Below, piece after piece: positions 1-36,425 of a stretch of DNA of 36,425 nt. A program made the translations under genes and the position numbers. The DNA is from Desulfovibrio sp. GTDB lineage: Bacteria; Desulfobacterota; Desulfovibrionia; Desulfovibrionales; Desulfovibrionaceae. The stretch spans positions 1-36,425 of the forward strand of contig JAFQNG010000011.1 of the NCBI GenBank assembly GCA_017396005.1. Reading direction: 5' to 3'. A model generated the notes under the pieces. That model was not told the DNA's origin, made no database searches, and worked only from the letters and a program-made list of their open reading frames with translations. Position 1 is the stretch's first letter; every line of letters starts with the position of its first letter.

Positions 1-821
1 ATGGTCAGTACCGCCTCATCTGCCCGCTTACTGATTGAGGCCAGCACGCGCCCAGGCAGGGTTGCACTTGCGTCAGCATCCATACCGATAATGTAGCCTC
101 CTCGCTCCTGTACGGCCTCCAGTGCGCCCGCATTGGCCGCACCTGCAGCCAGCACCAGCACGTCTGCCCCGGCATCCATAAGGCGCAAAGCCTGAGCACG
201 AGCCCGTTCCGTATCACTCCAGGAGCCTGCTACGGCGTGTATGACCCTGATACCGGGTTCTTCCAGTTGCGCGCCTTCGTGAAAGGCCTTGAGCATGGAG
301 CGCAGAGCATGCGTATCCTCCCCTGACAGCCAGCCCAGCACCGGCTGGTCGTTGATACCTGGCAGGGCTGTAGTACGCGTTAAAATGGCAGCGGCGGCCC
401 CTGCCAGAAAGGCTGGCTCTTCATCAGCAAAACTTACAGACATGATGTTGGGGGCACGTACACCTGTATCTATACAGCCGAACATTGTCTTACGATAATT
501 GCCTGCATTATCGCGAAGGACTTCATGCAGACCGTCTGAGGCCAGCAGCACCAGTCCCCCTTCGGCCGCAATGGAACGAAAAACAGATGCCTGCTCCGCT
601 CCGGCTGCTCTAAGCACACGGGTCTCCAGACCGTAGCGAACGCGAGCCTCTTCCAGCCCATTGCGCAACATATCGCTCCAGGCATCAGAACCTTCGTACT
701 CCAGCACAAGGCTGACGCGTAAGGGCGGCTGGGCGGCTGCGGTGGTGCTTAAACAGAAAGCCATGCACAGGCTGGCAAGACAGCCCAGCAGCGCGGACGT
801 AAACATAGCGAACATGGACAT
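1..821 (-). CDS. BMP-family periplasmic substrate-binding protein, C-terminus cut by window edge
   Basis: The minus frame stays open from the ATG at 821 to the window edge (about 273 codons). It reads as an N-terminal Sec signal (hydrophobic stretch, then an alanine-rich cleavage region) and a type 1 periplasmic-binding fold like the BMP/PnrA/Med family, which bind nucleosides or related ligands for ABC importers. BMP hallmarks seen by translation are a central FLAG segment, a GSWSD segment, a GADVLVLAAG segment, an IIGMDAD segment and a following Ser-x-x-Lys-Arg. There is no clear lipobox, although many relatives are lipoproteins. The start may be 821 or the in-frame ATG at 815, which has AGGG at better spacing. 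It lies about 106 bp downstream of ackA on the same strand. The ligand is unknown, and the rest of any transporter would lie beyond the left edge. Confidence 0.8.
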   Translation of the reverse strand, partial: MSMFAMFTSALLGCLASLCMAFCLSTTAAAQPPLRVSLVLEYEGSDAWSDMLRNGLEEARVRYGLETRVLRAAGAEQASVFRSIAAEGGLVLLASDGLHEVLRDNAGNYRKTMFGCIDTGVRAPNIMSVSFADEEPAFLAGAAAAILTRTTALPGINDQPVLGWLSGEDTHALRSMLKAFHEGAQLEEPGIRVIHAVAGSWSDTERARAQALRLMDAGADVLVLAAGAANAGALEAVQERGGYIIGMDADASATLPGRVLASISKRADEAVLT

Positions 822-881
822 TACCCTGTATATAGTGAGGAAGAAAAAGGACTTTAGATGGGAAGGCAATTTTCAGAGGGC

Positions 882-914
882 ACGGCCCCCAGGCAAATCC
901 TGTCCAGGGGCCGT
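882..914 (-). terminator. Hairpin between ackA and the BMP gene
   Basis: An 8-bp GC-rich stem (882-889 with 907-914) has an inner CAGG/CCTG pairing in its loop. No strong U-run follows on the minus strand, so it may be a weak terminator or an mRNA-stabilising structure that lowers expression of the distal gene. Confidence 0.35.
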
Positions 915-927
915 AGAGGTGCGTTGC

Positions 928-2136
928 TTAGGCCAGTATTTCCTGCGTAGCAAGAGCTATCTGCAGCTCTTCATTGGTAGGAATGATAAGTACCGGTACC
1001 GTGCTGTCAGGTGTTGAGATGACACGTGCGCCGGGTTTGCGGGTATTGTTTTCTTCGGCATTAATTTTGATGCCCAGGCTTTCCAGACCGGCGCAGACCT
1101 CAGCCCGCACGATTTCGTCATTTTCGCCGATACCCGCTGTGAAGACCATAGCGTCTACCTGACCATCCAGCAGGAAGAAGTAGCCGCCCAAAATCTTTTT
1201 GATGCTGCGCACCAGCATCTTCAGCGCCAGCTCGGCCCTGTCATTGCCCTTTTCCACCTGTGCATGCACGTCTCGCATGTCAGTATAACCGCACAGGCCC
1301 AGCAGGCCGGATTTTTTGTTCATCAGGGTGTCGGCTTCAGCCGGGCTGAGGCCTTTCTTCTCCATTATGAAGGGAACAATGGCCGGGTCAATGCTGCCGC
1401 AGCGTGTACCCATGATCAGGCCTTCCAGTGGGGTGAGGCCCATGCTGGTGTCAAGGCATCTGCCGTTCTTTACGCAGCTCATAGACGAGCCATTGCCCAG
1501 GTGCATGGTGATGGAGCGCAGTTCATCAAGGGGCTTGCCCAAAAATTCAGCAGTTTTACGGGCAATGTATTTGTGCGATGTACCGTGGAAGCCATAACGG
1601 CGAATGCGCAGATCCTCATACAGCTCATAGGGCAGAGCGTACATATAGGCTTCTCTGGGCATGCCCATGCCGAATTCCGTATCGAATACAGCGACATTGG
1701 GTACCCCGGGGAAGAGCTTTTCAGCCACTTCGATACCCATGAGATTAGCGGGGTTGTGCAATGGGCCCAACAGGAAGCATTCTTTGATGATAGCCTTGAC
1801 GCGATCATCCACCTTGACGGGGTCAGTGATATCTTCGCCGCCGTGCAGTACACGGTGGCCGATACCCGCGATTTCGCTCTTATCTTTGATGACGCCTACT
1901 TCAGGGTCAGTCAGCAGAGAGATGACCAGCTCCATGGCTTCTACATGGGTGGGGAAAGGCGCATTACGGACGAGTTTATTTTCCTTGTCCGTACCAGGAG
2001 CGATCTTATGTGTCAGAGCACCTTCCTCCTGGCCGATACGCTCGGCCAGGCCGGAGCAGAGTACACTTTGATCGTCCATTTCAAGCAGTTGATATTTGCA
2101 GGAGGAAGAACCGGCATTGATTACCAGAATTTTCAT
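928..2136 (-). CDS. ackA: Acetate kinase
   Basis: AckA transfers the phosphoryl group of acetyl phosphate to ADP, giving acetate and ATP in the cytoplasm. In incomplete-oxidising sulfate reducers this step helps pay for sulfate activation. The 402-aa product has the usual family length and ASKHA-fold signatures: N-terminal NAGSSS, HRVLHGG, GFHGTSHKY, the HLGNGSS phosphate loop, MGTRCGSIDPA and FTAGIGEN. Residue 12 of the NAGSSS motif region is Cys-Lys rather than the commoner Leu-Lys, a minor variation. The start has an AAGGAA Shine-Dalgarno about 7 nt upstream. It lies 60 bp downstream of pta on the same strand, so the two genes almost certainly form one unit. Confidence 0.97.
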   Translation of the reverse strand: MKILVINAGSSSCKYQLLEMDDQSVLCSGLAERIGQEEGALTHKIAPGTDKENKLVRNAPFPTHVEAMELVISLLTDPEVGVIKDKSEIAGIGHRVLHGGEDITDPVKVDDRVKAIIKECFLLGPLHNPANLMGIEVAEKLFPGVPNVAVFDTEFGMGMPREAYMYALPYELYEDLRIRRYGFHGTSHKYIARKTAEFLGKPLDELRSITMHLGNGSSMSCVKNGRCLDTSMGLTPLEGLIMGTRCGSIDPAIVPFIMEKKGLSPAEADTLMNKKSGLLGLCGYTDMRDVHAQVEKGNDRAELALKMLVRSIKKILGGYFFLLDGQVDAMVFTAGIGENDEIVRAEVCAGLESLGIKINAEENNTRKPGARVISTPDSTVPVLIIPTNEELQIALATQEILA

Positions 2137-2196
2137 GGTGTTTCCTTTTATAGTTCTCTGTTCATATGGTCAGGGCCGGGTCGGCCCTGGTGTGCT

Positions 2197-4314
2197 TTAT
2201 TTCTGCGCAGTATTCTTCTCAGCAGCGGCCTGTACGGCAGTAATAGCCACAGTATTCACGATATCGGGTACAGTGCAGCCACGCGAGAGGTCGTTGACCG
2301 GCTTGTTCAGGCCCTGCAGCACAGGCCCGATGGCCACAGCCCCTGCAGCACGCTGAACCGCCTTATATGTATTGTTGCCGGTATTGAGGTCGGGGAAGAT
2401 AAAGACAGTGGCCTTACCTGCCACTTTACTGTTGGGCAGCTTGGTCTTGGCTACAGAGGGATCAATGGCGGCATCGTACTGTATGGGGCCTTCCAGTGCC
2501 AGCTCTGGCGCCATTTCCTTGGCTATTCTGGTAGCCTCCACCACTACGTCTACGTCTGCGCCCTTACCTGAGGTCCCCGTGGAGTAAGAAAGCATGGCTA
2601 CACGTGGCTCCACACCGAAGACTTCGGCCGTCCGTGCTGAAGCTACGGCGATCTCTGCCAGCTGTTGAGCCGTAGGGTTGGGGTTGACAGCGCAGTCGCC
2701 GAAAACCAGTACGCGATCCTTAAGGCACATGAGAAAGACCGAAGACACCACAGAATAGCCAGACCGCGTCTTGATGAATTCAAAGGCCGGACGAATGGTA
2801 TGGGCCGTAGTATTGATGGCACCGGAAACCATGCCATCAGCATCATCTTTTTTGACCATCATGGTAGCATAGTAGGTGGCGTCGCGCATGACATCACGAG
2901 CCTGTTCAATGGTGATACCCTTGGACTTGCGCAGCTCGCAGTAGGTCTGGGCATAATCTTCGAATTTTGGTGAGGTAGCCGGGTCGATGAGTGTGGCGCC
3001 CTCAATATCCAGGCCCAGATCGCGGGCTTTTTGACGTATGATATCAATCTTGCCAAGCAGGGTGATTTCAGCCACTTCGCGCCGCAGCAGAATGTCTGTA
3101 GCCTGCAGTATGCGTTCTTCTTCGCCTTCGGCCAAGACAATGCGCATCTTGGCGTTTTTGGCGCGCTCGATGAGCTCGAATTCAAACATCATGGGCGTCA
3201 TCCGTCCGCCGGTCTTGCAGAGCAGCCGGTTGGATATCTCCTTGCCGTTGACGTAGTGCTCATACAGGCCAAGTACTGTATTGATCTTGCGAGTATCGCC
3301 AGGTGTTATCAGTCCGTAAATTTCCTGCAGAGCCATAATGGTGCGGTAGGTGTGGTGCTGGGTGAGCAGTACAGGCAGAGGAACACCGGGCCAGCCCTTG
3401 ATGAGAGTGCAGATTTCTTCCGTGGGCCTGATGCCGCCAGTCAGCAGAACACCTGCGATGTCGGGCTTGCTGGTGGACTGACGGGCTGCCAGCGCAGCCA
3501 GCAGGATATCGGAACGGTCGCCAGGTGAGATGATGAGTTGATCCTTGGCGACATACGAAAGAAAATTGTCTACGTGCATGGCTGCCACAAGATAATCGCC
3601 TACCAGGGTGTCCATACGGTTCTCGCCAAAGAGTATCTCGGCATTAAGCCCCTTCTGTACATCACCCATGGTGGCCCGGCCTATGGTCGGATCATTGGGC
3701 ACTGTATAGATCATGGCGGGCTGGCCGTCATGAGCAAAACTCTTGCGCAGATCATCCAGCTGTGTCTGGCTGAGATCAACCCTGTTGATGACAGTGGCGA
3801 TAACCTCCACAGCATAAGGCTGCAGACTGTCCATGGTCAGGCGAAGAGATTCATGGATGTCCTGATAGGATGCATTGTCGCCGCTGGTGACCAGAATGAC
3901 AGGACAGCCCAGATTGGCCGCTATCTCGGCATTGAGCTCGAATTCGGATACCGGATCCTTGCCCAGAAAGTCGGTGCCGACACAGAGCACAAAGTCATGT
4001 TCGGCCTGCAGTTTCTTGAACTTCTGGAGGATATTTTCAATGAGAAGGTTGCGTGAACCGTGATTGATGATTTCGCGAGCTTCTGCCAGAGTATAGGCAA
4101 AGCTGTCGGAATAATCCATCCTAAGCTTGAAGTGCTCAAGCATAAGGTTGATGTCCGGGTCACGGTCGTCCAGCTGAGGCTCGTTGATGATAGGGCGAAA
4201 GAAGGCCACATCCCGCATCTGGCGGCTGAGCATCTGCATGGTGCCCAAAGCTATGGCGCTCTTGCCCGACATGGCGCTTGTGGCTGTTATGTATAGACCG
4301 TGGTGCTGGTGCAT
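2197..4314 (-). CDS. pta: Phosphate acetyltransferase, long three-domain form
   Basis: Pta converts acetyl-CoA and phosphate to acetyl phosphate and CoA, supplying AckA. The 705-aa protein is the long form. Residues about 1-220 are an N-terminal P-loop-like domain (cobyric-acid-synthase/dethiobiotin-synthetase type, GKSAIALG segment), the middle third is a DRTGG-type regulatory domain, and about 380-705 is the catalytic PTA_PTB domain with YSTGTSGKG and FPDLNTGN motifs. An AAGGGGG Shine-Dalgarno lies about 7 nt before the ATG. It sits 109 bp downstream of por with two hairpins between them, so cotranscription is likely but may be partial. Confidence 0.97.
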   Translation of the reverse strand: MHQHHGLYITATSAMSGKSAIALGTMQMLSRQMRDVAFFRPIINEPQLDDRDPDINLMLEHFKLRMDYSDSFAYTLAEAREIINHGSRNLLIENILQKFKKLQAEHDFVLCVGTDFLGKDPVSEFELNAEIAANLGCPVILVTSGDNASYQDIHESLRLTMDSLQPYAVEVIATVINRVDLSQTQLDDLRKSFAHDGQPAMIYTVPNDPTIGRATMGDVQKGLNAEILFGENRMDTLVGDYLVAAMHVDNFLSYVAKDQLIISPGDRSDILLAALAARQSTSKPDIAGVLLTGGIRPTEEICTLIKGWPGVPLPVLLTQHHTYRTIMALQEIYGLITPGDTRKINTVLGLYEHYVNGKEISNRLLCKTGGRMTPMMFEFELIERAKNAKMRIVLAEGEEERILQATDILLRREVAEITLLGKIDIIRQKARDLGLDIEGATLIDPATSPKFEDYAQTYCELRKSKGITIEQARDVMRDATYYATMMVKKDDADGMVSGAINTTAHTIRPAFEFIKTRSGYSVVSSVFLMCLKDRVLVFGDCAVNPNPTAQQLAEIAVASARTAEVFGVEPRVAMLSYSTGTSGKGADVDVVVEATRIAKEMAPELALEGPIQYDAAIDPSVAKTKLPNSKVAGKATVFIFPDLNTGNNTYKAVQRAAGAVAIGPVLQGLNKPVNDLSRGCTVPDIVNTVAITAVQAAAEKNTAQK

Positions 4315-4335
4315 TGAAAAACCCCCTTACATAAG

Positions 4336-4411
4336 AGGGCGCGGCTTTCTGCCGCGCCCTGCTGTTGCTGCTCGTCAGCGCATCCGGCGGGTGCTCACGG
4401 ATGCGCTGACG
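4336..4411 (-). other. Twin GC-rich hairpins at the por-pta junction
   Basis: Two perfect inverted repeats lie in tandem. One is a 10-bp stem (4336-4345 with 4351-4360, 5-nt loop). The other is a 13-bp stem (4373-4385 with 4399-4411, 13-nt loop). Neither is followed by a T-run on the minus strand. They may be RNA processing or stabilising elements, or a leaky terminator that sets the por:pta ratio. Confidence 0.6.
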
Positions 4412-4423
4412 TCGTTAGTCTTC

Positions 4424-8176
<3,753 letters not shown>

Positions 8177-8180
8177 TTAT

Positions 8181-8213
8181 AAAAAACAGGCCCTGCCTTG
8201 CGGCAGGGCCTGT
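8181..8213 (-). terminator. Rho-independent terminator of the sulP-to-nox operon
   Basis: A 12-bp perfect stem (8186-8197 with 8202-8213) has a 4-nt loop. On the minus strand it is followed by a run of six T. It starts 3 bp after the flavoprotein stop codon and separates this operon from por. Confidence 0.9.
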
Positions 8214-8215
8214 GA

Positions 8216-9925
8216 TTAGGGGGTCAGACCCATCTTGCTCACAGCCTGCATGCCTCCTAGACTGTTGCTCACATGGGTATGGCCTGCATTTTGCAGTGCC
8301 AGCACACAGTCATAAGCGCGCAGCCCCGTATTGCAGATGAGCGCCACCGGTCGATCCTGTGGTATCTCATGCATCCTGTTGCGTATATCTTCCAGTGGGA
8401 TAGCATGCCACTCTGGATATTCTGCCTGTACGGCCTGGCCGGCCCTAGCCGGACGGGCGTCAATGAAAAAAATATTATTTTCGTGCCTTTTTTCCCAAAG
8501 CTCCATGAATTCTGCACCACTGACCGGAGTGAAGCGTCCGGCCAGCACATTGTCGGCCACATTGGCCACTGTATTGACTACGTCCATGGCAGCAGCAAAG
8601 GGAGGAGCGTAGGCCACCTCCAGGTTGGAGATATCTTCCACTGTGGGCTTGCCGCACTGCAGGGCCGCAGCCACAGCGTCAATGCGTGCCTTGAGCGCTA
8701 TGCCATCTGTACAGGAACCCTGCATGCCCAGTACGCCCCCGCTGGTCCTGTCCACTACCAGCTCAAGGCCCAGCATGGATTTATCAGGGTAGAAATGGGC
8801 GCGGTCCAGCTGTTCCACAGCCACACTGACAGCGTCAAAGCCTTCTGCACGTGCACGTTCTACAGTAAGGCCTGTGCCGCAGAAAGACATCTTGAACAGC
8901 TTGACAGCCCATGTACCCACATAACCGGAGAAAGACGCCCTGCCCCCGGCCAGGTTGGTGCCAATGATCCGTCCCTGCCGGTTGGCCATACTACCGAGTG
9001 GCAGATAGCCCGGTTTACCTGTGATGATATTTTTAATGCAGACACAATCCCCGCCAGCAAAGATGTTCGGATCAGACGTACGCATGCTTTCGTCGACCAC
9101 GATACCGCCAAAGGGGGCCACGTCCAACCCGGCATCTCTGGCAAGCTGCCCGTTGGGGATGAAGCCGGCCGAGAAGATGACCAGCTGGGCAGATAGTTTT
9201 CTTTTATCGGTGATTACAGCACTGACGGTTCCGTCTCTGCCTTCCAGGCGTATAACCTTTTCCGACGTGTAGACGTTCACACCGGCCTGTGTGCAGTCAT
9301 GGGAGACCATGCGTCCCATGGAAGCAGAGAGAGCACCTGGCAGCAGCTGCGGCATCATTTCCACTATGCTGACCTTGACACCCCACATGTCAGCCAAAGC
9401 CACGGCAGCCTCAAGGCCAATAAAACCCCCGCCTACGATGACTGCCTCACTGACCTTGCCGGCTTCGCAGGCCCTGCGTATGACCTCAGCTGCTTCCAGA
9501 CGGGTCAGAGAAAGCACATTGTCCAGATCATTCCCTTCTACCTGCGGCATGCGCGGGCTTGCGCCTGTGGCCAGTACCAGCTTGTCGTAGGACAGCTGTT
9601 CTTCCTCCCCGGTGACCGTATGCCTGACCAAGACAGTTTTGGCCGCGCGGTCAATGGAGAGGGCGCGTGTCTGACTGCGTACAGTAACGCCCTTCATGCT
9701 GGCAAAGAACTCCGGATCACGCACCCTGCCATAGGGCGTGGCGCGCAGTGCATCAATGCTCTGCACTTCGCCGGAAACATAATAGGGCATGCCACAGCCG
9801 CCATAGGAGATATTGCTGTTCTCATCTATGAGGGTCACGTCTGCCTCGGGCATGAGGCGCTTGCAGCGACAGGCGGCCTTGGGGCCAAGGGCCACGCCGC
9901 CGATAATGAGTATTTTTTCAGCCAT
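8216..9925 (-). CDS. CoA-disulfide-reductase/NADH-oxidase-like flavoprotein with C-terminal rhodanese domain
   Basis: The 569-aa protein combines a class III pyridine nucleotide-disulfide oxidoreductase with a rhodanese domain. Visible parts are the N-terminal FAD Rossmann motif (residues about 5-20), the redox Cys44 in YGGCGMPYY, a second nucleotide-binding GGGFIGLEAA motif, the FAGGDC FAD motif, a dimerisation domain and a rhodanese domain (about 470-569) with its active-site Cys near 531 in ALICNTGLRAY. Relatives with this layout include CoA-disulfide reductases and NADH-dependent persulfide/polysulfide reductases. In a sulfide-producing cell a role in persulfide or CoA-thiol redox handling is likely, but NADH oxidase activity cannot be excluded. 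Its ATG overlaps the end of cheV by 8 bp and has AGAGGA upstream, so it is likely translationally coupled to it. Confidence 0.9.
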   Translation of the reverse strand: MAEKILIIGGVALGPKAACRCKRLMPEADVTLIDENSNISYGGCGMPYYVSGEVQSIDALRATPYGRVRDPEFFASMKGVTVRSQTRALSIDRAAKTVLVRHTVTGEEEQLSYDKLVLATGASPRMPQVEGNDLDNVLSLTRLEAAEVIRRACEAGKVSEAVIVGGGFIGLEAAVALADMWGVKVSIVEMMPQLLPGALSASMGRMVSHDCTQAGVNVYTSEKVIRLEGRDGTVSAVITDKRKLSAQLVIFSAGFIPNGQLARDAGLDVAPFGGIVVDESMRTSDPNIFAGGDCVCIKNIITGKPGYLPLGSMANRQGRIIGTNLAGGRASFSGYVGTWAVKLFKMSFCGTGLTVERARAEGFDAVSVAVEQLDRAHFYPDKSMLGLELVVDRTSGGVLGMQGSCTDGIALKARIDAVAAALQCGKPTVEDISNLEVAYAPPFAAAMDVVNTVANVADNVLAGRFTPVSGAEFMELWEKRHENNIFFIDARPARAGQAVQAEYPEWHAIPLEDIRNRMHEIPQDRPVALICNTGLRAYDCVLALQNAGHTHVSNSLGGMQAVSKMGLTP

Positions 9926-10982
9926 GTATGTCCTCTGGGGTATTGGTGTTTTTGCCGGGTTCCTGCTGGGCTGTGCTTCTGTCCATACCCGTGGCCCTGA
10001 TCAGCGCTGCGGCACGTTTGGCCAGCTGACCAACTTCCGGTTTGGATATCTGCCCGTCAGCACCCACGCTTTCGCCTTTATGACGCAGCTTATCTGTAAT
10101 AAGAGAGGAGAAGATGAGTACAGGCAGCTGTTTGAGCATATCATCGTTTTTGATGCGGCTGGTGAGATTGAAACCGTCCATGACCGGCATCTCGATATCG
10201 GTGACCACAACCTGTACGAAGTCGCTGATATGCCTTTTTTCTTCTTCGCCCCGGCGTTTGAAGGCAGTGAGATAATCCCAGGCTTCACGTCCGTTGTGGG
10301 TGACAATGACGCTGAAGCCCGCCTTTTCCAGCAGGTCACGCTGCATTTCGCGCACCACTGCCGAGTCATCGGCAATAAGCGCCCTGTAGCCGGTAGAGGC
10401 GTCCCAGTCCTCACCCAAGTCATCCAGGCGCAGCCCCAGTTTGGGATTGAGATTGGAGACGACCTTTTCCAGGTCCAGCAGAAAGACAATACGCTCCTCC
10501 AAGCGTACAACGCCCACAATGCAGTTGCTGGACACGGCAGAGACATACTGATTGGGCTGTTCCACCGATTCCCAGCTGATGCGGTGTATGCGGTTGACTC
10601 CGGAGACCATAAAGGCAGTGGTGACGTTATTGAATTCCGTCACAATGGTCTTGGGCTGTTCCTGAACAGGCACATGGGTTTTGCCCAGCCACATGGCTAG
10701 GTCCACCAGGGGGATGATGCGCGACCGCAAGTTGAAGGCGCCAAGGACGCTGGGGTGCTGCACTTCTGGCAGTTCCGTGACCTTGGGCATGCGGATGATC
10801 TCCAGCACCTTGGCCACATTGACGCCGTAATAGCCACGGTAGACCCGCTCACCCCCTTCTGTCAGCAGCGCGCCTTCTGCAGGCTCGTCCCCCTCTATCA
10901 GCGGGTCGGCCTCATCGAGATAAAATTCCACTACTTCCAGCTCGTTGGTACCGGCTTCCAGCAGGATATTGGTCTGAGCCAT
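9918..10982 (-). CDS. cheV: CheV-type chemotaxis coupling protein (CheW domain plus receiver)
   Basis: The 354-aa protein has a CheW-like coupling domain (about residues 12-175) and a response-regulator receiver (about 200-325). The receiver shows the acidic pair Asp205-Asp206, phospho-acceptor Asp262 in VVVTDIEMP and the conserved Lys314. CheV proteins couple chemoreceptors to CheA and are thought to act in adaptation or as a phosphate sink. The ATG at 10982 is chosen because GGAGG lies just upstream; the open frame extends 19 codons further. The last 20 residues are polar and probably disordered. It is an orphan here: no other che gene is in the window, and it sits between ispH and a flavoprotein gene. 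Confidence 0.92.
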   Translation of the reverse strand: MAQTNILLEAGTNELEVVEFYLDEADPLIEGDEPAEGALLTEGGERVYRGYYGVNVAKVLEIIRMPKVTELPEVQHPSVLGAFNLRSRIIPLVDLAMWLGKTHVPVQEQPKTIVTEFNNVTTAFMVSGVNRIHRISWESVEQPNQYVSAVSSNCIVGVVRLEERIVFLLDLEKVVSNLNPKLGLRLDDLGEDWDASTGYRALIADDSAVVREMQRDLLEKAGFSVIVTHNGREAWDYLTAFKRRGEEEKRHISDFVQVVVTDIEMPVMDGFNLTSRIKNDDMLKQLPVLIFSSLITDKLRHKGESVGADGQISKPEVGQLAKRAAALIRATGMDRSTAQQEPGKNTNTPEDIHG

Positions 10983-11044
10983 GCTGCCTCCAATAAGACG
11001 CTCACGCGTCATTATAGCGATTTGTCCGCATTTCTGCACGCCCT

Positions 11045-11066
11045 CTGGCCCGGTCTGGCGGGCCGG
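11045..11066 (-). other. Hairpin directly after ispH
   Basis: An 8-bp stem with one G-T pair (11045-11052 with 11059-11066) begins at the base next to the ispH stop codon. No T-run follows on the minus strand, so it is at most a weak attenuator before cheV. Confidence 0.3.
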
Positions 11067-11930
11067 CTACAGGGAGGTCAGCCAGATTTCTGCGGCATCA
11101 ATAAGACTTTTCGGCGTGGATGCCCCGGCCGTTAGGCCTGCGCATTTCATTTTCCGAAAATTTTCAGCATACAGTTCGTCAGCGCTTTCCACATGAAAGG
11201 TGGTGATCCCGCTCAAGGCAGCCACATCAGCCAGGCGGCGTGTATTGCCGCTCTGCCTGCCGCCCACAATGACCATGACATCTGCCTGTGAGGCAATCTG
11301 TCTGGCCTCCTCCTGCCGTTGCCGGGTGGCATCGCAGATGGTGGAAAGCACTGTCAGGCTCTGCAGTCGTTGCTGCAGATCCTGTTGTATATCCTGGAAG
11401 GTATTGCGGTCCTGTGTGGTCTGTGAGGCCAGCACATGGGGTTTGGATGGATCCAGCTTCATGGTCGCCAGATCCTGACGACTGCCGAAAACATGCGCCG
11501 GCCCACTGGCGTAGGAGATCAGACCCCGTACCTCAGGATGGTCTGATTCGCCGAAAAGCAGCAGGGGGGCACCCTGCTCTGTGGCACGGGCAATGGCAAG
11601 CTGTGCCTTCTTGACCTTGGGGCAGGTAGCGTCAATGACCTGAGCGCCGCTTGAGCGCAGACGGGCCTCTACCTGACGGGTGATGCCATGAGCACGTATG
11701 AGCACAATGTCATCTGGCCCTAGGGCAGTACCCTCATGGGCGCATACAACGCCACGGGCTTCATAGGCTGCCAGCACCTGCGGATTGTGGATGATGGGGC
11801 CAAGAGTGCAGATGCGGCCGGGCCGGGGGCAGTCACTGTTACCTTCGCTTTCAAGGGCCGAGTCCAGCTTTTGCAGAGCCAGGCTTACCCCCATGCAGAA
11901 CCCGGCTGTTCTGGCGCGGATAACTTCCAT
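11067..11930 (-). CDS. ispH: 4-hydroxy-3-methylbut-2-enyl diphosphate reductase
   Basis: IspH (LytB) is the last enzyme of the MEP isoprenoid pathway, reducing HMBPP to IPP and DMAPP with a 4Fe-4S cluster. The 287-aa product has the three conserved cluster cysteines at positions 12 (GFCMGV), 103 (DATCPKV) and 199 (ICDATRQRQ), plus the conserved His in the LGPIIHNP segment. An AAGGAT sequence precedes the ATG. The gene starts 3 bp after the dus stop codon and is followed by cheV after 84 bp. Its products feed menaquinone and undecaprenyl phosphate synthesis, which connects it only loosely to its neighbours. Confidence 0.95.
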   Translation of the reverse strand: MEVIRARTAGFCMGVSLALQKLDSALESEGNSDCPRPGRICTLGPIIHNPQVLAAYEARGVVCAHEGTALGPDDIVLIRAHGITRQVEARLRSSGAQVIDATCPKVKKAQLAIARATEQGAPLLLFGESDHPEVRGLISYASGPAHVFGSRQDLATMKLDPSKPHVLASQTTQDRNTFQDIQQDLQQRLQSLTVLSTICDATRQRQEEARQIASQADVMVIVGGRQSGNTRRLADVAALSGITTFHVESADELYAENFRKMKCAGLTAGASTPKSLIDAAEIWLTSL

Positions 11931-11933
11931 ATA

Positions 11934-12971
11934 TCATATCCTTTTTGAAGTAGGATTTTCGCAGGCAGCGGCCAGCAGAAATTCGCTCAGTGCATCTGTC
12001 AGGCCCTGCCAGTCTGTACAACGGCAGAGACGTTGACGCAAGTCCCGCACGCCGGGCAAAGCCCGTACATAACGCGGCACTACGGAACGCATCTTCCATA
12101 AGGCTGCCTTGCCCGTACAGTGTTGGCGAGCCAGCTCCATGTGCCGTAAGATCATGGCGTGCAGGGCCGAGTGCTCAGGAAAGGAAGGGCTTTCACCCCG
12201 GCAAAGGGCCAGATGGGCACTGAATATGGCAGGGTTCTGCATGGCGCCTCGCGCATACATCAGGCCTGTAGCCCCCGTTTCTGCAAGGCAGCGCAGGCCG
12301 TCCTCAGCTGTGAAAAGGTCACCACTGGCAAGCAGGGGAATATGCAGGCAGGCAGCCAGCTCATGTATAGCCTGCCAGTGAGCCTGGCCGCCAAAGCCCT
12401 GCTGTGCTGTACGAGGATGCAGGGTCAGCCAGCCTGCGCCCAGGTTTTCCAGTGACAGAGCCAGGGCTTTTAGCCCTCCTTTAACAGGTTGGTCGTGGGA
12501 CAGCCCTAGACGAAGTTTGAAGCCTACCCGGCCGGGACCGGCCTCAGACAGCATAGCCCTGGCAACCGTAAGAATATTATCTACATTCCCCAGCATGGCT
12601 GCGCCTGCCCCCTGCTTACGAACCTTGGGGACAGAGCAGCCTATATTCAGATCAAACCAACCGTAGCCGGCCTCACGTAACATGGCTACAGCCCGGCGTA
12701 GAAAATCAGCCTCTGCACCAAAGAGCTGCACCACCAGAGGCTGGTCTTCGGGAAGGCTGGCCAGCAGGTCAGCCGTACCCGGACTGCCATAGACAAGCCC
12801 CTTGGCACTGACCATTTCTGTCACACAGACGGATGCTCCGTATTCCCGACACAACAAGCGGAAAGGCAGGTCGCTGTACCCGGCCAGTGGTGCAAGCCAG
12901 GGTTTGTCTGACCCCATGGGCAGCGTTGCAGGGTTGCCCGGGCAGGGCGGCAGAGAAATTTTTCTACTCAT
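11934..12971 (-). CDS. dus: tRNA-dihydrouridine synthase
   Basis: Dus enzymes are FMN-dependent reductases that convert uridine to dihydrouridine in tRNA D-loops. The 345-aa protein has the N-terminal APLAGYSDLPFR segment, EMVSAKGL, the catalytic Cys112 in DLNIGCSVPKV (family pattern LNxGCP, here with Ser-Val-Pro after Cys), and a later YARGAMQNP segment corresponding to the FMN phosphate-binding region. It looks closest to the DusB-like group, but the subgroup cannot be fixed by eye. The ATG at 12971 overlaps the sulP stop in an ATGA arrangement (12968-12971) with GGAAGG upstream, which argues for translational coupling. Confidence 0.92.
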   Translation of the reverse strand: MSRKISLPPCPGNPATLPMGSDKPWLAPLAGYSDLPFRLLCREYGASVCVTEMVSAKGLVYGSPGTADLLASLPEDQPLVVQLFGAEADFLRRAVAMLREAGYGWFDLNIGCSVPKVRKQGAGAAMLGNVDNILTVARAMLSEAGPGRVGFKLRLGLSHDQPVKGGLKALALSLENLGAGWLTLHPRTAQQGFGGQAHWQAIHELAACLHIPLLASGDLFTAEDGLRCLAETGATGLMYARGAMQNPAIFSAHLALCRGESPSFPEHSALHAMILRHMELARQHCTGKAALWKMRSVVPRYVRALPGVRDLRQRLCRCTDWQGLTDALSEFLLAAACENPTSKRI

Positions 12972-14725
12972 GTCCCGGCCTTCCGTGCGTTTGCATCCGG
13001 CCGCCCTGTATCGGGCAACAGCGCACAGACGCCATCCCGACAGTGAATACGATGCAAAAGATCTGCCGCCATGCACAGTCCATCCCTGATGGTTTCAGCT
13101 ATAAAACCATCGCTGATCTGCTCCAGCACATGGCTGCGTCTGAGTACGTCACGTACATTGCTGCTCCCTACCACCAGCACTACCGGAATGGAACGGGCGT
13201 GACAGCGCTCCAAAAACTGCGAGAGCGCATGGGCACCTGTGGCGTCTACCCAGAAAACACGAGTCAGGTGCAGGAGAATCAAACGGGCGGGCAGACGATC
13301 CTCCTCTTCCAGCTGTCGTTCCAGCTCATGGATAGCCCCAAAAAAGAGTGTGCCTTCAATAAGATAAACAGCAATACCCGGCGGCAGGTTTGGCGGGGCA
13401 TACTGCATGAGTGGATCTTGGGGGGCCAGACGCCGTACGCGGGGATGGGCGGTCTTGTATACATAAAGAATCAACGAGGCCAAAACTCCGATAAAGACGG
13501 CTCTTTCCAGGTCCAGCAGCAGTGTGGAGGCAAAGGTCAGCAGCAGTACGGCCCTGTCTATGCGTGTGGCCGTAAGGCAGAGGCGGATGGACTCCATATT
13601 GATCATTTGCACGCAGACGATAAGCAGTATTCCGCCCAGGGCGGGCATAGGCAGCCAGCTCATGAAGGGGGCTACAGCCAACAGCAGAGGAAGCGCCAGC
13701 AAACCGGAAAAAACCGTTCCCATACGTGTTCTGCCGCCAGAGGCTATCATTACGGCACTACGGGTAAGGGAGCCACAACCGGCTATACCTGAAGTCAGGC
13801 CGGCAGCCACATTCCCCAGTCCCTGACCTATCAGTTCGCGGCTGCCGTCAAAATGGTCGCCCTTGACGGCAGCCAGTTGCTTGCCCATGGCCAGTGACTC
13901 CACAGCACCCAGCAGGGCAATGGCCAGGGCAGGCATGAAGAGATCGTTAATGATACCAATATCAAGGGAGGGTGGCAGCGAAAGAGGGGGGATAACTTCG
14001 GGGATAGGGCCTACCAGAGCTACTCCGTACGCCTTCACATCCAGCAGATATCCCACAAGGCCTGTCAGGATCAGCGCTGCAAGTGTAGCCGGAAAACGAC
14101 GCGAGATACGCCGTAATGCCAGACAGAGAATGATGGTCAGCATAGCTAGTCCCAGGCTCCAGAAATTGACCTGGTCAAGCCGGGCTACTGCCCAGCCCAG
14201 CTGAGGAAAGAATCCTGCCGGTTTGGGACCACTCAAGCCCAGGACTGTGGCAAGCTGGCCTGTGCCAATGAGCAAGGCCGCACCTGTGGCAAAGCCCACC
14301 ATGACGGAATGAGAAATGAAGTTGACCAGTTCTCCCAGCCGGGCCAGCCCCATACCTACCTGTATCAGACCACAGAGAAGAGCCATGCCGAATATGTAGG
14401 GCATACGCGCTTCAGGAGGCAGGCTAGCCAAGGCTACGCCACCCACGCTGAGAGTAGCAATACTTGAGAAAAGTACCATGGAGATGGCATTGGTAGGGCC
14501 AGCTACCAGATAGCGCGAGGAACCCCACAGAGCTGCGATGATTACAGGTAGAATGGCCGCATAGATACCGTACTGCGGGTGTACCCCGGCTATGAGGGCA
14601 TAGGCCATGACCTGGGGGATGGCCATGGGCGTCAGTGTCAGGGCGGCCATCAGGTCACCTTTCAGGTCTCGCAGGCTGTACTGATGCAGTGTATCCAGAA
14701 AGGGCAGAAAAGCTGCAGCGTGCAT
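12968..14725 (-). CDS. SulP-family anion transporter with C-terminal STAS domain
   Basis: The 585-aa inner-membrane protein has a SulP transporter core of about 10-14 hydrophobic segments (residues about 15-410), including the family motifs YGIYAA and VAGPTNA near the N-terminus, then a cytoplasmic STAS domain (about 445-560). SulP proteins move sulfate, bicarbonate or other small anions, usually with Na+ or H+. Sulfate uptake would suit a sulfate reducer, but bicarbonate is equally possible. The ATG at 14725 is chosen for its GAGGAG 5 nt upstream; the frame remains open to 14806. It is the first gene of the sulP-dus-ispH-cheV-flavoprotein run and shares a 203-bp divergent promoter region with the lytic transglycosylase gene. 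Confidence 0.93.
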   Translation of the reverse strand: MHAAAFLPFLDTLHQYSLRDLKGDLMAALTLTPMAIPQVMAYALIAGVHPQYGIYAAILPVIIAALWGSSRYLVAGPTNAISMVLFSSIATLSVGGVALASLPPEARMPYIFGMALLCGLIQVGMGLARLGELVNFISHSVMVGFATGAALLIGTGQLATVLGLSGPKPAGFFPQLGWAVARLDQVNFWSLGLAMLTIILCLALRRISRRFPATLAALILTGLVGYLLDVKAYGVALVGPIPEVIPPLSLPPSLDIGIINDLFMPALAIALLGAVESLAMGKQLAAVKGDHFDGSRELIGQGLGNVAAGLTSGIAGCGSLTRSAVMIASGGRTRMGTVFSGLLALPLLLAVAPFMSWLPMPALGGILLIVCVQMINMESIRLCLTATRIDRAVLLLTFASTLLLDLERAVFIGVLASLILYVYKTAHPRVRRLAPQDPLMQYAPPNLPPGIAVYLIEGTLFFGAIHELERQLEEEDRLPARLILLHLTRVFWVDATGAHALSQFLERCHARSIPVVLVVGSSNVRDVLRRSHVLEQISDGFIAETIRDGLCMAADLLHRIHCRDGVCALLPDTGRPDANARKAGT

Positions 14726-14770
14726 AGAACTCCTCGGGCTTGGCGGCATGGTGTGCCATTCTAAATTCCG

Positions 14771-14799
14771 AACATAGAACGTAAGGGCCTGACGGTCAA
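14771..14799 (-). promoter_or_regulatory. Candidate promoter for sulP operon
   Basis: On the minus strand a -35 TTGACC (14794-14799, 5 of 6), a 17-bp spacer and a -10 TATGTT (14771-14776, 4 of 6) sit about 45 bp before the sulP start codon. Confidence 0.5.
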
Positions 14800-14846
14800 T
14801 GAACATTCAATTTTTTGACTGCCGTATACTGCAGGGCCATGCAGTC

Positions 14847-14874
14847 TTGACTATTGCAGACTGGCAGATATCTT
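14847..14874 (+). promoter_or_regulatory. Candidate promoter for lytic transglycosylase gene
   Basis: A -35 TTGACT (14847-14852), a 16-bp spacer and a -10 TATCTT (14869-14874) precede the start codon by about 55 bp. A CAGTCT/AGACTG inverted repeat (from 14842) spans the -35 box and could be an operator. Confidence 0.4.
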
Positions 14875-14928
14875 GCATGTTTTACATATACGCCAATATC
14901 AAACCTGCCATACATTGAGGATAATGCC

Positions 14929-16026
14929 ATGACGCGCAGTAAGGCTTTTGCTGTTGTGACGGCCGGCCTGGGAGGTGGGCTATTTCTGCTGGGGCTCTTG
15001 GCGGGCTTCGTGCCACAGAGCGATGGCCCGGAGGTGCGTCGCAAGGCCAATGCTCAGGTGGTGCGCCTGCGTCCGGAAGACGTGCCTGCCCCCATACAGG
15101 TAAGCAGTGATGGGATACGCTTCTGGGCTGTGCGGCGTACAGTTGATACCTCCCATGCTTCGCAGCAGTGCATATCGCAGTCCGCGTCTGCAGACGGGAC
15201 GCAGGTAGTGACTTTTGGCCCGGAAGGTGTGCGCCTGAACGTTGGGCTCTATGGTTTTGACTACGGAAGTGCACCCGATGGCAGAGAACCCCTGACCCCT
15301 CTGCTGGCCCTGGACGGAGCGTCCATGCCAGGCCTTCTTACAGCCCAACCTCAGCACTACGGCGATGCTCTTGATGCACAGGGGAGGCCTGTGCGCTGGC
15401 TGGCTGAAGATGCCCTGCTGACTGGATATATGCCGCGTCCGGTACGCACTTTTACCATGGCCGGGGCTTTTCCGACCCCGGCTGGTGATGTTCTGGACAG
15501 GGCCAATCATTATAGAGATCTGGTAGAGTCTTTTTCCAGGCGTTTCAACCTGAGTACCAATCTGATATTTGCCATTATTCACAGTGAAAGCAGTTTCAGG
15601 CCCAACCTTGTCAGCAGCAGTTCTGCCATGGGCCTGATGCAGCTTCTGCCCAGTACGGCCGGAGGCGAGGTGCACCGCTTTCTATATGGTCAATCCGGTG
15701 ATGTGGGCTTTGAAGATCTAAGCGTGCCGGAAATCAATATCCGCTATGGCACAGCCTATCTGCATATACTGATGACCCGTTATTTTCAGAATGTGCGAGA
15801 TCCGCTTGCCAGAGAGTATTGCGTGGTGGCTGCCTATAACATGGGGCCCAACCGTTTTCTGCGCATGTTTGGAGAAAACGGTTCAGCAGCGGTGGAACGC
15901 ATCAACAGTATGAGCGCCGAAGAACTGTATGAAGAACTGACGGCGCATCTGCCTGTTCGGGAGACCCGCTTCTATGTTGCCAAGGTGCGCCGTATGAAAG
16001 ATCACTTTGCAGCCGAGCTGCGCTGA
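14929..16026 (+). CDS. Membrane-anchored lytic murein transglycosylase (SLT domain)
   Basis: The 365-aa protein begins with a hydrophobic segment (residues about 5-28) that is a signal anchor or signal peptide. A periplasmic N-terminal region resembling the MltC-type domain follows, then a C-terminal SLT lysozyme-like domain (about 195-340). Catalytic Glu220 lies in IHSESSF, followed by the family motifs MGLMQLLP and AAYNMGPN. Such enzymes cleave the peptidoglycan glycan strand to give 1,6-anhydromuramyl ends during wall turnover. The ATG at 14929 is chosen because GAGG lies 9 nt upstream; the frame extends 25 codons further. No lipobox is present, unlike E. coli MltC. A gene for an OmpH-like lipoprotein follows after 98 bp. 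Confidence 0.9.
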   Translation: MTRSKAFAVVTAGLGGGLFLLGLLAGFVPQSDGPEVRRKANAQVVRLRPEDVPAPIQVSSDGIRFWAVRRTVDTSHASQQCISQSASADGTQVVTFGPEGVRLNVGLYGFDYGSAPDGREPLTPLLALDGASMPGLLTAQPQHYGDALDAQGRPVRWLAEDALLTGYMPRPVRTFTMAGAFPTPAGDVLDRANHYRDLVESFSRRFNLSTNLIFAIIHSESSFRPNLVSSSSAMGLMQLLPSTAGGEVHRFLYGQSGDVGFEDLSVPEINIRYGTAYLHILMTRYFQNVRDPLAREYCVVAAYNMGPNRFLRMFGENGSAAVERINSMSAEELYEELTAHLPVRETRFYVAKVRRMKDHFAAELR

Positions 16027-16063
16027 AGGCATGCTGCGTTGTTTACAGGCGCATAAAAAAAAG

Positions 16064-16092
16064 TTGAGCAGCAGGGCAAAAGCGGGTATCAG
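16064..16092 (+). promoter_or_regulatory. Weak candidate promoter for OmpH-like gene
   Basis: TTGAGC (16064-16069), a 17-bp spacer and TATCAG (16087-16092) lie in the gap after the transglycosylase gene, about 32 bp before the next start. Each box matches the consensus at only 4 of 6 positions. Confidence 0.3.
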
Positions 16093-16124
16093 AGGCAAAA
16101 TATTTTTAGAGGAGTCTCAATCAG

Positions 16125-16727
16125 ATGAAAATACGTTTCCTTATCCCCCTCGCGTTTGTGTTTTGCTGCTTGCTGTCCGCCTGTCAGCAGACGACAGACA
16201 GTAACGCCCAGCCTTCCCTAGCGGTGGTCGATATGGCCCGCGTCATGCGCGAAAGCGAACCCGGTAAAGCCGGTGTGAAATTTCTGGAGGGCATGCAGGC
16301 AGAGATGCAGCAGAAGCTTGACGCTGTACAGGCCAAACTAGAAAAAAACCCCAAGGATGAGGCTGCCCAGCAGGAACTGCAGCAGTTGTACATGGCCTCG
16401 CAGCAGCGTATTCAGATGGAACAGCAGAATGTTGCCAACAGGCTTTACGACATGATGCAGCGTGTGCTCAACGCCTACCGCGAGCAGCAGAACTATACCG
16501 TCATTATTGCCGCTGATGTGGCTGCTGCCTACAGCCCCTCAGTTGATGTGACCAGTGCCGTCATCGCCGAAGTGAACAAGCAGAAGATGAGCTTCACGCC
16601 GCTGCCGGAACCCGCTGCGACACCGGCTCCGGCAACGGCAGATCCCCTACAGGACGCCCCTGCTCCAGCAGAAGCACCGCAAAAGGCGTCTGAAGAAGTT
16701 ACCGGGGAAGCCCCTGCAAGCAAATAG
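16125..16727 (+). CDS. OmpH/Skp-like lipoprotein with Pro/Ala-rich tail
   Basis: The 200-aa protein has a lipoprotein signal ending in LSAC with the lipidated Cys at 20 and Gln at +2, which suggests outer-membrane sorting. After it comes an OmpH/Skp-like domain (about 31-150): a first strand with AVVDMARVM, a long Gln-rich helical arm (about 55-115) and a closing strand with YTVIIAADVAAAYS. The tail (about 160-200) is Pro/Ala/Glu-rich and probably disordered. Skp proteins are trimeric periplasmic chaperones for outer-membrane proteins; classical Skp is soluble, so a lipidated form is notable. GAGGAG lies about 11 nt before the ATG. The usual bamA/lpxD neighbours are absent, so this may be a second, specialised copy. 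Confidence 0.85.
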   Translation: MKIRFLIPLAFVFCCLLSACQQTTDSNAQPSLAVVDMARVMRESEPGKAGVKFLEGMQAEMQQKLDAVQAKLEKNPKDEAAQQELQQLYMASQQRIQMEQQNVANRLYDMMQRVLNAYREQQNYTVIIAADVAAAYSPSVDVTSAVIAEVNKQKMSFTPLPEPAATPAPATADPLQDAPAPAEAPQKASEEVTGEAPASK

Positions 16728-16743
16728 TTATATTGTTTTTCTG

Positions 16744-16782
16744 AAAAAAGGGCCTCCTGCTTTAATGCGGAGGCCCTTTTGT
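16744..16782. terminator. Bidirectional terminator between convergent genes
   Basis: A GGGCCTCC stem (16750-16757 with 16769-16776) is flanked by an A-run on the left and TTTT on the right. It can therefore end both the OmpH-like gene (plus) and the BON lipoprotein gene (minus), whose stop codon begins just beyond it. Confidence 0.88.
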
Positions 16783-17328
16783 TTATTGCCCTGTGCGTAG
16801 TGGCAGCATGAGATAGCTGGTCACTTCGGTAACGCCCTTAACCATACGCGCCTTGCGGATAGCCAGCTTTTTTTCCTCCTCGTCTTTGACAACACCCAGC
16901 AGCACTACACGGCCCGCATTGACCTCTGTATCAATGCGGGTAGAAGCAAGACCCCGGGTGCTGATGAGGTCAGTACGCAAAGATGCGGACAAGGTAAGAT
17001 TGCTGGTATCGTTTTTGGCAGGGCTGAACCAGTGTGCTGTTACGGAGCGCGGTTTGTATGTTCTGGCGATGCGAATGGCTTTGTCCCGCATATTTTCAGG
17101 AACTTCACCTACCAGGAAGACATTGCCGTAGTAGACATAGACAGAGGTTTCCCACCCATCACTGAAATGGGCGTCCATGAGTGCGGCTTTGATACTGGTC
17201 GCCAGGGCCTTGTCGTCGGCAATGGTATCTACCAGGCGCTGATCGTCGTACAGGCCATAGGCACTGTAAGCGCAACTGTTGAGCATCGCTACGGTCAGCA
17301 GTAAAAACACAATGGCAAGATGTCGCAT
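16783..17328 (-). CDS. Two-BON-domain lipoprotein (DolP/OsmY-like)
   Basis: The 181-aa product has a lipoprotein signal with the box LNSC (Cys19, Ala at +2). Two BON domains follow (about 35-100 and 105-175), each with the alternating helix and Gly-containing strand pattern such as VYVYYGNVFLVGEV and AGRVVLLGVV. The size and two-domain layout match outer-membrane DolP (YraP), which binds anionic phospholipids and helps maintain the envelope. The ATG at 17328 is preferred because AAAGGTGA precedes it; an in-frame ATG lies 15 bp upstream. It follows murA after 29 bp on the same strand, so the two are probably cotranscribed, pairing wall synthesis with an envelope-integrity protein. Confidence 0.88.
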   Translation of the reverse strand: MRHLAIVFLLLTVAMLNSCAYSAYGLYDDQRLVDTIADDKALATSIKAALMDAHFSDGWETSVYVYYGNVFLVGEVPENMRDKAIRIARTYKPRSVTAHWFSPAKNDTSNLTLSASLRTDLISTRGLASTRIDTEVNAGRVVLLGVVKDEEEKKLAIRKARMVKGVTEVTSYLMLPLRTGQ

Positions 17329-17357
17329 AACATCACCTTTCATATGCCAGAGGATGC

Positions 17358-18608
17358 CTATTCTGCCTCGCGCCGGATACGCGCGCCCACGGCATTGAGC
17401 TTGTTTTCGATACGTTCATATCCCCTGTCCAGATGATAGATACGACGTACTTCTGTGACGCCCTTGGCCGCCAGGCCGGCCAGAACCAGGGATGCGCTGG
17501 CCCGCAGATCAGACGCCATGACCGGAGCGCCGATCAGTCGGCCAGTACCACGTACCATGGCTGTATGGCCGGAAACTTTGATCTGCGCACCCATGCGCAT
17601 CAGCTCCAGTACATGCATGAAGCGATTTTCAAAAATACTTTCCTCCACCACACTGGCACCTTCTGCCATGCACATGAGGGCCATGATCTGCGCCTGCATG
17701 TCAGTAGGAAAGCCCGGATGTGGCCGGGTTGTTACGTCAGTGCCTCGCAGAGGATTCCCGCATTTGGCAAGAACGCCGTCAGCTGTGACACTGATTTCCA
17801 TGCCCATGCTCTGAAGCTTAAGAATGACAGCCTCAAGATCTGTAAAAGGACAGTGCCGAAGCAGGAGCTCCCCGCCTGTAATACCAGCTGCTACAAGAAA
17901 CGTACCTGCTTCGATACGGTCAGGCATGACAGCATACTCTGCCCCGCCAAGTTCTGTGACGCCCTGTATCCGAATACAGCTGGTCCCCTGCCCTTCAATG
18001 CGTGCTCCGCATGCTGTGAGAAAATTGGCCAGATCCACCACCTCAGGCTCACGGGCCACATTTTCCAGTACGGTTTCGCCGTCCGCCAGGCTGGCTGCCA
18101 TAAGCAGATTTTCCGTACCGCCAACTGTGGGCATGTCGAAGGTAATGTGTGCTCCTTTAAGCTTGCGGCAACGGCCCATGATATAGCCTTCTTCCAGCTC
18201 GAAACGGGCGCCCATCTGTTCCAGCCCCTTCAGATGCTGATCCACGGGCCTGGCACCGATGGCGCATCCACCAGGCAGCGCCACACGGGCCTGACCGATG
18301 CGCGCCAGGAGCGGTCCCAGACAGAGTACTGAAGCCCGCATAGTGCGCACAAGGTCATAGGGAGCTTCGGGTTTGAGCTCCCCAGGCGCTACCTGAATGC
18401 GTGTGCCTTGGCGGTCGCAGCGACAGCCAAGCATCTCAAGCAGCTTGAGCGTGGTATGTATGTCTCGCAGGTCGGGCACATTATCAAGAATAGCTGCCCT
18501 GCTGGCGAGAATGGCAGCAAAGAGAATGGGCAGAGCCGCATTTTTTGAGCCACTGACGTCTATCGTGCCTGTGAGGGGCACACCGCCTTCAATGATCAGC
18601 TTGTCCAT
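17358..18608 (-). CDS. murA: UDP-N-acetylglucosamine 1-carboxyvinyltransferase
   Basis: MurA transfers enolpyruvate from PEP to UDP-GlcNAc, the first committed step of peptidoglycan synthesis. The 416-aa protein has the expected length and active-site residues: Lys22 and Asn23 in GSKNAALP, Cys115 in [11 protein letters not shown] (the fosfomycin target, so sensitivity is expected at the enzyme level) and the [10 protein letters not shown] segment with the catalytic Asp. The ATG at 18608 has TGGAGC just upstream; the frame extends 17 codons further. No clear promoter was found in the 161-bp upstream region, which also drives the divergent tRNA genes. Confidence 0.97.
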
Positions 18609-18728
18609 ATTGCTCCAGATAGGTTGGACGGGCAGTCGGTTCACACCGCAGTCTGCCATCAGTGAGAGTGATGCAGCAGCCTAGTTTTTTTTCTAAAGAA
18701 AATCCAGACTCATAAAGGAAAAATTTAC

Positions 18729-18757
18729 TTGCCAAAACTGCGTAATGAGCGTATGAA
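18729..18757 (+). promoter_or_regulatory. Promoter for tRNA-His/tRNA-Pro
   Basis: TTGCCA (18729-18734), a 17-bp spacer and TATGAA (18752-18757) lie about 12 bp before the mature tRNA 5' end. The same CTTGCCAAA core precedes tRNA-Phe at 36342, which supports the call. Confidence 0.6.
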
Positions 18758-18769
18758 AAATATCTCTGT

Positions 18770-18846
18770 GGCGGAAGTAGCTCAGTTGGTAGAGCACCTG
18801 GTTGTGGCCCAGGTGGCCGTGGGTTCAAGTCCCATCTTTCGCCCCA
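18770..18846 (+). tRNA. tRNA-His (anticodon GTG)
   Basis: The cloverleaf is complete. Acceptor strand 18771-18777 pairs with 18836-18842 (one G-T pair), the extra G-1 at 18770 (a tRNA-His hallmark) faces discriminator C at 18843, and CCA is encoded at 18844-18846. The anticodon is GTG at 18804-18806, and the T-loop reads TTCAAGT. Confidence 0.97.
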
Positions 18847-18855
18847 CCAGTTTTA

Positions 18856-18888
18856 CCCCGCGTACGTCAGCTGCAACGCGGGGCTTTT
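18856..18888 (+). terminator. Hairpin between tRNA-His and tRNA-Pro
   Basis: A stem of 7-8 bp (from 18856, ending 18883) is followed by CTTTTC. It may terminate part of the transcripts after tRNA-His or guide 3' processing. Confidence 0.55.
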
Positions 18889-18891
18889 CAT

Positions 18892-18968
18892 CGGAGCGTG
18901 GCGCAGCTTGGTAGCGCACCTGCTTTGGGAGCAGGATGTCGAAGGTTCAAATCCTTTCGCTCCGACCA
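18892..18968 (+). tRNA. tRNA-Pro (anticodon TGG)
   Basis: The cloverleaf is complete, with acceptor CGGAGCG paired to CGCTCCG, encoded CCA (18966-18968), D-arm and T-arm of normal size and anticodon TGG at 18926-18928. It lies 45 bp after tRNA-His and has no separate obvious promoter. Confidence 0.97.
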
Positions 18969-18976
18969 ATGATTTC

Positions 18977-19014
18977 AAGCCCTTACGGACCTCCCAACCT
19001 GTAGGGGCTTTTCC
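18977..19014 (+). terminator. Rho-independent terminator after tRNA-Pro
   Basis: A 10-bp stem with one G-T pair (18977-18986 with 19001-19010) is followed by a short T-run (TTTT overlapping 19009-19012) and lies 8 bp after the tRNA end. Confidence 0.7.
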
Positions 19015-19069
19015 GTTCCAACCTATCCTCCAAACTCATTCAAGAGTGGCACTTTGCTCCTGCCATGTT

Positions 19070-20116
19070 CTAGCGTTTTTGCAGCAGCCATGTTTCTATC
19101 TCTCGCTGCTCTTCAGTCCAGTGTTCCTTATATCCCATGCGCGGGCCAGTCACAGGCCCCATATCGTAGCGCTCGGCCCCTTCTTCACAGAGCCAGGAAA
19201 TTTTTTCTGCTTGCAGAAGGTTGCCAATGGAGCTTTTTTTCCAGTCTGCGCTGTAGCTGAACTGCTGGCCTCGATAGATTTTTCCGGCCATACCGCCAAA
19301 AATGAAGCCGATATCCTTTTCTTCATGGCGGGCAAGGATGATGCGTGCTTCTCCATTCCGGGCCAGGTCGCTGATCATGGCAGCATAGAATTCCCGTGCC
19401 GGGCTTTCGGCCATACCACACTGGCCCAGTCCTTTCCAGCTGGTATGCTCCACAGACAACATCCGTTCATAAAGAATAAGGGCTTCTTCTGCAGTGCCAG
19501 GGCAGTATCTTTCAAAACTGACCCCCTGTTCTCGCGCCTGACGGGCAGCTTTACGCAGTTTGGCTCGGTGGTTGGCCGAACGCCGCGACAGAAAACCGTC
19601 AAGGCCTCCGCGCAGCGAAGCGGCACACTGTGTGGAGCTGGAATGCCGGTAAAAAATAAATGGCCCGTTGAAGCGTCGCCACAGGACACGTGGCAGGGTT
19701 GTGCCGGGCCGTAGCCCGCTGATAACCATATACGGCCAGCCCTGATGTCTTGTATTTTGTCTGCTGTGCCGAAGTATTTCTATAAGGGCAGCCTCGAAGA
19801 GTTCCAGCAGTTCTGGGATATCCCTGCCCAGCAGAGGGCAGCCGAACAGCCAGCTCCCTTCCAGAGGGCAGCAGCAGGACGGGCCGGATGTGGATCGGTG
19901 TTCTGCCAGGGTGAGAAGAGCCGTGTCACTCTGCTGCAGAAAGATGGTCTGCGCCGGATTAAGCACTCGCAGGGCAGCCAGCTGCCATGCCGGACCACAG
20001 CAGAATGGGTCTGCCTGATCACTTTCCACAGCCAGATGCGTCCACTGCTTGCGCAGGGACACGAGATGGGCAGGTTCGTTCAGTCCAGGCGGTGTTGCAA
20101 GCGTTATCAGAGCCAT
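19070..20116 (-). CDS. BcsL/CelD-type GNAT acyltransferase-like protein
   Basis: The 348-aa protein resembles the Acetyltransf_6 (CelD/BcsL, FemAB-like double-GNAT) family. The N-terminal half has the typical strand-rich domain with a GPAWQLAALR segment and GSWLFGCPLLG. The C-terminal half carries a basic helix (RRSANHRAKLRKAARQA), then EEALILYERMLSVE, and a GNAT-like core with ARIILARHEEKDIGFIFGG and YSADWKKSSIGNLL. Such proteins transfer acyl or aminoacyl groups to envelope polymers or peptides; the substrate here is unknown. No good Shine-Dalgarno precedes the only usable ATG, and an in-frame stop lies just upstream. It follows the EPSPS-like gene after 93 bp and may depend on it for expression. 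Confidence 0.75.
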   Translation of the reverse strand: MALITLATPPGLNEPAHLVSLRKQWTHLAVESDQADPFCCGPAWQLAALRVLNPAQTIFLQQSDTALLTLAEHRSTSGPSCCCPLEGSWLFGCPLLGRDIPELLELFEAALIEILRHSRQNTRHQGWPYMVISGLRPGTTLPRVLWRRFNGPFIFYRHSSSTQCAASLRGGLDGFLSRRSANHRAKLRKAARQAREQGVSFERYCPGTAEEALILYERMLSVEHTSWKGLGQCGMAESPAREFYAAMISDLARNGEARIILARHEEKDIGFIFGGMAGKIYRGQQFSYSADWKKSSIGNLLQAEKISWLCEEGAERYDMGPVTGPRMGYKEHWTEEQREIETWLLQKR

Positions 20117-20170
20117 GTTTTTTGAAAAAGCTTATTAGTGTTCTGCGCTCTGCCGGGCGCACAGAGAGAA

Positions 20171-20200
20171 GGGCACCCCACACGATGTGCAGCGGTGCCC
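20171..20200 (-). terminator. Hairpin after the EPSPS-like gene
   Basis: A GGGCACC/GGTGCCC stem (20171-20177 with 20194-20200) has an inner CAC/GTG pairing. The minus-strand sequence beyond it is only pyrimidine-rich (TTCTCTCTGT), so termination would be weak. Confidence 0.4.
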
Positions 20201-20209
20201 TGCCCCATA

Positions 20210-21898
20210 TCAGTATTCTTCGTCCGACATTTCTGGGGGAACGGCGATGGCATTGGTTCTGATGCGCCGTCGTACTGGTGCAGGTGCCTGATCAGGCTGT
20301 GGACGTTTCAGCGCAGGCTCGGGCAAACTATTGTAGAGTGCCCAGAATGCCGGATAAAGACCCATCATAATACCCGGGTTGCCCAGCTTAAAGCCTGTAC
20401 TACGTGCATCACGGGCACAGGCAGCCAAGGCCAGGGCCAGAGCCCAGGCAGGGGATGGCGCATTCCAGACATTGTTTGCTGACTGCGATGCTTTATGCAA
20501 AAGGCCATTTTCATCCCGCTCAAGCCCGCATGCCAGCAAAAAGCCGTCTATTTGTCCCATATCAGCATCTGCAATCGTTTCAGATGGGATACGTGCCTCA
20601 CCGCTCCGCAAGCACACAGCCGCAGCCAGCGCAAGGCCAAACGGCAGCCATTCAGGGGCAAGAGGAGTCGGCAGTACAAAAGTATCAGCTGCCAGTGGAG
20701 AAGCGATGGCGGCGGTCACATGATCAGCACTCATGCTCATCTTGAGACCGAGAGAGCGAAGCATCGCCAGGGGCTGATCATCATTCCTGTTCTGTGACCA
20801 GCCTCCTTCAAGACGTACTTCGCCGGCAAGGAGCAGCGGCAAAGCCAGCAGTGGCGCAGCAAGAGAGGCATCCATGGGCAGGGATGGCTTTTCCGGCACA
20901 CTGACCGACCCGGGAATGACATGTACGCAAAAGTCTTTTTCTGTCACATCGGCCCTGACAGCCTGTAGAAGTGGCAGAACCCTGTCCATAATATCCTGGC
21001 GTTGCGGATGTGCAGAGAGATCAATGCGCAGTGACTTCTCATAGAAAGGAGCAGACAGCAGTATGCCTTCGGCCAGTTCTGCGGGTACATCTGCTGGAAT
21101 GCTTATGCTGCCGGGCAGAATACCTGAGCTTTCCAGGCGTACGGGCAGACCGTCACTTCTGGGCACCACATGGGTAAGCCTGGCCCCCATCTGAGGGAGA
21201 AAACGCCGCACGGCTGAGAAATCTGCAAGCTTGAGCGAACTGCCCCCCGTAAACTTCGCACGCGAAGGACCACCTAAATAATAGCCCAGCAAAAGAAAGA
21301 AGTTCCATGAGCTGTCGCCCACATGCAAAACTTTGTCTGGCCGCTCTACTGGCCGTGCAGCTCTGACGGTAACGCCCTGTGCTTCGCGTGTCAGCGCAGA
21401 ACCCATCTGGGCAAGAGCTTTGACACAGTCAACTATGGCGTCATTGAGCAGACATGGTTCAAGCCGTAGGGGCTGGCCAGACGATGCTGCAATCATGAGC
21501 CAGGCCCGACTGATGCGGCATGCCTGAGGAGCAGGGGCAGACAACAGAACAGGCCTGTGTGGCGGCGCAAGGTTGAAAGCCGTGCGCATGGCCTCGGCCG
21601 CATCAGCCTCCTGCCCTTCAGCGATGGGCGCTGCAGGGCGTGGCATGAATTCCACTTCCTGCATCAGTGAAAAAAAACGTCCCGAAAGACGGGGGTCGCT
21701 ACTGACGCGTGAGGAGGCAGCCTCCCAGGCCTGACGCAGAATTTTCTCCTCACCCGGTTCAAGATGGCCTTTACCACTGCGCATGCGTTCAAGCAGATTA
21801 TGACGGCGCAGCAGAAGGCGCAGGATGTCGCGGTCAATGTCTATGACCACCTCACGCAAAGGACGACGCGGGCGGTTGTCGCTTTTGTGTTCGCTCAT
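20210..21898 (-). CDS. Chorismate-mutase-like domain fused to a degenerate EPSP-synthase-like domain
   Basis: The 562-aa protein starts with a helical AroQ-like chorismate mutase region (about residues 12-85; LREVVIDIDRDILRLL, then GKGH). The rest (about 105-530) follows the EPSP synthase (AroA) fold in order. By-eye alignment with E. coli AroA shows almost every substrate-binding residue replaced. The SKS motif becomes QAC with only the Arg27 equivalent kept; NAGT becomes DSSW; the Arg124 position becomes Ser; the SSQ motif becomes PAE; the KETDR segment becomes IADAD; the Lys411 region has no Lys. The tail (about 530-562) is Pro/Arg-rich. The ATG at 21898 is chosen because GAGG sits 7 nt upstream; an ATG 6 bp earlier is too close. 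EPSPS activity is doubtful, and a regulatory or partner role is possible. Confidence 0.72.
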   Translation of the reverse strand: MSEHKSDNRPRRPLREVVIDIDRDILRLLLRRHNLLERMRSGKGHLEPGEEKILRQAWEAASSRVSSDPRLSGRFFSLMQEVEFMPRPAAPIAEGQEADAAEAMRTAFNLAPPHRPVLLSAPAPQACRISRAWLMIAASSGQPLRLEPCLLNDAIVDCVKALAQMGSALTREAQGVTVRAARPVERPDKVLHVGDSSWNFFLLLGYYLGGPSRAKFTGGSSLKLADFSAVRRFLPQMGARLTHVVPRSDGLPVRLESSGILPGSISIPADVPAELAEGILLSAPFYEKSLRIDLSAHPQRQDIMDRVLPLLQAVRADVTEKDFCVHVIPGSVSVPEKPSLPMDASLAAPLLALPLLLAGEVRLEGGWSQNRNDDQPLAMLRSLGLKMSMSADHVTAAIASPLAADTFVLPTPLAPEWLPFGLALAAAVCLRSGEARIPSETIADADMGQIDGFLLACGLERDENGLLHKASQSANNVWNAPSPAWALALALAACARDARSTGFKLGNPGIMMGLYPAFWALYNSLPEPALKRPQPDQAPAPVRRRIRTNAIAVPPEMSDEEY

Positions 21899-22091
21899 GC
21901 TCATTCCTCAAAAAAAGTGTGTAAGGCAGATATCTCGAAACAGCCCAGGGCGCAAGCCAAAGACAGTGGCTCAACTGCTCTCTCGCACATTAAAGTAGTG
22001 AAAAGGAAGAAATATTTTTATTAAAAGCAATATAACATATTGATTTTATTTATTTTTTATAGAATTTTCAAAAAAGCTTGACGGCTTTTTT

Positions 22092-22120
22092 TTATAAAGG
22101 GGCTTGACGCGGGGGATAAT
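22092..22120 (+). promoter_or_regulatory. Candidate apsBA-qmo promoter
   Basis: TTATAA (22092-22097, 4 of 6), a 17-bp spacer and GATAAT (22115-22120, 5 of 6) would start transcription near 22127, giving a leader of about 92 nt. An alternative is -35 TTGACG at 22104 with a poor -10 at 22127. Confidence 0.45.
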
Positions 22121-22123
22121 AGC

Positions 22124-22133
22124 TTGTTAACAA
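22124..22133. promoter_or_regulatory. Palindrome TTGTTAACAA at predicted start site
   Basis: A perfect 10-bp palindrome overlaps the predicted apsB transcription start. Its halves look like half-sites of Rex-type redox repressors, which normally have a 4-bp spacer that is missing here, so assignment to Rex is speculative. Confidence 0.3.
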
Positions 22134-22164
22134 AAACACAAGCCACCCCCCTGTGTTCTTTTGT
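22130..22164 (+). other. Hairpin in the apsB leader RNA
   Basis: ACAAAA and ACACA on the left (22130-22140) pair with TGTGT and TTTTGT on the right (22152-22164), with a 2-nt bulge and a C-rich loop. At the 5' end of the leader it could stabilise a highly expressed mRNA. Confidence 0.4.
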
Positions 22165-22218
22165 TGTACCCATTTGGAGGGCTGGCAAAATTTTAACTTT
22201 TTAAGTTGGAGGATACGT

Positions 22219-22707
22219 ATGCCGACGTATGTCGATCCGTCCAAATGCGACGGCTGCAAGGGTGGCGAAAAGACGGCCTGCATGTACATTTGCCCCAACG
22301 ACCTGATGATCCTCGACCCCGAGGAAATGAGGGCCTATAACCAGGAACCCGACGCTTGCTGGGAATGCTATTCCTGCGTGAAAATCTGCCCGCAGGGCGC
22401 CATCACGGCTCGCCCCTATGCAGACTTCGCGCCCATGGGCGGCACCTGTATCCCCATGCGTTCGGCCGACTCCATCATGTGGACCGTCAAGTTCCGCAAC
22501 GGCAATGTGAAACGCTTCAAGTTCCCCATTCGCACCACGCCTGAAGGTTCCATCAAGCCCTACGAAGGCAAGCCCGAAGGCGCCAACCTGGACGATGAAC
22601 TGCTGTTCACCGAACAGGCCCTGGCCGCTCCCAAGGAAGTCCTGGGCAAGAAGTTCGACGTGACCGAAGCCGACAAGTTTGCCAGCTTCATGGAACTCGG
22701 GCGTTAA
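22219..22707 (+). CDS. apsB: Adenylylsulfate (APS) reductase beta subunit
   Basis: ApsB (AprB) is the electron-transfer subunit of dissimilatory APS reductase, passing electrons through two 4Fe-4S clusters to the FAD of ApsA in the cytoplasm. The 162-aa product has cluster cysteines at 10, 13, 21 and 25 and at 47, 50, 53 and 57, followed by the C-terminal extension (about 75-162) that wraps around the alpha subunit in known structures. The ATG at 22219 has GGAGGA 5 nt upstream; the open frame reaches a GTG at 22153, but that part lies in the leader. It is the first gene of apsBA-qmoABCD, 37 bp before apsA, with strongly biased codon use typical of abundant proteins. Also named aprB. Confidence 0.97.
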   Translation: MPTYVDPSKCDGCKGGEKTACMYICPNDLMILDPEEMRAYNQEPDACWECYSCVKICPQGAITARPYADFAPMGGTCIPMRSADSIMWTVKFRNGNVKRFKFPIRTTPEGSIKPYEGKPEGANLDDELLFTEQALAAPKEVLGKKFDVTEADKFASFMELGR

Positions 22708-22744
22708 GCCGCGTCAACCGCTAGTGCGATAAGGAGAAACCATT

Positions 22745-24733
22745 ATGCCGATGATTCCCGTGAAGGAAGTGAACAAGGGCGTAGCCATCAGCGAACCCGA
22801 AGTGAAAGAACATGCGGTTGACCTGCTCATCGTGGGCGGCGGCATGGGCTCTTGCGGCGCGGCCTATGAAGCGGTGCGCTGGGGTGACAAACAGGGCCTG
22901 AAAATCCTGCTCTGCGACAAGGCTGCTCTGGAACGTTCCGGTGCCGTTGCTCAGGGTCTTTCCGCCATCAACACCTATCTTGGTGAAAACATTCCTGATG
23001 ACTATGTGCGCATGGTCCGTACCGACCTCATGGGTCTGGTGCGCGAAGACCTGATCTTCGACGTGGGCCGCCACGTTGACGACAGCGTGCATCTGTTTGA
23101 AGAATGGGGCCTGCCCTGCTGGATCAAGGGTGACGACGGCCACAACATGAACGGCGCTGACGCCAAGGCCGCTGGCAAGAGCCTGCGCAATGGCGATGCC
23201 CCCGTGCGTTCCGGCCGCTGGCAGATCATGATCAACGGTGAATCCTACAAGTGCATCGTGGCCGAAGCTGCCAAGAATGCCCTGGGTGAAGACCGCATCA
23301 TGGAACGCATCTTCATCGTGAAGCTGCTCCTTGACAAGAATACCCCCAACCGCATCGCCGGTGCCGTGGGCTTCAACCTGCGCGCCAACGAAGTACACAT
23401 CTTCAAAGCCAACGCCATTCTGGTTGCCTGCGGCGGCGCGGTGAACGTGTACCGTCCCCGCTCCACCGGTGAAGGCATGGGCCGCGCCTGGTATCCCGTA
23501 TGGAACGCCGGTTCCACCTATACCATGTGTGCCCAGGTCGGCGCTGAAATGACCATGATGGAAAACCGCTTCGTCCCCGCCCGCTTCAAGGACGGTTACG
23601 GCCCGGTGGGCGCCTGGTTCCTGCTCTTCAAGGCCAAGGCCACCAACTGCAAGGGCGAAGACTATTGCGCCACCAACAAGGCCATGCTCAAGCCGTACGA
23701 AGATCGTGGTTATGCCAAGGGCCACATCATTCCCACCTGCTTGCGCAACCATATGATGCTTCGCGAAATGCGCGAAGGCCGCGGCCCCATCTACATGGAC
23801 ACCAAGACCGCCCTGCTGACCACCTTCGCCACCCTGAACGAAGAACAGCAGAAAGACCTTGAGTCCGAAGCTTGGGAAGACTTCCTCGACATGTGCGTTG
23901 GTCAGGCCAACCTCTGGGCTGCCACCAACACCGCTCCCGAAGAACGCGGCTCCGAAATCATGCCCACCGAACCCTATCTGCTGGGCTCCCACTCCGGCTG
24001 CTGCGGCATCTGGGTGTCCGGTCCCGACGAAGCCTGGGTTCCCGAAGATTACAAGGTCAAAGCTTCCAACGGCAAGGTCTACAACCGCATGACCACCGTT
24101 GAAGGCCTCTTCACCTGCGCTGACGGCGTGGGCGCTTCCGGCCACAAGTTCTCCTCCGGTTCCCATGCTGAAGGCCGTATCGCCGGCAAGCAGATGGTGC
24201 GCTGGTGCGTGGACCACAAGGACTTCGCTCCTGAGTTCAAGGAAACCGCCGACGAACTGAAGCAGCTGCTGTATCGTCCTTACTACAACTTCCTGGCTGG
24301 CAAGGACGCCTCCACTGACCCCGTGGTGAACCCCAACTACATCACGCCCAAGAACTTCATGATGCGTCTCGTGAAGTGCACCGACGAATACGGCGGCGGC
24401 GTGGGTACCTACTACACCACCTCCAAGGCCCTGCTCGACACCGGTTTCCACCTGCTGGGCATGATGGAAGAAGACTCCCTGAAGCTGGCTGCCCGTGACC
24501 TGCACGAACTGCTGCGCTGCTGGGAAAACTACCATCGTCTGTGGACGGTGCGTCTGCACATGCAGCACATCGCCTTCCGTGAAGAATCCCGCTATCCCGG
24601 CTTCTACTATCGTGCAGACTTCATGGGTCTGGACGACAGCAAGTGGAAGTGCTTCGTGAACTCCAAGTACGATCCCGCCACCGGCGAGACCAAGGTCTTC
24701 AAGAAGCCCTACCACCAGATCATCCCCGACTAG
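22745..24733 (+). CDS. apsA: Adenylylsulfate (APS) reductase alpha subunit
   Basis: ApsA (AprA) is the catalytic FAD subunit that reduces APS to sulfite and AMP, the second step of dissimilatory sulfate reduction. The 662-aa protein has the expected family size, an N-terminal FAD-binding LLIVGGGMGSCGAA motif (about 27-42), a GRHVDDSVHLFEEWGLP segment and a fumarate-reductase-like fold with the C-terminal helical domain. GGAG lies about 8 nt before the ATG. Codon use is extremely biased (AAG, GAA, CTG, C-ending codons), so the reverse strand also shows a long but false open frame. A GC-rich hairpin follows the stop codon, before qmoA. Also named aprA. Confidence 0.98.
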   Translation: MPMIPVKEVNKGVAISEPEVKEHAVDLLIVGGGMGSCGAAYEAVRWGDKQGLKILLCDKAALERSGAVAQGLSAINTYLGENIPDDYVRMVRTDLMGLVREDLIFDVGRHVDDSVHLFEEWGLPCWIKGDDGHNMNGADAKAAGKSLRNGDAPVRSGRWQIMINGESYKCIVAEAAKNALGEDRIMERIFIVKLLLDKNTPNRIAGAVGFNLRANEVHIFKANAILVACGGAVNVYRPRSTGEGMGRAWYPVWNAGSTYTMCAQVGAEMTMMENRFVPARFKDGYGPVGAWFLLFKAKATNCKGEDYCATNKAMLKPYEDRGYAKGHIIPTCLRNHMMLREMREGRGPIYMDTKTALLTTFATLNEEQQKDLESEAWEDFLDMCVGQANLWAATNTAPEERGSEIMPTEPYLLGSHSGCCGIWVSGPDEAWVPEDYKVKASNGKVYNRMTTVEGLFTCADGVGASGHKFSSGSHAEGRIAGKQMVRWCVDHKDFAPEFKETADELKQLLYRPYYNFLAGKDASTDPVVNPNYITPKNFMMRLVKCTDEYGGGVGTYYTTSKALLDTGFHLLGMMEEDSLKLAARDLHELLRCWENYHRLWTVRLHMQHIAFREESRYPGFYYRADFMGLDDSKWKCFVNSKYDPATGETKVFKKPYHQIIPD

Positions 24734-24752
24734 TCGGCGGAATTGACAAAAG

Positions 24753-24776
24753 GGGGGCGGCCTCAGGGCCGCCCCC
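24753..24776 (+). other. Strong GC hairpin between apsA and qmoA
   Basis: A 10-bp stem of only G and C (24753-24762 with 24767-24776) has a 4-nt loop. No T-run follows. It probably protects the apsBA mRNA 3' end or reduces read-through into qmo, rather than acting as a full terminator. Confidence 0.6.
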
Positions 24777-24917
24777 ACAGTCGATGGCCATACGGCGTCA
24801 GCGCCGTGCAGGCCGGTCGTCAGTTCAGGGCGGGGCTTGTGTTCCGCCCTTTATTTTCCTGCGGCGAAGGGAGCAGACTCCATAGCCGCAATGCATCAAC
24901 GCAGGAGGATATCAAGG

Positions 24918-26153
24918 ATGTCCAATGCCATTCTCGTCGTGGGCGGCGGCTTTGCAGGCCTTACTGCCGCCATTGAAGCGGCGGAACTGGGCCACGATGT
25001 CTATATCGTCGAAAAAACGCCCTGGCTCGGCGGGCGCGTAGCCCAGCTCAATAAATATTTCCCTAAACTCTGTCCCCCCTCCTGCGGCTTGGAAATACAG
25101 TTCCAGCGCATCAGGAAGAACCCGCGCATCAAATGCCTGACCATGGCAGAGGTGACGGGCCTTTCGGGCAGCAAGGGCGACTACACTGTCACGGTGCGCC
25201 TGGCGCCACGCGGCACAGCAGCCCACAATGTGGATTTCAGCCTCCTGGCCTCCTCTCTTGAAGGTGAGACCCCAAGCGAGTTCGAGCTGGGGCTGAGCGG
25301 GCGCAAGGCGCTCTACAAGTCCATGCCCTTTGCCTATCCGGCCCGCTATGTGCTTGACCCCTCCACCCTGTCCAAGTCCGATGCGGCTCGCGTGGCCGGT
25401 AACAAGTTCCTCAGCCTTGATGAGAAGGAACGCGAAATCGAGCTCAAGGTAGGGGCCATTGTTGTGGCTACCGGCTGGAAGCCCTATGACGTTACCCGTC
25501 TTGAAAATCTCGGTGCCGGCAGTGTGAAGAACTGTGTCTCCAACATGCAGCTCGAACGCCTTGCCTCACCCTTCGGCCCCACAGGCGGACGCATTGTGCG
25601 CCCCAGCGACAGGCGCGCGCCCACCAACGTGGCCTTCGTGCAGTGCGCAGGCTCGCGTGACCAGAACCATCTCAACTACTGCTCCTATATCTGCTGTATG
25701 GCTTCGCTCAAGCAGAGTCTCTATATTGCCGAGCAGTACCCCGAGACACATGTCACCATCTACTACATCGACCTGCGTGCCCCTGGCCGCTATGTCAATG
25801 TGCTTGACAAGGTAAAGGCCCTGCCCAACGTCAGCCTGGTCAAGGGCAAGGTTGCCAACGCCGTACAGGCCGAAGGCGATCGCGTCCGTCTCACGGTTGA
25901 AGATGCCGTGCGCGGCGAAAAGCTCACTCTGGATTATGACCTCGTTGTGCTGGCCACGGGCATGCAGCCGTCGCTGGCTGGCGACAAGCTGCCCCTGCCC
26001 TTGCCGCTGGATGAGGAAGGCTTCATCGCTGGTGGCGAAGAAGCCGGCATCTTTGCTGCCGGTTGCGCATACATGCCTCTGGACGTGACGCGCACGGCGC
26101 AGTCCGGCACAGCTGCCGCCCTGAAGGCGGTGCAAACGGTGAAAGGGAGGTAG
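24918..26153 (+). CDS. qmoA: QmoA, flavoprotein subunit of quinone-interacting membrane-bound oxidoreductase
   Basis: QmoA is a soluble HdrA-related flavoprotein of the Qmo complex, which links menaquinol oxidation to APS reductase. The 411-aa protein has an N-terminal FAD motif (VGGGFAGLTAA, about 7-17), a CPPSCG segment shortly after residue 50, a second GAIVVATGW segment, the HdrA-type FVQCAGSRD motif with a later CSYICC, and a C-terminal GIFAAGCAYMP segment with the final FAD contact. The ATG at 24918 follows GGAGG 11 nt upstream; the frame starts earlier at 24837, but that part is the intergenic leader. It is 184 bp after apsA and 5 bp before qmoB. Confidence 0.95.
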   Translation: MSNAILVVGGGFAGLTAAIEAAELGHDVYIVEKTPWLGGRVAQLNKYFPKLCPPSCGLEIQFQRIRKNPRIKCLTMAEVTGLSGSKGDYTVTVRLAPRGTAAHNVDFSLLASSLEGETPSEFELGLSGRKALYKSMPFAYPARYVLDPSTLSKSDAARVAGNKFLSLDEKEREIELKVGAIVVATGWKPYDVTRLENLGAGSVKNCVSNMQLERLASPFGPTGGRIVRPSDRRAPTNVAFVQCAGSRDQNHLNYCSYICCMASLKQSLYIAEQYPETHVTIYYIDLRAPGRYVNVLDKVKALPNVSLVKGKVANAVQAEGDRVRLTVEDAVRGEKLTLDYDLVVLATGMQPSLAGDKLPLPLPLDEEGFIAGGEEAGIFAAGCAYMPLDVTRTAQSGTAAALKAVQTVKGR

Positions 26154-26158
26154 GCGGC

Positions 26159-28426
26159 ATGGCCGGTAAAATTGGCGTCTATTTTGACCTGGAAAACATC
26201 GGCGGCGGCCTTGATGTGGAAGGCCTTGCTGCCCAGGTCCGCGACAAGTGGGCCGATTTGACCCCTGTTGTCAAGGTCGTGCCGCTTCTGGCCGGTGCGA
26301 TCGCTGAAATCAGTGAAGACATTACAGCTCAGGGCCTTGACGGCGTACTGCTGTGCGGTGCTTCCCCCCGCGTGGACGGCGAGCTGTACCGCTTCCCGGT
26401 TCAGGTGGAATATGTAAACCTGCGCGAACTCTGCGTACAGGCCTACAAGAACCCTGACAACAGCCCTGTGGACAAGAACAATGCCCCTGCCCTGCTTTCG
26501 CTCATGGCCAGGGACTATGTGAACATGGGCGTGGTCAAGCTGCAGAAGAGTGCTGTACCGGACTCTGCGGCCATTACCACCGTGCCCCGCGTGCTGGTTA
26601 TCGGCGGCGGCTGGACTGGCCTCACGGCGGCTCTGGAAGCTGCTGCTACTGGCTACGAAGTGGTACTGGTGGAAAAATCCGCCCAGCTTGGCGGCGCTGC
26701 CAGCAACATTCCCATGGGCTCCCCCCTCAAGTCGCCCTGGACCGACAAGGAAGCTACCTGTGTGTCGGGCAAGATCGCGGCAGTGACGGAAAATGACAAG
26801 ATCACCGTCTACTGCAATGCGGTCATGCAGAAACTGGAAGGCCAGCCTGGTGAATTCACGGCCAGTATTGCCACCGAAAAGGGCACGGTAACGGTGCAGG
26901 TGGGTGCTGCTGTGCTGGCCACCGGCTGGAAGCCCCTGGAAGACAAATACCTTGCCTCCATGGGTCTGGGTGAAGACCCCAGGGTGGTTCATGCGGCCGA
27001 ATTCGGCAAGATGCTGGCTGCAGATCAGGTGACGGCCCGCCGTATCGCCTTTGTGCTTGATACCACCATGGCCGAAGAGGCTGTGCGCAAGGCTGCCGAA
27101 GACGCTGCCGAGGCTGCCACAGGCGAAGAGGCTGCTGCACCTGCTGCCGAAGAAGGCGAAACCAAGTCCTTTGTCAAGGAAGACCTGGAAAGCATCAAGC
27201 ACCTTCGCTACTCCAATGTGGTCAACAGCGTGGGCATGCTCCGCCTGGCCAATACTGTCTGCGAAAAGACCGATGATGCCACTCAGGCCTTTATTCTCTA
27301 CAAGGATATGACAGTGCCGGGCATCCTGGAGCGCTTCTACAAGCAAATGCAGGACCGCCTTGGAGTCATGATGACCAAGGCTGACGTCACCGACATACGC
27401 GATGCCGGCAGCCATATGGTGGTCGAATGCAAAAATACCCTGCTCGGCATGGACTTTGACCTTGATGTGGATATGGTTGTCCTGCCTACCGGCCTTGTGC
27501 CCACCACTGCCAAGGAGGTCACTGTCGGCTTTGACTATCGTCAGGGTCCCGACTTCCCCGACCTGGCCCTCTTTGACGGCTTTGCAGATTCCAACTATAT
27601 CTGCTTCCCCTATGAAACCCGTCGTACCGGTGTCTATGCGGCCGGCTGTGTACGTCAGCCCCTGACCATGGATGCCTGTGAGGAAGACGCGCGCGGTGCC
27701 GTGCTCAAGGCCATACAGTGCATTGAAGCCGCCGGCCACGGTGTTGCCGTGCATCCGCGTTCCGGCGATCTGTCCTACCCGGTGTTCAATTTCGTGCGCT
27801 GCACACAGTGCAAGCGCTGCACTGAAGAGTGCCCCTTCGGCGCTCTGGACGACGATGAAAAGGGTACGCCCAAGCCCAACCCGGCGCGTTGCCGCCGCTG
27901 CGGTACCTGCTTCGGCGCCTGCCCCGAACGCGTTATCTCCTTTGCCAACTACAATATCGACCAGATCGGCTCCATGATCCGCGAAGTGCAGGTCCCCAAG
28001 GACTTCAAGTCCGAAGGACCGCGCATCCTCATCCTTGCCTGCGAAAACGACGCCTATCCGGCTCTGGATATGGCCGGTGCCCGCGGCAAGTCGTGGAGCC
28101 CGTACTGCCGCGTCATTCCTGTGCGCTGCCTGGGTTCGGTCAACGCCATCTGGGTGTCGGACGCCATGAGCAAGGGCTTTGACGGCGTCATGCTTCTGGG
28201 CTGCAAATACGGTGACGACTATCAGTGCCACTTTGTGAAGGGCTCTGAAATCTGCAACCGCCGCAAGGAAAATATCGCTGAAACGCTGAACCGTCTCGGC
28301 GTACAGCCCGAACGTGTAGAGCAGATGGAAGTGGCCATTGACGAATATGACAAGGTGCCCGACCTCATTGATGGTTTTGTGGCCCGCATCACGGCCATGG
28401 GCCCCAACCCGTTCAAGGGCATGTAG
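26159..28426 (+). CDS. qmoB: QmoB, HdrA/MvhD-like flavin and iron-sulfur subunit
   Basis: QmoB is the second HdrA-like subunit of Qmo. The 755-aa chain has an N-terminal region (about 1-135) without the full HdrA N-terminal cysteine cluster, an FAD motif VIGGGWTGLTAA (about 142-155), an ATGW segment, a GVYAAGC segment near 490, two 4Fe-4S motifs (CTQCKRCTEECP near 547 and CRRCGTCFGACP near 580) and a C-terminal MvhD-like domain (about 620-755) with several cysteines. MvhD normally passes electrons between hydrogenase and Hdr, so this domain could dock a partner. An Ala/Glu-rich insertion lies at about 305-335. GGAGG precedes the ATG by 9 nt, and the gap to qmoC is 13 bp. Confidence 0.95.
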   Translation: MAGKIGVYFDLENIGGGLDVEGLAAQVRDKWADLTPVVKVVPLLAGAIAEISEDITAQGLDGVLLCGASPRVDGELYRFPVQVEYVNLRELCVQAYKNPDNSPVDKNNAPALLSLMARDYVNMGVVKLQKSAVPDSAAITTVPRVLVIGGGWTGLTAALEAAATGYEVVLVEKSAQLGGAASNIPMGSPLKSPWTDKEATCVSGKIAAVTENDKITVYCNAVMQKLEGQPGEFTASIATEKGTVTVQVGAAVLATGWKPLEDKYLASMGLGEDPRVVHAAEFGKMLAADQVTARRIAFVLDTTMAEEAVRKAAEDAAEAATGEEAAAPAAEEGETKSFVKEDLESIKHLRYSNVVNSVGMLRLANTVCEKTDDATQAFILYKDMTVPGILERFYKQMQDRLGVMMTKADVTDIRDAGSHMVVECKNTLLGMDFDLDVDMVVLPTGLVPTTAKEVTVGFDYRQGPDFPDLALFDGFADSNYICFPYETRRTGVYAAGCVRQPLTMDACEEDARGAVLKAIQCIEAAGHGVAVHPRSGDLSYPVFNFVRCTQCKRCTEECPFGALDDDEKGTPKPNPARCRRCGTCFGACPERVISFANYNIDQIGSMIREVQVPKDFKSEGPRILILACENDAYPALDMAGARGKSWSPYCRVIPVRCLGSVNAIWVSDAMSKGFDGVMLLGCKYGDDYQCHFVKGSEICNRRKENIAETLNRLGVQPERVEQMEVAIDEYDKVPDLIDGFVARITAMGPNPFKGM

Positions 28427-28439
28427 GAGGATGGCAGCA

Positions 28440-29621
28440 ATGGCACAATGCACTCTCAAACCGGATACGGACTTCACCAGAGCGCTCAAGGAAGCCGGGG
28501 GCGAATCCCTCAAGAAGTGCTTCCAGTGCGCCACCTGCTCTGTGGCCTGCCCGATGGCTCCGGCCAATGCGCCCTATCCGCGCAAGGAAATGGTCTGGGC
28601 CTCTTGGGGTCTCAAGGACAAGCTGCAGGGCGATGTGGACCTCTGGCTCTGTCACAACTGCGGCAACTGCTCTGATCTCTGTCCGCGTGGCGCCAGACCC
28701 GCTGACATGATGGCAGCTGCGCGTAACGTCATCTACCGGGATCTGACCGAGCCCTCCATCATTGGCAAATGGATGAGCAAGCCCTCCGGCCTGCCCTTCC
28801 TTTTCGCCATCCCGGCCGTACTCTGGCTCATCGTCTGGTGGATCCGCGCCGGCTTCAACGGCGGTGAGTGGTTCCCCCGGGCTGCTGACGGGCGTATCGT
28901 CTTTGGGCAGATCTTCTACGGCGACTACACCATTGACCCCATCTTCATGCTGACCTTCTTCGGGGCATGCTTCATCCTTGCACGGGGCGTCATGAAACTC
29001 TGGGGCATGTTCAAGCCACAGGGCAGCCTTGCCGTCATCGGCAAAACCAAGAGCTGGATCTGGCATCTCTGGGATGTCATCTGGGATGAAGCCATCTCGC
29101 ATCGCAAGTTTGACGACTGCGACGACGGCCCTGCTGTCACCAAGAGCGCGCCCAATCGCAAGAACGGGCACATGCTGCTGGTATACAGTTTCTGCATTCT
29201 TGCCTTTGTCACCGCCGTGGTGGCGCTTGGGCACTGGGGTGGCAAGGTCATTCCCATGATCAAGATCGAAACCCCCATGCCCCTGACCTTCCCGGTCAAG
29301 ATCCTGGCCAATATCGGTGCGCTCATGCTGCTGGCCGGTCTGGCCATACTGACATGGCGGCGCATGAGCCTCAAGCCTGCGGATCAGGTCTCCAGCTATT
29401 ATGACTGGTATCTCCTGGGCATCATCTGGCTTGTGGCTGTGACCGGCGTACTGGCCCAGTGCTTCCGCCTGGCTGATGTCATTGCGCCGGCATTTGTGGT
29501 TTACTATCTGCACCTGGTCTTTGTCTGGATGCTTTTTGCCTATCTGCCCTGGTCCAAGCTGGGTCACTTCGTCTACAGGACGGCTGCCCTGGTCTATGTG
29601 CGGATGTATGGCCGCAGCTAG
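28440..29621 (+). CDS. qmoC: QmoC, HdrC/HdrE-like membrane subunit with heme b
   Basis: QmoC anchors Qmo in the inner membrane and is thought to oxidise menaquinol. The 393-aa protein fuses an HdrC-like domain with two 4Fe-4S motifs (CFQCATCSVACP near 27-38 and CHNCGNCSDLCP near 70-82) to a NarI/HdrE-like cytochrome b domain of about six membrane helices (about 115-385). Histidines suited to heme ligation occur in the membrane part, for example in GHWGG and YLHLVF. The ATG at 28440 is chosen because GGAGG lies 9 nt upstream; the ATG at 28431 directly abuts that site. It is the last recognised Qmo structural gene. Confidence 0.95.
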   Translation: MAQCTLKPDTDFTRALKEAGGESLKKCFQCATCSVACPMAPANAPYPRKEMVWASWGLKDKLQGDVDLWLCHNCGNCSDLCPRGARPADMMAAARNVIYRDLTEPSIIGKWMSKPSGLPFLFAIPAVLWLIVWWIRAGFNGGEWFPRAADGRIVFGQIFYGDYTIDPIFMLTFFGACFILARGVMKLWGMFKPQGSLAVIGKTKSWIWHLWDVIWDEAISHRKFDDCDDGPAVTKSAPNRKNGHMLLVYSFCILAFVTAVVALGHWGGKVIPMIKIETPMPLTFPVKILANIGALMLLAGLAILTWRRMSLKPADQVSSYYDWYLLGIIWLVAVTGVLAQCFRLADVIAPAFVVYYLHLVFVWMLFAYLPWSKLGHFVYRTAALVYVRMYGRS

Positions 29622-29688
29622 GCGCGGCACGGCAAGTTGCAGTATTTAACAGAATATACAAATAACGATCTCCGAGGAGGAGGCCGCC

Positions 29689-30411
29689 ATGTCTGATAGC
29701 AATCGCAAAGTATTTCCCGTTGAGTCCGTGCTGGCCCTCGTGGTGGGCAAGGAAGGCGTGGACGTCAAGGATCTGGCCGGATATATAGTCGGGCGCTCCA
29801 TTGCCTGTGACTGCTGCGCCAAGGCTGCCGGGCCCTTCGCAGCCGCCTGGCTGGCCCGCTGGTACCCCAAGTTTGCCACTCTGGAATGGAGTGAAGGTCA
29901 GGACTGGGATACCTTCGTCAAACGCGGCGCCAAAACCCTGGGCGACAATATCTCCCTGACGCCCATGGACGGCCGCACCAAGGCGCAGGCCGCCCAGGTG
30001 CTGGATTACCTGGCTGACAGCTACAAGAGCCTGGCTACGCAGACCGCTGCCTGCATGGAACTGGAAAAGCGCGTGGCAGAACTTGCCCCCAGCGAAGCCC
30101 ATGCCGAAGCCCTGCAGAAGAAGGTGGACGAGCTCGAAGCCAAGATCAAGGGCCTCAATGCCGATATGGGCGGGCTTCGCCGCCAGGTGGCTGAATATCA
30201 GGGCAAGGTGGCCATCAGCCACGATGACCTGATGATGACCATCAAGGACGCCATCAAGGACGGCCTCAAGGGTATGGTTGTTGGTGGTGCTGCCGGTGCT
30301 GCAGGTGCTGCCGCAGGTGCTGAAGAAGCTGCTGCGGTTGAGGAAAACAGCGTGCCGGACGATTTCGGCTTCGGTTCATCGGGCGCCAATTCCGACGGTT
30401 TTGGCTTCTAG
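29689..30411 (+). CDS. qmoD: QmoD-like conserved protein with repeated GFGF tail
   Basis: The 240-aa protein occupies the place of the conserved gene called qmoD downstream of qmoABC in Desulfovibrio; its function is not established. It is soluble by appearance and has no signal peptide. Visible parts are an N-terminal region with a Cys-rich CDCC motif (Cys40, Cys42, Cys43), a conserved aromatic segment (AAWLARWYP), a coiled coil (about 120-175), an amphipathic segment (KDAIKDGLKGMVV), an Ala/Gly-rich low-complexity linker (about 198-215) and a C-terminal acidic tail with DDFGFG and DGFGF repeats. A strong GGAGGAGG ribosome site precedes the ATG. It lies 67 bp after qmoC and before a strong terminator. 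It may be an assembly or docking factor. Confidence 0.85.
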   Translation: MSDSNRKVFPVESVLALVVGKEGVDVKDLAGYIVGRSIACDCCAKAAGPFAAAWLARWYPKFATLEWSEGQDWDTFVKRGAKTLGDNISLTPMDGRTKAQAAQVLDYLADSYKSLATQTAACMELEKRVAELAPSEAHAEALQKKVDELEAKIKGLNADMGGLRRQVAEYQGKVAISHDDLMMTIKDAIKDGLKGMVVGGAAGAAGAAAGAEEAAAVEENSVPDDFGFGSSGANSDGFGF

Positions 30412-30430
30412 CCCAGATACCCATACTAAT

Positions 30431-30460
30431 AAAAGCGGCCTCCGTATGGGGGCCGCTTTT
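30431..30460. terminator. Bidirectional terminator after qmoD
   Basis: AAAAGCGGCC (30431-30440) pairs with GGCCGCTTTT (30451-30460), extended inward by CC/GG. The flanking A-run and T-run allow termination of both the aps-qmo operon (plus) and the slyX transcript (minus). Confidence 0.92.
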
Positions 30461-30488
30461 CATTATGCCGTATTGTCAGACAGGCAGA

Positions 30489-30713
30489 TCAGTACCGCTC
30501 AGGCATGAAGTGCGGAGGCAGACTGTTCTCAGGGTCTTCCTCCAGTTTCTCGCGTAAAAGCTGCAACAGCCTGAGCGCATGCTCCAACTGCTTCTCCACC
30601 CTGTCCAGCTGAGTCTGTTGCTGCAGCAATGCCGCGTCCAGAGCTTCCAGGCGCTGCTCCTGAAAAAACTGGGCCTCTTCAAGCCTGGTCAGGCGCATAT
30701 CATTGTCATGCAT
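30489..30713 (-). CDS. slyX: SlyX-family small coiled-coil protein
   Basis: The 74-aa protein is a single long coiled coil (heptad pattern, about residues 6-58) ending in a Pro-Pro-His segment near the C-terminus, as SlyX proteins do. SlyX is common in proteobacteria and its biochemical role is not established. The start overlaps the end of the YgiQ gene by 8 bp, which suggests coupled translation; no independent Shine-Dalgarno is obvious. The shared terminator at 30431-30460 ends this minus-strand run. Confidence 0.75.
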   Translation of the reverse strand: MHDNDMRLTRLEEAQFFQEQRLEALDAALLQQQTQLDRVEKQLEHALRLLQLLREKLEEDPENSLPPHFMPERY

Positions 30714-32610
30714 CAGTCAGCCCTCTCTTTCTGGGCATGAGTATACGGTGCTGGCGCAGACGAGCCGCATCTGAGCGGGCTACATAAATATCCCTGCCTG
30801 TTTCATCCTTGCCGCTGTAGAACATGGCCGTAGCTATGGTGCCTGGTGTCGGTATGAAGCACTGTGTTTGCTGAGGGCTCCAGTGCCGTTGACTGAGCCA
30901 GGAGGCAAGCGCACGCATATCATCATCAGTGCAGCCAGGAAAGGCGCTCATCAGATACGGAATCACATACTGCTCACGCCCGGCGGCACGGCTTTGCCTG
31001 ATGAAGTTTTCAAGAAACTTCTCGAAAACACGGAGCGGAGGCTTGCGCATACGCTCCAACACGTCAGGGGCACTGTGCTCCGGGGCCAGTTTGAGCTGCC
31101 CACCAGTGAACTCGCCTGTATAGGCTTCCAGTGCCAGGGCATCCCGTTCAGCAAGGTCAGCTCTGATGCCGCTGGCTACGCGAACCTGTCTGACCCCGGG
31201 CTGCCGGGCTGCAGCGCGCAGCAGCGACACATGCTCATGCTGCGGCGTGACAAAATACTGGCAAACCCTGGGGAAACAGCAGGAAGCCCTGCGACAGTTG
31301 AAAGGGAGGTCCCCGGCGCGGCTTTTTTCACGCAAGGCACAATGCGCCTGCCACATATTGGCCGTAGGTCCGCCTATGTCAGAGATGGCAATTCCCTCTC
31401 TGCCCCGGCGGCTCTTTCGTTTCTGCATACCGAGAAGCCTGACCTCGTCCAGTATGGAGGCCTGTGAACGTGAACTGATATGCCGCCCCTGATGCAGGGC
31501 CAGTGAGCAGAAGGAACAGCCCCCGCCACAACCTCTGTGGCTGGTGATACTTGTCTGCAGCATCTCGACTGCCGGAACAGGCCTATCATAGGAGGGGTGG
31601 GCACGGCGAGTAAAGGGGAGGCTGTAAAGCCTGTCCATTTCGTCTGTGTTCAGCGGCCTGGCAGGCGGAGCAAGCACCAGGGCTCTGCCGTCCACCGGCT
31701 GAAAAGCCCAGGTTCTGCCCTGATGTACCTGTTGTTCAAGCTGCTGTGTCATGCGCATGAGCAGGAACGGATCTTTCTGAATTTCATGATGCGCAGGCAG
31801 GCGTAAACCGGAAGCAGCAAATCCTGTCGGGAGATGGATAGGCTCGCCCTGTGCATCCAGCTTTTCCAACCATGCAGTACCGGCTATGCCTGACAAGGAT
31901 GCCCTGCCACTGCCGGCCTGGAGACGATAGGCACACTCCAGCACTGCCCGCTCTCCCATGCCCCAGACCAGCAAATCTGCCTTGGCATCCATGAGTATGG
32001 GGCGACGCAGCTGGTCAGTCCAGAAATCATAATGGCTGACACGTCTGAGAGATGCCTCAATTCCCCCAAGAATCAAGGGAAGGCCGGGAAAAGCCTGACG
32101 GGCCAGATTGGCGTAGACAATACAGGCACGGTTTGGCCGTGCCCCTGCCTTTCCGCCCGGCGTATAGGCATCGTCATGCCTTTTCTTCCGGAAAGCCGTA
32201 TAGTGTGCCAGCAGGGAATCTACAGCGCCAGCGCTTATCCCGGCAAAGAGGCGGGGGCGTCCCATGGCAAGCAGATCATCAGGTCTGTCCCAGCGGGGCT
32301 GTGCCACAATGCCTGCGCGGAAACCGTGCAGCACCAGCCAGCGCGCCAGCAGCACACAACCAAAAGAGGCATGGTCCACATAGGCATCGCCACTGATGAA
32401 GAGCACATCCAGGGAATCCCAACCCAAGATATCCATTTCACGCCGTGACATGGGCAAAAACGACGGCTGAGGCAAGCCTTCCTGTTCAGCGGGAACAGAC
32501 AAGGCGCCGGGCCTTGCGACCCGGCGTCTGTAAACTGTTTGCTGATCTTTCTGCCCTGTTCTGCGCTGCAGTTTGGGATGGGCAGAAAGATTACCTCTGT
32601 CAATACTCAC
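30706..32610 (-). CDS. YgiQ-family radical SAM protein
   Basis: The 634-aa protein matches YgiQ: an N-terminal cobalamin-binding-like region with FLPMSRREMD, SGDAYVDHASFG and HDDAYTPGG segments, GGIEASLRRVSHYDFW, and a radical SAM core with the CxxxCxxC motif at Cys361, Cys365 and Cys368 binding the 4Fe-4S cluster. Later segments include IPYLMSAFPGCTDDDM and an FIPTPGTIATAMFYSG end piece. The target reaction is unknown; radical SAM enzymes modify RNA, proteins or small molecules. The frame starts at a GTG (32610) with a poor ribosome site, only 15 bp after the EF-hand gene, so coupling is likely; family comparison suggests about 40-50 residues before MSRREM. Length is near family norm. Confidence 0.9.
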   Translation of the reverse strand: MSIDRGNLSAHPKLQRRTGQKDQQTVYRRRVARPGALSVPAEQEGLPQPSFLPMSRREMDILGWDSLDVLFISGDAYVDHASFGCVLLARWLVLHGFRAGIVAQPRWDRPDDLLAMGRPRLFAGISAGAVDSLLAHYTAFRKKRHDDAYTPGGKAGARPNRACIVYANLARQAFPGLPLILGGIEASLRRVSHYDFWTDQLRRPILMDAKADLLVWGMGERAVLECAYRLQAGSGRASLSGIAGTAWLEKLDAQGEPIHLPTGFAASGLRLPAHHEIQKDPFLLMRMTQQLEQQVHQGRTWAFQPVDGRALVLAPPARPLNTDEMDRLYSLPFTRRAHPSYDRPVPAVEMLQTSITSHRGCGGGCSFCSLALHQGRHISSRSQASILDEVRLLGMQKRKSRRGREGIAISDIGGPTANMWQAHCALREKSRAGDLPFNCRRASCCFPRVCQYFVTPQHEHVSLLRAAARQPGVRQVRVASGIRADLAERDALALEAYTGEFTGGQLKLAPEHSAPDVLERMRKPPLRVFEKFLENFIRQSRAAGREQYVIPYLMSAFPGCTDDDMRALASWLSQRHWSPQQTQCFIPTPGTIATAMFYSGKDETGRDIYVARSDAARLRQHRILMPRKRGLTDA

Positions 32611-32625
32611 AGGCTGACATGCCTA

Positions 32626-32982
32626 TTACTTGGCCGGAGGTTCAGCATTGCCACCTTGTGGCATTTTGGAGGCGTCACCCATATGCCCCATTTTGCTGTT
32701 CTTCATGTCAGCAGCATGGTTTTTGATGAAGACGGCCCATTCCTCACGTTCAATGACCTTGTCGCCATCGCGGTCGATAGCAACGAAAGCAGCTTCACGC
32801 ATATTGGGGAAAGCTACAGTAAACTCTTCAAGGACGATTTTTTCATCCTTGTTCTTGTCCAGGCGGCTGAAGGAATCACAGGCTGCGTCAGACTTGGTGT
32901 CAGGCTTGGCATCGGCCTGAACCGGCAGGGCAAACAGGCCAGCCAGGGCCAGCAGGGTGATAAAACGCAGTGTACGCGTCAT
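32626..32982 (-). CDS. Secreted EF-hand calcium-binding protein
   Basis: The 118-aa protein has a Sec signal peptide (hydrophobic core about 7-20, cleavage near VQA-DA at 23) and two EF-hand loops. Loop 1 (42-53) starts DKNKDEK with Glu at position 12, and loop 2 (70-81) starts DRDGDKV with Glu at 12, so both keep the usual Asp/Asn/Glu calcium ligands. The tail is Met/Gly/Pro/Lys-rich. It is probably a periplasmic calcium-binding or sensing protein; its partner is unknown. The ATG at 32982 has AAGGAG 6 nt upstream; the frame extends 10 codons further. It lies between a 132-aa unknown gene and the YgiQ gene on the same strand. Confidence 0.9.
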   Translation of the reverse strand: MTRTLRFITLLALAGLFALPVQADAKPDTKSDAACDSFSRLDKNKDEKIVLEEFTVAFPNMREAAFVAIDRDGDKVIEREEWAVFIKNHAADMKNSKMGHMGDASKMPQGGNAEPPAK

Positions 32983-33073
32983 AAAAAACTCCTTTGCAGT
33001 ATACTCGCGCAACAGGCTCGAGCTTCAGAAGAAAATAAGCAGGCTTTACCTTTTGTCCAGAGGCTGCCAGACA

Positions 33074-33472
33074 TCAATGTCTGTACTCAGCGCCTTCACG
33101 CTCCATGCGCTCAATGCAGAGGGACAGATTATCGGCTTCGCCGGCCTTATGCTCGTCCGGATAGAGCAGAGCCGACATATAGAAGACAGAATTCAGGCGC
33201 AGGGCCGTAGCGGCACTGGCAGAAAAACGCTCCAGGCTCAGGGCCAGATTGAAGCGCAACTCACCAGGCAGACCCTGCAGATGCGCCCTGCCCTCTTCAG
33301 CCAGACCAGCGAGCAGCTCGGCTTTCTTTCGCATCTGTGCGGCATAGCCGGCTGTATCATCGTCTTGCAACCGGCGCAGCCCCTCGGCTTCCTCAGCCAT
33401 GACAGCTGCATGAAAGTTCTTAAGCCAGTGCAGAAAGGCGGCAAAAATCTGTTCCGAAGCCTTGTTGCTCAT
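33074..33472 (-). CDS. Unrecognised 132-aa helical protein
   Basis: I do not recognise this family. The 132-aa product appears almost all alpha-helical with no signal peptide or membrane segment. It is Ala/Leu/Glu-rich, with amphipathic stretches around 6-35, 40-75 and 80-105 and a single Cys near the C-terminus. The ATG at 33472 has an excellent GGAGG 6 nt upstream that sits directly after the T-run of the preceding terminator; the open frame extends 67 codons upstream through that terminator, which is not credible as coding. It follows the PaaK-like gene after 55 bp and precedes the EF-hand gene by 91 bp. Confidence 0.75.
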   Translation of the reverse strand: MSNKASEQIFAAFLHWLKNFHAAVMAEEAEGLRRLQDDDTAGYAAQMRKKAELLAGLAEEGRAHLQGLPGELRFNLALSLERFSASAATALRLNSVFYMSALLYPDEHKAGEADNLSLCIERMEREGAEYRH

Positions 33473-33482
33473 GTGTACCTCC

Positions 33483-33509
33483 AAAAAAGGCCCGGCTGCA
33501 AGCCGGGCC
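33483..33509 (-). terminator. Terminator of paaK, merged with next gene's ribosome site
   Basis: A perfect 9-bp GC-rich stem (33489-33497 with 33501-33509) has a 3-nt loop and is followed on the minus strand by six T. The GGAGG of the next gene begins right after the T-run, so read-through products would start translation at once. Confidence 0.88.
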
Positions 33510-33527
33510 ATGGTGTTATGCTGGTTG

Positions 33528-34793
33528 TCAGTCCCAATGACGCTTGTCTTCAATGGGGCGTATCTGCGGTGGCAGGCTGCCCGGTGCCAGAATGCGCAAC
33601 TCAGGACGCAGCTTGATCTTTTCGCGGAACTGATGCAGCAGCTCTTCCTCACGCCTGAAACTACTGGCTTCAATATAAAGAGTCATTTCATCAATGCCGC
33701 CAGGGTTGGTCACCTCTATCTGCCAGCGCTTGACTTCTTCAAAGCGGCTCATGACCTGCTCGACCTGATGCGGGTATACGAACATACCCATGATACGGGC
33801 TGTTGTATCCACGCGGCCCACAATGCTGCCCAGTCGCGGGCTGGTACGACCACAGCCGCAGGGGCTGCGGTCAATATAGGAAAGATCGCCCGTGGCCAAG
33901 CGGATGAGCGGATACGTCTTGTTGAATGCCGTAACCACGATTTCACCCACTTCTCCGTCCTTGAGCGGGATACCCGTGTCAGGATGGCATATCTCCACAT
34001 AACAGCGGTTGGCAATGTGCAGGCCAGTCTTGTGGAAGCATTCATAGCCGATGCAACCCACGTCAGCCGTGCCGTAGCCCTGACGCATAAGCAGGTCATA
34101 CTTCTTTTCCATCTGGGAACGCATTTTCTCGGACAGCCGTTCGCCGGTGACGAAAGCCACTTCAAGGAAAAGATCCTTGCGCAGGTTGAGACCCTTTTCT
34201 TCAGCCTTCTGCGCAAGATGCATGAGGAAGCTGGGGGTACCCACATAGCCAGAAACACGCAGCTTCTGCATGATGTCCAGCTGGGTGGCAGCATCAGTGG
34301 GGCCAGCAGGAATGACAGCGCATCCCAGATTGCGCAGGGGCTCTTCAAACATGAGCCCAGCCGGCGTCAGCTGATAATTGAAAGTATTCTGCACGGCATC
34401 ACCGGGGCGGAAGCCTACCGAATAAAAGGCTTCGGTGTATCCCCAGTAGTCTTCACCACGGTCTTCGGGATCAAAAATGGGGCCAGGAGAGAGGAAGATA
34501 CGCTTCAGCTCACCAATGTCCTTGGTCAGAAGGCCACCCAGCCGCGGCCCCATGGACTGCAGAAATATGAGCTCCTTCTTCTTGAGAATGGGGATATGCT
34601 TGATATCAGTGAGGGTTTTGAACTTTTCCACATTGAACTGGGCACGGTCAAAACGCTTTTTGACGTCTTCCGAGTAGCGGTACGCGTGGGAAAGCAGATC
34701 CTTGAGCTGAATCAGGCAATACTGGCGGCGTTCGCTCTCGTCCAGAACTTCACGGCGGCTGTAGATACCTTCAGTACGGTCTTTACGGGTCAT
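33528..34793 (-). CDS. Phenylacetate-CoA ligase-like (PaaK) acyl-adenylate enzyme
   Basis: The 421-aa protein belongs to the PaaK group of AMP-forming ligases, which activate aryl acids such as phenylacetate with ATP and CoA. Visible parts are the N-terminal helical region (about 20-75), an ATP-phosphate loop region with FLSPGPIFD (weaker than the usual Ser/Thr/Gly-rich P-loop), the GTPSFLMHLA segment, the LMRQGYGTADVGCIGYEC adenylate-binding segment, RLATGDLSYID hinge and a C-terminal lid domain with GRVDTTARIMGMFVYP. A CGCG Cys pair (SPCGCGRTSPR) resembles a metal-binding knuckle seen in this group. In anaerobes it often takes part in aromatic amino acid breakdown, though no partner enzyme is in view. 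A GAGG lies about 10 nt before the ATG. Confidence 0.85.
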   Translation of the reverse strand: MTRKDRTEGIYSRREVLDESERRQYCLIQLKDLLSHAYRYSEDVKKRFDRAQFNVEKFKTLTDIKHIPILKKKELIFLQSMGPRLGGLLTKDIGELKRIFLSPGPIFDPEDRGEDYWGYTEAFYSVGFRPGDAVQNTFNYQLTPAGLMFEEPLRNLGCAVIPAGPTDAATQLDIMQKLRVSGYVGTPSFLMHLAQKAEEKGLNLRKDLFLEVAFVTGERLSEKMRSQMEKKYDLLMRQGYGTADVGCIGYECFHKTGLHIANRCYVEICHPDTGIPLKDGEVGEIVVTAFNKTYPLIRLATGDLSYIDRSPCGCGRTSPRLGSIVGRVDTTARIMGMFVYPHQVEQVMSRFEEVKRWQIEVTNPGGIDEMTLYIEASSFRREEELLHQFREKIKLRPELRILAPGSLPPQIRPIEDKRHWD

Positions 34794-34863
34794 GCTGTAG
34801 GCCTCGCAGAATAGTTTGAATCCCCTATGTAAGCAATCGTGTTCGGCAATGCAAGTATTTTTT

Positions 34864-34877
34864 TATTTTATAAAATA
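34864..34877. other. AT-only 14-bp palindrome between paaK and clc genes
   Basis: TATTTTATAAAATA is a perfect palindrome of A and T only, next to a T7 run. It lies in the 94-bp gap after the ClC gene and upstream of paaK, so it could be part of a promoter or a DNA-bending site. AT palindromes of this size arise by chance fairly easily. Confidence 0.25.
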
Positions 34878-34887
34878 TTTCAATGTG

Positions 34888-36252
34888 TTACACTGCACTG
34901 TTCACCTGTGCTCCGTCACTCTCCCTCTCCCTGCCCTGCTGCAGTATGCGTTCTTTCAGACTGTCGTAGACCGGCTTTGAGCCAAGCCTGCTGGCAACAA
35001 GGGCAGCCAGAAGAGCAGCAGTAACAATGACCGGGGCACTGTACAGCGCGCCGGTCATTTCCAGCAGCAGTGCGGCGCCGGTCAGCGGGGCACGAACCGT
35101 GGCCGCAAAAAGCCCGGCCATGCAGACGCAAAGAATAACACCTGTCTGCTGCGGCTGAATGCAGCCCAGGGACAGCAGGCCAGAAGCTCCGCAGGTACCT
35201 GCCAGCGCCCCGATCAGCAGCATGGGCATAAGCAGACCCCCGGCTACACCGGAAGCGAAACTGAGACAGGAGAACAGTATCTTGACCCCCAGCAGCAGCA
35301 CAAGCGGCGCCAGTTCCAGCGGGAAATCCTCCAGCGACAGCGTATCCGGCCCCAGGCCCACAAGCACTTGCGGATAGACATACAGCAGCAGACCGGCAAA
35401 AACAAAGGGCAGCATGCTCCGCACAAGACGGGGCAGAAAGGGGCAACGGTCGGCAGCGACGGTCAGGCGCAGCAAAAGGGCGTTATATGCCACCCCCAGA
35501 AGCCCCATGAGCAGACCGACAGGCAGGATGATCCAGCACTGCTCCGGCCTCAGGACTTCCAGATGACGAAAAGGAAAGACTAGGCCAAAGCCCAGGATCA
35601 CATCAACCACAAACCATGCGCCTGCAGCCGCCACCGCAGTAAAAAGCAGCATGGGCGCAGCCAGCAAGACGCGCATCTCTTCAAAGGCAAAACACAGCCC
35701 GGCTACAGGTGCGCCAAAGGCCGCTGTGAGCCCGGCCACACTGCCACCAACCAGAAAGCGCGGCATCTGCTGTGCAGCGGCTCCATGCCAGACATGCCCA
35801 AGCCCACAGCCGACTGCTGCTCCCATCTGTATGCAGGGGCCTTCACGCCCCAGGGACAACCCGCCGCTGAGCGAAACCAGGGTAGCCACGAATTTAACCC
35901 AGAGTATACGCAGCCAGGGGAAGGGCAGACGCCCGGCCAACGCGAGCTCTGTCTGCGGAATACCACTGCCGCTGACAAGCGGCTCAAGGCGCAGCAGCAG
36001 CCAGGACAGCAGGCCCATGGACAGCAGAAAGGCTATCACGCACCCTGCCGCAAGAGGATCACTCAGGTCATGTGCACGTATTTGTGTAGTCAGCATACCG
36101 TTGATAGCCGTATAAGCCAGGCGGAACAGGCCAATGACAGCCCCGCTGACAAGGCCGGTCAGCAATGCCTGCAACAGCAGACGCCACACACCAAGCGTAC
36201 GCAGGGCCTGCATATCGCGCAGAGATGGGGGAAGAGGAATACGAAGCGGCAC
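34888..36252 (-). CDS. ClC-family chloride transporter
   Basis: The 454-aa inner-membrane protein shows the ClC selectivity motifs in order: GSGIPQ (95-100), GREGP (135-139, with gating Glu137 matching E. coli Glu148) and the FAFEEM segment (188-193), where the second Glu aligns with proton-path Glu203. Both glutamates suggest an H+/Cl- antiporter rather than a channel. The hydrophobic pattern fits the usual 17-18 helices, and there is no C-terminal CBS pair. The start is taken as GTG at 36252 with AGGAG 5 nt upstream; an ATG overlapping it is out of frame, and a TTG 15 bp upstream lies inside the ribosome site. It probably helps pH or ion balance. Confidence 0.9.
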   Translation of the reverse strand: MPLRIPLPPSLRDMQALRTLGVWRLLLQALLTGLVSGAVIGLFRLAYTAINGMLTTQIRAHDLSDPLAAGCVIAFLLSMGLLSWLLLRLEPLVSGSGIPQTELALAGRLPFPWLRILWVKFVATLVSLSGGLSLGREGPCIQMGAAVGCGLGHVWHGAAAQQMPRFLVGGSVAGLTAAFGAPVAGLCFAFEEMRVLLAAPMLLFTAVAAAGAWFVVDVILGFGLVFPFRHLEVLRPEQCWIILPVGLLMGLLGVAYNALLLRLTVAADRCPFLPRLVRSMLPFVFAGLLLYVYPQVLVGLGPDTLSLEDFPLELAPLVLLLGVKILFSCLSFASGVAGGLLMPMLLIGALAGTCGASGLLSLGCIQPQQTGVILCVCMAGLFAATVRAPLTGAALLLEMTGALYSAPVIVTAALLAALVASRLGSKPVYDSLKERILQQGRERESDGAQVNSAV

Positions 36253-36342
36253 ATTTTCTCCTAACAAAGTCGCTCAGCGAGAAGTATGGCTACAAGACGC
36301 CTGACATTCAAGTTGCCTGCCATGAAATTTACAAAAAAAGAC

Positions 36343-36371
36343 TTGCCAAAGTTTGACGAAACGCGTACAAG
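36343..36371 (+). promoter_or_regulatory. Promoter for tRNA-Phe
   Basis: TTGCCA (36343-36348), a 17-bp spacer and TACAAG (36366-36371, 4 of 6) precede the tRNA by about 13 bp. The -35 box and spacing are the same as upstream of tRNA-His. Confidence 0.5.
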
Positions 36372-36384
36372 TCTTCTCAGCCGA

Positions 36385-36425
36385 GCCGAGGTAGCTCAGT
36401 TGGTAGAGCAGGGGACTGAAAATCC
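36385..36425 (+). tRNA. tRNA-Phe (anticodon GAA), 3' half beyond window
   Basis: The first 41 nt are present: acceptor GCCGAGG, TA, the D-arm GCTCAGTTGGTAGAGC, then stem GGGGA and loop CTGAAAA with anticodon GAA at 36418-36420. The end of the anticodon stem, T-arm and 3' end are cut by the window edge. Confidence 0.92.

Follow-up and report, generated by a model that had tools for sequence, protein, structure and literature searches.

A fused AroQ-type and EPSP-synthase-type protein, widespread in the Desulfovibrionales, is probably a double pseudoenzyme

Introduction

The closest described systems to the protein reported here are EPSP synthase (AroA) and the AroQ-type chorismate mutase. For EPSP synthase, we take the active-site and binding residues to be K22, R27, R124, S170, Q171, D313, K340, E341, R344, R386 and K411, and for AroQ we take the catalytic set to be R11, R28, K39, R51, E52, S84 and Q88, of which R28 and E52 bind the substrate. 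The helical domain of AroQ dimerises. Catalytically dead relatives that are conserved alongside an active enzyme are also on record, and the prozyme of AdoMet decarboxylase (PMC5201418) and a paralogue of deoxyhypusine synthase (PMC3663545) are reported as such cases.

Here, we describe a gene in a stretch of 36,425 nucleotides from a Desulfovibrio sp. genome (contig JAFQNG010000011.1, hereafter the window), the product of which (P0001) joins an AroQ-like and an EPSP-synthase-like domain in a single chain. We consider it probable that P0001 represents an order-wide double pseudoenzyme, AroQ-type and EPSPS-type, which is dead for both ancestral reactions and has taken on a non-catalytic role in binding or as a scaffold.

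Results

The gene and its locus

The features of the window that are referred to in the text are the following:

20210-21898, minus strand: coding sequence of the putative double pseudoenzyme (P0001, 562 aa), with the start codon at 21898-21896 and the stop codon at 20212-20210
21644-21859, minus strand: AroQ-like (chorismate-mutase-like) domain, approximately residues 14-85, from CM_2 matches and profile comparison
20318-21568, minus strand: EPSP-synthase-like domain, approximately residues 111-527, from profile comparison, with the catalytic residues replaced
20213-20314, minus strand: C-terminal tail (residues 529-562), carrying the motif RRR(I/V) at 543-546
21899-22218, no strand: intergenic region between the divergent genes
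22219-29621, plus strand: divergent aprB-aprA-qmoABC, which do not belong to P0001 and adjoin its gene in many relatives
19070-20116, minus strand: gene for a GNAT-type protein, the next gene on the P0001 strand
17358-18659: genuine murA, beyond the gene for the GNAT-type protein

The reading frame of P0001 is unbroken over 562 codons, with the stop codon included in 20210-21898, while frame 1 of the plus strand contains many stops across the same interval. The aprB gene starts at 22219, and the genes aprB-aprA-qmoA-qmoB-qmoC are transcribed in this order away from the P0001 gene. A scan of positions 20000-22400 recovered three sigma-70-like sites, as compared to 1.4 expected (sd 1.2). Downstream of qmoC, a frame of 240 codons (29689-30411, plus strand), for which no match was obtained in Pfam (E <= 1e-5) or NCBIfam (E <= 0.001), may presumably be a fourth qmo gene.

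Homology to AroA and AroQ and loss of catalytic residues

P0001 alone matches the Pfam model EPSP_synthase (PF00275) over residues 131-402 with an E-value of 2.2e-11, and it fails the equivalog test for AroA (TIGR01356), where it reaches 64.8 of the 287.25 bits required. For comparisons at the family level we aligned P0001 with 68 relatives drawn from 78 scanned loci (alignment A2, 69 sequences), leaving out four short or ambiguous sequences and six near-duplicates, as judged by eye. Among the AroA structures, the A2 profile matched 3nvs_A best (E 1.1e-24, profile positions 111-515), a profile-profile comparison with four AroA sequences extended over nearly the entire length of AroA (E 9.3e-23), and the NCBIfam aroA model recognised 67 of the 69 members (E <= 0.001). 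Matches of the A2 profile to MurA (UDP-GlcNAc 1-carboxyvinyltransferase), which belongs to the same Pfam family, were weaker, with a best E-value of 8.3e-8, and the P0001 family is thus far nearer to AroA than to MurA. Judged at the profile level, the homology to EPSP synthase covers the whole domain.

The catalytic residues of EPSP synthase were tallied over the 69 sequences in E. coli numbering. K22, S23, R27, Q171, Y200, K340 and K411 are absent from all sequences, whereas G96, R124, S197, H385 and R386 are each found in a single one. S170 is present in 3/69, N94 in 5/69, S169 and E341 in 8/69 each, D313 in 12/69 (with Glu instead in 27 more) and R344 in 18/69, while the equivalent of N336 falls in an alignment gap. 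The binding and catalytic set is thus missing from the family, each site being retained in 0 to 18 of the 69 members. Retained throughout (69/69) are P19, P150, R152 and P414 in the numbering of E. coli AroA.

For the N-terminal domain, the CM_2 model (PF01817) matched 38 of the 69 single sequences at the loose threshold of E <= 1, with a best E-value of 1.3e-11, and P0001 itself was unmatched even at this threshold. None of the NCBIfam chorismate mutase models recognised more than 6/69 members at E <= 0.001. A profile-profile comparison with three mutase domains gave an E-value of 6e-7 and a probability of 92%, so that homology to the AroQ helical domain is apparent between profiles and weak for single sequences. 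The equivalents of R28 (R32 in P0001) and E52 (E51) are present in 69/69 each, and W58 (69/69) and R55 (64/69) are also well conserved in this domain. R11 is found in 41/69 and S84 in 5/69, whereas R51 is absent from all members and replaced by Glu or Asp in 46. The K39 equivalent lies in a gap and Q88 beyond the aligned part, and the full catalytic set of AroQ was not recovered in the family. Since R32 and E51 are fully kept, binding of a small ligand by the helical domain is still conceivable.

An earlier note on this DNA had read the gene as a fusion of chorismate mutase and EPSP synthase that has lost the active site of the latter. The fusion is borne out by the profile comparisons of both domains (E 9.3e-23 and E 6e-7), and the loss by the family alignment, in which nearly all catalytic residues of EPSP synthase are replaced across the 69 sequences. 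Its suggestion that the Arg27 equivalent is the lone survivor did not hold, as R27 is kept in 0/69; the profile pairs R131 of P0001 with N26 and A132 with R27, and here a slip by one residue is possible. For the mutase domain, the proposed retention of Glu52 and loss of Arg51 agree with the tally and R28 is kept in addition, while the Lys39 equivalent, for which persistence had been proposed, falls in a gap. From the residue losses we infer that both catalytic activities would be gone.

An N-terminal extension rich in Arg, Asp and Glu, with a length of 63-86 residues given the chosen start, was observed in L070, L083, L087, L093 and L099. Its length varies among 27 loci, from long extensions to short ones or none at all, and RNA binding through its Arg-rich sequence is no more than a lead.

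Distribution, selection and inheritance

The 78 named loci were obtained with one pattern scan of genome contigs, which is also what covers other phyla. They belong to the Desulfovibrionaceae, Desulfohalobiaceae or Desulfonatronaceae, with 3/78 assigned only to Deltaproteobacteria or Proteobacteria. In a draw of 149 genomes from the family of the window, 129 matched at E <= 1e-3, of which 126 were counted as positive, as the very weak matches in G005, G030 and G080 were taken as cross-matches to other PF00275 proteins; among the matches listed, second matches were fragments of the fusion gene or weakly AroA-like. In a draw of 247 genomes from the order, 231 matched at E <= 1e-3, 223 at E <= 1e-19 (eight weak matches being excluded) and 222 at E <= 1e-45. 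In a draw of 297 genomes from the phylum, 92 matched at E <= 1e-15, of which nine belong to the family of the window. The other 83 lie outside the order, and all of them begin at profile position 101 or later, that is, they do not include the mutase-like domain. These results indicate that the P0001 family spans the whole order, which is the Desulfovibrionales according to the named loci.

Estimates of dN/dS ranged from 0.06 to 0.27 over 14 pairs, as obtained by simple counting with an experimental module; dS exceeded 1 in five of the 14 pairs. Purifying selection on an intact frame is what is expected of a maintained pseudoenzyme. There are also signs of vertical inheritance, in that distances within the P0001 family correlate with AprA distances across 44 loci (Spearman 0.76, with 0/500 permutations as high). 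A decaying pseudogene, which was considered as a candidate, is ruled out by the unbroken frame, the order-wide presence and the low dN/dS values. The view of the earlier note that the gene is maintained rather than decaying is thus supported by its presence in 223/247 genomes, by the purifying selection seen in all 14 pairs and by distances that track those of AprA.

Location of the conserved positions

We compared the conservation of the 19 positions equivalent to the EPSP synthase active site with that of the domain as a whole. Mean conservation is 0.457 over residues 111-527 and 0.364 over the 19 positions, and among 20,000 sets of 19 randomly drawn positions, 1.1% score as low. The cleft-equivalent positions fall below the domain average most strongly in the domain-I half; the second half of the alignment of this domain is gapped, and low scores there are partly alignment noise. 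Well-kept exceptions among the 19 are P272, F201, P483 and D195. Invariant in 69/69 are R32, E51, W58, P124, R240, P246, G250, P252, R254, E256, W485, P516 and W519, and the 40 top-conserved positions group at residues 240-260 and 478-526, among the helical-domain residues D22, R32, E51, R55, W58 and F76, and at the C-terminal RRR motif, in which R544 and R545 are retained in 67/69 each and R543 in 63/69. In the aligned sequences, conservation has thus shifted from the catalytic-cleft positions to other parts of the protein.

These patterns bear on the possibility that P0001 is a new enzyme, in which the EPSPS fold, the mutase fold or both have a rebuilt active site and catalyse another reaction. 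Purifying selection would be expected of such an enzyme, as would the invariant charged residues R32, E51, R240, R254 and E256, and close to the old cleft loops N199 (63/69), K223 (46/69, with Arg in 18 more) and D226 (58/69) are well kept. However, the cleft equivalents score below the domain average in conservation, above all in the domain-I half, and the PEP-binding residues of EPSP synthase are replaced. We therefore regard a new enzyme as unlikely, and the more specific proposal in the earlier note of a new enolpyruvyl-type enzyme appears to be disfavoured by the same two observations.

Relation to aromatic amino-acid synthesis

A second, intact aroA was sought in the genome of the window and found on another contig (C42), with a score of 349.1 bits, which is above the TIGR01356 cut-off; P0001 as the sole aroA of this genome is thereby ruled out. 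In total, 116 of the 126 fusion-positive genomes have an aroA match at E <= 1e-30. No such match was obtained in 13 of the 149 genomes drawn from the family, 10 of which carry the fusion protein, and among these ten, G011, G047, G067 and G101 have a completeness of 90% or more. When ten chosen genomes were searched for aroC, 8 had the gene, including G067 and G101. In G011 (98% complete) and G047 (99%), neither aroA nor aroC was detected by profile searches of these draft or near-complete genomes, both of which seem to have lost chorismate synthesis. Both retain the fusion protein, each with 16 of the 17 checked residues.

The earlier note had suggested a regulator or scaffold of aromatic synthesis, that is, a protein that binds enzymes of the pathway or senses chorismate or prephenate via a remodelled mutase pocket. 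Such a role would fit the pathway origin of both folds, the universal R28 and E52 equivalents and the high frequency of aroA among the carriers, as well as the genomic proximity of aroA to the fusion gene in G126 and to aprBA in the four loci described below. As a general role it is disfavoured, because G011 and G047 keep the protein without detectable aroA and aroC; furthermore, the two examined genera with an aro operon beside aprBA have no fusion gene, and in the genome of the window the fusion gene and the aro operon are located on different contigs. We consider this explanation to be quite improbable, and favour a binding or scaffold function outside this pathway.

G126, a genome of the window's genus with no aprA match, carries aroA (approximately 248170-248811) on contig C2, at a distance of about 12 kb from the fusion gene (260400-262082). 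In L163, L164, L165 and L166, which represent two genera without the fusion gene, aro operon genes (ADH synthase, AroB', PheA, AroA and TyrA, each locus showing at least four of the five) are divergent to aprBA. These loci were chosen since earlier searches had placed aroA close to aprA, and one further genome of the same genus, G080, does not show the arrangement. More generally, aroA was located within 10 kb of aprA in nine genomes. That the fusion arose from adjacent pheA and aroA in an aro operon once located beside apr is suggested by these four loci and by the domain order, and was set aside as it lacks further support. An aro gene was found near the fusion gene in 0/78 named loci, and in 4/8 loci without the fusion gene a small gene described below is located beside aconitase, so that placement of the aro operon next to apr seems to have been an independent event.

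Gene neighbourhood and sulfate respiration

The fusion gene adjoins aprB in 48 of the 78 named loci, and in each case the two genes are on opposite strands; early contig ends occur among the remaining 30. We examined 20 additional loci in other genomes, mostly of other genera, and the order fusion gene, (small gene), aconitase, PpiD-like gene was observed on one strand in 12 (L171-L180, L186, L187), and sat adjoins the fusion gene on its other side in 8; three reference proteins were identified for aconitase, PpiD-like and sat, and the remaining copies by BLAST only.

We also compared the occurrence of the fusion gene with that of aprA, as counted by hand in 149 genomes. Both genes were found in 84 genomes, the fusion gene only in 42, aprA only in 22 and neither in 1, with aprA scored over the cut-off; one of the 42 carriers without aprA, G014, has an aprA that is split by a contig end. 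Taken together, these data speak to whether P0001 could be an accessory factor of APS reductase, of Qmo or of the sulfate-activation locus generally. The divergent position relative to aprB and the adjacency to sat are what such a factor would show, and yet one third of the carriers (42/126) have no aprA over the cut-off, 22 of the 23 genomes without the fusion gene do have it, and G126, given as 100% complete, keeps the fusion gene without any aprA match. An accessory role of this kind is therefore highly improbable in our view. Sulfate reduction as the explanation was likewise rejected: the neighbourhood is strong, but the co-occurrence is not exclusive.

A small gene overlapping the fusion gene

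The fusion gene is followed by a small gene of about 85 codons, which was matched 44 times in 106 loci, one of these at a locus without the fusion. In 29 of the 39 loci that could be measured, the two genes share 8-83 bases at the 3' end of the fusion gene, read in different frames, with an overlap of 38-83 bases in 25 of the 29, the choice of start being crude. An example is L065:9571-9825 (plus strand), which together with the other rows of alignment A5 gives the consensus AEDPAxGIFFAxEIH. The product looks coiled-coil-like by eye, and its matches to Pfam are weak (best 0.0028). The small gene was identified in 115 of the 149 genomes and in 0/9 of the searched genomes of the window's genus. 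Conservation of the C-terminal tail could elsewhere be attributed in part to this overlap; the tail is also retained in the window's genus. Because the small gene persists in genomes without the fusion gene, the pair is not obligate.

Annotation and published data

Searches of open-licence PMC papers found no description of the fusion protein. Passages of PMC7311316, PMC10102598, PMC3125180, PMC5701242 and PMC4162548 contain nothing on it, and those of the last two list canonical aro operon genes. Pooled G20 mutants of Dde_1106, named 5-enolpyruvylshikimate-3-phosphate synthase, gave fitness scores of -0.75 to -2.41 in seven conditions (PMC5193443), dde_1109 and dde_1110 are aprB and aprA (PMC10133479), and Dde_1111-1114 are the qmo genes (PMC7376266). 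From the aprB and aprA locus tags, Dde_1106 sits at about the slot expected for the fusion gene and is likely the orthologue of P0001. It could instead be a canonical aroA, since two genera have a true aro operon beside apr.

Discussion

The order-wide distribution, the purifying selection and the loss of both catalytic sets point to a fusion protein that is kept for a function other than the two ancestral reactions. As for how a binding or scaffold protein of this kind might work, the helical domain would give a dimer, as in AroQ, and a partner, either protein or RNA, would be contacted through the segments 240-260 and 478-526 of the EPSPS domain together with the basic RRR(I/V) tail. Its main job would lie outside aromatic amino-acid synthesis, and would not be tied only to sulfate respiration. 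A more specific picture, which we put forward tentatively, is that of a near-core protein of the order, in which two fused dead shikimate folds serve a non-catalytic function unrelated to their ancestry, which is often translationally coupled with a small coiled-coil-like protein and which is kept without chorismate synthesis.

Two consequences follow. The name EPSP synthase on a likely member such as Dde_1106 can mislead metabolic models of sulfate reducers, and an order-wide double pseudoenzyme, often located beside central respiration genes, would offer a clean case for studying how new functions are acquired by metabolic enzymes that have lost their activity.

In comparison with known systems, the P0001 family resembles AroA (PF00275, TIGR01356) in its near-full-domain homology and in the four residues that are universally retained, but differs in that nearly all substrate-binding and catalytic residues are replaced and in the addition of a mutase-like N-terminal domain and a basic C-terminal tail. 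It resembles the AroQ-type chorismate mutases in its CM_2 and profile matches and in the equivalents of R28 and E52, but R51 is missing, S84 is mostly lost, K39 falls in a gap and R11 is present in little more than half of the members. With the prozyme of AdoMet decarboxylase and the dead deoxyhypusine synthase paralogue, it shares the conservation of a dead relative alongside the active enzyme; unlike them, P0001 joins two dead folds in one chain, and its family persists in two genomes in which neither aroA nor aroC is detectable.
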